Origin: Dichelobacter nodosus | GTDB taxonomy: Bacteria > Pseudomonadota > Gammaproteobacteria > Beggiatoales > Beggiatoaceae | DNA length: 42,429 nt | Reading direction: 5' to 3' | Assembly: GCA_020720085.1 (NCBI GenBank) | Contig: DYPE01000010.1 | Location: 1 to 42,429, forward strand | Shown here: one piece after another, positions 1-42,429 of the stretch | Layout of the letters: each line of letters starts with the position of its first letter | Position numbering within the stretch: position 1 is the first letter of the stretch | The notes under the pieces: model-generated | Told to the model about the DNA's origin: nothing | What the model saw: the letters and a program-made list of their open reading frames with translations, nothing else | Databases searched by the model: none | Translations under genes and position numbers: made by a program

Positions 1-138
1 ATGGTGGGCAAAACAAAAACACGTTTTGCCCACCCTACGAAACTTGCAATTTTACCAACAGCTTCTGAAGCGTTGAGATGGCTGATTGCAAAATTTCCAA
101 AACAGGCAGCCGAGGAAATGGTTGCCAAAAACAAGTAG
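1..138 (+). CDS. Possible 3' end of an open frame entering the window, unrecognised
   Basis: Frame 1 is open from the window edge to a TAG at 136-138 (45 codons). The first part is encoded by the palindromic repeat at 3-38; the second reads as a plausible helical, charged tail (contains ALRWLIAKFPKQAAEEM). It may be the C-terminus of a gene that begins to the left and has absorbed or run through the repeat, or it may be chance. I do not recognise a family. It is not murE, which often precedes murF. No RBS can be judged because the start is outside or at the edge. Confidence 0.25.
   Translation: MVGKTKTRFAHPTKLAILPTASEALRWLIAKFPKQAAEEMVAKNK
3..38. repeat. Palindromic dispersed repeat, GGTGGGCAAAAC family
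   Basis: A 12-bp perfect inverted repeat (GGTGGGCAAAAC at 3-14, GTTTTGCCCACC at 23-34) encloses an 8-base loop and is followed by CTAC. Related copies lie at 29311-29342, 29359-29420 and at the right edge (42416-42429). This copy is the uninterrupted form of the one at 29359, which carries an extra insert in its loop. Confidence 0.8.
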
Positions 139-356
139 CCATGGACAAATTGCCCACTGATCGCCGTTCAAAAATATGCGGCAAATCCGGGGCAAAAATA
201 GGGTACCCGTGCGGGGACGCCGCGCTACCAAGCTTTGGATTACACGCTGTGCTGTGGACAGCATTTCACCCAAACGCAAAACAAGATATGATGACACCAC
301 GCGCCGTATGGTGGCGCACCTGAATTTTTCCCCAGCTTTTTTCCGCAGACTTTTTC
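139..356. other. Intergenic region upstream of murF
   Basis: I see no convincing gene here. Short open frames cross the region but lack ribosome-binding sites and family signatures. It contains a GGGTACCC palindrome near 200 and a weak GCGCC/GGCGC hairpin near 302-318. No clear promoter or Shine-Dalgarno sequence for murF could be assigned. Confidence 0.4.
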
Positions 357-1709
357 ATGATTCAAATGGAGTTACGCCAGGCCATTGCGGCCTTGCACGC
401 GCTGCCATTGCCAGTGGACACAGTGTTTACCGGCTGCGGCATTGATTCGCGTGCTTTAGCCACGGGCGCGCTGTTTATCGCGCTGCGTGGCCAACGTGTG
501 GATGGCCATGAGTATGTGACGCAAGCCGCACAGTGTGGCGCGGCTGCTGCGCTGGTGGAGCGTCCTGTGTCAGGGTGTGCGCTGCCGCAAGTGGTGGTGA
601 CGGACACGCGCCTGGCCATGGGCCGCCTGGCCGCGCATTGGCGGCAGCAATTTACGCTGCCATTGATTGCAGTGACCGGCAGCAATGGCAAAACCACAGT
701 AAAGGAAATGCTCGCTCACCTATTGGCGCAAGCCGCGCCAGTGTTGGCCACGCAAGGCAATTTCAACAATGACATTGGCTTGCCGCTCACCTTATTCCGC
801 CTAGGGCCTGAGCACTGCCATGCAGTGGTGGAACTGGGGGCCAATCATCCCGGTGAAATTGCATATTTGGCACAACTGGCGCGCCCCTCTATTGCGGTTA
901 TCACCTTGTGCGCGCCCGCGCATTTGCAAGGGTTTGGCAGCTTGGAAGGCGTGGCACGCGCCAAGGGTGAATTGTTCAGTGCGCTGCCTGCGGACGGCTG
1001 TGCGGTGATCAACGCCGACGATCCATTTGCCGCATATTGGCACACGCTGCCACCGCCAACTTGCCGTCGTTTGCGCTTTGGTTTCCAAGCCAGTGCGGAT
1101 TGTCAGGCGGACGCGCTTGAACTTGCGCCCTTTGCGTCAGCATTTACCCTGCATACGCCGTGGGGCACAGTGCGGATTCATCTGCCCTTGCCAGGCCAGC
1201 ATAATATCGCCAACAGCCTGGCGGCTGCCAGTTGCGCGTTGGCCGCAGGTGTAGCGCTGGACAGCTTGCCCGCCGCATTTGCCACGCTACCGCCCGTGCC
1301 GGGTCGTTTGCGGCCCACGTCAGGGATTCGCAATATTACTGTCTTAGACGACACTTACAACGCCAACCCGCATTCCACGCGGGCTGCGTTGCGCGTGCTG
1401 GCGCAATACCCCGCCCCCCGCTGGCTGGTATTGGGCGACATGGGCGAATTAGGGGAGTTGGCGGAGCCTTTGCATGTTGCTGTGGGCGAATGGGCCAAGG
1501 CCGAAGGCGTGGACGCGCTATATGCGCTGGGCGATTTATCGCGCCATGCTGTGTTGGCGTTCGGCGCAAACGGTCATCATTTTACCGATGCAGCCGCGCT
1601 AATCGATGCGCTACGGCAAACCGCGCCGAATGGTGCTACGGTGCTGATTAAAGGCTCACGCGCCATGCGCATGGAACAAGCCGTGCAAGCGCTGGCTGTA
1701 GCCCAGTAA
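357..1709 (+). CDS. murF: UDP-N-acetylmuramoyl-tripeptide--D-alanyl-D-alanine ligase
   Basis: This cytoplasmic ATP-dependent ligase adds D-Ala-D-Ala to UDP-MurNAc-tripeptide, the last step of muropeptide precursor synthesis before MraY. The 450-residue length matches the usual size (about 450). An N-terminal uridine-binding Mur domain (GIDSRAL near 28-34) is followed by the Mur ligase P-loop [13 protein letters not shown] at about 106-118. The central ATPase domain contains [11 protein letters not shown] and NADDPFA. The C-terminal domain carries the [14 protein letters not shown] segment near residues 337-350, typical of MurF. The ATG at 357 gives the expected N-terminus, although no strong Shine-Dalgarno sequence precedes it. 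mraY starts 32 bases downstream, so the two are probably co-transcribed. murE is not immediately upstream, unlike in a standard dcw cluster. Confidence 0.96.
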
Positions 1710-1741
1710 AAAACACAAATCTATTAAGGAATGCAATCACT

Positions 1742-2827
1742 ATGCTTGTTTGGCTTGCGCACTATCTCACTGAATATTTTTATAGCGGTTTTCATGTGGT
1801 GCAATACCTAACCCTGCGCGGCATGTTGGCCGTGCTCACCGCGTTGTTGATCTCGTTGCTGCTCGGCCCGTATGTAATTCAAGAGTTAATTGCGCGCCAA
1901 ATTGGCCAACAAGTGCGTAAAGACGGCCCGCAAAGCCATCTTTCCAAAGCCGGCACGCCAACCATGGGCGGCGCGTTGATCATTATCGCCATCACCTGCT
2001 CTGTGCTGCTGTGGGCGGACTTAACTAATCGTTTTGTATGGATTACCCTGGCAGTGCTGCTGGCATTTGGCTTGATCGGCTGGCTGGACGATTACTTAAA
2101 AATTAATTATCGCAACTCTAAAGGCTTATCCGCGCGCGCCAAATATTTCTGGCAGTCCGCCAGCGGCTTAGCCGCTGCACTGGCATTGTTTTTCACAGCG
2201 CAAAGTCCAGCCGAGACGCAGCTTATCGTGCCATTGTTCAAACAAGTGGCGCTGGATATGGGCTGGTTGTTTGTGGTGCTGAGTTATTTTGTCATTGTTG
2301 GCAGTAGCAACGCGGTCAATCTTACGGACGGTCTGGACGGCTTGGCGATTATGCCCACCGTGTTGGTGGCGGGCGCGCTGGGGATTTTCGCCTACACCAG
2401 CGGCCACAGCGAATTTTCCGCGTATTTGCAAATTCCCTACATCAAGGGCAGCGGCGAAATTATGGTGTTTTGCGCGGCCATGGCGGGGGCTGGCCTAGGA
2501 TTTTTGTGGTTTAACACCTATCCCGCGCAAGTGTTCATGGGCGATGTGGGTGCGTTGGCGTTGGGTGCCGCACTGGGCGTGATCGCGGTGATCGTGCGCC
2601 AGGAATTGGTATTACTGATTATGGGCGGCGTCTTTGTGATGGAAACCGTATCGGTCATGTTACAAGTCATGTCGTATAAATTAACTGGCCGCCGCATTTT
2701 CCGCATGGCCCCACTGCACCATCATTTTGAATTAAAAGGCTGGCCCGAGCCTAGAGTGATTGTGCGCTTTTGGATCATTACGGTGGTGCTGGTGCTGATT
2801 GGTCTGGCCACACTGAAAATCCGGTAA
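1742..2827 (+). CDS. mraY: Phospho-N-acetylmuramoyl-pentapeptide-transferase
   Basis: This integral inner-membrane enzyme transfers phospho-MurNAc-pentapeptide from UDP to undecaprenyl phosphate, forming lipid I. The 361 residues match the E. coli enzyme (360). Visible signatures are [18 protein letters not shown] at about 60-77, the catalytic DDYLK at about 116-120, [10 protein letters not shown] near 194-203 and the HHHFELKGW loop near 326. The rest is a series of about ten hydrophobic membrane segments. An AAGGA sequence about ten bases upstream supports the ATG at 1742. It follows murF closely. The next genes normally found here (murD, ftsW, murG, murC) are absent: repeats and a minus-strand kinase follow, so the cluster is broken. 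Confidence 0.97.
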
Positions 2828-2853
2828 CTACCTACCCGCCTAAAACAAAATCT

Positions 2854-2945
2854 TCACCACAGAGGCGCGGAGAAGGCAAAGAACAACCAAAACTCAATAA
2901 AAATATTAAACTGTTTTTCTTTCTATTGCTTTCTCCGCACCGGAC
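2854..2945. repeat. Imperfect inverted repeat, CCACAGAGGCGCGGAGAA type
   Basis: Downstream of mraY the sequence CGCGGAGAAGGCAAAGAA is mirrored with mismatches by TTTCTTTCTATTGCTTTCT and CCGC about 60 bases later, around an A/T-rich centre. Elements beginning CACCACAGAGGC are a common dispersed intergenic repeat in several bacterial phyla (general knowledge). It could act as a terminator for murF-mraY, but the pairing is interrupted. Confidence 0.5.
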
Positions 2946-3051
2946 ATTTTTTGAGCATTTGCGCGCATTGCTCCAGTATGTCCCTTTTGATGACTGGGGA
3001 CACCTGATGCGCTTTATGCTCAGGGGGTTGGATGGGGAAGTTCATGACTAA
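2940..3051 (+). pseudogene. Possible C-terminal remnant of a transposase
   Basis: An open segment with no start of its own ends at TAA 3049-3051. It encodes an aromatic-rich tail including FEHLRALLQYVPFDDWGHL and MRFMLRGLD. The pattern resembles C-terminal ends of DDE transposases I remember from sulfur bacteria and cyanobacteria, but I could not align it to a named family. It lies at the point where the cell-wall cluster stops and an AT-rich kinase begins, which fits a past insertion and deletion. Confidence 0.3.
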
Positions 3052-3086
3052 AGTGAGGGGGCTTAAATTGAGAATTGCTGTTACGG

Positions 3087-5399
3087 TTATTGCACTACTG
3101 ACTTTACAAGATATTTAGATAAGGTCTTTATTAACTCAGCAAATTGAATGGGTTTTGAAAGGTAGCCGTCCATGCCTGCTTCAAGATATTTTTCTTTATC
3201 GCCTTTAATTGTATTTGCGGTAAGCGCAATAATCGGTACGATATATCCACCACCAGCTTGCAATTGTTTAATTTGTTTGGTTGCTCCAAGCCCATCTAGT
3301 ACAGGCATGTTTACATCCATTAAAATAAGATGGTAATTTCCTTGCGTATACCGTGCAACAGCCTCTTCCCCATTGTTGGCTATGTCACAATGTAATCCAA
3401 GTTTTTTAAGCAATATACTAATCAATTTTTGGTTGCTTAAATTGTCTTCTGCTACAAGCACATGACCGTCAAATTCTTCACCCGTAGTAAATGTATTTTT
3501 TGTTTGTTTTTGTTCTATTTTACATGCGGTTGCGATAATATTAAAAACTTTTGAACCATATATTGGCGCGTCTATAAAATAATTAAATTCATTACGTAAA
3601 TTAGGCTCTAATTTTAATTGGCTTTCATCGCCCACATATACAGTAGGACAGCAAAAATTACGTTTGGCAGCAATAAGATTTGATATTAGATTAGTATGGT
3701 TGAAGCCAAAAAATATATCTACCTTTTCAGTCTGTTCAACCGTTGGATAAAAAATTACACGACCAAATTCCTTGAGGTAATTTATTACATTTTCTTGTAG
3801 TTTTTCTTCATCCTTCGCACCAGTGCAAACCGCAAAAGTATACTCCCCTTGCACGGAATGTTGCGCAGCAGGCTGGTCGGAGGGAACCGCCATGGCTATA
3901 TCAAAGAAAAATTTACTGCCACTACCTTCAATACTTTCAAGTTTAAGCGTGCTTCCCATTAATTCTAATATTTTCACACAAATGGTAAGGCCAAGGCCGG
4001 TGCCACCATATTTTCTAGAAATGCTGCTGTCTGCTTGTGTGAAAGGTTCAAATATTTTTTTCTGCTGTTCTTGCGAAATACCGATTCCTGTGTCACTGAT
4101 GCAAAATCTTAGATGGGCGTTGCTGTTATCCACTTCTATTAAATCAATTTTGATATATACTTTACCGCGCTGGGGTGTGAATTTTATCGCATTACTTAGC
4201 AAGTTAGACAACACTTGTTGAAGACGTACCGAGTCGCTTACTAGGGAAAAAGGGATGCCTGGGGCTGCGTCATAGATGAGCCGGATTTCTTTTTCTCGCG
4301 CTTTAACTGAAAATAGTTCAACGATTTGTTCAAAAAATACTCTTGTTTGAAAGGGTTCATAAACAATTTCAAATTTTCCGCTTTCGATTTTTGAAATATC
4401 TAAAATATCATTAATAATATAAAGCAATGAGTGGGCACTTTTGGCCACAATATGGATTTGTTCGTGTTCGGTGGATGGAATGTCCGCGTGACAGAGAATA
4501 TCGGAAAATCCTATAATTGCGTTAAGCGGCGTCCGTATTTCATGGCTCATATTTGCCAAAAATTGTGATTTTGTAATATTGGCTTGCTCTGCTTCAAGCG
4601 CTAAATGTTGCGATCTTTGCGTGGTTTCCGTAAGTTCGGCGCTAATTTTACGTATTTGTCTTGCAACGAAATACCCAAATAATATGACAAAGGACAAGAT
4701 AAAAAAACTTACCCAATATTCAAAATAAATATAGTTGTTTTTCTTGTTCTTCATGTCTGCTTCTATTTCTTCTAAATTTATTTTTGCCTCATAAATTAAC
4801 CTGCTGGCGTTTTCTTTCATTCGTATAAAATCGGAAGGCAATTGTTTGTAAAAAATTGCGATCTGAACTTCTTTCTTTTTGTGTTCAGCATCATTTTTTT
4901 CACCAAAAATTTCCTTTTTTAGCCGGACAATTTTCATCACATCTTCTAATTTTGCTTCAAGCTCTACCAGTTTTGGGGTTATGTCAATTGCTTCGGCAAC
5001 GTAGTCGCTATTGTCGCGCGGCAGATATTGTATGGATTCACTGGTTTCGTGCATATCTACTAAATTTAGGCGTATCCGGTTTATAAATTGCCCACCGTTT
5101 TCTATGATATTGATTGCCTTTTTTATATTCACCATTTCTTCAAGTATTTCTTTTTTTGCTGAATCTGCCGCATTTTCATTTGAAAGCGTCGCCATTTTAT
5201 AATATTTTGCTTCAAGCCCACCTATTTCTTTTAAAATATACTCCCCTAATCTGTAGCGGGATTGCTCATTTTTTGTATCCGCATCTATGTACGAAATCAT
5301 ACTATTAAACATAGCATGAATAGCCATCAAAGATATAAATCCCGCTACGAAAATAAAAATCAGGACAATTAAATTTCTAATGATAGTATCTTTGAGCAT
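3087..5399 (-). CDS. Hybrid sensor histidine kinase with C-terminal receiver
   Basis: A 770-residue membrane-bound hybrid kinase. A transmembrane segment at about 8-28 and a second at 228-247 flank an extracytoplasmic, mostly helical sensor region of about 195 residues. A coiled linker leads to the HisKA domain (ANMSHEIRTPLNAIIGFSD, phospho-His about 286). The ATPase domain shows an N box (QQVLSNLLSNAIKF), a G1 box (SDTGIGIS) and GGTGLGLTI. A segment at about 530-610 resembles a degenerate receiver. The last 125 residues form an intact receiver (VAEDN, phospho-Asp in LILMDVNMP about 695, SKP lysine). Codon use is strongly AT-rich compared with murF and mraY. It lies downstream of the binding-protein gene on the same strand, with a terminator between them, so the binding protein is a plausible partner in signal sensing (inference). 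No output regulator is adjacent. No good Shine-Dalgarno sequence was found. Confidence 0.9.
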   Translation of the reverse strand: MLKDTIIRNLIVLIFIFVAGFISLMAIHAMFNSMISYIDADTKNEQSRYRLGEYILKEIGGLEAKYYKMATLSNENAADSAKKEILEEMVNIKKAINIIENGGQFINRIRLNLVDMHETSESIQYLPRDNSDYVAEAIDITPKLVELEAKLEDVMKIVRLKKEIFGEKNDAEHKKKEVQIAIFYKQLPSDFIRMKENASRLIYEAKINLEEIEADMKNKKNNYIYFEYWVSFFILSFVILFGYFVARQIRKISAELTETTQRSQHLALEAEQANITKSQFLANMSHEIRTPLNAIIGFSDILCHADIPSTEHEQIHIVAKSAHSLLYIINDILDISKIESGKFEIVYEPFQTRVFFEQIVELFSVKAREKEIRLIYDAAPGIPFSLVSDSVRLQQVLSNLLSNAIKFTPQRGKVYIKIDLIEVDNSNAHLRFCISDTGIGISQEQQKKIFEPFTQADSSISRKYGGTGLGLTICVKILELMGSTLKLESIEGSGSKFFFDIAMAVPSDQPAAQHSVQGEYTFAVCTGAKDEEKLQENVINYLKEFGRVIFYPTVEQTEKVDIFFGFNHTNLISNLIAAKRNFCCPTVYVGDESQLKLEPNLRNEFNYFIDAPIYGSKVFNIIATACKIEQKQTKNTFTTGEEFDGHVLVAEDNLSNQKLISILLKKLGLHCDIANNGEEAVARYTQGNYHLILMDVNMPVLDGLGATKQIKQLQAGGGYIVPIIALTANTIKGDKEKYLEAGMDGYLSKPIQFAELIKTLSKYLVKSVVQ

Positions 5400-5431
5400 T
5401 TTATCTATAATAATCGTTATTCAAAAATAAA

Positions 5432-5479
5432 ATCGTTCAATTTATCCATGCGGTTATATGTATGGATAGATTGAACGAT
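5432..5479 (-). terminator. Intrinsic terminator after the binding-protein gene
   Basis: Two 18-base arms (5432-5449 and 5462-5479) pair with a single mismatch around a 12-base loop. On the minus strand the stem is followed by TTTTATTTTT. It sits 18 bases past the stop of the binding-protein gene and upstream of the kinase gene, so it should end most transcription of the former, with any kinase expression coming from readthrough or its own promoter. Confidence 0.8.
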
Positions 5480-5497
5480 AAAAATACTTTATATTTA

Positions 5498-6295
5498 TTA
5501 AAATTTCACATTATCATAATTTTTTAAGTCTTCTTCATCTAAAAAGCCATATTTTTTGAATACCATTCTGCCTTCCTGTGAAGTTGCATACTGCATGAAT
5601 TCTTTTGTAAGCTCAGGATATTTTGATGTTTTTAGCAAATCCAATGTCAACAGCGCTTTTTCCGCATACTGTGTATCTATTGTCAATGGTTCTACAAAGT
5701 TTGTATTGTCATCCCAAAAGGTAGTTGCATACCAATTTAATACCACATCGGCTTCACCATCTTTTATTGCTTTGGTTAAATTACGTGAATCTGTAGTTAA
5801 GGATACAGCATTCAACATCGCTTCTTCGTAATTGCCAAATTTAGTGAGTATCTTTTTGGTTTCCGCGCCCACGCTGCCGCTGTCTGCATTGCCCAAGATC
5901 ACTTTATATTGACTGTCTGTGAGTACATTCAAATCAGCGGGTATATTTTTAGGGTTACCTTTTTTTACTACTAAACTTGCTTTGTTATATCCTACAAATA
6001 CTGCATCCAACAGTAAACCTTCTGTTATGTATTGAGTTCTGAAACTAACTGAACCAGGCATATAGAGATCGCCTTTGCTGCTGGTTTTTATGCTGTCGTA
6101 TAAATCTTTACTGCCTCCTTGCAATATTTTAATCTCGCAATCATGTGCTTTTTTGAAATTTTCAGCCAATTCATTTACTGGTCTTACCATGGTTATTCCA
6201 ATATAAAATAATAATTCTTTTTTGTCTTCCGCCATTGCTTGACCAAGCCATGAAAATAGCATAATTAATGCTATAGATTTTTTGAAAAGTTGCAT
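5498..6295 (-). CDS. Periplasmic substrate-binding protein, ModA/SBP_bac_11-like
   Basis: A 265-residue exported solute-binding protein. The N-terminus MQLFKKSIALIMLFSWLGQA, followed by MAED, is a typical Sec signal peptide with cleavage after AMA. The mature part starts with a beta strand (LLFYIG) and the motif GGSKDLYDSIK, comparable to the gsSg.L..qI region of ModA-type proteins; the C-terminal MVFKKYGF also matches that fold. The ligand is unknown. No ABC permease or ATPase gene is next to it, and a hybrid kinase lies just downstream, which suggests a sensory rather than a transport role (inference). The ATG at 6295 is chosen because AGGAGAG lies seven bases before it; an in-frame ATG at 6337 has no such site and would spoil the signal peptide. 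The gene is AT-rich like the kinase. Confidence 0.82.
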   Translation of the reverse strand: MQLFKKSIALIMLFSWLGQAMAEDKKELLFYIGITMVRPVNELAENFKKAHDCEIKILQGGSKDLYDSIKTSSKGDLYMPGSVSFRTQYITEGLLLDAVFVGYNKASLVVKKGNPKNIPADLNVLTDSQYKVILGNADSGSVGAETKKILTKFGNYEEAMLNAVSLTTDSRNLTKAIKDGEADVVLNWYATTFWDDNTNFVEPLTIDTQYAEKALLTLDLLKTSKYPELTKEFMQYATSQEGRMVFKKYGFLDEEDLKNYDNVKF

Positions 6296-6332
6296 ATCAT
6301 CTCTCCTGTTTGTAAAAATAAATGTCGTCATA

Positions 6333-6354
6333 CGCAAGAATTATAGTTCTTGCG
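6333..6354. promoter_or_regulatory. Perfect hairpin/operator-like palindrome in the binding-protein leader
   Basis: CGCAAGAA (6333-6340) and TTCTTGCG (6347-6354) form a perfect 8-bp inverted repeat with a 6-base spacer. It falls at or just after the predicted transcription start of the binding-protein gene and 38 bases before its ATG. It could be a repressor operator, a 5' stabilising hairpin, or the terminator of the ankyrin gene. Confidence 0.5.
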
Positions 6355-6363
6355 CGCGTTAAA

Positions 6364-6392
6364 ATTTTAATGTTTTATACACAGAAAGTCAA
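6364..6392 (-). promoter_or_regulatory. Sigma-70-type promoter of the binding-protein gene
   Basis: On the minus strand, TTGACT (6387-6392) and TAAAAT (6364-6369) are separated by exactly 17 bases. Transcription would start near 6357, giving a leader of about 60 bases that begins with the hairpin at 6333-6354 and includes the AGGAGAG ribosome-binding site. Confidence 0.65.
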
Positions 6393-6423
6393 TTAAACTT
6401 ATTTTAATGAAAAATAAAATTAT

Positions 6424-7935
6424 TTATTTAGTTTCTTCTGTAAATTCTTCTTCTGGCATGAAACTCAGAGAGGAGCCATCCGCATTGGTATGATATATCG
6501 ATTTGGTTATAGGTTTTTCTGCGTCTGCATTTTCTTGCATAGATAAATCGGTAGGTGGTTTTTTTTTCTTTTTTGTTACTTCGCCAAGTAATTTAATAAT
6601 TCCTTGTGCATTTTTATCGGCTTCTACTTTCTGCTCTTCTGGCAAAGCTTCAATCGCGCCCCAATTGGAAAACGCATGTTGGGATAAGGTAAGGCCCGGT
6701 GGGTGTAGGTTGGCGTCTGCGCTGTGCTGTAATAAGAATTCTACATTGCGCAGGGAGTTGGCCAGCACAGCGGCAAACAGTGGGGTGTAACCTTGTGGGT
6801 CTGGCTGATTAACGTCCATGCCAGAATCTAGCAATAATTCCATAAGTTGGGTAGATTTTTTGTATGCCGCTGCATGAAACAGCAGGCGTGTGGCATAGGG
6901 ATCAATGCCACGTTTTAGAAAATAGCTTACGATAGGAATATGGCCTTTTTGTGCGGCCAATTCCACTGCGGTATGGCCGCTGTCGGTTTTACTGGCCATG
7001 TTTGCGCCTTTGGTGAGCAGCGTTTCTACCATATCCAAGTGGTTGTTTGCAGACGCTAAATGCAGGGGAGTTTGGCCGCGTTTACCTTTAGCGGGTAAAT
7101 CGGGATTGGCATGATAGGTAAGGAGTAATAGCGTGCTCATTGCCAGTAGTTTTTCTTTATTCTGATCCTCAAAATAAGGCGTGGCTGCCAAATAGTGCAA
7201 CGCGGAAAAACCTGGTGTTTCATCTTGAATATTGGGGTCGGCGCGTTGCTTAAGTAAGAATTCCATCATTTTGATATTCTTACTATGTTTGGCCACCAAT
7301 AATAAGGGGGAGCGGCCTGCATAGGCTGAATCGTCGGCAGATTGGGTGAGCTGGTTGATGTCCGCGCCGTGTTCTAGCAATAATTGCACTACCCCGCCTA
7401 ACCCCAGGCGGGCGGCGGTGTGCAGCGGACTTTCACCATGCTCGTCAAAGTGTTGTAGCGAAGCGCCTGCGTCCAACAAAGTCCGTAAAGTATCACGGCG
7501 GCGTGGCTGGTACGTGGCATAAGCTTCGTTGAGATTCGCCTTTACCCACAGTTCGTCGGTAGCCACTGCGGCGTGTAGTGGGGTTTTATTGTGAAATAGG
7601 CTGTTGATGTCCGCCTGGTGTTCCAGCAATATGCGTACAATGTCGGTGCGAGCGCATTGTGCGGCTTTATGCAATAACGTATTGTCGTCCCAGTCGCGGC
7701 AGCGCGCATAATTGGTGTTAAATGCTAAGTATTTGCGCACGGTTTCTATGTCATTGCGCACTACCGCGTAGAGCGCCTGTGTGAACACGTATTCTGGCGG
7801 ATTGTCTAGTTCATCGCGCGAATATCCACCGGTCTCTTGCACGACAGGTTGGGGGGATTCTTGCTCTGCTGGTTTGGATTCCAAGGCGCCCTTGGTGTGT
7901 TCTACCATTTGTTTGAGTTTGTCAAATAAGCCCAT
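6424..7935 (-). CDS. Ankyrin-repeat protein
   Basis: A 503-residue cytoplasmic protein without a signal peptide. After an N-terminal segment (MGLFDKLKQMVEHTKGALES) it holds about nine ankyrin repeats between residues 80 and 440. Typical repeat cores include NTLLHKAAQ, SPLHTAARLGLGGVVQLLL, TPLHLASANNHLDMVETLL and HTAVELAAQKGHIPIVSYFL. A basic stretch (TKKKKKPP) and an acidic C-terminus follow. Ankyrin repeats bind other proteins; the partner is unknown. The ATG at 7935 is preceded by GAGGA six bases upstream, so the longer in-frame start at 7989 is rejected. The gene is less AT-rich than the kinase and binding-protein genes but lies on the same strand just upstream of their promoter. Confidence 0.88.
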   Translation of the reverse strand: MGLFDKLKQMVEHTKGALESKPAEQESPQPVVQETGGYSRDELDNPPEYVFTQALYAVVRNDIETVRKYLAFNTNYARCRDWDDNTLLHKAAQCARTDIVRILLEHQADINSLFHNKTPLHAAVATDELWVKANLNEAYATYQPRRRDTLRTLLDAGASLQHFDEHGESPLHTAARLGLGGVVQLLLEHGADINQLTQSADDSAYAGRSPLLLVAKHSKNIKMMEFLLKQRADPNIQDETPGFSALHYLAATPYFEDQNKEKLLAMSTLLLLTYHANPDLPAKGKRGQTPLHLASANNHLDMVETLLTKGANMASKTDSGHTAVELAAQKGHIPIVSYFLKRGIDPYATRLLFHAAAYKKSTQLMELLLDSGMDVNQPDPQGYTPLFAAVLANSLRNVEFLLQHSADANLHPPGLTLSQHAFSNWGAIEALPEEQKVEADKNAQGIIKLLGEVTKKKKKPPTDLSMQENADAEKPITKSIYHTNADGSSLSFMPEEEFTEETK

Positions 7936-8273
7936 GGCTGTCCTCGTTTGTCTGGTTCCACAAAAAATTACACACCATGCCAGCCGCATGGCGGAAGTGG
8001 TAGGCTTGCAAATGACCGGGGATGCAATGCTTTTTTGGTAATGCCCCGATAAATAGGGTGCCCCTGGAATAGTTAATTGTTTTTATTATTTTTTTATTGC
8101 CTGTCACCCTGTGGATTGGGGCACTACCGCTTTTTTTAAAGCCTATACGAAAACCTGTCTAACCGCCTCGTGCCTGAGAGGCTATCCGTTATTTTATATA
8201 GGCTTTTGGAACATAATACGCATTTGCGCAGGCCGCGAAGCGCCCAATAATAGGCGCTTCGGCTGGCAAAGCA
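7936..8273. other. Intergenic region with hairpin at 8236-8261
   Basis: No supported gene. It contains a 9-bp perfect stem CGAAGCGCC (8236-8244) with GGCGCTTCG (8253-8261) and an 8-base loop. This lies 12 bases beyond the stop of the lipoprotein gene and probably marks its 3' end, though no U-tract follows on the minus strand. The ankyrin gene's promoter should also be here, but I could not identify one with confidence. Confidence 0.45.
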
Positions 8274-8732
8274 TTAGTTTGTGGCTTTCCACGAACCATC
8301 CGGCTGGCGGCAGGCAGTGCCATAAATGGTTTCTTTGCGGCCATCCACAATCGCCACAGTGGAAAATTCGCGGCAGGCGGAACCGTAGCTGTTATTGTAG
8401 GTTTTCACTGGTGTAACGGTGTATTGGCGACCTGTATCTGGATTTTGCCACGCCACGGATTGGCCCGTGGGTGTGCGTTCCAGCGCATTTTGGGTTTGCA
8501 TACGGTCGGTGGTGTCCATGGTTTGGCCAATGGAACCGCCCAGTAGCGCGCCCGCCAAGGTGCCCGCAATGATCGCAGCAGTGCGGCCCTGGCCTTGGCC
8601 GACTTGCGTGCCAGCAATACCACCTAGCGCGCCGCCAATGGCGGCCCCGCTGGCTTCTTTGGTCACGCAGCCTGTGGTCAGCGAGAGGGTGAGCAAGCCA
8701 ATGATGGGCAAAGTAATGTAACGGGTGTTCAT
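8274..8732 (-). CDS. 17-kDa surface-antigen-type glycine-zipper lipoprotein
   Basis: A 152-residue outer-membrane lipoprotein. The signal peptide ends in a lipobox (LTTGC, Cys about 22). A glycine-zipper segment follows at about 29-72 (GAAIGGALGGIAGTQVGQGQ and further GxxxG steps). The C-terminal surface-antigen domain contains SACREFSTVAIVDGRKETIY and TACRQPDGSWK, as in the rickettsial 17-kDa antigen family. The role is probably envelope integrity; no substrate is known. The ATG at 8732 has a consensus AGGAGG seven bases upstream; a longer in-frame start at 8831 lacks one and would mask the signal peptide. Confidence 0.9.
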   Translation of the reverse strand: MNTRYITLPIIGLLTLSLTTGCVTKEASGAAIGGALGGIAGTQVGQGQGRTAAIIAGTLAGALLGGSIGQTMDTTDRMQTQNALERTPTGQSVAWQNPDTGRQYTVTPVKTYNNSYGSACREFSTVAIVDGRKETIYGTACRQPDGSWKATN

Positions 8733-8981
8733 GGGATAACCTCCTATTTGATTGCAGAAAAATTTTGATTTGGCTGGCCGCCTGGCAAAGCCAGGCTTGG
8801 CCTTCCAAGCAATTATTGTACTCTGTTTCATGCGCGCTTGCGCCTGTGGCTACGGGCGTGAGCCAGGATTGTGGTGCAAAGTATCTTGATGTTTTATAAG
8901 ATTATTTTTTGGTATAATGCAGTGGGTACGAGCGTATTGCGGAGGCGGTTGTGCGAACCGGGAAGCAAAATGCGAAAGAGG

Positions 8982-10325
8982 CTAACGTTCGCGCAAAGCG
9001 CGTTGTGATATGTGCGTTACTGGCGCAGTAAGGTATTCCCACACCGTGCGCGCGCCAATGATAATGTCCACGGACACCACCATGCCAGGCAAAATGGGCA
9101 GCGACAGTGGTTTTCCTTGTGCATTGCCGGTTTGTATGGTCTGGTGGGCTGTGGTTAGCCGCACCAAATAATACTGGCCGCCGTGCTCGTCATTCAAACT
9201 GTCCGCGCTGATGTGATCCAGACGGGCAGACAGGCCACCGTACCAGGCGTATTCATAGGCAGTGAAGGTAATCATCGCGGTTTGGCCGGGGTATAAAAAG
9301 CCAATGTCTGCGGGTTGCACACGCGCTTCAATCAATAAGTTATCTTCGCTGGGCACGATTTCGACCAAGTCCATGCCGGGCTGCACTACGCCGCCCAGCG
9401 TGGTAAGGTTCAGCCGCTTTACCGTGCCCGCTACCGGGGAACGCACCGTGGCGCGGCTGACCCGATCCGCTAAAGCCGGGCGTTTTTCCAGCAGTCCGGC
9501 TAATGTGGCGCGCGCTTCATTGCGTTGCTCAAGCAGCCGCCCGCGCAACGCGGTTTGCCATTCGCGCATTTTTTGGCGCACTTCCGCCGCTTCGGCTTCA
9601 ACGCGGGGAATGCCGGCTTGCAAGGTTTGCTGGCGACCTTCCAATTCGCCAGTTTCGCGCTCCAGGCGTAGCAGTTCTATTTCCGATAGCACGCCTTCTT
9701 TGACCAGCGGGCGTGAAATATTGAGTTCTTTTTGCGCCAAACCTACATTACGCGCCACTTGCTTTTGTTGTGCGCGCAATTCCGCTAAAGCGTGTTCTTT
9801 TTGCGTAAGCTGGGCTTCCCACGCGGACTGGGCATCGGCCCATTCTTGGCGGTGAGCGGCGAATAATTCCGCCTCAGCCGTTGGCAGTGCGGGCGTGGTT
9901 TCTGTTGGCGCATTCTCTTTGCCGCGCGCTTGCGTCCATGCCAATTCCGCGTCCAAGCGCGCCATCTTGGCTTGCAATGTCAGGCGTTGTTGTTCGGTTT
10001 CGCCATATTCGGCACTAAAATAGGTGGTGTCCAGCAACAATAAAGGCTGTCCCTGGGTCACATGGCTGCCTTCTTGCACCAGCAGTTCAGCCAGAATACC
10101 GCCTTCTAAATTTTGTACCACTTGAATTTGGCGGGCGGGAATTACCTTGCCGCTGCCTCGCACCACCTGATCCACTACAGTCCAGCGCGCCCACACGATA
10201 AACACAACCAGCAGCAGAATGCACAACCACAGCAAACTATGCGGAAAACGGTAAGCCCAAGCGTTGGCTAAAGCGGTGGCGGGGTGGGGCGCAAGCGCGT
10301 TAATAGGCTTGGAATACAAGCGCAT
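8982..10325 (-). CDS. HlyD-family type I secretion membrane fusion protein
   Basis: A 447-residue inner-membrane-anchored periplasmic adaptor. A short cytoplasmic tail precedes one transmembrane helix (about 29-46). The first half of a lipoyl/biotinyl-like domain follows (VQNLEGGILAELLVQEGSHV, about 69-88), then a long alpha-helical hairpin rich in Ala, Glu and Gln (about 110-275), then the second lipoyl half and beta-barrel (RSPVAGTVKRLNLTTLGGVV onward). These adaptors link an ABC exporter to a TolC-type channel. Neither partner is adjacent, so it is an orphan in this window; the exporter may lie elsewhere. The ComEA-like gene is upstream with a hairpin between, so co-transcription is uncertain. 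Confidence 0.9.
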   Translation of the reverse strand: MRLYSKPINALAPHPATALANAWAYRFPHSLLWLCILLLVVFIVWARWTVVDQVVRGSGKVIPARQIQVVQNLEGGILAELLVQEGSHVTQGQPLLLLDTTYFSAEYGETEQQRLTLQAKMARLDAELAWTQARGKENAPTETTPALPTAEAELFAAHRQEWADAQSAWEAQLTQKEHALAELRAQQKQVARNVGLAQKELNISRPLVKEGVLSEIELLRLERETGELEGRQQTLQAGIPRVEAEAAEVRQKMREWQTALRGRLLEQRNEARATLAGLLEKRPALADRVSRATVRSPVAGTVKRLNLTTLGGVVQPGMDLVEIVPSEDNLLIEARVQPADIGFLYPGQTAMITFTAYEYAWYGGLSARLDHISADSLNDEHGGQYYLVRLTTAHQTIQTGNAQGKPLSLPILPGMVVSVDIIIGARTVWEYLTAPVTHISQRALRER

Positions 10326-10379
10326 GGCAGAGTGAACGAGGGCGGCTCATTGGGCGAGGACAAACTACCGCCCCTACCC

Positions 10380-10410
10380 GGACTGGCAATCCAGCACAGA
10401 CTGCCAGTCC
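10380..10410. terminator. Stem-loop between the ComEA-like and HlyD genes
   Basis: GGACTGGCA (10380-10388) and TGCCAGTCC (10402-10410) form a perfect 9-bp stem with a 13-base loop, 24 bases beyond the ComEA-like stop codon. There is no clear U-tract on the minus strand, so it is either a weak terminator or a dispersed palindrome; the adjacent GTAGGGGCGG motif also recurs near 20034. Confidence 0.45.
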
Positions 10411-10433
10411 ACCCTTAACATAGTTAAGCGACT

Positions 10434-10931
10434 TCACTGTTCTGATTTCTTGTCCTGTGCATTGTCTCCCTTTTTATCTTGCTCCTTATTGTCGCCGTCC
10501 TTTTTACTGTCTTCTTTTTTATCTTTACCCTTGTTGCCACTGTCTTTTTTGTCTTCTGCATTATCGCTGTCTTGTTGACTTTCTTCTTTATTTTTTCCCT
10601 TGCTGCTGCCTTTTTTACCCTCTTCCGCAGGTGGCAACGTCATTCCGACGGCTGATTTGCCAGAAATTAAAAGATTGTCGCGATTTTTTTCAACCAGCTT
10701 GGGGCCAACACCAGGCACATCAAGAAAGTCCTTCAAATCCTTAAAATTACCATTTGCTGCCCGCCATTCAACAATGGCTTGTGCCTTTTTCGGGCCTACG
10801 CCAATTAAATTTTCCTGCAACGCTTGCGCATTCGCTTGGTTAATGTCCACAGGATCCCCCCATGAAATCATGGGATATAATAGCAACGCCAACAGCCAGC
10901 TCGATTTTTTGACAAAACGAATCAAATACAT
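10434..10931 (-). CDS. ComEA-like helix-hairpin-helix protein with charged tail
   Basis: A 165-residue exported protein. The signal peptide (about 1-25, ending ISWG) leads into a ComEA-type double helix-hairpin-helix domain (VDINQANAQALQ, IGVGPKKAQAIVEWR, FLDVPGVGPKLVEKN; about 28-90) that binds DNA without sequence specificity. In competent bacteria ComEA pulls incoming DNA into the periplasm. The last 60 residues are almost entirely Lys, Asp, Glu, Ser, Gly, Asn and Gln in KKxD-type repeats, unusual for a simple ComEA; such a tail may be disordered. The ATG at 10931 has AGGAGG about six bases upstream. No other competence genes are nearby. Confidence 0.85.
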   Translation of the reverse strand: MYLIRFVKKSSWLLALLLYPMISWGDPVDINQANAQALQENLIGVGPKKAQAIVEWRAANGNFKDLKDFLDVPGVGPKLVEKNRDNLLISGKSAVGMTLPPAEEGKKGSSKGKNKEESQQDSDNAEDKKDSGNKGKDKKEDSKKDGDNKEQDKKGDNAQDKKSEQ

Positions 10932-11178
10932 ATAAACCTCCTGATCACTTTAACATGGAAAATAACCGATTGGCGCGTTGCGCCAGGTCAAACTGACGTA
11001 AGATCGGCGAAATCAGGCTGTTTGTCAATAGGGCGTGTGCTTACCCTCTCAACAGGTGCGGTTCTGGATGAAAAACACCGCAAAAGCGTGCAACGCCGCG
11101 TCCTGGCATGAAAACCATGCATTAGGTTGGGAATGGCTGTTGCCACACAAGCGTTTCGCGTCCACGCTGGGCTAAGGG

Positions 11179-11184
11179 TATAAT
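11179..11184 (+). promoter_or_regulatory. Probable -10 element of the aceE promoter
   Basis: A perfect TATAAT lies 59 bases before the aceE ATG in the 311-base gap between the ComEA-like gene and aceE. The best -35 is poor (TTTCGC, 19-base spacing), so an activator or an extended -10 may be needed. The rest of the gap (10932-11178) shows no supported gene; short open frames there lack coding signatures. Confidence 0.45.
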
Positions 11185-11242
11185 TGCGCGTAGCAGCCGC
11201 CAATGGCTTTACAATTGTTGCATTTTTTAAGGAAGCAAAATT

Positions 11243-13909
11243 ATGGTCAAGCGTGTAAATGAAAAAGTGGATTTAGACCCGGAAGAAACCCAAGAATGGC
11301 TGGAAGCGCTGGATTCAGTGCTGGCGCAGGATGGCGTGGAGCGCGCGCATTTTCTGCTGGAAGCGCTGATTGAAAAAGCGCGCCGCTCGGGCGCATATTT
11401 GCCGTATACCGCCAATACTGCGTATGTCAATACCATTCCGCCGCATCTGGAAGAACGCACCAGCGGCGACACCGAAATCGAATGGCGGTTGCGTTCTTAT
11501 GTGCGCTGGAACGCACTGGCCATGGTGGTGCGCGCCAACCGCATCAGCACGGAATTGGGTGGACACATCGCCTCATTCGCCTCAGCAGCCACGTTGTACG
11601 ACGTTGGATTTAATCATTTTTTCCGTGCGCCCAGCCATTCCCACGGCGGTGACTTGGTGTATTTCCAAGGCCATTCTGCACCGGGCATTTACGCCCGCGC
11701 CTTTTTGGAAGGCCGCATCAGTGAAGCGCAAATGGAAAATTTCCGCCAGGAAGTGGACGGCAACGGTTTGTCCTCGTACCCCCATCCCTGGCTGATGCCG
11801 GATTTTTGGCAATTTCCCACTGTGTCCATGGGCTTGGGGCCAATCCAGGCGTTGTATCAGGCGCGTTTCATGAAATACTTGCATGATCGCGGCGTTGCCA
11901 ACACCGAAGGTCGCAAAGTATGGGCGTTTCTGGGCGACGGCGAAATGGACGAACCAGAATCGCTGGGCGCGATTACACTGGCCGCGCGCGAAAAATTGGA
12001 TAATCTCATTTTTGTCATCAACTGCAACCTGCAACGGTTAGACGGCCCAGTGCGCGGCAACGCCAGCATCGTCCAGGAACTGGAAGCCGCATTTCGTGGT
12101 GCGGGCTGGAACGTGATTAAAGTGCTGTGGGGATCGTACTGGGATCCGTTGTTTGCCACCGACACCCAGGGCCTGCTGCGCCTGCGCATGGAAGAATGCG
12201 TGGACGGCGAGTATCAAAATTACAAAGCCAAGGGCGGCGCGTATACGCGCGAGCATTTTTTCGGTAAATATCCTGAGCTTAAACGCATGGTGGCCAACAT
12301 GAGCGACCAGGACATCTGGCGCTTGAACCGTGGCGGTCATGATCCGCACAAAGTCTATGCCGCGTATGCGGCAGCGGTGAAGCATACTGGCCAGCCCACG
12401 GTGATTCTGGCCAAGACCGTGAAAGGCTATGGCATGGGCGGCGCGGGCGAAAGCCTAAATCCCACCCATCAACAGAAAAAAATGGGCACCGACGAATTGC
12501 GCGCATTCCGCGACCGTTTCAATGTGCCCATTGCCGATGCAGACATCGCCAACGCGCCGTTTTACAAACCCGCAGACGACAGCCCGGAGATGCAATACCT
12601 GCACGCGCGCCGCCGCGAGTTGGGCGGCTATTTACCCAGCCGCCGCCGCACTGCCTCGCCGTTGGAAATTCCGCCGTTGTCCACATTTGACGCCTTGCTC
12701 AAAGGCAGTGGCGACCGCGAAATGTCCACCACCATGGCTTTTGTGCGCGTGCTCACCCAACTGACCAAGGACAAGTCCATCGGCAAAAACGTCGTACCCA
12801 TTGTGCCCGACGAAGCGCGCACGTTTGGCATGGAAGGCATGTTCCGCCAACTGGGCATTTACGCCTCGCAAGGCCAATTGTACGAACCTGTGGATTCCGA
12901 CCAAGTGATGTACTATCGCGAATCCAAGGACGGCCAAATTTTAGAAGAAGGCATTAATGAAGCTGGCGCAATGTCGTCGTGGATTGCTGCTGCCACCGCA
13001 TACAGCGCGCATGGCGTCAACATGATTCCGTTTTACATTTACTACTCCATGTTCGGCTTCCAGCGCGTGGGCGATCTGGCCTGGGCTGCGGGCGATTTGC
13101 GCGCGCGCGGCTTTCTCATCGGCGGCACTGCCGGGCGCACCACGCTGGCGGGCGAAGGGTTGCAACACCAAGATGGCCACAGCCATGTGCTGGCCAGCAC
13201 CATTCCCAACTGCGTGAGTTACGACCCGGCTTTTGCCTATGAAGTGGCGGTGATTGTACAAGACGGCCTGCGCCGCATGTACAAAGAGCAAGAAAGCGTG
13301 TTCTACTACATCACCGTGATGAATGAAAACCATCTTCATCCAGCCATGCCAGCAGGCGTGGAATCCGGTATCATTCAGGGCATGTATTTATTGCAGGAAG
13401 GCGGCAACCAACCGCTACGCACGCAATTGCTGGGCAGCGGCGCGATTCTGCGCGAAGCCATGGAAGCCGCCACCCTGTTGGCGCGCGATTGGGGCGTGGC
13501 AGCGGACATTTGGAGCGTGACCAGCTTCAATGAGTTGGCGCGCGAAGGCCGCCGCGTTGCGCGCTGGAATTTATTCCACCCCGAAGCAGCGCAGCGTGAA
13601 GCCTACGTCACCCGCTGCTTGCAAGGCCGCCACGGCCCAGCCATCGCGGCCACGGACTATATCAAAACCTACGCGGACCAAATCCGCGCATTTGTGCCCA
13701 TGCCGTATATTGTACTGGGCACGGACGGCTTTGGCCGCAGTGACAGCCGCAAGAAATTGCGTCGCTTCTTTGAAGTAGACCGTTATTACATTACGCTGGC
13801 CGCACTCAAAGCACTGGCTGATCAAGGCGCATTGCCCCCTGCCACCGTTACGCAGGCCATGCAAATGTATCACCTTGACCCGGAAAAACCCGCGCCCGAA
13901 ACGGTGTAG
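11243..13909 (+). CDS. aceE: Pyruvate dehydrogenase E1 component, homodimeric type
   Basis: This 888-residue cytoplasmic enzyme is the thiamine-diphosphate-dependent E1 of the pyruvate dehydrogenase complex. It decarboxylates pyruvate and acetylates the lipoyl groups of E2. The length matches the E. coli enzyme (887). The ThDP motif starts at GDGEMDEPES (about 231-240) and runs to the INCNLQRLDGPVRGN segment. The E1 glutamate that activates the cofactor corresponds to the Glu in EGINEAGAMSSW (about 573). AAGGAAG upstream supports the ATG at 11243. aceF (E2) and lpd (E3), often downstream in proteobacteria, are absent; a strong hairpin follows at once, so aceE is transcribed alone here. Confidence 0.97.
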   Translation: MVKRVNEKVDLDPEETQEWLEALDSVLAQDGVERAHFLLEALIEKARRSGAYLPYTANTAYVNTIPPHLEERTSGDTEIEWRLRSYVRWNALAMVVRANRISTELGGHIASFASAATLYDVGFNHFFRAPSHSHGGDLVYFQGHSAPGIYARAFLEGRISEAQMENFRQEVDGNGLSSYPHPWLMPDFWQFPTVSMGLGPIQALYQARFMKYLHDRGVANTEGRKVWAFLGDGEMDEPESLGAITLAAREKLDNLIFVINCNLQRLDGPVRGNASIVQELEAAFRGAGWNVIKVLWGSYWDPLFATDTQGLLRLRMEECVDGEYQNYKAKGGAYTREHFFGKYPELKRMVANMSDQDIWRLNRGGHDPHKVYAAYAAAVKHTGQPTVILAKTVKGYGMGGAGESLNPTHQQKKMGTDELRAFRDRFNVPIADADIANAPFYKPADDSPEMQYLHARRRELGGYLPSRRRTASPLEIPPLSTFDALLKGSGDREMSTTMAFVRVLTQLTKDKSIGKNVVPIVPDEARTFGMEGMFRQLGIYASQGQLYEPVDSDQVMYYRESKDGQILEEGINEAGAMSSWIAAATAYSAHGVNMIPFYIYYSMFGFQRVGDLAWAAGDLRARGFLIGGTAGRTTLAGEGLQHQDGHSHVLASTIPNCVSYDPAFAYEVAVIVQDGLRRMYKEQESVFYYITVMNENHLHPAMPAGVESGIIQGMYLLQEGGNQPLRTQLLGSGAILREAMEAATLLARDWGVAADIWSVTSFNELAREGRRVARWNLFHPEAAQREAYVTRCLQGRHGPAIAATDYIKTYADQIRAFVPMPYIVLGTDGFGRSDSRKKLRRFFEVDRYYITLAALKALADQGALPPATVTQAMQMYHLDPEKPAPETV

Positions 13910-13912
13910 TGT

Positions 13913-13942
13913 TTGGCAGCCCGCCGTTGGGCGGGCTGCCAA
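13913..13942 (+). terminator. Strong hairpin after aceE
   Basis: TTGGCAGCCCGCC and GGCGGGCTGCCAA pair perfectly over 13 bp around a GTTG loop, starting 4 bases after the aceE stop. No uridine tract follows, so it may be a stabilising or Rho-assisted 3' end rather than a classic intrinsic terminator. Confidence 0.65.
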
Positions 13943-14142
13943 CGTACTGGAACGCGGCAACGCGCTGGAGATAACCGTTTAGTCTTCCTAACAAATTATA
14001 CACGTATGAGTATTATGGCATAATTGGGGCGCGGCTATTTTTGGCCTGGCTGTTCAGAAGGGCGCCGTGATCTTATCAAGCGCAACCACCCCACGATGAT
14101 GTGTGCAAACAAGGAAAAGAAATTAAATAGATGGAGCCAACC

Positions 14143-15042
14143 ATGCAAACCTCATCAAGAAAACTCATCAGCTTTGACTGGGCAATGAAGAAAATTCTGC
14201 GCAACAAAGCCAACTTCGGAATTTTAGAAGGATTTTTATCTGAACTATTGTTTACTGATATTCAGATTCTTGAAATTTTGGAAAGCGAATCTAATAAAGA
14301 AACTGAAGATAATAAATTTAATCGTGTTGATATTAAAGTCAAAGACCACAATCAGAAGATTTATATTATAGAAGTGCAATTTTCGCGTGAATTAGACTAT
14401 TTGCAGCGAATTCTCTATGCAAGCTCTAAAGTAATCATCGAGCATTTACCCAAAGGCGCGCCTTATTCTGATATCAGCAAGGTTATTTCTGTCAATATTC
14501 TGCATTTTGATTTAGGCAAAGGAGATGACTACATTTATTATGGCACCACGCGCTTTATTGGCTTGCATAACAGAGCCGAATTAGAGTTGAGCACAGAACA
14601 GAAAAACTTATACGCTGCACAGAAAATCGCTGATTTATATCCAGAATATTATTTAATTGAACTACGCAATTTCACTGGCACGGCAAGAGACACCTTAGAC
14701 GAATGGATTTATTTCCTTAAAAATGAAGAGATTAAGGAAGGCTTCACCGCCAAGGGACTCAAGGAGGCCCAAAAAACACTGGATGTATTAAAAATGAACT
14801 CCCAAGAACGCCTGGCGTATGAACGCCATCAAGAAGAATTGCATTATCAAGCCAGTATGTACCAATCCACTTATATCTTAGGACAATTGGAGGGCCGGGC
14901 AGAAGGTTGGGAACAAGGCAGGGCTGAAGGCAGGGCAGAAGGCGTGTTGTCCACGGCAAGAACCATGAAAAAGATTGGGTTGCCAACGCAAACCATTGCC
15001 GAGGCTACCGGCTTGTCCGTCGCTGAAGTAGAGATTTTGTAA
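14143..15042 (+). CDS. Rpn-family recombination-promoting nuclease (PD-(D/E)XK)
   Basis: A 299-residue protein of the Rpn/YhgA-like family, often annotated as a putative transposase. These are PD-(D/E)XK DNA endonucleases linked to horizontal transfer and RecA-independent recombination. The N-terminus LISFDWAMKKILRNKANFGI is typical. The nuclease core appears as NRVDIKVKDHNQKIYIIEVQ, with the catalytic D and ExQ motif. The C-terminus has EG-rich repeats (AEGWEQGRAEGRAEG) and a short helix IAEATGLSVAEVEIL, as in many relatives. The ATG at 14143 has GGAG six bases before it; an in-frame ATG at 14131 is possible. The gene is more AT-rich than aceE, consistent with transfer. Confidence 0.85.
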   Translation: MQTSSRKLISFDWAMKKILRNKANFGILEGFLSELLFTDIQILEILESESNKETEDNKFNRVDIKVKDHNQKIYIIEVQFSRELDYLQRILYASSKVIIEHLPKGAPYSDISKVISVNILHFDLGKGDDYIYYGTTRFIGLHNRAELELSTEQKNLYAAQKIADLYPEYYLIELRNFTGTARDTLDEWIYFLKNEEIKEGFTAKGLKEAQKTLDVLKMNSQERLAYERHQEELHYQASMYQSTYILGQLEGRAEGWEQGRAEGRAEGVLSTARTMKKIGLPTQTIAEATGLSVAEVEIL

Positions 15043-15176
15043 ACGTATCTACTTTGAATTTGTTAAAAATATTAGCAACAACGCCGCTGCCGGCTGTTCA
15101 TGCCTGGCAGTGCTCTGCAAGTTTTGCGTGAACCTATCGGCGTTTGAATGATTTTAACTATCTTAAGGAATATCCC

Positions 15177-16007
15177 ATGGGAACTTATCTAAAAGCTGCG
15201 TTTTACCACCGTGTTACTGTGCCCGGATTGGGCGCTATGCCACTAAATTTCATGGCAGTCGTGGCGTTTTTAATTCTCGGCGCTGCGGAATGGCTGCGTT
15301 TTGGCCACTTTGGCTTCTGGCTGCTGGGATTGGGGCTGGAAACTGCTTACCTGGTATTTTTGAGTACCCATCCGGTGTTCCAATCTGTAGTGGATGCAAT
15401 GGCTGGTGAACAAGACCTGGCGCAAGAACTCCAGCAAGCAGAGCAGCGACGCCAGCAATTGATTGAGCGCCTCACGCCGGACGGTCAGAAAAAATTCCAT
15501 GCGCTGGCCAAGCAGGCTGCAAAAGTGACACAACTGGAGCGCGCCAGCGGCACCAAGGAATATTTGATTAAGGCCAATTGGGAAGCATTGCAAAAATTGT
15601 TGTGGATGTATTTGAAATTATTGACCGCGTGGCAAAATTTACAAGACTCCGAGCATGAAGAAAAAGAGGCGCAGGTAAAAAAACAATTGGCTAAATTGGA
15701 TCATACGCTAGAGGATCAGGCGCTATCCGCCACACTGCGCGACTCCCATCTGGCCACGCGCGAAATTTTGCAAAAACGTTTGCAGGGCTTTGCCCAGCGC
15801 GAAGAATTTTTGGCCAAGCTGGACAATGACATGGCGCGGATAGAAGCGCAAATGGAATTGGCAGTGGAGAACGCAGCCATGAACGGCCATGGTCAGGTGC
15901 TTTCTGACGAAATTGACACCGTAAGTTCGTTTTTGCGCGAAATGCAGCAAGATTTTTATGGCGACTCGCGCGATGCCATTGCGGATTTAGATAAGTTGTA
16001 CCGGTAA
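15177..16007 (+). CDS. Membrane protein with long coiled-coil cytoplasmic region
   Basis: A 276-residue protein I do not recognise as a named family. Two hydrophobic segments lie at about 21-37 and 42-62 near the N-terminus. The remainder (about 75-276) is charged and helical, with heptad-like stretches rich in Gln, Glu, Lys and Leu (for example AQELQQAEQRRQQLIERL). Its stop is six bases before the ATG of the REC-PAS-PAS-GGDEF-EAL gene, so the two are almost certainly co-transcribed and translationally linked. It may anchor or modulate that protein at the membrane (inference). AAGGA about eight bases upstream supports the ATG at 15177; an earlier in-frame ATG at 15144 lacks one. Confidence 0.75.
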   Translation: MGTYLKAAFYHRVTVPGLGAMPLNFMAVVAFLILGAAEWLRFGHFGFWLLGLGLETAYLVFLSTHPVFQSVVDAMAGEQDLAQELQQAEQRRQQLIERLTPDGQKKFHALAKQAAKVTQLERASGTKEYLIKANWEALQKLLWMYLKLLTAWQNLQDSEHEEKEAQVKKQLAKLDHTLEDQALSATLRDSHLATREILQKRLQGFAQREEFLAKLDNDMARIEAQMELAVENAAMNGHGQVLSDEIDTVSSFLREMQQDFYGDSRDAIADLDKLYR

Positions 16008-16013
16008 TTGGCT

Positions 16014-18482
16014 ATGGCGCAACCCCTGGCGAAAATTTTAGTAGTGGATGATGTTCCTACAAATCTGCGCATCCTCTTTAATGTATTCGCCTCTGTTTCT
16101 TACCAAGCGCATTTGTTGCAAGACAGCCGTCAGGCATTGTCCACCGCATTGGAACTCGCGCCTGATTTAATTTTGCTGGACATTCAAATGCCGCACCTTG
16201 ATGGCTTTCAGGTTTGCGCGCAACTCAAAGCTGAACCGCGCACCCGCGACATTCCGGTCATTTTCATCAGCGCGCATGGCGATGTGCAGAGCAAACTGAA
16301 CGCCTTTGCCGCAGGCGGCGCAGACTATGTGGAAAAACCCTTTAACCCCAACGAGGTGCTGGCCAGAGTGGCCACGCATTTGCGTTTACAAACGCTGCAA
16401 CAAGGGCAACGCGCAACCAATGCCGATTTGCGCGTAGTGCTGTCGCAGCATCAAGCCATTTTAAACGCCGCTGGCGAAGGAATTCTCGGGCTAGACCGCG
16501 AAGGCCGGGTAACCTTTGCCAATCCCAAGGCGCTACATCAGCTTGGCTATGCGGAAGAAGAGCTGCTGGGCACGGATTTTCATGCGCGGGTACACCCGCC
16601 TAATCCTGGCGGGCGGACGCATGAGACCGCCGAATGCCCGATATTGCGCGCACTGGCGGAGGGTATTTGCCAATTGGCTACGGAAGATGATTTTATCCGC
16701 AAGGATGGCCGAGTATTCCCAGTGGAATATTCCGTTTCTGTTACGCATGACCAGCATGAACAAACCAGAGGGATTGTGTTATTCCGCGACATTAGCCACC
16801 GCCGCCGTTTGGAGCAAGAACTCAAGCAAGCGGCAGCGGTGTTTGAGGTGAGCAGCGAGGGCATTGTGCTCACCAGCCCGGCTGCCATCATCCAGCGCGT
16901 CAACCCTGCCTTTAGCAAAATTACCGGCTATGATGCTACCGAGGTGGTGGGCCAAAATCCGCGCATTCTTAAATCCGGCCACCATCCACCTGAATTTTAC
17001 CAAACGCTATGGCAGCAATTACACGCGGAAGGGTATTGGGAAGGCGAAATCTGGAATCGCCGCAAAGACGGCTCAGTGTACCCTGAATGGGAAATGATTA
17101 CCGCCATCCGCGATCACCACGGCAACGTCACCGGCTATGTCTCGCAATTTAGTGAGATCACCCGGCGCAAATTGACTGAGGAGGAAATCCGCTACCGTGG
17201 CAACTATGACGCACTGACCGGCCTGCCCAACCGCACGTTGTTATTGGAGCGGCTAGAATACGCGCTGACGCGCCACCGCAAGGAGCAGCATGAATTGGCC
17301 TTGCTGTTTATTGACCTGGACGGTTTCAAACAGGTAAACGACACTTTTGGTCATGCTTTTGGCGATCAGGTGCTGCAACAAGCAGCGGCGCGGATTCGCG
17401 CGGAAATCCGCGATACAGATACCGCCGCCCGTTTGGGCGGTGATGAATTCGTCGTCATGCTGGCGCATTTGCGTAGCCAAGCCCCCATCCGGCGCACTGC
17501 CGCGCGCGTGCTGGAAACCTTGGCTGAACCATTTGTTTTGAATGAGCGCGAAATTCAAATGAGTGCCAGCATTGGTATTGCGCTATTTCCCGGCGATGGC
17601 AATGACATTGAAACGCTATTCCGCAACGCGGATTTGGCCATGTACCGCGCCAAAGCCAATGGCTCCCAGCAAGTGCAATTTTTTACCGAAGCGCTGGAAC
17701 GCGAATTCCTGACCCGCAACCGCCTGGAAGCGGATTTGCGCCAAGCCTTGGCGCGCGGGGAATTGGCGGTGCATTATCAGCCCATACTGGAATTGCACAA
17801 CGGCAAACTCGCAGGTGTGGAGGCGTTGTTGCGCTGGCATCACCCCGAGCTGGGTTCTGTGCCGCCCAGCCAATTTATTCCCATTGCCGAGGAAACCGGC
17901 TTAATTAACGCCATTGGCGAATGGGTACTGGAAACCGTATGCCATCAGCTCAGTCAGTGGCATGACCAAGGCTGGACCTTGTACGCCTCGGTGAATGTAT
18001 CCCCCCGCCAAGTGCCGCAGGATTTGCCGCCCAAATGGTTGCAACGCTTGATCCGCAAAGCGCACATTCCGCCTGCCAGCCTGGTGTTGGAAATTACTGA
18101 AAGTATATTTATCAAAGAGTTGACTGTGGTTGGCGATTGGCTGCAACAGGTGCGAGCATTGGGCATACGGGTATATTTGGACGATTTTGGCACGGGCTAT
18201 TCTTCGTTGTCCTATCTCAAAAATTTTCCAGTAGATGCCCTGAAAATTGACCAAATTTTCGTGCGCGAAATGGCGGGCCAAGCGCGCGATCAGGCGCTGG
18301 TGCGCGCCATTGTGGCGATGAGCGAGGGGCTGGGCTTGCAGGTGGTGGCTGAAGGCATTGAAACACAAGAACAAAATGCCATCTTGTGCAGCTTAAATTG
18401 CCCTTACGGCCAAGGCTATTTATTTTCAAAGCCAGTCGCGGTCAATGAGTTGGAACATTGGCAGGCTGCGCGCGCGCAATGA
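16014..18482 (+). CDS. Response regulator with PAS, GGDEF and EAL domains
   Basis: An 822-residue soluble c-di-GMP enzyme. The receiver domain (ILVVDD; phospho-Asp about 56 in LDIQMP; EKPF lysine) is followed by two PAS domains (about 140-255 and 260-380), the second ending SEITRRK. The diguanylate cyclase domain has an intact GGDEF at 475-479 and an RDTD inhibitory site at 466-469. The EAL phosphodiesterase domain has EAL at 603-605, NVSPRQ, LEITES, DDFGTGYSSLSYL, LKIDQIFV and AEGIETQEQ, so both catalytic halves appear intact. The substrate balance probably depends on the receiver and PAS signals. A TTG six bases upstream (16008) is an alternative start. The 3' end overlaps folA on the opposite strand by 67 bases. 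Confidence 0.93.
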   Translation: MAQPLAKILVVDDVPTNLRILFNVFASVSYQAHLLQDSRQALSTALELAPDLILLDIQMPHLDGFQVCAQLKAEPRTRDIPVIFISAHGDVQSKLNAFAAGGADYVEKPFNPNEVLARVATHLRLQTLQQGQRATNADLRVVLSQHQAILNAAGEGILGLDREGRVTFANPKALHQLGYAEEELLGTDFHARVHPPNPGGRTHETAECPILRALAEGICQLATEDDFIRKDGRVFPVEYSVSVTHDQHEQTRGIVLFRDISHRRRLEQELKQAAAVFEVSSEGIVLTSPAAIIQRVNPAFSKITGYDATEVVGQNPRILKSGHHPPEFYQTLWQQLHAEGYWEGEIWNRRKDGSVYPEWEMITAIRDHHGNVTGYVSQFSEITRRKLTEEEIRYRGNYDALTGLPNRTLLLERLEYALTRHRKEQHELALLFIDLDGFKQVNDTFGHAFGDQVLQQAAARIRAEIRDTDTAARLGGDEFVVMLAHLRSQAPIRRTAARVLETLAEPFVLNEREIQMSASIGIALFPGDGNDIETLFRNADLAMYRAKANGSQQVQFFTEALEREFLTRNRLEADLRQALARGELAVHYQPILELHNGKLAGVEALLRWHHPELGSVPPSQFIPIAEETGLINAIGEWVLETVCHQLSQWHDQGWTLYASVNVSPRQVPQDLPPKWLQRLIRKAHIPPASLVLEITESIFIKELTVVGDWLQQVRALGIRVYLDDFGTGYSSLSYLKNFPVDALKIDQIFVREMAGQARDQALVRAIVAMSEGLGLQVVAEGIETQEQNAILCSLNCPYGQGYLFSKPVAVNELEHWQAARAQ

Positions 18483-18952
18483 TGCCACTCTTGGAACGTG
18501 AAGGCATGGGCGTGGCGTGCGTCTGCGGGGTGAGTTTGCTGCCCATGCAATATCCACTCTCCAGCGGGCCAGACCGGAAACCATACATCGCCAGGCGGTT
18601 GGGCTGCGACCACGGTCAAATACAGGCGCCCCGCCAGCGGCAGGCATTGTTCATACAAGGTTTGTCCACCAATAATAAAAATTTCCGTACAGGGCAAGGC
18701 CAAAATTTCCTCCAAACTGGCAGCCAACTGGCAACCGCCTGGCGCATGGCGCAGGCTCGCGCTCACAACCCAATTATCCCGACCTGGCAATGCTTTGCCA
18801 ATCGATTCATAGGTTTTGCGGCCCATGACCACGGTCTTGCCCCACGTCAATTGGCGAAACCGAAGCAAATCCTCGGGCAAGTGCCACGGCAAACGGTTAT
18901 TGCAGCCAATCACGCGATTTTCCGCCATAGCGGCGATTAGGCTGATTCTCAT
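18416..18952 (-). CDS. folA: Dihydrofolate reductase
   Basis: A 178-residue NADPH-dependent enzyme reducing dihydrofolate to tetrahydrofolate for thymidylate and purine synthesis. Characteristic segments are MRISLIAAMAENRVIGCNN, RLPWHLPEDLLRFRQLT (with the catalytic acidic residue), VVMGRKTYESIG for NADPH binding, and EIFIIGGQTLYEQ. It is about 20 residues longer than the 159-residue E. coli enzyme; the extra C-terminus after AFTFQEW is encoded in the stretch antisense to the end of the EAL gene, which suggests loss of an earlier stop. The start at 18952 gives the standard N-terminus but lacks a strong Shine-Dalgarno sequence. Confidence 0.94.
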   Translation of the reverse strand: MRISLIAAMAENRVIGCNNRLPWHLPEDLLRFRQLTWGKTVVMGRKTYESIGKALPGRDNWVVSASLRHAPGGCQLAASLEEILALPCTEIFIIGGQTLYEQCLPLAGRLYLTVVAAQPPGDVWFPVWPAGEWILHGQQTHPADARHAHAFTFQEWHHCARAACQCSNSLTATGFENK

Positions 18953-18963
18953 GGCTGCAACCC

Positions 18964-18994
18964 GGGGCGTGGATCAGGTATACTGACACGCCCC
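18964..18994. repeat. Inverted repeat upstream of folA
   Basis: GGGGCGTG (18964-18971) and CACGCCCC (18987-18994) form a perfect 8-bp stem around a 15-base loop containing TATACT. It lies immediately upstream of folA and could be regulatory or one of the dispersed palindromes of this genome. Confidence 0.45.
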
Positions 18995-19017
18995 TTTGGG
19001 GCTGAAATACCGATGCT

Positions 19018-19031
19018 TTCGACAGGCTCAG
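19018..19031 (+). repeat. TTCGACAGGCTCAG repeat copy
   Basis: A 14-base match to the short dispersed family CCTTCGGCAAGCTCAGGACA seen repeatedly at 20.1 kb and 27.9-29.4 kb (variant with ACAGG in place of GCAAG). It lies between folA and gspH. Confidence 0.7.
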
Positions 19032-19122
19032 CACAAGAAAAATGGCCATGGTCGCCATCCCCAATGCGCGGCATATTGCGTGTTCTCATAGACAACCCAT
19101 TCATTGTGATAAAAATAATTTC

Positions 19123-19614
19123 ATGCTTGCCAAACCGTGCAGATTAGGCTTTACCTTGCTGGAAGTGCTGGTGGTGCTGACGCTGATCAGTATTATCGCG
19201 GCGCTCGCGGTATTGTCCATTCCCAGCGATGCCAGCGCACAAGCCAAGCACGAAGGGAAAAAGCTCTACGCCTTACTGCGCCTGGCGCAACAGGAAGCCA
19301 TTTTACAACGCAATAGGATTGCTTGGGAAAGCCAAGCGAACAGCTATCGCTTTCAACAATGGCGCGATGGCGAATGGCGCGCGTTTAATCCAGACTCGCC
19401 CTTGCGCGCGCGCGCATTGCCACCCAGCCTACAGTTGCAGGTGGACGTGGCCGAAGCACCCGCCACGCAAGAGGGCGGAATGGTATTGTTTTTTGCCAGC
19501 GGCGAATTGACCCCGTTTGTGGCTACGCTGGCCATGCCAGCCACTGCGCCGCCCGTGGTAGAAATCCACGCCAAGGCCGATGGCAGATTGCATTATGCGC
19601 CGTTGCCACATTAA
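19123..19614 (+). CDS. gspH: Type II secretion pseudopilin, GspH-like
   Basis: A 163-residue minor pseudopilin. The short leader MLAKPCRLG precedes the prepilin peptidase site and the hydrophobic helix FTLLEVLVVLTLISIIAAL with Glu at position +5. The globular part carries the RLAQQEAILQRNRIAWE pattern typical of GspH (also called type II secretion protein H), which sits at the tip of the pseudopilus in the inner membrane and periplasm. The ATG at 19123 is chosen because it gives a leader of normal length; an in-frame ATG at 19042 would add 27 residues. It overlaps gspI by 20 bases. Other gsp genes (gspG, gspK and the rest) are not in view. Confidence 0.8.
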   Translation: MLAKPCRLGFTLLEVLVVLTLISIIAALAVLSIPSDASAQAKHEGKKLYALLRLAQQEAILQRNRIAWESQANSYRFQQWRDGEWRAFNPDSPLRARALPPSLQLQVDVAEAPATQEGGMVLFFASGELTPFVATLAMPATAPPVVEIHAKADGRLHYAPLPH

Positions 19615-20002
19615 CCCAAGCGCAAGGTGCAGCGTAGGATTTACCCTGGTCGAAGTGCTGGTGGCACTGGCCATTTTGGCCGTGGCCCTGGCAGCCGCCG
19701 TGCGTGCAGCAACCAGTTACGCGGACAGCACCGCGCACTTGCGCCAGCAAACCCTGGCGCTGTGGGTGGCAGCCAACCATTTGACTGAAATGCATTTGCG
19801 CCAAGAATGGCCAAAGCCGGATCACTACACCGGCAGCAGCACCATGGCGGGGCGCGAATGGCACTGGCGCATGACCGTCAGCGCAACGCTTGATCCCGCC
19901 ATGCGTCGGGTGGAAATACAAATTTATAGCGATGCACACCGCAAACAGGCCGTGGCCACGCTCACTGGGTTTGTGGGCGAACCACAATCTGCGGATTTTT
20001 AG
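19595..20002 (+). CDS. gspI: Type II secretion pseudopilin, GspI-like
   Basis: A 135-residue minor pseudopilin. The leader MRRCHINPSARCSVG is cleaved before FTLVEVLVALAILAVALAAA. The pattern LALWVAANHLTEMHLRQEWP, then a Gly/Trp-containing strand (GREWHWRMTVSATLDPAMRR), is typical of GspI. It would form the GspI-J-K tip complex of the pseudopilus with GspH. Its start lies within the end of gspH, which indicates coupled translation. Downstream, a repeat-rich leader and nrdA interrupt the expected gspJ position. Confidence 0.82.
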   Translation: MRRCHINPSARCSVGFTLVEVLVALAILAVALAAAVRAATSYADSTAHLRQQTLALWVAANHLTEMHLRQEWPKPDHYTGSSTMAGREWHWRMTVSATLDPAMRRVEIQIYSDAHRKQAVATLTGFVGEPQSADF

Positions 20003-20022
20003 GCGATTCCTGGAACAAATGC

Positions 20023-20150
20023 TTCGACAGGCGTAGGGGCGGTGGTTTATCCCCGCCCGCGAGGTTTATCCCCGCCCGCGCGCAGATGGGGATTTTTTGA
20101 CAGAATTCGCCTTTGCTTCGACAGGCTCCCTTCGACAGGCTCAGGACAGG
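20023..20150 (+). repeat. Repeat-rich leader upstream of nrdA
   Basis: Three copies or fragments of the TTCGACAGGCTC family occur (20023-20032 truncated, 20117-20128, 20128-20150). Between them GGTTTATCCCCGCCCGCG is present twice in tandem (20044-20061 and 20063-20080, 19-base period), preceded by GTAGGGGCGG. The region is open in the nrdA frame, but this is a by-product of the repeats and not part of NrdA. Confidence 0.75.
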
Positions 20151-20179
20151 CAGCACAAGTAATGTACACGAGGAACTTC

Positions 20180-22999
20180 ATGCAACCAATTGAATCTTTT
20201 ACGCCAGCGGCCTCAGCCGCTTCAACACCGCACGGTGAATATCAAGTCATTAAGCGCAACGGCAGCGTGGCGCGGTTTGAATTAGACCGAATTACAGCGG
20301 CCATGGCCAAGGCGTTTATGGCGGCGGAAGGCAAGCGCAGCGAATATCCGCACAACGTGCCGCGCCGCATTCATGACAGCGTGGCGGCGCTGGCCGATGA
20401 AGTGTTGCAAGGACTGCAACGCCGCTTAAGCGTAAGCGGCAAGGTGCACATTGAGGACATTCAAGATCAAGTTGAATTGGTGTTGATGCGCAATGGCCAT
20501 CATAAAATCGCCCGCGATTACGTGCTCTACCGTGAACAACATGCGCGTGCGCGCGCCGAGCGCCAACCGCGCACGCACGCGCTGACCATGACTTTGGCGG
20601 ATGGCCAGTTGGCCGCGCTGGATGAAACCCGGCTGTATGAGTTGATCGTGGAAGCGTGTGAAAATGTGCCGGACACAGACCCTGCGGTGGTGATGACGGA
20701 AAGCCTTAAAAATCTGTACGTTGGTATTCCAGAAGCCGAGGTCAACAATGTGCTGGTGATGTCAGCGCGCATGTTGATTGAAAAAGAACCCAATTACACC
20801 TACGTGGCCGCACGCTTGCTGCTCGATCAATTGCGCAGCGAAGCACTGGGGCGCGCCGCGCCAGGCGAATTTCCCCACCAATTGTCCGCCGCCGCCATGG
20901 CCGTGCGCTACCCGGAATATTTCAAGCGCTATATCGCCTTTGGCATTCAATGCGAACGCTTGTCCCCTGCGTTGGCGGAGTTTAACTTAGACACCCTGGC
21001 TGCTGCGCTCCTCCCGGCGCGCGATTTGCAATTCACCTACCTCGGCTTTCGCACGCTGTACGACCGCTATTTCCTGGCGCATGAAGACGTGCGCTTTGAA
21101 TTGCCGCAAGCATTTTTTATGCGCGTAGCCATGGGCTTGGCATTGCAAGAAATCGACCGCGAAGCGCGCGCCATTGAGTTTTACCGCTTGCTGTCCTCGT
21201 TTGATTTTATGTGCAGCACGCCCACGCTGTTCAATTCCGGCACGCTGCGCCCCCAATTGTCCAGTTGCTACCTGACGACGGTATCCGATGATTTGGAAGG
21301 CATTTATGGCGCAATTAAGGACAATGCCATGCTGTCTAAATTCGCGGGCGGCCTGGGCAATGATTGGTCGCGGGTGCGCGGCATGGGCGCGCGCATCAAA
21401 GGCACCAATGGCAAGTCGCAGGGCGTGATTCCCTTCATGAAAGTGGCCAATGACACGGCGGTAGCCGTGAATCAAGGCGGCAAGCGCCGGGGCGCGGTAT
21501 GCGCCTACCTGGAAACCTGGCACCTGGACATCGAAGAATTTCTGGAGTTGCGCAAAAACACTGGCGACGAGCGCCGCCGCACCCACGACATGAACACCGC
21601 GAATTGGATTCCTGACTTGTTCATGAAGCGCGTGCATGAAGACGCACACTGGACGCTGTTTTCGCCGGATGAAACCCCGGATTTGCATGAACTTTATGGT
21701 CTGGCATTTGAGGAACGGTATGTGGCCTATGAAACGCTGGCTGCCAGCGGCCAACTGAATTTACACAAAAAAATTTCAGCCGTCGCATTGTGGCGCAAAA
21801 TGTTGACCATGCTGTTTGAAACCGGGCACCCGTGGATTACCTTCAAAGACCCGATGAATTTACGCAGCCCGCAACAACACATCGGCGTGGTGCACAGCTC
21901 TAATTTATGCACTGAAATCAGCCTAAACACCACTGACGATGAAATTGCAGTGTGCAATCTTGGCTCGATTAACCTGCCCGCGCATATGGACGCGGATGGC
22001 GCACTGGACACTGCCAAACTGGCGCGCACGGTGCAAACCGCCATGCGCATGTTGGACAATGTGATTGACATCAATTATTACACAGTACCGCAAGCGCGCC
22101 GCGCCAATTTGCGCCACCGCCCCGTGGGTCTGGGCGTAATGGGCTGGCAAGATGCGCTGTACCGTGCCCGCATTCCTTTTGCCAGCCCAGCGGCAGTAAC
22201 ATTCGCGGATGAAAGCATGGAGTGGGTGTCGTACTTGGCCATTGCCGCGTCTGTGGAATTGGCGACAGAGCGCGGGCGTTACAGCACGTTTGCCGGTTCG
22301 CTGTGGAGCCAGGGTATTTTGCCGATAGATTCGCTAGAATTGTTGCGCGTAGCACGCGGCACCTGGTTGACAGCGGACAATGCCAGCCGTCTGGACTGGG
22401 ACGGGCTGCGCGTGCGCGTGCGCGAGGTCGGTATGCGCAATTCCAATTGCATGGCCATCGCGCCCACGGCCACAATTTCCAACATTTGCGGCGTTACCCA
22501 ATCGATTGAGCCGACTTTCCAGAATTTATACGTGAAATCCAATCTGTCTGGCGAATTTACCGTGATTAATCCCTACTTGGTAGCAGATTTGAAAACGCTG
22601 GGGCTGTGGGATGAAATGATGGTCAATGACCTCAAATATTTTGATGGCAGTGTGCAAGGCATTGGCCGCGTTCCGCCAGAATTGCAGCAGTTATACGCCA
22701 CCGCGTTTGAAATCGAATCACGCTGGCTGGTGGAAGCCGCCGCGCGTCGGCAAAAATGGCTGGATCAATCCCAGTCGTTGAACTTGTATTTGCGCGAGCC
22801 ATCCGGCAAAAAATTGGATGATTTATTCAAACTGGCCTGGCAGCAAGGGCTAAAAACCACGTATTATTTACGCACCCAGGGCGCAACTTCGGTGGAAAAG
22901 ACCACGGCTGGCGCGGCAGAGATATTGCGCTTAGACGCGCCCCCATTGCTTGCGCCCGCGTGTTCTATCACAGACCCCGAATGCGAATCGTGCCAATAG
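20180..22999 (+). CDS. nrdA: Ribonucleoside-diphosphate reductase, alpha subunit (class Ia type)
   Basis: A 939-residue catalytic subunit that reduces ribonucleoside diphosphates to deoxyribonucleotides. An ATP-cone regulatory domain lies at about 16-110 (YQVIKRNGSVARFELDRI). The catalytic barrel shows the redox cysteine in QLSSCYL (about 363), the radical cysteine in SNLCTEI (Asn575, Cys577, Glu579), the second redox cysteine in AVCNLGSINL (about 592), and a C-terminal cysteine pair (CESC) that relays electrons from thioredoxin. It is longer than E. coli NrdA (761) and similar to the long Pseudomonas-type proteins. The ATG at 20180 has GAGGAA five bases upstream; the in-frame extension to 20042 is repeat-derived. 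The radical-generating partner nrdB is not adjacent. dapC follows after 15 bases. Confidence 0.95.
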   Translation: MQPIESFTPAASAASTPHGEYQVIKRNGSVARFELDRITAAMAKAFMAAEGKRSEYPHNVPRRIHDSVAALADEVLQGLQRRLSVSGKVHIEDIQDQVELVLMRNGHHKIARDYVLYREQHARARAERQPRTHALTMTLADGQLAALDETRLYELIVEACENVPDTDPAVVMTESLKNLYVGIPEAEVNNVLVMSARMLIEKEPNYTYVAARLLLDQLRSEALGRAAPGEFPHQLSAAAMAVRYPEYFKRYIAFGIQCERLSPALAEFNLDTLAAALLPARDLQFTYLGFRTLYDRYFLAHEDVRFELPQAFFMRVAMGLALQEIDREARAIEFYRLLSSFDFMCSTPTLFNSGTLRPQLSSCYLTTVSDDLEGIYGAIKDNAMLSKFAGGLGNDWSRVRGMGARIKGTNGKSQGVIPFMKVANDTAVAVNQGGKRRGAVCAYLETWHLDIEEFLELRKNTGDERRRTHDMNTANWIPDLFMKRVHEDAHWTLFSPDETPDLHELYGLAFEERYVAYETLAASGQLNLHKKISAVALWRKMLTMLFETGHPWITFKDPMNLRSPQQHIGVVHSSNLCTEISLNTTDDEIAVCNLGSINLPAHMDADGALDTAKLARTVQTAMRMLDNVIDINYYTVPQARRANLRHRPVGLGVMGWQDALYRARIPFASPAAVTFADESMEWVSYLAIAASVELATERGRYSTFAGSLWSQGILPIDSLELLRVARGTWLTADNASRLDWDGLRVRVREVGMRNSNCMAIAPTATISNICGVTQSIEPTFQNLYVKSNLSGEFTVINPYLVADLKTLGLWDEMMVNDLKYFDGSVQGIGRVPPELQQLYATAFEIESRWLVEAAARRQKWLDQSQSLNLYLREPSGKKLDDLFKLAWQQGLKTTYYLRTQGATSVEKTTAGAAEILRLDAPPLLAPACSITDPECESCQ

Positions 23000-23014
23000 C
23001 CAGGAAGGTTGATA

Positions 23015-24265
23015 ATGAATGCTGATTTACTGCGCTTGCAGCCCTATCCATTTGAAAAGCTAAAAAAACTACTGCATGGCATTTCTCCGCCTGCCGAGAA
23101 ACCGCCGATTGTGTTGTCCATTGGCGAGCCGCAACAAGCCACGCCAGAATTTATCCGCACCGCATTGGCACAACATCTGGATGGCTTGGCGCGCTATCCT
23201 GCCACGCTGGGCGCGCTGGAATTGCGCCAAGCCATTGCCGACTGGCTGGAATGGCGTTATGCCTTGCCTGCGCAAGCCATTGATCCGAATAACCAAGTGC
23301 TGCCGGTCAATGGCACACGCGAAGCGCTGTTTGCCATTGCCCAGGCCATGGTGCAACGGGCGGAGTGCCAAGCCGTAGCTTGGCACACGCGAAGCACGGA
23401 TGCGAAGCTACGGCTTGGCACTCCACTGGTGGTTATGCCCAATCCGTTTTACCAAATTTATGAAGGCGCGGCCCTGCTGGCAGGCGCGCAACCGTGGTTT
23501 TTGCCCGCCACCGAGGCCACGGGCCTGTTGCCCGATTTTGACGCAGTGCCCGCTGCGGTGTGGCAGCGTTGCCAATTGCTGTATGTGTGCAGCCCTGCCA
23601 ATCCCACGGGCGCAGTGATTGCGCTGGAACCCTTGCAACGCTTGATTCAATTGGCGCGGGAGTTTGATTTCATTATTGCAGCGGATGAATGTTACTCTGA
23701 GCTGTATCCTGACGAAGCGCCACCGCCGGGTTTGCTGCAAGCCGCATGGGCGTTGGGTGAAGGCTTGAATAACTGCTTGGTATTTAATAGCCTATCCAAA
23801 CGCTCCAGCGCGCCAGGCCTGCGCTCTGGATTTGTTGCTGGCGATGCAAACCTCATCCGCCAATTTTTGCTCTACCGTACCTACCACGGCAGCGCCACGC
23901 CGCTGCCCACGCAACTTGCCAGCGTGCAAGCTTGGCAAGACGAAGCGCATGTGCGCGCCGCACGCGCGGCATACCAACAAAAATTTGCAGCCACCCGCGC
24001 AATCCTTGCGCCGGTATGGGACATGCCCCAACCGGCGGGCGGATTTTACTACTGGCTGCGCACGCCAGTGGATGGCGAAACCTTTGCGCGCGAACTGTTT
24101 CGCCAGGAAAATGTCACAGTGCTGCCCGGCAGTTACTTGTCGCGCCCCATGGCGGATGGCAGCAATCCTGGCCAAGATTACGTGCGCATCGCCCTGGTTG
24201 CGCCGCTGGAATCCTGCGCAACAGCGGCGTGCGCCATTGCGCGCGTAGCAACGCAACTGGCGTGA
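23015..24265 (+). CDS. dapC: Succinyldiaminopimelate transaminase (PLP-dependent)
   Basis: A 416-residue class I aminotransferase of the DapC group, which converts N-succinyl-2-amino-6-ketopimelate to succinyl-diaminopimelate in lysine and peptidoglycan precursor synthesis. The N-terminus (LLRLQPYPFEKLKKLL, then LSIGEPQQATPEFI) is characteristic. ADECYSELY contains the cofactor-binding Asp/Tyr; the PLP lysine is Lys262 in SLSKRSSAPGLRSGF; the substrate-carboxylate Arg is near the C-terminus (DYVRIALVAPLE). AGGAAGG upstream supports the ATG at 23015. Residues about 117-137 are encoded by a perfect 63-bp palindrome inserted in frame just before the conserved PNPFYQIYEGAALLAGA segment. The stop overlaps the GTG of the next gene by 4 bases. 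Confidence 0.92.
   Translation: MNADLLRLQPYPFEKLKKLLHGISPPAEKPPIVLSIGEPQQATPEFIRTALAQHLDGLARYPATLGALELRQAIADWLEWRYALPAQAIDPNNQVLPVNGTREALFAIAQAMVQRAECQAVAWHTRSTDAKLRLGTPLVVMPNPFYQIYEGAALLAGAQPWFLPATEATGLLPDFDAVPAAVWQRCQLLYVCSPANPTGAVIALEPLQRLIQLAREFDFIIAADECYSELYPDEAPPPGLLQAAWALGEGLNNCLVFNSLSKRSSAPGLRSGFVAGDANLIRQFLLYRTYHGSATPLPTQLASVQAWQDEAHVRAARAAYQQKFAATRAILAPVWDMPQPAGGFYYWLRTPVDGETFARELFRQENVTVLPGSYLSRPMADGSNPGQDYVRIALVAPLESCATAACAIARVATQLA
23362..23424. repeat. Perfect 63-bp palindromic element inserted in frame in dapC
   Basis: Two 20-base arms (23362-23381 and 23405-23424) are exact reverse complements, with a 23-base centre. The element is 63 bp, that is 21 codons, and keeps the dapC frame open. 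It encodes a hydrophilic stretch (CQAVAWHTRSTDAKLRLG) that I do not recall in DapC relatives, where the flanking sequences would join directly. No second copy was found in this window. Confidence 0.85.
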
Positions 24266-24711
24266 AACCCGCACGAGGATTTACCCTGCTGGAAGCGATT
24301 GTGGCGTTGGTGCTGCTGGCCACCACAGGCACGGGTTTATTGGTGTGGCTGCACACCAACGTAGACAGCCTGCATCGCATTCAGCAAGCCTTGGTGCGTC
24401 AACAAGCCGCACGCAATGCGCTGGCATGGGTGGAAATGCTCAATCCCATGGAAACGCCAGAAGGCGGCGTAACAGTGGGCATGTACCGTTTTGAATGGAC
24501 GTCACAAGCCATGGAACCGCCCAAAGACGGAAGGACACCGTATGGCGGCCTCAGCAATTTCCGCGTAGGGTTGTATCAAGTCACGGTGCGGGTTTACGCG
24601 CAAGACACCGTATCCAGCGCATCCCCGTTGCTGCTCGCCCTGGTGCAAGCGCGCCAATTGGGCTACCGCCAAGTCCGTTTTCCAGGGCGCGAAGATGAGG
24701 AATCATCGTGA
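24262..24711 (+). CDS. Prepilin-type pseudopilin, GspI/GspJ-like
   Basis: A 149-residue protein starting at GTG 24262 within the end of dapC (GTGA overlap), so its translation is probably coupled to dapC. A six-residue leader ending in Gly precedes FTLLEAIVALVLLATTGTGL, a textbook type III signal with Glu at +5. The globular part (NALAWVEMLNPMETPEGGV, then YRFEWTSQAMEPP) resembles minor pseudopilins of the GspI/J or PilV type; I cannot decide which. With gspH and gspI 4.3 kb upstream it may complete a type II secretion tip complex whose genes have been separated by nrdA and dapC. Confidence 0.75.
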   Translation: MKPARGFTLLEAIVALVLLATTGTGLLVWLHTNVDSLHRIQQALVRQQAARNALAWVEMLNPMETPEGGVTVGMYRFEWTSQAMEPPKDGRTPYGGLSNFRVGLYQVTVRVYAQDTVSSASPLLLALVQARQLGYRQVRFPGREDEESS

Positions 24712-24801
24712 AGTGGCGTGAAGTGGGCGGAGACACTCGCGTCATCCGTCCTAAAGGCGCGATGAAAAATGTATCATTTTTTAAGAAACTCACAAACATT
24801 T

Positions 24802-25041
24802 ATGAAAACTATTTCTATTGCAAGCAATGAAGACAGTGTTTTTATTCGCCTGGACAGAACACTTCTTGATGATAAAAAAATAATACAATTTATTAAGTTA
24901 GTCGAAGATATGTTTCCTGATTTAACCGTTTTTCCTGTCGAAGGGGTTAGTATGCAGGAACAGGCTGAAATAGAAAACATTATTGATAGCATGTCAATCG
25001 ATGATAAAAAAATTGATATTTCTCGGTTTGTTACATTATGA
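24802..25041 (+). CDS. Putative antitoxin of a RelE/ParE-type module
   Basis: A 79-residue acidic protein (MKTISIASNEDSVFIRLDR at the start, IDDKKIDISRFVTL at the end) with no family I can name. Its stop overlaps the start of the downstream RelE-like toxin (ATGA, 25038-25041), the usual arrangement for a type II antitoxin that neutralises its toxin and represses the operon. An in-frame ATG at 24769 would add 11 residues. The coding sequence is much more AT-rich than the preceding genes, suggesting acquisition. Confidence 0.65.
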   Translation: MKTISIASNEDSVFIRLDRTLLDDKKIIQFIKLVEDMFPDLTVFPVEGVSMQEQAEIENIIDSMSIDDKKIDISRFVTL

Positions 25042-25319
25042 ATTTACGCATAGATTATAGCAGGCAATCTATGAAATTTATAAATAAAAATTCACATATT
25101 TTATCAGTAGAAAAAGTGGATGAGTTAATTATAAAGTCAATGAGGCGTTTATTAAAAAATGAAAATATAAATATCGATTTAAAATCTTTGCGTGGTAATA
25201 AAAAAGGCTATTATAGAATTAGAATGGGAAGTATCCGAATTATTTTTTCATTTTTAGAAAACAAATTCGTTGTTGTATCTGTGGAAAATATCGGTTTTCG
25301 TGGTGAAATATATAAGTAA
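25038..25319 (+). CDS. RelE/ParE-superfamily toxin
   Basis: A 93-residue basic protein. The pattern LKSLRGNKKGYYRIRMGSIR, then IIFSFLENKFVVVSVENIGF and RGEIY, matches the conserved core of RelE-like mRNA interferases and ParE-like toxins (L.G...GYRIR.G..RI.F, then a C-terminal basic residue and Y). RelE members cut mRNA on the ribosome; ParE members inhibit gyrase; the sequence alone does not decide. Translation is coupled to the antitoxin by the ATGA overlap. AT-rich, next to a MITE-like element. Confidence 0.82.
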   Translation: MNLRIDYSRQSMKFINKNSHILSVEKVDELIIKSMRRLLKNENINIDLKSLRGNKKGYYRIRMGSIRIIFSFLENKFVVVSVENIGFRGEIYK

Positions 25320-25361
25320 ATTTTAGATAATTATTATTACCTAAACAAACCATCTTTATAA

Positions 25362-25452
25362 TAGAGTTGTTCCCAAATAAGCCAAAAGGCTGATTTCATC
25401 GTTCATAACCCATTGTTTTTACTGATGTGGGTTTTATTTGGGAACAACTCTA
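25362..25452. mobile_element. MITE-like element with 19-bp perfect terminal inverted repeats
   Basis: The ends TAGAGTTGTTCCCAAATAA (25362-25380) and its exact reverse complement (25434-25452) enclose 53 bases with no coding capacity. If the outer TA is a target duplication, the element is 87 bp with 17-bp inverted repeats, fitting a non-autonomous relative of TA-targeting elements such as IS630 or part of IS5. No transposase gene is present in the window. The flanks 25320-25361 and 25453-25519 show no gene. Confidence 0.8.
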
Positions 25453-25519
25453 ATAGTAATATATTTTAATATTGCAAACTCTACATCCTTAAATCTCTCA
25501 CACACCGGATAAAAATGCC

Positions 25520-28500
25520 ATGTTCAAATTCCTATCCAAACCATTGCCATTTGCCGTACTGTGGCTGATTATCCCAGCCCTTGCGCCATGCGCGGAAGAA
25601 ACGCCGTTGTTGCGCCTCAATCCCAATATGCACACGGATATGATTAATCGCGTAGAAATTTCCGCCAATCAAGCTGTGCTCGCCACCGCGTCAGATGACA
25701 AAACGGTGCGGTTATGGGCATTGCCCGAAGGTCGCCTATTCCGCACAGTGCGCCCATACCTTGGCCCTGGCCATGAAGGCAAGCTGTTCGCTTTGGCCTT
25801 ATCGTCCAATGGGTTGCAGTTAGCAACTGGCGGATGGACGAAAGGCGGATACCGAGGCGCGGGCAACCATAATGTTTATTTATTTAGCGCTGACAATGGC
25901 GAACTGCTCAACTGGCTGGGCGGGCTGGACAATTCCGTGTTGCACTTGAGTTTTTCTCCCAATGGCGAATATTTAGCCGCTGCGTTGTCTGGCAAAGCGG
26001 GCATCCGCGTGTGGCGCATGGCCAATTTAACCGAAGTATTCCGCGACCAAGACAGTGCGGGAGACTGTTATTGGGTAGAATTTGCCGCCGACAACGCGCA
26101 ACTGGCCAGCACCTGTTATGACGGCAAAGTCCGCATATACCAACACGAAGCGAACGATAAAACCGACACGTTCCGCCTGCGCCAAGCCGCGCAAATCGAG
26201 CAAGAAACCCAGCCATTCACTGCACGCTTCGCGCCGGATGGTACAAAACTCGCCGTAGGATTCAGAGGCAGCCCACATGCCGCCATTCTCGCCACCGATA
26301 CCCTGCAAGCGCTGGCGTGGGCCAAAGGCAGCAAAGGCGGCAAGGGCGATATTTTTAACGTAGATTGGTCGCTGGATGGCCAATATTTATATGGCGGCGG
26401 CAGCTATCAGGCCGGTGGTAAATACCTGGTGTTGCAATGGAAACCAGAAGGTGGGCGGCCTGTGCAACATTGGCCGGCAGGCATCAACACGATAACCGCT
26501 TTGCGCGCCACGAAAAACCAGCGGATTGTCTACGCCGACACATCTCCGGGCTTTGGAATGCTGGGAGACGATGGCAAGCCGCTCATCAACTACCACAGCG
26601 AAACGGTCGCTTTTAACCGCGCCTTTCCCGATGGTTTGTTGGTTTCGCCCGGTGGCGAAGAAATCCAGTTTTTGCACGACACACAATTCGGGAACACCGG
26701 CGCTGACAGCAAAGCCACGATGCGCTTCTCCTTGCGCCAACGCAAACTATTTGAAATCGTAGTAGAAACACCGCCCCCCACCGCGCCTGCGCCCATCACG
26801 ACAGCGGTTGGCCCAGTGAACGCCACCGGGAACACCGGCGTTACGCTTGGCGTGCCCTCTGTCGCGCCACCAGCCGTTGCGGCCCCGAACGCCGGTGTTC
26901 CCGGTAAAGCGGAGAGTCTTGGCGTGGCCCAGCCCCCCACCCAGCCTACGCCAACGCCGGTGTTCCCGGCAACGCCGGTGTTCCCGGTAGGGAATGCCGC
27001 GCCTGCCGCAACGAATACAACCCCCTCCGGGGAGGCCACAAAAAAGCGCATGACCACGGGCGAAGCCCAAGAGATTCTGCGTCAGCAAGGCTACTTCCCT
27101 GGCGCTATTGACAATATTTTGGGGCCAAATACGCGCACCGCGATAAAAACCTTCCAAAAAGCGCGCAACTTGCCAACCAGTGGCATTTTGGATGAGCCTA
27201 CTGTTGCCGCGTTACAAAAAAACACCGCACCCGGCGTGGTAGAAACCCCGCCTGACCCCGAAGCTACGCTATCGCCACCCCTGCTCAATGCGCCGGGCAT
27301 AGAATTGACCAATTGGCGACAGAATAACGCGCCGCGCCTAAACGGCAAACCACTGGAATTGGATAATTATGACATTTGCTTAAGTTACGCCATTGCACCC
27401 AACAACGACAGCCTGGTGTTGGGCACGCGCTTTTATTTGCGCCGCTACGGTAAGGATGGAAAAATGTTATGGAAACAAGGCATACCCGCAATTGCCTGGG
27501 CCGTGAATATCACCGCGAATGGCAAATTGGTCGTGGCCGCGCTACACGATGGCACGGTGCGTTGGTATGGACTGGCCGAGGGCGAAGAGCGGCTGGCGTT
27601 GTACCCACACGCCGACCGGCGGCGTTGGATCGCCTGGACACCACGCGGCCAATACGCCGCCTCGGTGGGCGCGGACGCGCTGCTCGGATGGCATATCAAC
27701 AATAAGCCCAATGAAGCGGCAGATTTTTATCCTGTGCGTGGCCTGCGCCGCGAATATTACCGCCCCGCCGCATTGCTGACCGCCTTGCGCACCGCGCCTA
27801 TGCCGCCAGCATTAGATAAATCGAGCGAACTGGCCGCACAGCCCGCACACGCCAAGGAGGGGGGGAAGGCGCTTGACAACGGTAGCGCAACCAACACCAC
27901 GGACGTGCCCCCAGCCCTGGAAACCGCCCTTCGGCAAGCTCAGGACACCGCTACGCCGTTGGCTGACGCTACCGCAACATCCGATACAGACAAGCCAGCC
28001 TCTGTTGAATCTGCCGAAGAAGAAGCCGATTTCCCTGAAAACTTGCCTCCCCAGATCGTCATTTTAGAACCCAAGGATGGTGCAAAATTTTCCACACCGC
28101 AAATAACGCTCAAATACCGTATGCGTTTTCACGGCGCGCAAGACCCAGCGGATGTGCGCATACTGGTTAACAGCATTCCTTGGCAAACCCTCAAAGCCAC
28201 CCAACAGGCCAATATTTTACAAGGCGAAGTGCAATTAGAACTGCCGCCGCACCATGTGGAGCTAGCGGTCATCACCGAAAACCGCCATGGTGTATCACCG
28301 CCGAAATTTGTCCGCTTACGCTGGCAAAATAAACAAACCGCCCTTCGGCAAGCTCAGGACACCGCCCTTCGACAAGCTCAGGACAACGCAGCGGAAAAGG
28401 GCAACCTATATGTGCTGGCAATTGGGGTTGGCGCATACCAAGATGCGAGCATCGCAGCCTTGCCGCAAGCCCCGCTCGACGCCCAAACATTTGCCAATCT

Positions 28501-29269
28501 GGTGAAGTCTCTACCCAATGAGCAATATCGTGAGATTGTAGTCAAAGTGCTTACCAATGCCACACATCAACAAATTATGGACAGCATGGAATGGCTATAT
28601 CCCCTCGTCAAACCCGAAGACATGACCGCCGTGTTTATTGCTGGCCATGCGTTTACCGACAAAAATGGCCTGTATCAATTTATGCCAGCAGATGCTGATT
28701 TTGAAGATAATTTAATTTCCAGTCTACAATTGATAGACTTACTGGTTAATTTACCCAGTAAAATCATTGTGTTCAACGATGTCGCCTATCCCCCTACCCA
28801 AGACAAAGCGTTACCGGATGCCGATGCGTTTGCCAATGAATTTAGCAGCCCGGAAAATGGCGTAGCCGTGTTTTCCTCCACTGTTGGCCAACAACAAGCC
28901 CAATTGGTGCCCCCGCCGACAGAATTGGCGAGCGCCCTTCGGCAAGCTCAGGACACCGCGCCACAAGCGCAACCCAAGGCCAAACCGGTGACCAATGACC
29001 CTTCGGCAAGCTCAGGACACCGCAAAAACGAACCGCCCCCCGCCGCCGAACCGCCGCCCCCCCCGCCGCCGCAAGGTGCTTTTGTCGCCGCCATTGTGCA
29101 GGCCACCACCGCCGCACAAACCCTAGACCCCAACCAGGATAGCAAACTGACCTTGCGCGAACTGGCTGAAGTCGCGTCAAAACTCGTCAGCGCACAAACC
29201 AAGGGCCTACAGACCCCAGTGCTTGCCATTCCAGAAACCGTGGCGGATGTGATTTTGCACGAGTATTAA
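25520..29269 (+). CDS. Exported WD40, peptidoglycan-binding and pseudo-caspase protein
   Basis: A 1249-residue protein. A signal peptide (about 1-25, ending APCAEE) is followed by WD40-like beta-propeller repeats (about 38-400, e.g. LATASDDKTVRLWALPEG), a Pro-rich linker, a PG_binding_1 domain (about 510-570, LRQQGYFPGAIDNILGPNTR), more propeller-like repeats (about 600-750), a linker, an Ig-like segment (about 845-930) and a caspase/peptidase C14-type domain (about 958-1249, NLYVLAIGVGAYQDASIAAL). The catalytic His is present (FIAGHAF, His1043), but the expected DTCHSG motif reads DVAYPP, with Ala1089 at the cysteine position, so it is probably proteolytically dead. An EF-hand-like loop (DPNQDSKLTLRE) lies near the end. 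Both linkers contain short dispersed repeats translated in frame. Probably a periplasmic scaffold or sensor; the function is unknown. Confidence 0.85.
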   Translation: MFKFLSKPLPFAVLWLIIPALAPCAEETPLLRLNPNMHTDMINRVEISANQAVLATASDDKTVRLWALPEGRLFRTVRPYLGPGHEGKLFALALSSNGLQLATGGWTKGGYRGAGNHNVYLFSADNGELLNWLGGLDNSVLHLSFSPNGEYLAAALSGKAGIRVWRMANLTEVFRDQDSAGDCYWVEFAADNAQLASTCYDGKVRIYQHEANDKTDTFRLRQAAQIEQETQPFTARFAPDGTKLAVGFRGSPHAAILATDTLQALAWAKGSKGGKGDIFNVDWSLDGQYLYGGGSYQAGGKYLVLQWKPEGGRPVQHWPAGINTITALRATKNQRIVYADTSPGFGMLGDDGKPLINYHSETVAFNRAFPDGLLVSPGGEEIQFLHDTQFGNTGADSKATMRFSLRQRKLFEIVVETPPPTAPAPITTAVGPVNATGNTGVTLGVPSVAPPAVAAPNAGVPGKAESLGVAQPPTQPTPTPVFPATPVFPVGNAAPAATNTTPSGEATKKRMTTGEAQEILRQQGYFPGAIDNILGPNTRTAIKTFQKARNLPTSGILDEPTVAALQKNTAPGVVETPPDPEATLSPPLLNAPGIELTNWRQNNAPRLNGKPLELDNYDICLSYAIAPNNDSLVLGTRFYLRRYGKDGKMLWKQGIPAIAWAVNITANGKLVVAALHDGTVRWYGLAEGEERLALYPHADRRRWIAWTPRGQYAASVGADALLGWHINNKPNEAADFYPVRGLRREYYRPAALLTALRTAPMPPALDKSSELAAQPAHAKEGGKALDNGSATNTTDVPPALETALRQAQDTATPLADATATSDTDKPASVESAEEEADFPENLPPQIVILEPKDGAKFSTPQITLKYRMRFHGAQDPADVRILVNSIPWQTLKATQQANILQGEVQLELPPHHVELAVITENRHGVSPPKFVRLRWQNKQTALRQAQDTALRQAQDNAAEKGNLYVLAIGVGAYQDASIAALPQAPLDAQTFANLVKSLPNEQYREIVVKVLTNATHQQIMDSMEWLYPLVKPEDMTAVFIAGHAFTDKNGLYQFMPADADFEDNLISSLQLIDLLVNLPSKIIVFNDVAYPPTQDKALPDADAFANEFSSPENGVAVFSSTVGQQQAQLVPPPTELASALRQAQDTAPQAQPKAKPVTNDPSASSGHRKNEPPPAAEPPPPPPPQGAFVAAIVQATTAAQTLDPNQDSKLTLRELAEVASKLVSAQTKGLQTPVLAIPETVADVILHEY
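26690..26988. repeat. Five copies of the GGGAACACCGGCGTT repeat inside the WD40/caspase gene
   Basis: Forward copies lie at 26690-26702 (partial) and 26828-26842. Reverse-complement copies (AACGCCGGTGTTCCC) lie at 26888-26905, 26953-26969 and 26971-26988, the last two in tandem with an 18-base period. All fall at or after the end of the first propeller and in the Pro-rich linker before the peptidoglycan-binding domain, and none breaks the frame. Confidence 0.8.
27927..29022 (+). repeat. Five in-gene copies of CCTTCGGCAAGCTCAGGACA
   Basis: Copies start at 27927, 28341, 28365 (tandem with the previous, 24-base unit), 28935 and 28999. The first four are read as ALRQAQDTA or a close variant; the fifth is in a different frame and read as PSASSGHR. 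All lie in linkers around or within a loop of the caspase-fold region. The unit is open in several frames on both strands, which explains how it can be tolerated inside genes. Confidence 0.9.
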
Positions 29270-29310
29270 AACAGGCCCGCACGCAAATCGCCCAAACTCA
29301 TGTAGCAAGG

Positions 29311-29342
29311 TAGGGTGGGCAACTTCTTTTCGTTGCCCACCC
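29311..29342. terminator. Palindromic repeat acting as likely bidirectional terminator
   Basis: GGGTGGGCAAC (29313-29323) and GTTGCCCACCC (29332-29342) form a perfect 11-bp stem with loop TTCTTTTC, between two convergent genes. It belongs to the same family as the repeat at 3-38 and probably ends transcription from one or both sides. Confidence 0.6.
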
Positions 29343-29358
29343 ATTCATACCACGTCAT

Positions 29359-29420
29359 GGTGGGCAAAACAAAAAGCAGTGTCCTGAAGCTCTGCCGAAG
29401 GGACGTTTTGTCCACCCTAC
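29359..29420. repeat. GGTGGGCAAAAC palindrome with a nested second repeat
   Basis: The arms GGTGGGCAAAAC (29359-29370) and GTTTTGTCCACC (29405-29416) match the copy at 3-38, but the loop holds an extra 26 or so bases. That insert (29379-29402) is a slightly degenerate reverse-orientation copy of the CCTTCGGCAAGCTCAGGACA family. The arrangement reads as one repeat inserted into another. Confidence 0.8.
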
Positions 29421-29429
29421 ACCCGCGAA

Positions 29430-32400
29430 CTACGCCTGTTCTCGCGCCCACACCCCGGCAGCCAGCCGGTTGAGCGCCGCGATGTCGAAATCCTCTGCCA
29501 GGGTAGCGATTTTTTTCGCCAGCGCCGGGCAGGCATTGGCCTGTTTTAATTCCTCGGCGAATTTTTCCATGCCGGTAATATCGCCGGAATCCACCAGACG
29601 GAGAAAACGCTCGCTGTGTTCCGGCGGCAGGCATTCGAGGGTTTCCTGAGCCGGTTGAGTCGGTGCGACAGTCGCCCCTTCGTGTTCCCAGGCCAGCGGC
29701 AGCAGGCGGCCCAGGGTTTCCAGCAACTCGCCAAGATGCACCGGCTTGGCAAGGTGCGCGTCGCAGCCAGCAGCGCGGCTGTGCGCGCGGTCTTCGGCAA
29801 AAGCGGCGGCAGAGATCACGATCACTGACACCGCCCGCATTTCCGGCAAGGCGCGCAGGCAACGGGCGGCTTCCAGGCCGTCCATTTCGGGCATCCGCAA
29901 ATCCATAAACACTGCGTCGGGCCGCCAGATTTGCGCAATGGTCAGGCATTGCCGCCCGTTTTCCGCTTCTTCCACCTCAAACCCCAAAGGTTCCAGCAGG
30001 CCGCGCAACACCAGCCGGTTGTCGGCCAGGTCGTCAGCCACCAACAGGCGCAACGGCCCATTGCCAGCAAGGCGGTAATAGCCGGTGATCGTTGTCCAGT
30101 CCGCCGGACTCAGCGCGCCCCCCGGGCACGAGTCTGCCGGGATGTCCACGCAAAAGGTGCTGCCCTGGCCGGGGAGGCTGCTGACTGTCAGGCTGCCGCC
30201 CATGCCGTCCACCAGGCGGCGGGTAATCGCCAGGCCCAGGCCGGTGCCTTGCGCTTTGTATTGCTCCGCGCCCACTTGCTGGAACGGCGCGAATACCTTT
30301 TCGAGGTCTTGCTCCGCGATGCCGATGCCGCTGTCAGCCACTTCCAGGCGCAGCCGTCCGGCCTCGAAAGCTGCGCGCAAAACTACGCCACCGCGTTCGG
30401 TGAATTTGATTGCATTGCCCAGCAGATTGATCAGGATTTGCCGCAGGCGCTTGTGATCGCAATATAGGGTATCCGGCAACGGGCCGCGCGACTCGAAGCG
30501 GAACAGCAGATTTTTCTGATCCGTGCGCGCCTGGAACATTTGCGTGATTTCCTGGAAAAAAACTGCGGTGTGCCAGGTTTCCGGGAACAACTCCAAATAC
30601 CCCGCTTCGATTTTGCTCAAGTCGAGGATATCGTTGATCAGCGCCAGCAGATATTCGCCGCCCCGCTCGATGCTTTGCGCCTGGCGGCGCTGGGCTGCGC
30701 TTAACTTGGCGTCCTGGCTGAAAATCTGGGCAAAGCCGAGAACAGCGTTCAACGGCGTGCGCAACTCGTGGCTCATGTTGGCGAGGAACGTGCTCTTGGC
30801 GCGATTGGCCGCTTCGGCGGCATCGCGCGCCTGAATCAAGGCTTGTTCGGCCTGTTTGCGCGCGCTGATGTCTATCATCATGCCGATGAAGAAATCCGGC
30901 TTGCCCTGGGCGTCGCGCACACAAGTGGTTGCCAGATGGATGTATACGATATGCCCAGCTTTATGGATATAACGCTTTTCCATCTGATAACTGTCAATTT
31001 CGCCGCGTATCGCCTGTTCCAGATAGTTTTGATTTTCCGCGAAATCATCGGGATGAGTGATCTTGCCCCAATCCAGTGCGCGCATTTCCGCCGGGGTGTA
31101 GCCCACCATGTCGCAAAAACGCTGATTGACATGCAGGGTAGTTTTGTCATGCCTGGCGGTGAGCATCCCCACCAATGGCTGATCGAAATAATGCCGTAAC
31201 TCGTCGTGGCTGCGGCACAACTGCTCGCGCGCCAGAGCCAGCTTGCGGTTCCAGTACAGCATCAGCCCTAGAATCAGCAAGGCCGCGCCAGCCACCTGCC
31301 ACAGGCGGCGGTAATCCATTTTTTCTTCCAGGGTCAGGGTAGTCCATTTGCGCTGAATTTCGTTGTGTTCCGTCTGCGTCAGCGAGGCCACTGCCTTGTC
31401 GAGAATACCGGTCAATTCCGGCCAATCATTGCGCACGGCCACGGAAACCGGATAGGGGTAATCCAGTTTGCCGATGATTTTGTAATTATGCAGCCGCTCG
31501 TTCATCCACAGCGCCGCGTGTTCCAACGACGCGATAAACGCATAGGCTTCGCCTTTATCGAGCGCATCCGCGATTCTGTCCGTGTCCACCGCGATCACCT
31601 TCATCTCCGGGAAATCGCGCCGCAAGGTTGCCTCCAGCGCTGTGCCGGGCGGCACCGCGATAACCTGATCAGCAATCGCGCCCAAACCGCTGACAAACGG
31701 TTTGTCGGATTTAGCGATCAGCACCTGGGCGATGTTCAGATAAGGCCGGGTGAAGCTGAGATAGGTTTCCCGTTCAGGCGTATATACTGCCCCGGAAATC
31801 AAGTCGCAGCGCCGTTCTTTGGCAAATTCCAACGCTTTTTTCCAACCTCTGCCAGGGTTTTGCGGCTCCAGCGTGGGCACCGGCACAAAAGTCACACCGA
31901 GCTTGTGCGCGAACAACGCCAGGTAATCCTTGAACATACCCTGATGCTGGCTATTTTCCCAATAATCATAAGGCCGCCATACCGGGCTGAAGCAGTAGCG
32001 CAGAGTGCGGTGTTCGGCCAGCCAGGCGCGTTCTTCGGGCGTCAATTCGATTGGCCGGGTCTGAACCGAAAAATCGAATAAAAACCCCTTTAGATAGCCT
32101 TTATCCGCAAAACCTTGCTGGCGCATGATCAGCCTGCCAGCGTCTTCGATCATGTCCTGGAACATACCGCCGATGGGCAAAGGCAGCGGCAGGATCATGT
32201 CATGGGTTTTTTCCGCCTCATAAAGCAACGCCTCGCGGCTTTTGCGTTGGGAATAGCGGGCCAGAATCAACTCCACGATTTCTTCCTTGTGCGCCAGGGC
32301 GTAGCGCCAACCCTCGTTGCTCGCCTCGATCAAATCCTGAGTCTGGCGGGCATACTGGGTAGCCTGCTGTTCGCTGGTGAACAGGTATAAATCCGCCAGG

Positions 32401-33029
32401 CTGCGCATGTAATCGTTCAGGCGGAAGGTCTTAAAGGCAATGCCGGCCTGCTCCAGTTCAAAAGGCTCGTTGGTGATGAACGCCGCCATCGCGTCCACTT
32501 CGCCGCGCAAAAACGGCCCGGCATCAAAGGTATGCGGGAGAATCTCGACATTCTGACCGGCTTGCAAGCCCTCGATCTCGAACGCCAGCTTAAACAGCGG
32601 CGAAGCCAGATCGCTGTCTGCTGCCATCAATCGCTTGCCGCGCAGTTCCGCCAGGCTGCGAATGCCGGGGCGGGTCAGAATCACCAGCGGCATTTGCTTG
32701 AAATAATTTGCCAGCAATATTACTGGCTTGCCCTCAAGCCGCGCCTGGAGGATGCCGCTGTGGGAAATCCCGTATTGCGCTCGGCCCGACAACACCTCCT
32801 CAACAATGTTCATGCCTTCCTGATATTCGCGCAATTCTACTTGCAGGCCGCGCCGGGCGTAAAACCCTTGGGCAATCGCGGCGTAATAACCCGCGAATTC
32901 AAACTGGTGCTTCCACGCCAGTTGCACGGTGATATGGCGCAATGTCTGCTCATGCGCCCACGCCGCCACGGGCCAGCCCAGCAGCAGGAGCAGGTAAAGC
33001 CAGGGGAACAGTGTTTTTCTCAGTGCCAT
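29430..33029 (-). CDS. Hybrid histidine kinase with NMT1-like and SBP_bac_3 sensor domains
   Basis: A 1199-residue membrane sensor. A signal peptide (about 1-25, ending AWAHE) precedes an NMT1/THI5-type binding domain (about 32-260; LAWKHQFEFAGYYAAIAQGF) and a family-3 solute-binding domain (about 345-565; LRYCFSPVWRPYDYW), so two periplasmic ligand sites in tandem. A transmembrane helix (about 575-592) leads to a PAS domain (about 612-725), a HisKA domain (NMSHELRTPLNAVLGFAQIF, His754), an ATPase domain (LRQILINLLGNAIKF, VADSGIGIAE, GTGLGLAI) and a receiver (LLVADD, Asp1043 in MDLRMPEMDGL, AKP lysine). A helical C-terminal extension of about 75 residues follows. The layout resembles BvgS-type sensors. 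Codon use is richer in G and C than the flanking genes. NMT1-type domains often bind thiamine-precursor pyrimidines or related compounds, but the ligand here is unknown. No partner regulator is adjacent. Confidence 0.92.
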   Translation of the reverse strand: MALRKTLFPWLYLLLLLGWPVAAWAHEQTLRHITVQLAWKHQFEFAGYYAAIAQGFYARRGLQVELREYQEGMNIVEEVLSGRAQYGISHSGILQARLEGKPVILLANYFKQMPLVILTRPGIRSLAELRGKRLMAADSDLASPLFKLAFEIEGLQAGQNVEILPHTFDAGPFLRGEVDAMAAFITNEPFELEQAGIAFKTFRLNDYMRSLADLYLFTSEQQATQYARQTQDLIEASNEGWRYALAHKEEIVELILARYSQRKSREALLYEAEKTHDMILPLPLPIGGMFQDMIEDAGRLIMRQQGFADKGYLKGFLFDFSVQTRPIELTPEERAWLAEHRTLRYCFSPVWRPYDYWENSQHQGMFKDYLALFAHKLGVTFVPVPTLEPQNPGRGWKKALEFAKERRCDLISGAVYTPERETYLSFTRPYLNIAQVLIAKSDKPFVSGLGAIADQVIAVPPGTALEATLRRDFPEMKVIAVDTDRIADALDKGEAYAFIASLEHAALWMNERLHNYKIIGKLDYPYPVSVAVRNDWPELTGILDKAVASLTQTEHNEIQRKWTTLTLEEKMDYRRLWQVAGAALLILGLMLYWNRKLALAREQLCRSHDELRHYFDQPLVGMLTARHDKTTLHVNQRFCDMVGYTPAEMRALDWGKITHPDDFAENQNYLEQAIRGEIDSYQMEKRYIHKAGHIVYIHLATTCVRDAQGKPDFFIGMMIDISARKQAEQALIQARDAAEAANRAKSTFLANMSHELRTPLNAVLGFAQIFSQDAKLSAAQRRQAQSIERGGEYLLALINDILDLSKIEAGYLELFPETWHTAVFFQEITQMFQARTDQKNLLFRFESRGPLPDTLYCDHKRLRQILINLLGNAIKFTERGGVVLRAAFEAGRLRLEVADSGIGIAEQDLEKVFAPFQQVGAEQYKAQGTGLGLAITRRLVDGMGGSLTVSSLPGQGSTFCVDIPADSCPGGALSPADWTTITGYYRLAGNGPLRLLVADDLADNRLVLRGLLEPLGFEVEEAENGRQCLTIAQIWRPDAVFMDLRMPEMDGLEAARCLRALPEMRAVSVIVISAAAFAEDRAHSRAAGCDAHLAKPVHLGELLETLGRLLPLAWEHEGATVAPTQPAQETLECLPPEHSERFLRLVDSGDITGMEKFAEELKQANACPALAKKIATLAEDFDIAALNRLAAGVWAREQA

Positions 33030-33215
33030 ATTGGGGTATTTATGAAGAATGCGCGAAAGGGCGCGGGGGGCTGGTCACGCCGTTGGTTCCTCCAGCCGCA
33101 GCGCGCATGATTATACTGGATATTCCCGCCAGCGTTATCGCAGAGAGCAGCCCATGCGCAGCCATTTTAAGAAAACGGGGATTAGTTTATCAATTACTTA
33201 TTTTTGGTCATATTT

Positions 33216-33635
33216 TTAACATTGCTCCCAAGGCAGTTGGTGAAAGCGCCAGCCGCCGCGTGTGCCGCGATGGTGATGCTCATCCAGCGCGCCTTCAAAT
33301 CCTTCCAATACGTTGTACACTTGTGTAAAACCCGCTGCCAGCAACACTTTGCCGGCCTCTAACGAGCGCACGCCGCTGCGGCAGATGAGCACAATGGGCA
33401 AATCATGCACTGTGGTTTCGCCCGCTTTAGCCACTGCGTGGCGGGCGATGTCTTCTGCAAAATGCGGGTTGATTTCCCAATCAGGTTCGTCCACCCAGGC
33501 GATGTTGGCAGCGCCGATGGGGTGGCCGACAAACAAAAATTCCATGGAAGAGCGTACATCGGCAAATAGCGCGTGCGGGTTGTTGCGTACAAATTCAGCA
33601 GCTTGGGTTGGCGATAAGGACTGCACTTCAGTCAT
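33216..33635 (-). CDS. Rhodanese-like domain protein
   Basis: A 139-residue single-domain cytoplasmic rhodanese. The fold signatures are LFADVRSSMEF (CH2A region), VGHPIGAANIAW and the active-site loop CRSGVRS with the persulfide-forming cysteine, followed by AGKVLLAAGFTQVYNVLEGF. Such proteins carry sulfane sulfur between donors and acceptors; a role in sulfur oxidation or tRNA thiolation is possible but not shown. GGGAGA precedes the ATG at 33635. The gene is divergent from the cupin gene across a 142-base gap. The 186-base gap on its other side, before the large kinase, holds no recognisable gene. Confidence 0.88.
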   Translation of the reverse strand: MTEVQSLSPTQAAEFVRNNPHALFADVRSSMEFLFVGHPIGAANIAWVDEPDWEINPHFAEDIARHAVAKAGETTVHDLPIVLICRSGVRSLEAGKVLLAAGFTQVYNVLEGFEGALDEHHHRGTRGGWRFHQLPWEQC

Positions 33636-33777
33636 GGCGGTTCTCCCTAGTAAACGATAAAAATAGTGAAATTTTTTAAAGCACTTGTTGGCGCAAGCTC
33701 CGCATCATGCAACAATTACATCCTCAATACAACGCGGCTCCGCCGGGTTGGTTATGGCAATCATTAAGGAGAAGATA

Positions 33778-34053
33778 ATGCAGCAAATTTTAGTGGAGCA
33801 TCATCCCAGCGCGGCTAAGCTGGAAGTGCTGGGCGTTTTTGATTGGCCGGTGTGGACGCACGAGACTGCGCGTTTTCCGTGGACGTATGATCAACGCGAG
33901 ACTTGCTATTTGTTAGACGGTGAAGTGGTGGTGACGCCGCAAGGCGGCGAAGCTGTGGTACTCCAAGCGGGCGACTGGGTGGTATTCCCAGCGGGGTTGT
34001 CGTGCGAGTGGGATATTCGCACAACAGTAAAAAAACACTACTCTTTCGGGTAA
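33778..34053 (+). CDS. Small cupin-domain protein (cupin_3/DUF861-like)
   Basis: A 91-residue single-domain cupin. RFPWTYDQRETCYLLDGEVV followed by VVLQAGDWVVFPAGLSCEWD has the spacing of the two cupin motifs, with a Glu and aromatic-rich pocket. Members are found as small enzymes or binding proteins such as (S)-ureidoglycine aminohydrolase-like or EutQ-like folds; no substrate can be named. AGGAG six bases upstream supports the ATG at 33778. pheA starts seven bases after its stop, so the two are probably co-transcribed. Confidence 0.85.
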   Translation: MQQILVEHHPSAAKLEVLGVFDWPVWTHETARFPWTYDQRETCYLLDGEVVVTPQGGEAVVLQAGDWVVFPAGLSCEWDIRTTVKKHYSFG

Positions 34054-34060
34054 ATGCACC

Positions 34061-35152
34061 ATGTCGGCTCCCCTTTCTCTTGTCGCGTTACGCGAGCGCA
34101 TCGACAGTGTAGATGCGCAACTGCAAGCTTTGATGAGTCAGCGTGCGGCGTTGGCGCAGGAAGTCGCTGTTGCTAAACGCGCCGTTGAGTCGAATCCGCA
34201 ATTCTATCGCCCGGAGCGCGAGGCCGAAGTGTTGCGCCAAGTGGCTGCGCGTAACACTGGGCCTTTGCCGGATGAGGCGCTACAACGGATTTTTCAGGAA
34301 ATTATGTCCGCTTGTCTGGCGTTGCAATATCCGCCTAAAGTGGCGTTTCTCGGCCCTGCGGGCACTTACTCGCAGGCCGCCGCGCTACGCCAGTTTGGTC
34401 ATGGTGCGCAGTTTTTGTCCATGCAAACCTTAGATGAAATATTCCGCGAAACCGCAGCGGGCAATGCGCAGTATGGTGTGGTACCCATTGAAAATTCAAC
34501 AGAAGGCGGCGTGGGCCAAACCATGACGTTGCTTACGCATACTGCGTTGGTAATCTGTGCAGAAGTGGAGTTGGGCATTCATCACAATTTATTGTCCAAC
34601 GCCGGTCAGATTAGCCGCATTGAAAAAATTTACGCACACGCGCAATCCCTCGGGCAATGCCGCATGTGGCTGGACACGCATTTGCCTGGCGTGCCGCGTT
34701 TGGCGCTGGAAAGCAATGCCAGGGCCGCCGCACACGCGGCAGCAGAGCCTGGGGCCGCTGCCATTGCGGGCGCAACTGCGGCGGAACTCTATGGCTTGGA
34801 AATTCTGGCAGCACGCATTGAGGATCAGCCTGACAACACTACGCGCTTTGTGGTGTTGGGTAAACAGCCAACGCCCCCCACGGGCCGCGATAAAACTTCT
34901 TTGTTGCTGTCCATGCCCAACTGCCCTGGCGCGCTGTACCGTATGCTGCTGCCCTTTGCCGAACGCAACATTAATCTAACCCGCATTGAGTCGCGCCCTT
35001 CACACGAGGAATTGTGGGATTATGTGTTTTTTTTGGATATGGAAGGGCATTGGCAAGAAGAGCGCCTGCAACAGGCAGCGGAAACCTTGCGCAGTCTGGG
35101 CGTAGTGGTGCGGCATTTAGGCTCTTATCCAGCCGCTCGCGTGTCGGATTGA
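34061..35152 (+). CDS. pheA: Bifunctional chorismate mutase/prephenate dehydratase (P-protein)
   Basis: A 363-residue cytoplasmic enzyme that converts chorismate to prephenate and then phenylpyruvate for phenylalanine synthesis. An AroQ-type chorismate mutase domain (about 1-92; LRERIDSVDAQLQALMSQRA) is followed by the prephenate dehydratase domain (about 95-270; VAFLGPAGTYSQAAA, PIENSTEGGVG, and a TRFVVLG motif). The C-terminal ACT domain (about 275-355; SMPNCPGALYRMLLPFAERN, TRIESRP) mediates feedback inhibition by phenylalanine. The length and domain order are standard. It sits directly behind the cupin gene and converges on the actin-like gene. Confidence 0.96.
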   Translation: MSAPLSLVALRERIDSVDAQLQALMSQRAALAQEVAVAKRAVESNPQFYRPEREAEVLRQVAARNTGPLPDEALQRIFQEIMSACLALQYPPKVAFLGPAGTYSQAAALRQFGHGAQFLSMQTLDEIFRETAAGNAQYGVVPIENSTEGGVGQTMTLLTHTALVICAEVELGIHHNLLSNAGQISRIEKIYAHAQSLGQCRMWLDTHLPGVPRLALESNARAAAHAAAEPGAAAIAGATAAELYGLEILAARIEDQPDNTTRFVVLGKQPTPPTGRDKTSLLLSMPNCPGALYRMLLPFAERNINLTRIESRPSHEELWDYVFFLDMEGHWQEERLQQAAETLRSLGVVVRHLGSYPAARVSD

Positions 35153-35173
35153 ATCCACCCCCCATGCCAACCA

Positions 35174-35200
35174 GGCGTGTCAACCGTGCGTTGACACGCC
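35174..35200. terminator. Hairpin between pheA and the convergent actin-like gene
   Basis: GGCGTGTCAA (35174-35183) and TTGACACGCC (35191-35200) pair perfectly over 10 bp with a 7-base loop. It lies between two converging stop codons and probably serves both genes, though neither side has a strong U-tract. Confidence 0.6.
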
Positions 35201-35216
35201 AAAAGGGCGGGTGGGG

Positions 35217-36224
35217 TTACAGTTGTTCCCAGTATTCGTCTGGCATGTCTGCGCACATTTTTAGTGCGCCCATGCTGCCGCAAAATTCTGCATCGTCCAC
35301 ACATACCGCACGGCCCCCGCCATATGCGGCCAGACTTTTTTCAATTGCGCGGTCTATGCCCTTTAAGCGCGAGCCGCCGCCAGCAATCAGAATGTGGTTG
35401 CGCAGTTGTTCTTGAAAATCAGGATCAAAGCTGCCAACCAATTCTTGTATGGCTTGGCTGATGGGCTGGGTCAGTTTGAGGCAAGAGACGCGCAGAATTT
35501 CGGTAATGTCATATTCTGCGGGCACTCCTTTGGTGGTCAGTGTGACTGTAACCGGTTCAGCAACATCATGGACATAGCCATATTTCTCTTTGATGCGCTT
35601 GATTATTTGTGGTGTCAGTTGCACGTGCGGGTATGCGGTCAAAATAGCCTGGGTGAGTTCTGCATCTAAAAAATTCCCTGCTGTGGTCAAGGTGATTTGG
35701 TCAGCCTCTTCGCCGAACGAACCGTGCATACGGCACAAATCCGTAGTGCCCGCGCCAATATCGACAATCAAGCATTCATCAAAACGATCCAAGGCATAGG
35801 CCACGGCGAATGCCTCGCTAACAATCAATAGTTTATCTACCAGCGGTTGGGCGGCTTGCAACAGGATTTTTTTGCTGTTAATACTCGCTTGCGCGGGCAC
35901 GCCAATGGCCGCAAAAACTGCGTCTCCCTCGCGCCGTTCTGGTAGGGATTGCTCAATAAGGTGGCGCAGAATCAGCCGCGTGCTTTCTACCGCACGCGGC
36001 GTTTCGCGGATGACGCCATCTGCCAATGGCCATTCCAGGTCTAATGCTAAGCGGTTAGTTAACGCTTCTTCACCCAGCAAATATTCTTTGCCAAAACGTT
36101 TTTTGGCAATTAAATCTTTACTGTATCCCACACAGGACAACATACTGAGGCGTTTGCCCGTGGATGTGGCAATGGTGGAGCGGCTTGTACCAAGGTCAAT
36201 GCCAGCGTGAAAGGTCGTGGCCAT
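35217..36224 (-). CDS. MamK-like bacterial actin
   Basis: A 335-residue actin/Hsp70-fold ATPase. It shows phosphate-1 AGIDLGTSRSTIAT (7-20), phosphate-2 LIVDIGAGTTDLC (152-164) and the adenosine motif ILIAGGGSRLKGI. Glu137 and Asp155 have the 18-residue spacing of the catalytic pair of MamK from magnetotactic bacteria, and several stretches (SCVGYSKDLIA, LADGVIRE, VSEAFAVAYALD, QITLTTAGNFLDAEL, the terminal MPDEYWEQL) recall MamK more than MreB or ParM. MamK filaments position magnetosomes. No other magnetosome gene is visible here, so the cargo is unknown. GGAGGA six bases before the ATG supports the start. Upstream on the same strand is a small membrane coiled-coil protein that is a natural candidate partner (inference). 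Confidence 0.85.
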   Translation of the reverse strand: MATTFHAGIDLGTSRSTIATSTGKRLSMLSCVGYSKDLIAKKRFGKEYLLGEEALTNRLALDLEWPLADGVIRETPRAVESTRLILRHLIEQSLPERREGDAVFAAIGVPAQASINSKKILLQAAQPLVDKLLIVSEAFAVAYALDRFDECLIVDIGAGTTDLCRMHGSFGEEADQITLTTAGNFLDAELTQAILTAYPHVQLTPQIIKRIKEKYGYVHDVAEPVTVTLTTKGVPAEYDITEILRVSCLKLTQPISQAIQELVGSFDPDFQEQLRNHILIAGGGSRLKGIDRAIEKSLAAYGGGRAVCVDDAEFCGSMGALKMCADMPDEYWEQL

Positions 36225-36284
36225 ATGGGTTCCTCCAATCCGGTCAAAATAGCAGTTAAGTGAATTTGTCGTGTGGCTGTGACA

Positions 36285-36303
36285 ACGCGGCTGTTGGCCG
36301 CGT
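36285..36303. promoter_or_regulatory. Intercistronic hairpin before the actin-like gene
   Basis: ACGCGGC (36285-36291) and GCCGCGT (36297-36303) pair over 7 bp with a 5-base loop in the 84-base gap between the coiled-coil gene and the actin-like gene. It may set relative expression or mRNA stability of the two genes. Confidence 0.4.
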
Positions 36304-36308
36304 ATATT

Positions 36309-36680
36309 TTAAGAGCGGCGTAATTTTAGATTGCTTTCCAACAATCGCCGCAATAAGGATACCTTGCCCGTGTCCACAGCGGTAGAATTTGGTGCAACGG
36401 CAGGCGAGGATTCCACCACGGGTAACTTTTGCATAGCCAATTGAAATTCTTGGCGTAAGCTGTGAAGTTCTGCCTGGTGTTTTTCGCGCAATTGCTCCAG
36501 CTCGGTTTCCATCTGTGCCAGCGCAACATCGCTAAGCGCGTCAGGATTGTCGAGTTTAGCGCGCAGGCGGCGGAGTTCGTTATCTAAGTACCCGCGTTCG
36601 GCGCGCAAATAGCCGGTTAGCGCCCCGACCAGGGCGCTGCCCGCCAACCACGGCAATGCGGGCACAATAGGAATAGGCAT
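36309..36680 (-). CDS. Small membrane-anchored coiled-coil protein
   Basis: A 123-residue protein of no family I recognise. A hydrophobic N-terminal stretch (IVPALPWLAGSALVGALTGY, about 4-23) could be one membrane anchor. It is followed by a strongly charged helical region (about 27-90; e.g. LRRLRAKLDNPDALSD, MQETELEQ-like heptads) predicted to form a coiled coil, then a Pro/Val/Ser linker and a basic C-terminus (LLRRLLESNLKLRRS). AGGAG eight bases upstream supports the ATG at 36680. It lies 14 bases downstream of the CNNM-type gene and 84 bases upstream of the MamK-like actin on the same strand. It may tether actin filaments to the membrane (inference). Confidence 0.7.
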   Translation of the reverse strand: MPIPIVPALPWLAGSALVGALTGYLRAERGYLDNELRRLRAKLDNPDALSDVALAQMETELEQLREKHQAELHSLRQEFQLAMQKLPVVESSPAVAPNSTAVDTGKVSLLRRLLESNLKLRRS

Positions 36681-36694
36681 TCGGTGTTCTCCTT

Positions 36695-38002
36695 TCAGTC
36701 TTTTTTCAGCGGGATTCGCCCTGGCCAGGGCGGTTGTGCGCTGGTGGGTAAATATTGTGCCAAAATACGCACCAGTTTAATGGATTTTCCAGAAAGTTGA
36801 ACCAATTCCATGGGAATACCCGCAATACGCACGCTGGTTGGGGCGTCAGGAATGGCTTCCAAATATTCCAGCAGCAAGCCATTGAGCGTCTTGGGGCCGG
36901 AAGTGGGTAAATTAATATGCAAGGCTTTATTCAAATCACGCACCGTAATGCTACTATCAAGCAACACATTGCCCATTTCATCATGAAAAATTTCTTGATC
37001 AAACGCATCCGGGCTGGTGGTGAATTGGCCGACAATTTCTTCCAAAATGTCTTCCAGCGTGGCCAATCCCAGAATATCGCCATACTCATTCACCACCATA
37101 CCAATGCGGCGATGGTGTTTTTGAAAGTTAAGCAAAACCACGCTCAGTGGCGTGCCTTCAGGAATGTAATACATCTCGCGCGCTGTCGCGCGTAGCGTTT
37201 CCTTTGAAAAATGGTCTTGCTGAAATAACGGAATCAGTTTGCGTACATGGACAATCCCTACAATATTATCAATACTCCCCTGATACAACGGCAAACGGGT
37301 GTGGTGGGTATAGCTAATGGTTTCGACAATGGCTTGTAGCGGTTCGTTGAGATCAATGCCACTGATGTCCGCACGCGGCACCATGATGTCTTCTACAGTC
37401 ACGTTTTCCAAATCCAGAATGCTGACCAGCATATCGCGGTGCTGGTTAGACATACGGTTGCCGGATTCATATAGCATGGTGCGCAATTCGTCCAAACTGA
37501 GATGATGATGGTGGTCATTGCCGTGCACACGGATGCCGAAAAGCGCCAATAAACCATTGCCCGCTAAATTAGTGACATACACCAGTGGGCCGAGCAGTAT
37601 AAGCAAGGGGCGGATGACACGCGATGCTGGGTAGGCGATGGCTTCCGGGTATAGGGCAGCCAAAGTTTTTGGGGTAATCTCGCTGAAAATCAACACAATA
37701 AATGTCGTTGCCAATGCGGCCACCGCAATGCCCGCATCGCCTAAAAATTGAATGGTCAATACCGTGGCCAGCGACGAGGCCAGGGTATTGGCAAAATTAT
37801 TTCCCAATAAAATTACGCTAATCAAACGATCCGGGCGTTCTAGTAATTGCAGCAATGACCGAGCAGAAGGGTCTTCCTTGGCTCTGTGCCGTAGCCGCAA
37901 GCGGTTGATGGCCATCATAGAGGTTTCCGATGCGGAAAAAAACGCCGACATTATCAGCATAAGCACTAATAGCAACAGTAACATACCGCTATGCGGGTCC
38001 AC
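36695..38002 (-). CDS. CNNM/CorC-family membrane protein with CBS domains (YfjD/CorB-like)
   Basis: A 435-residue inner-membrane protein. The N-terminal DUF21/CNNM domain (about 1-185) has four hydrophobic segments and the SAFFSASETSMMAINRLRL motif. A CBS pair (about 205-330; VTVEDIMVPRADISGIDLNE, VVNEYGDILGLATLEDILEE) and a C-terminal CorC_HlyC domain (about 345-425) follow. The family is linked to Mg2+ and Co2+ export or resistance; older annotations call it hemolysin-like. The start is a GTG at 38002 behind GGAGGAGG (spacing about 12); no ATG gives a better N-terminus. The coiled-coil and MamK-like genes follow on the same strand, so the three may form one operon. Confidence 0.92.
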   Translation of the reverse strand: MDPHSGMLLLLLVLMLIMSAFFSASETSMMAINRLRLRHRAKEDPSARSLLQLLERPDRLISVILLGNNFANTLASSLATVLTIQFLGDAGIAVAALATTFIVLIFSEITPKTLAALYPEAIAYPASRVIRPLLILLGPLVYVTNLAGNGLLALFGIRVHGNDHHHHLSLDELRTMLYESGNRMSNQHRDMLVSILDLENVTVEDIMVPRADISGIDLNEPLQAIVETISYTHHTRLPLYQGSIDNIVGIVHVRKLIPLFQQDHFSKETLRATAREMYYIPEGTPLSVVLLNFQKHHRRIGMVVNEYGDILGLATLEDILEEIVGQFTTSPDAFDQEIFHDEMGNVLLDSSITVRDLNKALHINLPTSGPKTLNGLLLEYLEAIPDAPTSVRIAGIPMELVQLSGKSIKLVRILAQYLPTSAQPPWPGRIPLKKD

Positions 38003-38090
38003 GGGAATTTATAGCCTCCTCCAAGTGAGAAACAAAAAGTGCGCAACCACCCACAGTAGGCGCACGCGAAAATATCAAGATAACACAATG

Positions 38091-38116
38091 CCGTGCCCCG
38101 CCGCCATGGGGCACGG
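38091..38116 (-). terminator. Stem-loop after phoD
   Basis: CCGTGCCCC (38091-38099) and GGGGCACGG (38108-38116) form a perfect 9-bp stem with an 8-base loop, 15 bases beyond the phoD stop. On the minus strand it is followed by a T-rich but interrupted tract (CATTGTGTTAT). Confidence 0.6.
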
Positions 38117-38130
38117 TGCGCCAACGACGC

Positions 38131-40323
38131 TTACGCCGGTGTCAGTTGCCCGCCTTTGGCCAGGACAAAGCGATGCTTCGTGCTGGTGATGGCTTGCGGT
38201 GTTACTTCCTGATTAACCAATGCACTGTCTAACAAATGATAGTCCGCTGTGACCTGCTGGCCGTCCACGTGCAGCAGAATAAAGCCATGCTTGCCAGTGG
38301 CTGCGAATTTCAGCGGGCTGAATGCGCTTTGCAACACTGCGTCCAAATTGGGCACGAGCTGCGTTGCCAAGCCTTGCTGCTGTTCTGCGCTAAAGCTCGC
38401 ACCCACAACATTCAGCGCTTGCGCTACGAAGTTTTGGAAGGTTTCCGACGACACGGCTGGGCCGGTGAAATCCACCACGCCGCTGTGGTCGCATACAAAC
38501 GCGGCATGAATGTCGCCAGCGAAAATAAAGGTATTGCCGCGCCGTTTTAACAGCTCCAGCAACTGCTTGCGGCGATTGGGGAAGCCATCCCAGTGGTCAG
38601 CGTTCAGGTAAAACGCGGTGCGGAATTCGGCGGGCAAGCCGGTTTGCTGGGTAAAATCCAAAATGAGCGAGGCAGTGGATACTGACGAACCTAAGCCGAT
38701 AAACGTGGCGTTGGACAAGCTGATTTGGGTTTCTAGCCATTTTTGCTGCGCATCGCCAAAAACATTTTCTGGCGTTTTGCCCTGCATCATGTCCATCAGG
38801 TAGCGATAGCCAGCGTACAAATCAAAACTGGCTTTGACCACGCCATAACGCGCGCCATACGCCGTAAAAAATGATTGTTTGCCAAAGTGCATATACGCCA
38901 AGCCGCGCTCCAGCGTGCTTTCCGTGGCGGCGTCAATCAGCGGCATGGCTTGGCCACTCACCAGCCCGGCTTGCAGCGCTTGGTTGTATTGCGTGGCCAA
39001 TTGGTTAAATACCAACACACTGATTTTTCCAGATAAATCACTGTAGGCTTTAACAGAAGGCGCATCAGTAGCCCCCGCGCTGGTATAGGCTTGCGTCAAA
39101 ATCAGCGTCAATCCGGTGAGGTATTTATTCCATGCCGGACTGAGCAAATCGACATACGCGCCAAACGCCGCCTTGCGGCTTTCGTACAGCGCCGCGCCCT
39201 GGCCTGGCGCTTGCGCTTCAAATACTTGCATCAGTGCCGCCTTGTCCATCACCACCCGGCCAGGAAATGCGTCTTCAGGGATGAGGTGATCCGGGCGGAA
39301 ACTGCGGTAATCGGTGAGCAACAGGTGCAAATGGCGGCCAAAACGCAAATCGCGGTACAGTTTGGTGTTGGGATATAACGCCGCACGCTCTGGGAAGAAA
39401 TTGTGGACATCGCGCGAATGCTCATCATCCACGGGCATGTATTCAAAAAACACCTGCTCGGCGTTGAGACGGCGTTCTTTTTGCTCCTCCGAGCGTTTGC
39501 CATCGTGGTAGGTGGCAGTGGCACCATAACAATCATCAGAAAATTCATGATCATCCCAGATGGCGACAATGGGAAAACGCGCGTGCAGGTCTTGCAGCGC
39601 CGCATCGGTGCGGTAGGTTTGGTAAATGTCGCGGTAATTGGACAAACTTTGCGCGGCAAAATAAGTTTGCCCGTCGCTGCCCAGCGCAATGGCTTCTCCC
39701 GGCTGGCTGAATTTTACTGCGCGCGTGGCACCGCTGCGCTGAAATTCGGGGTCGCCCGTGGTTTCATAAATGTAATCACCAACATAGGCAATAAAATCCG
39801 GCTCTGGTGTTTGTGCCAACAGCAGTTTTAAGCTGTTGTAATAACGACCAATATAATCCTGGCACGACAGCACTGCAAAACGCGCCGCCACATCAGCATC
39901 GGCTGCGGGCGCGGTTTTGCAACGCCCGGTGCGCGACCAATAGCCATTGCTGCCCACCACATAAATAAATCGGTAATAATAAAATTGTCCTGGCTCCAAG
40001 CCAGTGATTTTTACGCGCAAACAGTGATCGTGTGCCGCTTGCGCGCTGAGGGCCGCATCCGCCACCCCGTGCGTGAACGCGCTGTCCTTGGCCACTTGTA
40101 CGCGCACCGGCCAATCCCCGCTGCCTGCCTTCACCTTCGTCCATAAAATCATGCTATTGGCCCTGGGATCGCCCGAAGCCACGCCATGCGGAAAATAAGC
40201 CGCGCCCTCGCTCAAGGCGAGATCGCTGGCAGCGCTGTCACCATCGCCGCCGCAGCCGGTTAATCCTAACGAAACGGAAGCCGCACTGAGCACGGTAAGT
40301 TTTAGAAAATCACGGCGTTGCAT
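38131..40323 (-). CDS. phoD: PhoD-family alkaline phosphatase, Tat-exported lipoprotein
   Basis: A 730-residue secreted phosphodiesterase/phosphatase. The N-terminus MQRRDFLKLTVLSAASVSLG carries a twin-arginine motif and ends in a lipobox (LTGC, Cys about 24), so it is likely Tat-exported and lipid-anchored. A PhoD N-terminal fibronectin-like domain (about 45-145; FPHGVASGDPRANSMILWTK) precedes the metallophosphatase domain with SCQDYIGRYYN, FIAYVGDYIYETTGDPEF, IWDDHEFSDDCYG and FIFAGDIHAAFV, which supply the Fe/Ca-binding residues known for this family. It releases phosphate from organic phosphodiesters and teichoic-type substrates. AAGGAAA precedes the ATG at 40323. It follows the STAS-like gene by 11 bases, so they are likely co-transcribed. 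No clear Pho box was recognised. Confidence 0.92.
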   Translation of the reverse strand: MQRRDFLKLTVLSAASVSLGLTGCGGDGDSAASDLALSEGAAYFPHGVASGDPRANSMILWTKVKAGSGDWPVRVQVAKDSAFTHGVADAALSAQAAHDHCLRVKITGLEPGQFYYYRFIYVVGSNGYWSRTGRCKTAPAADADVAARFAVLSCQDYIGRYYNSLKLLLAQTPEPDFIAYVGDYIYETTGDPEFQRSGATRAVKFSQPGEAIALGSDGQTYFAAQSLSNYRDIYQTYRTDAALQDLHARFPIVAIWDDHEFSDDCYGATATYHDGKRSEEQKERRLNAEQVFFEYMPVDDEHSRDVHNFFPERAALYPNTKLYRDLRFGRHLHLLLTDYRSFRPDHLIPEDAFPGRVVMDKAALMQVFEAQAPGQGAALYESRKAAFGAYVDLLSPAWNKYLTGLTLILTQAYTSAGATDAPSVKAYSDLSGKISVLVFNQLATQYNQALQAGLVSGQAMPLIDAATESTLERGLAYMHFGKQSFFTAYGARYGVVKASFDLYAGYRYLMDMMQGKTPENVFGDAQQKWLETQISLSNATFIGLGSSVSTASLILDFTQQTGLPAEFRTAFYLNADHWDGFPNRRKQLLELLKRRGNTFIFAGDIHAAFVCDHSGVVDFTGPAVSSETFQNFVAQALNVVGASFSAEQQQGLATQLVPNLDAVLQSAFSPLKFAATGKHGFILLHVDGQQVTADYHLLDSALVNQEVTPQAITSTKHRFVLAKGGQLTPA

Positions 40324-40334
40324 AAAAATTTCCT

Positions 40335-40700
40335 TTATTGGTTAGGTTCACTGTATTCCAAATCAAATTCCGGCACCACGCGCTGAATATTGGCCAACAT
40401 CCGCACTTGCCAATTAATCGCCGAAGACGCTTTGACCACTACTTTCACACCTTGCCGTTGCACCGTTTTGATGAGAAATTGGCAAAAACTGTTGATGCCA
40501 GAGCTATTCAACGCTTCGAGTTTACTCAGATCCACCACCAGGCGCGTGGTATGCTCATCCGCGACTTGCTCCATTAATTCGAGTATCGGCTTGTATGCCA
40601 AGGTATTTTCCAGGCGCAAAATGCCTTCTAAGGCAATATGGTGGGTCTGCCTGTCGCCTTCCACGCGGTATTTCGGTGTTGTGATGCGGTGTGTAGTCAT
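40335..40700 (-). CDS. STAS-domain regulator (anti-sigma antagonist-like, slr1659-type)
   Basis: A 121-residue soluble protein. The central VVDLSKLEALNSSGINSFCQ matches the STAS motif, with a Ser pair (SSG) at the site that is phosphorylated in SpoIIAA-like proteins; the N-terminal EGILRLENTLAYKPILELME is typical of the slr1659-type subgroup. Such proteins act as switches toward kinases, phosphatases or sigma regulators. The partner is not adjacent; the gene instead precedes phoD by 11 bases, an unusual pairing. AAGGA about ten bases upstream supports the ATG at 40700. Confidence 0.78.
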   Translation of the reverse strand: MTTHRITTPKYRVEGDRQTHHIALEGILRLENTLAYKPILELMEQVADEHTTRLVVDLSKLEALNSSGINSFCQFLIKTVQRQGVKVVVKASSAINWQVRMLANIQRVVPEFDLEYSEPNQ

Positions 40701-41215
40701 GCAACATGTCCTTCAACAATAACGAGGTAGTGAGTAATAACATGGCCCGCGCGATGGTAGAAATAACGCGCCTTCCGGCGATGTTTGGATTAGGAGTCCT
40801 GGGCTGGACACAGTGTAACGAATTCGCGCGTAATAATTTTGACACTGGCAAAATGGAAACCACATTGGCGCGGAATAGGTAACCACGGATGGATTGACAT
40901 AATAATACTAATAGGGTTACACTTGAAGTTGCCTTACAGCTCACCTTTACAACCATTTGTTTTTGTTGATATTGCTTAATGTATTAAACATTCACCACCA
41001 TCTATCCTAATTTTTACATTTTCTGACCAATGGCCACTAAAAAACAGTCCATTGGGATTCTATGGCAGGAGGTAAAATGAAATAACAATATAATGTAAAA
41101 CTACCAATAACCGAGCCACATCAGCTTGGACAAGTTATTCCTCTATCAGCATGAAAAACAAAGTTATTTTTTATTTTTACTATTTTAATAAAAAAAACAA
41201 TGGGAGACATGTGTC
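40701..41215. other. Intergenic region with candidate leader elements for nhaA
   Basis: No gene of normal size is supported in these 515 bases, which become AT-rich toward nhaA. A consensus TTGACA lies at 40894-40899 on the plus strand, but the matching -10 (TTACAC after 17 bases) is poor. At 41067-41085 a strong AGGAGG is followed four bases later by ATG AAA TAA, a two-codon open frame. The nhaA ribosome site (GGGAG) lies just before 41216. I could not fold a known riboswitch here by eye. Confidence 0.4.
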
Positions 41216-42391
41216 ATGATCAGTCATATCAAAGAATTTTTGCGCTTGGAAGCCGCAGGCGGCATTTTATTGTTGGTGGCTTGCGTGTTGGCAATGATCA
41301 CGGTCAACAGCCCGGCGCAAGCCTGGTACGATCTATTTCTGCATTTGCGCGTTGCGCTGCATATTGGTGAGTTTCATCTTGATAAACCGTTGTTATTATG
41401 GATTAACGATGGTTTGATGGCAGTGTTTTTCCTGCTGGTGGGGTTGGAGTTGAAACGCGAAGCGATCAAGGGCGAATTGGCCAATCCCGCACAGGTGGTC
41501 TTGCCGGTACTGGCGGCGTTGGGCGGCATGGCCGTGCCAGCCTTGCTGTATGCCGCGCTGAACTGGGGCGACGCAACGGCAATGCGCGGCTGGGCGATTC
41601 CCACAGCCACAGACATCGCATTCGCAGTAGGCGTATTGTCGCTGTTGGGGGAGCGCGTGCCCCATGCGCTCAAAGTGTTTTTGCTGACCCTGGCGATTGC
41701 GGATGATTTGGGCGCTATCATCATCATTGCATTATTTTTTACCAGCGATTTATCTACCACCTCGCTCGCCGTGGCTGCTGCCGCGTTGGTTGGCTTGTTC
41801 ATACTCAACCGCCGGGGCGTGATGCAATTGACGCCCTATTTAGTATTGGGCCTGGTGTTATGGGCCGCTGTGCTCAAATCAGGCGTACATGCTACGCTGG
41901 CAGGTGTGGTGCTGGCGTTGTTCATTCCGATACAACGCCGTATGGAAGATGGTCAATCGCCCTTGGAAAAATTGGAGCATGACCTGCACAGCAGCGTGGC
42001 GTATGGCATTTTACCGCTGTTCGCCTTTGCTAACACCGGCATCTCGTTCGCCGGAGTGTCACCCTCTGCTGTATTCGACCCTGTGCCCTTGGGTATATTG
42101 GCGGGTTTGCTGATTGGCAAACCATTGGGGGTTATGCTATTTTCCTGGCTGGCCGTGGCCACCCGGCTCAGCGCGCTGCCCACTGGCGTGGACTGGCGCG
42201 GGATGTTCGGCGTGTCCTTGCTGTGCGGCATTGGCTTTACCATGAGCCTATTCATCAGCTCGCTGGCATTTGGCCAGCACGGTGCGGGGCAAGTGATGAT
42301 GGTAAATGACCGTTTGGCCATTCTCATTGCCACGCTCGTGTCCGCTGTGCTGGGCTATAGTTGGTTAAACCGCACGTTGCCCCGTGCATGA
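41216..42391 (+). CDS. nhaA: Na+/H+ antiporter NhaA
   Basis: A 391-residue inner-membrane antiporter that exports Na+ or Li+ in exchange for protons, for pH and salt homeostasis. The length (E. coli 388) and even the residue numbers of the ion-binding site agree: Asp133 in ATDIAFAVG and Asp163-Asp164 in IADDLGAI. Other signatures are LEAAGGILLLVACVLAMI at the N-terminus, the FLLVGLELKREAIKGEL segment, NTGISFAG, and IGFTMSLFISSLAF near the C-terminus. About twelve hydrophobic segments are visible. GGGAG precedes the ATG at 41216. Regulation by sodium is common in the family, but no nhaR-type regulator is in view. Confidence 0.97.
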   Translation: MISHIKEFLRLEAAGGILLLVACVLAMITVNSPAQAWYDLFLHLRVALHIGEFHLDKPLLLWINDGLMAVFFLLVGLELKREAIKGELANPAQVVLPVLAALGGMAVPALLYAALNWGDATAMRGWAIPTATDIAFAVGVLSLLGERVPHALKVFLLTLAIADDLGAIIIIALFFTSDLSTTSLAVAAAALVGLFILNRRGVMQLTPYLVLGLVLWAAVLKSGVHATLAGVVLALFIPIQRRMEDGQSPLEKLEHDLHSSVAYGILPLFAFANTGISFAGVSPSAVFDPVPLGILAGLLIGKPLGVMLFSWLAVATRLSALPTGVDWRGMFGVSLLCGIGFTMSLFISSLAFGQHGAGQVMMVNDRLAILIATLVSAVLGYSWLNRTLPRA

Positions 42392-42415
42392 TGGTCTACC
42401 CAGCCATGTAGCCAT

Positions 42416-42429
42416 GTAGGGTGGGCAAC
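42416..42429 (+). repeat. Start of a GTAGGGTGGGCAAC repeat cut by the window edge
   Basis: The last 14 bases match the left arm of the palindrome at 29311-29342. Just before it AGCCATGT is present twice in tandem. The rest of the element lies outside the window. Confidence 0.6.

Follow-up and report, generated by a model that had tools for sequence, protein, structure and literature searches.

A conserved caspase-like domain lacking the catalytic Cys on a double-propeller, peptidoglycan-binding scaffold in Beggiatoaceae

The window, i.e., the whole stretch of 42,429 nucleotides analyzed here (contig DYPE01000010.1), contains an intact open reading frame at 25520–29269 (+), open over 1249 codons. 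From the sequence alone, an earlier note had described its product as an exported protein combining two propellers, a peptidoglycan-binding domain and an EF-hand-like loop with a C-terminal caspase fold, in which the catalytic His (His1043) is kept and DVAYPP stands at the position expected for DTCHSG; the architecture was considered non-standard. The following features were assigned:

25520..29269 (+): whole open reading frame, double-propeller/peptidoglycan-binding/Ig-like/caspase-fold protein, 1249 aa, ATG start
25520..25594 (+): putative N-terminal export signal, residues 1–25, hydrophobic stretch 11–25 (by eye and hydropathy peak)
25625..26575 (+): first WD40 propeller, seven-bladed, residues 36–352 (Pfam, model, structure match)
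26576..26758 (+): second propeller, first part, residues 353–413 (strands in model; contiguous with ~578 onward in insert-free relatives)
26765..27046 (+): Pro/Ala/Thr-rich linker, residues 416–509 (pLDDT < 50 for model residues 393–486)
27062..27214 (+): PG_binding_1 domain, residues 515–565 (PF01471, 6.8e-14; three helices in model)
27278..27739 (+): second propeller, remainder, residues 587–740 (relatives' alignment and model)
27928..27946 (+): first copy of an interspersed repeat (translation ALRQAQD)
28046..28324 (+): Ig-like domain, residues 843–935 (β-strands in model; Big_7 in 6/24 relatives)
28342..28384 (+): second and third copies of the repeat, arranged in tandem (24-nt step), after the Ig-like domain and before the caspase domain
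28403..29266 (+): caspase-fold domain, residues 962–1249 (PF00656, 5.1e-7; Z 21.9 to 6w8r, 21.5 to 3bij)
28478..28480 (+): Asp987, pairs with substrate-pocket Asp95 of TbMC2 (profile alignment)
28646..28648 (+): His1043, dyad His kept (alignment, residue check)
28778..28780 (+): Asp1087, pairs with TbMC2 Asp211, no variation in alignment A1 (alignment)
28784..28786 (+): Ala1089, in place of the catalytic Cys (alignment, residue check)
28936..29018 (+): fourth and fifth copies of the repeat, within a loop of the caspase domain, translated in two frames
29126..29161 (+): EF-hand-like loop DPNQDSKLTLRE, residues 1203–1214 (same place in His-Cys relatives)

The non-caspase part of the protein largely agrees with the earlier description. 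In the Pfam scan of the full-length protein, WD40 (PF00400) scores 74.6 bits against a cut-off of 27 (E 5.1e-21) and PG_binding_1 52.2 bits against a cut-off of 23 (E 6.8e-14), and the solved chains nearest to the latter domain are those of the lytic transglycosylase SltB3 and a spore cortex-lytic enzyme. In a model of residues 24–841 (pLDDT 73), residues ~36–352 superimpose on seven-bladed propellers with a Z-score of 39.2 and an rmsd of 1.7 Å over 285 residues. The second propeller is split by the linker and the PG-binding insert and is modeled less well than the first; relatives without the insert have continuous sequence at that point. Export is predicted from a putative signal with hydrophobic residues 11–25, assigned by a hydropathy window and by eye; also by eye, the N-termini of three relatives (L046, L059 and L060) are lipoprotein-like. 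The EF-hand-like loop survives as a 12-residue pattern at 1203–1214, but no Pfam EF-hand model matches the window domain at E ≤ 1, and the EF-hand models listed in the domain scan each match one of the 24 aligned members.

When the C-terminal part is used as sole query, Peptidase_C14 (PF00656) scores 30.0 bits (E 5.1e-7), above the cut-off of 21.4, and the family is found at E ≤ 1 in all 24 aligned members. Peptidase_C14 is absent among the 25 of 29 families listed for the full-length window protein in the Pfam scan, and a PF00656 search of its own genome, run at E ≤ 1, retrieved three other genes but not the window gene; the domain is therefore regarded as a diverged C14 member. The fold itself is well defined. 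An AlphaFold2 model of residues 835–1249, calculated with 24 aligned sequences (pLDDT 85, pTM 0.78), gave MALT1 as the best Foldseek match in the PDB (1.1e-8) and GSU0716 as the tenth (1.7e-7), and VIA-align yielded Z-scores of 21.9 to Arabidopsis metacaspase 4 (6w8r; 216 residues, 2.8 Å), 21.5 to GSU0716 (3bij; 202 residues, 2.4 Å) and 20.6 to MALT1, in an alignment that also covers the C-terminal part of complete caspases. The caspase fold claimed for the C-terminus is thus borne out.

The same holds for the active site. The aligned relatives mostly read GHG...DTCHSGN, and DVAYPP of the window protein aligns with their DTCHSG, such that Cys is replaced by Ala1089 and the next His by Tyr; with His1043 kept, the His-Cys dyad has become HA. 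Cysteines occur in the window protein only at positions 24, 183, 199 and 620, leaving residues 835–1249 Cys-free, which rules out a substitute Cys as nucleophile; among the orthologues introduced below, the domains of G002 and G026 are likewise free of Cys, and the G011 domain contains a single one, Cys876, on the strand preceding the site. A sequencing slip in a single metagenome-assembled genome was likewise rejected, because three other genomes carry Ala. As a p20 domain with a substituted dyad (HA), the window domain is a pseudo-orthocaspase, a kind already in the literature: pseudo-orthocaspases account for 858 of 9,994 orthocaspases, and the HA and YA dyads are named as common in Rhizobiales (PMC6426788). 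In the profile alignment, Asp987 and Asp1087 pair with Asp95 and Asp211 of TbMC2 (TbMC2 numbers taken by eye from the alignment rows), which are described as substrate-coordinating (PMC6426788). We consider it near certain that the window domain is dead as a cysteine peptidase.

With the window protein as query, matches at E ≤ 1e-5 were obtained in 39 of 57 genomes, many of them to WD40 only; with the domain alignment as query, 38 of 42 searched genomes of the family matched. Clear orthologues, 43–51% identical to the window protein, are found in three genomes: G002, a complete genome; G026, labeled Thioploca sp. SL_4_0, where the gene is broken by a frameshift; and G011, labeled Thiomargarita sp. 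CSMAG_1650. G002 and G026 belong to one genus, and the window protein and its orthologues therefore represent four species in three genera of Beggiatoaceae. All four share the Cys-to-Ala replacement and PG_binding_1 at the same place, with dyads HA in the window, G002 and G026 and YA in G011. The dyad His is accordingly kept in three of the four, as is the pocket Asp pair, G011 having Asn for the first Asp.

Loss of the dyad is a recurrent event. In a hand-picked set of 54 rows filling 150 columns, which is not a census, nine of the 53 rows having both positions carry substituted dyads: the four PG-binding members, an HS pair (G016/G031), a YN pair (G003/G027) and an SC row (L072). A further fragment, L104, reads DTSHSG. 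For a tree of 61 rows, the dyad columns were removed, eight of the 54 rows were omitted as distant or fragmentary and 15 rows with His-Cys, taken from named records, were added. The four PG-binding rows, the window row included, form one clade (support 100/100) among propeller-caspases that are mostly His-Cys, and the tree requires a minimum of four changes in which His-Cys gives way to a lost dyad, i.e., at least three losses beyond the clade. The window row was flagged as a long branch (end branch 0.95, the most diverged of the four); the shared Ala and the identically placed PG-binding domain lend the clade independent support. A relative is encoded in none of 200 pattern stretches of viral contigs and, with the window protein alone as query, in none of 22 stretches of the genome-contig scan; the latter scan did recover relatives with alignment A4 as query.

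The scaffold is not confined to dead proteins. Double-propeller/caspase proteins with His-Cys are present in Solidesulfovibrio, Gallionella and Alphaproteobacteria records, and a search of 369 genomes gave eight matching ones, two in the family of the window and six in other families of the class; at the six loci from those other families, the double-propeller or WD40 caspases keep His-Cys. The propeller-caspase architecture with an intact dyad is widespread. Searched with a profile built from the PG-binding domains of the four members, the Beggiatoaceae set yielded no other open reading frame at E ≤ 10, and those of the six loci gave no match. The Beggiatoaceae set suggested that gain of the PG-binding domain is always coupled to Cys loss; this is contradicted by the Chromatiales record L142, a gene split in two frames, in which PG_binding_1 (2.3e-6) occupies the corresponding position and His-Cys is intact. 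Because L142 combines both, the PG-binding domain did not arise solely with inactivation. Weak matches were also seen in the cyanobacterial records L156 and L171. The view of the architecture as non-standard hence stands for a caspase fold without catalytic Cys on the propeller/PG-binding scaffold, which is conserved in three more genomes, but not for the scaffold as such. The protein most plausibly represents a conserved branch within a double-propeller/caspase family that is widespread, in Beggiatoaceae and elsewhere.

Nei–Gojobori counting with our own script, which involves no significance test, gave a dN/dS of 0.144 for the caspase-like domain between G002 and G026, compared with 0.264 for the Ig-like domain, 0.218 for the PG-binding domain and 0.224 and 0.164 for the propeller parts. 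The caspase-like domain gave 0.176 in the HS pair, 0.268 in the YN pair, and 0.140, 0.131 and 0.69 in His-Cys pairs, the last of low divergence; since this control and the propellers of another control pair (0.31) deviate, the script is regarded as noisy. The dead domain is thus under purifying selection, and hence conserved, in G002/G026, the only HA pair open to measurement. Against a reference of 17 His-Cys relatives, the four clade members retain 41/68, 50/69, 52/69 and 42/64 of the conserved positions beyond the active loops and 3–4 of 10 within them, i.e., the active-site loops are more eroded than the rest of the domain; His-Cys relatives left out singly keep on average 91% and 96% of conserved positions. 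The YN pair has likewise lost many of the positions outside the loops (36/67 and 34/66 kept), but the HS pair has not (65/68).

Paralogues that keep the Cys, for which the earlier note had proposed looking, are present. The genome of the window, 87% complete, encodes three other C14 proteins, all His-Cys and none with propellers, of which only L001 has a signal-like N-terminus (by eye). Other His-Cys C14 proteins occur in each of the four genomes, including ones with signal- or lipoprotein-like N-termini (by eye) in addition to L001: L220 in G002, L222 in G026 and several in G011. Among these partner readings, L224 was readable at the His only, and L216 and L217 gave no row. None of the other C14 proteins read in the four genomes has propellers, and thus no active partner of the same architecture was found there. 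An SPFH gene adjoins the orthologue in three of the four genomes (G002, G026 and G011); in the window genome the SPFH orthologue lies on another contig, not beside the gene.

Because relatives in two further genera have also lost the Cys yet kept the domain, the protein probably works by binding, not cutting. Regarding its mode of action, we infer a periplasmic, wall-tethered pseudo-orthocaspase, to which we assign a probability of about one half. The putative export signal would place the protein in the periplasm, where the PG-binding domain on its long flexible linker would tether it to the cell wall and the two propellers may hold partner proteins. The caspase-like domain, with its acidic Asp987 and Asp1087, could then bind basic peptides or caspase partners uncut, and the protein would serve as a non-catalytic scaffold or would competitively restrain the active orthocaspases that the same cell exports. 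The regulation of active paralogues suggested in the earlier note is possible in this sense. Against this reading stand the lack of propellers in the other C14 proteins read in the four genomes, the coexistence of PG-binding domain and intact dyad in L142, the divergence and long branch of the window copy, and the absence of the SPFH gene from its side.

Several other explanations have to be considered. It is possible, though we do not think it likely, that the protein is a wall-bound adaptor in which the caspase-like domain is no more than a module for structure or ligand binding, and its former protease partners are irrelevant. The preferential erosion of the active-site loops in a preserved fold fits such a role, as does the lack of a propeller-bearing active paralogue in the four genomes, and mere peptide-binding domains are the other option offered for inactive caspases (PMC7159879); retention of the pocket Asp pair and of the dyad His, each in three of four members, however, goes beyond the needs of a bare scaffold. 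Slow decay of a relic gene after loss of catalysis, chiefly in the repeat-invaded window genome, is unlikely: the five in-frame repeat copies, the long window branch, the frameshift in G026 and the additional loss of the dyad His and one pocket Asp in G011 speak for it, but they are opposed by the dN/dS of 0.144, the open 1249-codon frame in the window and PG-binding domains and propellers that are recognizable in all four. That the domain is still a peptidase, through another residue or a His1043-activated water, is highly improbable despite the persistence of His1043 and both pocket Asp residues, given a domain devoid of Cys, replacement of the nucleophile by Ala throughout the four members and loss of the His in G011.

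A bolder form of the scaffold-or-brake reading, which we put forward as speculation and consider rather improbable, is that a lineage of giant and filamentous sulfur bacteria evolved a wall-anchored brake, a dead propeller-caspase capturing substrates or partners of active exported orthocaspases. We take this to be analogous to a c-FLIP-type brake; if true, part of caspase control would take place outside the cytoplasm, in the periplasm. Recurrent dead members, kept under selection and mounted on a wall-binding scaffold, provide a defined, testable entry to the partners of Beggiatoaceae orthocaspases, and raise the question of whether part of the bacterial caspase business is run in the periplasm. 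These bacteria hold very large orthocaspase sets, with 59 metacaspases/orthocaspases in one Thiomargarita cell (PMC4853749), and Beggiatoa is listed among metacaspase-rich genera (PMC4933709). A set of 671 prokaryotic metacaspases is reported to include 73 with WD40 and 11 with PG-binding domains (PMC3501461), inactive caspases were proposed to be dominant-negative regulators or peptide-binding domains (PMC7159879), and deletion of a cyanobacterial pseudo-orthocaspase (SyOC) raised oxidative-stress tolerance (PMC7889975). A literature search among open-licence papers found no description of this architecture, clade and setting.

The window protein resembles the bacterial pseudo-orthocaspases, SyOC included, in its p20 fold, substituted dyad, clades of pseudo-variants and retained pocket Asp pair (PMC6426788, PMC7889975); those counted in the survey are mostly alphaproteobacterial or cyanobacterial with TPR, trypsin or DUF partners (PMC6426788), whereas in the window protein, which belongs to Beggiatoaceae, the caspase domain follows a pair of propellers and a PG-binding domain. 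It shares domain order and ~30–48% identity over aligned pieces with the His-Cys double-propeller caspases (Solidesulfovibrio L134, Gallionella L139, Beggiatoaceae L044 and others), which, however, keep the dyad and among which the PG-binding domain was found in Chromatiales L142 only. Finally, the inactive effector-position caspases of MoxR-vWA conflict systems are likewise inactive caspase domains of multicellular prokaryotes with a proposed binding or dominant-negative role, but they are fused to the vWA component (PMC7159879).

The region immediately upstream of the 1249-aa caspase-fold ORF contains an 89-bp element separated from it by 68 bp. The element is MITE-like: its 18-nt terminal inverted repeats are perfect, and the same Dichelobacter nodosus assembly contains 45 copies of its terminal sequence, mostly as pairs spaced 71 bp apart. 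Two small ORFs also lie upstream, the second of which, judged by eye from its sequence, looks like a RelE/ParE-type toxin. A 19-nt interspersed repeat, CCTTCGRCAAGCTCAGGAC, has 31 exact copies in the assembly (none for the reversed-pattern control); five fall within the caspase-fold ORF, where they are translated in two frames, as ALRQAQD and SASSGH, and the open frame is kept in all five. In three of the four genomes that carry the orthologue, the next gene along is an SPFH/band-7 gene with the same orientation.

Features within and around the caspase-fold ORF and its orthologues
window about 24803-25320, pair of small ORFs preceding the caspase-fold ORF
window 25363-25451, MITE-like element, 89 bp, with perfect 18-nt terminal inverted repeats
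window 27928-29018, five copies of the 19-nt repeat within the ORF
L042 2559-3539, SPFH/band-7 gene beside the orthologue
L041 4184-5269, SPFH/band-7 gene beside the orthologue
L043 2-757, SPFH/band-7 gene beside the orthologue

Other dyad losses occur among relatives. A lipoprotein-like double-propeller caspase (L059 in G016, L060 in G031) has undergone an independent Cys-to-Ser inactivation, and its His-Ser domain is otherwise unusually conserved, keeping 65 of 68 conserved positions outside the active-site loops. A WD40-rich caspase from a different genus (L114 in G003, L115 in G027) carries an independent Tyr-Asn variant, a dyad that is also known in cyanobacteria (PMC6426788).

Follow-up and report, generated by a model that had tools for sequence, protein, structure and literature searches.

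A Bbp-type actin and a conserved candidate membrane adaptor encoded directly upstream of it in a genome of the Beggiatoales

Geelhoed et al. (2023) described a clade of bacterial actins, named Bbp for "big bacteria protein", in Ca. Electrothrix gigas, Thiomargarita, Beggiatoa (among them Beggiatoa sp. 4572_84), Thioploca, Thiothrix, Desulfonema and others, with a similarity of at least about 65% to the E. gigas protein as the limit for inclusion (PMC10580974). The authors placed the clade between MamK and MreB and suggested that it has a role in structure or transport (PMC10580974). In Ca. E. gigas, bbp belongs to a three-gene cluster that also encodes a hypothetical protein without known domains and a Kelch-like protein; a general role for the Kelch-like protein was argued against, and no conserved partner was reported outside E. 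gigas (PMC10580974). In the literature searched we found no follow-up to that study on Bbp. Two related systems provide a frame for comparison. In the alignment of the magnetosome chain by MamK with MamJ and MamY, an adaptor links an actin filament to membrane-bounded cargo, and in MreB-RodZ an actin-like filament is combined with a single-pass membrane partner. Here, we describe a bbp gene and its upstream neighbour, and present evidence that the neighbour belongs to a widespread family of candidate Bbp adaptors.

The window, by which we mean the whole stretch of 42,429 nucleotides that was analysed, comes from a genome of 2.97 Mb in 170 contigs that is 87% complete (G000). The features of the locus are as follows:

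35217..36224, minus strand: bbp, a MamK-related actin-like ATPase of 335 aa with E137 and D155 (ORF, family scores, tree, alignment, AF2 model)
36232..36236, minus strand: Shine-Dalgarno-like GGAGG before the bbp ATG
36309..36680, minus strand: gene for the Bbp adaptor or candidate tether, 123 aa, with membrane helix, coiled coil, linker and C-terminal helix (profile, alignment, AF2 model)
36315..36371, minus strand: conserved tail helix at the C-terminus of the adaptor (residues 104-122), with an invariant Asn117 and with L120 and R121 conserved in at least 90%
36429..36545, minus strand: predicted coiled-coil helix of the adaptor, residues 46-84 (AF2 model)
36591..36674, minus strand: hydrophobic segment near the N-terminus of the adaptor (residues about 3-30), a probable membrane anchor; Gly19 invariant (alignment)
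36689..36693, minus strand: Shine-Dalgarno-like AGGAG before the ATG of the adaptor gene
36695..38002, minus strand: CNNM/CorC-type transporter gene, ending 14 bp upstream of the adaptor gene

The adaptor gene lies 84 bp upstream of bbp on the same strand, and the interval between them (36225-36308) contains a 7-bp perfect inverted repeat (ACGCGGC CAACA GCCGCGT). The CNNM gene that a sequence-only reading had placed at the flank is present and is possibly cotranscribed with the adaptor gene in the window. A search with tblastn found it beside the actin in none of the fetched loci; as a neighbour that is not conserved it carries no information, and it was rejected as a member of the module.

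The window actin scores 375.7 bits against the NCBIfam MamK model (NF040964), below the curated cut-off of 400 bits, while the magnetosome-cluster MamKs of L053, a Mariprofundus MAG, and L033, from genome G116, score 450.9 and 496.2 bits. Its best match in the PDB is AMB-1 MamK (E 4e-78). The next-nearest actin with a solved structure, BeeR (PDB 8r2n), is 28% identical and occupies a separate branch of the tree; the BeeR model scores 188 bits. Matches to MreB models reach about 41-53 bits (TIGR00904, 41.2 bits against a cut-off of 365.75) and that to Pfam MreB_Mbl 57.5 bits, and the genome encodes a separate, genuine MreB of 529 bits. The Bbp-type actin itself is present in a single copy. The MamK-like motifs and catalytic Glu/Asp spacing pointed out earlier hold up on alignment: E137 and D155 correspond to E143 and D161 of AMB-1 MamK with an identical spacing of 18 residues, and their equivalents are invariant in 59/59 aligned sequences. 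An AF2 model of the protein (pLDDT 91) superposes on the MamK filament subunit 5ljv with a TM score of 0.94 and an rmsd of 1.3 Å (Foldseek). The actin fold, the ATPase residues and the shape of the filament subunit are shared with MamK. An MreB or chaperone identity, named beforehand in the sequence-only reading as its refutation, is ruled out by scores, tree and fold, which group the actin with neither MreB nor the DnaK-like proteins.

A maximum-likelihood actin tree of 62 rows contains three distinct groups, the branching order among which is not firmly resolved. The window actin falls in a clade of 32 members with 100/100 support, apart from magnetosome-cluster MamK, that includes Thiomargarita and Thioploca MAGs as well as the record of isolate 4572_84 (L044), whose actin is 67.5% identical to that of the window. 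The magnetosome-cluster-type MamK group comprises 21 rows (support 89/99), and 12 alignment positions are fixed differently between it and the Bbp clade. A third MamK-like group has six members (97/93), four of which lie beside amidase genes. Judged by these sequence comparisons, the window actin is Bbp, a member of a known family, and not MamK proper. Of the original MamK assignment, the MamK-like filament gene stands and the name does not, the gene belonging to the Bbp lineage described in 2023 (PMC10580974). Records of Thiomargarita, Parabeggiatoa, Albibeggiatoa, Thioploca, Thiothrix and Zetaproteobacteria contain close relatives of it, with 59-75% identity. Bbp-type actins were found in 20 of the 43 genomes of the window's order, Beggiatoales, and, in an order-level search, in several Desulfobacterales; sampling of the phylum of G422 yielded no further close Bbp.

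Two observations on the actin genes stand beside this classification. The third-group actins of L022, L025, L027 and L029 lie directly downstream of N-acetylmuramoyl-L-alanine amidase-like genes (by family search, L022 only); that of L022 scores 414.8 bits, over the MamK cut-off, and no magnetosome genes were recognised beside it. Genome G401 carries a second bbp copy (L086:6665-7663) that is broken by stops or frameshifts and adjoins adaptor fragments, and its intact copy is on another contig.

The NCBIfam MamK score might be read as the mark of a MamK, or of the leftover of a lost magnetosome gene cluster, and so might the Mariprofundus MAG, in which an adaptor-bbp pair is situated directly upstream of a magnetosome gene cluster (L053:5615-14987). 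The score is nonetheless below the family cut-off, and the fully supported Bbp clade is not nested within magnetosome-cluster MamK. Moreover, Zetaproteobacteria with magnetosome genes carry both actins, two of them holding one Bbp and one magnetosome-type MamK each. L053 (MamH, MamI and MamK over curated cut-offs) and G116 (MamM, MamN, MamA and MamK recognised by curated models) each possess a cluster MamK and a second actin of the window type, and the Zetaproteobacteria genome L050/L134 likewise has one MamK and one Bbp-type actin. These arrangements agree with the published account of Bbp as an actin clade separate from MamK and present beside it in magnetotactic genomes (PMC10580974). In family searches of the window genome, matches to MamB, MamO and MamQ are background only, at or below the levels in unrelated control genomes, whereas the magnetosome-bearing comparison genomes score far above it; the absence of magnetosome genes noted earlier for the locus thus extends to these three in the 87% complete genome. 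The window system differs from MamK with MamJ/MamY both in the clade of its actin and in a genome without magnetosome genes, and a magnetosome remnant, ruled out by the absence of MamB, MamO and MamQ together with the tree, is very improbable.

In the AF2 model of the 123-residue product of the upstream gene, a single hydrophobic segment is combined with a coiled-coil helix and a further helix at the C-terminus, as anticipated in part by the earlier description of one possible membrane anchor and a coiled coil. The model (mean pLDDT 80) predicts helices at residues 11-44 (membrane) and 46-84 (coiled coil), followed by a disordered linker and a helix at 104-122 (the tail). A fold search with this model returned nothing significant. 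The protein matches no Pfam family, and in this, as in an actin that is not MreB, the pair differs from MreB-RodZ. Since tblastn with the window adaptor alone found no relatives, a profile and a motif were needed to find them. When the ORFs neighbouring bbp were clustered for the window and 31 further loci (some of these being short contigs), one family emerged that is encoded immediately upstream of bbp in 21 loci and at a distance of 3.3 kb in another. A profile from these 22 members, which exclude the window protein, matches that protein with E 1.8e-5. The final set numbers 28 adaptors from Beggiatoales, other gammaproteobacteria and Zetaproteobacteria. All but one (27/28) are encoded adjacent to bbp, which establishes the coiled-coil gene as a conserved neighbour of the actin and leaves its product a candidate tether. 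The lack of such a neighbourhood, the other refutation named in the sequence-only reading, is thereby answered.

A membrane-like segment near the N-terminus is present in 28/28 adaptors, as is a C-terminal motif with the consensus KLAMLKxxxxDNxxLR, in which Asn is invariant and Leu and Arg are conserved in at least 90%. Because the motif was drawn from these same 28 members, the informative figures are the background counts: none of the 343 other ORFs of bbp loci carries it, nor does any of 494 ORFs from MamK, amidase-type and BeeR loci. Its absence from MamK loci is a further point against a MamK remnant. A tail common to the adaptor and to genes at the MamJ position was also considered and rejected, as the motif is missing from the gene that separates MamE from MamK in the fetched magnetosome clusters. 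The window adaptor is divergent, with 36% identity to its nearest relative and mostly 13-27% to the others, and it shows the build that defines the family, in which a coiled coil and a tail with N-x-x-L-R follow either a membrane helix or a receiver domain.

The adaptor profile was run over 61 genomes. Among the Beggiatoales it detected the adaptor in 19 of 20 genomes with Bbp and in 1 of 23 without (Fisher 5e-10, shared ancestry uncorrected). The exception with Bbp is G398, where bbp starts 141 bp from a contig end; G377 (87% complete) is the lone Beggiatoales genome without Bbp to give a full-length match, and a few other Bbp-lacking genomes gave marginal coiled-coil matches that do not reach the tail. 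In the Desulfobacterales, a protein with the tail is present in 6/6 genomes with Bbp and in 0/6 relatives without it (Fisher 0.002, shared ancestry uncorrected). In this version, of 343-361 aa, a receiver domain (Pfam Response_reg) is joined to the coiled coil and tail. Its gene is unlinked to bbp in five of the six genomes, where it is found at a different site or on a different contig. In the sixth, G1307, a single contig of 6.9 Mb, the gene immediately precedes bbp within a cluster that also contains CheA- and CheW-type genes. As many Beggiatoales adaptors had trained the profile, the stronger evidence lies in the absence of matches from Bbp-lacking genomes and in the unlinked Desulfobacterales proteins. 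That the gene is beside bbp by accident, as no more than a companion in an operon, would accord with the empty tblastn search but is extremely improbable in view of the profile evidence, the tail motif and a co-occurrence that persists even when the genes are unlinked. To what is known of Bbp, the present analysis adds the adaptor, the motif in its tail and the form with a receiver domain; no description of the adaptor family or of that form was found in a literature search of limited reach.

Several other genes recur near bbp. Members of a family that resembles P1B-type ATPases, but in which no CPC motif was recognised, occur within about 8 kb of it in nine loci (L084, L020, L048, L051, L052, L055, L056, L058 and L059), and in L084, from the closest relative (G405), two of them (5884-7905 and 9316-11313) flank the adaptor-bbp pair, one on each side. 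These genomes encode multiple related ATPases, with up to 19 matches if ordinary P-type ATPases are counted, and the window genome has a 67%-identical copy at C94:3008-5008. A ferrosome, suggested by the recurrence of the ATPase, was rejected, as the family is multicopy, lacks a recognisable CPC motif and is accompanied by no identified ferrosome gene. DUF697-like membrane proteins recur near bbp and near the P1B-type ATPases (L020, L056, L059 and L061), ORFs that by eye resemble phosphopantetheinyl transferases or acyl-carrier/NRPS proteins flank bbp modules in L084, L019, L020 and L052, and response-regulator or histidine-kinase genes recur beside bbp in L046, L050, L051 and L169.

We propose that the two genes encode a tethered actin-like cytoskeleton, in which the 123-aa protein probably acts as a dedicated Bbp adaptor that ties the filament to a membrane. 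Bbp would polymerise with ATP into MamK-like filaments. The N-terminal helix of the adaptor would be inserted in the cytoplasmic membrane or in that of a membrane-bounded compartment, its coiled coil would dimerise into a short rod, and the flexible linker would present the conserved C-terminal helix, which would bind Bbp and so tie the filament to the membrane. The linkage of a filament to membrane-bounded cargo, a property of the MamK system, is for Bbp a proposal. A coiled coil and tail that travel with Bbp on two unrelated N-terminal parts are most simply understood as a Bbp-binding adaptor end. In the Desulfobacterales this coiled coil and tail are borne by a degenerate receiver domain, which suggests that the tail is the Bbp-facing part and that the N-terminus chooses the attachment site, which in the window organism would be a membrane. 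The tail could instead have a partner other than Bbp that is likewise restricted to these genomes.

The main rival holds that the small protein regulates Bbp as a nucleator, capper or depolymeriser and bears no load, its membrane helix only confining the sites at which filaments begin or stop. A coiled coil that ends in a short tail helix would suit such a regulator as well as a tether, and the degenerate receiver domain hints at a regulatory origin. In 6/6 Desulfobacterales receiver domains, however, Gly replaces the phospho-acceptor Asp (alignment judged by eye), which makes classical phospho-regulation unlikely. Sequence by itself does not tell a regulator from a tether; we regard the regulator as the less likely of the two. 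A narrower version of the tether, which overlaps with the proposal above, would have Bbp form a skeleton at the cortex, which would support large or filamentous cells and be held to the inner membrane by the adaptor, with no organelle or inclusion being positioned. The published structural suggestion and the mostly giant or filamentous form of Bbp carriers are in its favour, and a membrane tether fits the cortex, but not all carriers are big (PMC10580974); we consider this version plausible but less likely than not. For the tether in its broader form, the candidate structures to be positioned or supported are the cell cortex, a vacuole, a sulfur-globule invagination or membrane, and a signalling array. 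Sulfur globules or other inclusions, the cargo envisaged in the sequence-only reading, are possible, and the present evidence speaks neither for nor against them.

Bbp had been proposed as a genetic correlate of giant cell size, without a known general partner or mechanism. We tentatively suggest, at somewhat less than even confidence, that Bbp serves large sulfur bacteria as a general-purpose actin, connected to different cell structures by exchangeable adaptors that share one filament-binding tail, carried by a membrane helix in the gamma- and zetaproteobacteria and by a pseudo-receiver, once beside chemosensory genes, in the Desulfobacterales. The short, definable tail opens the attachment of Bbp to tests in common laboratory hosts by means of peptides or fluorescent fusions, and it provides a sequence signature with which further attachment sites may be sought in other giant bacteria.
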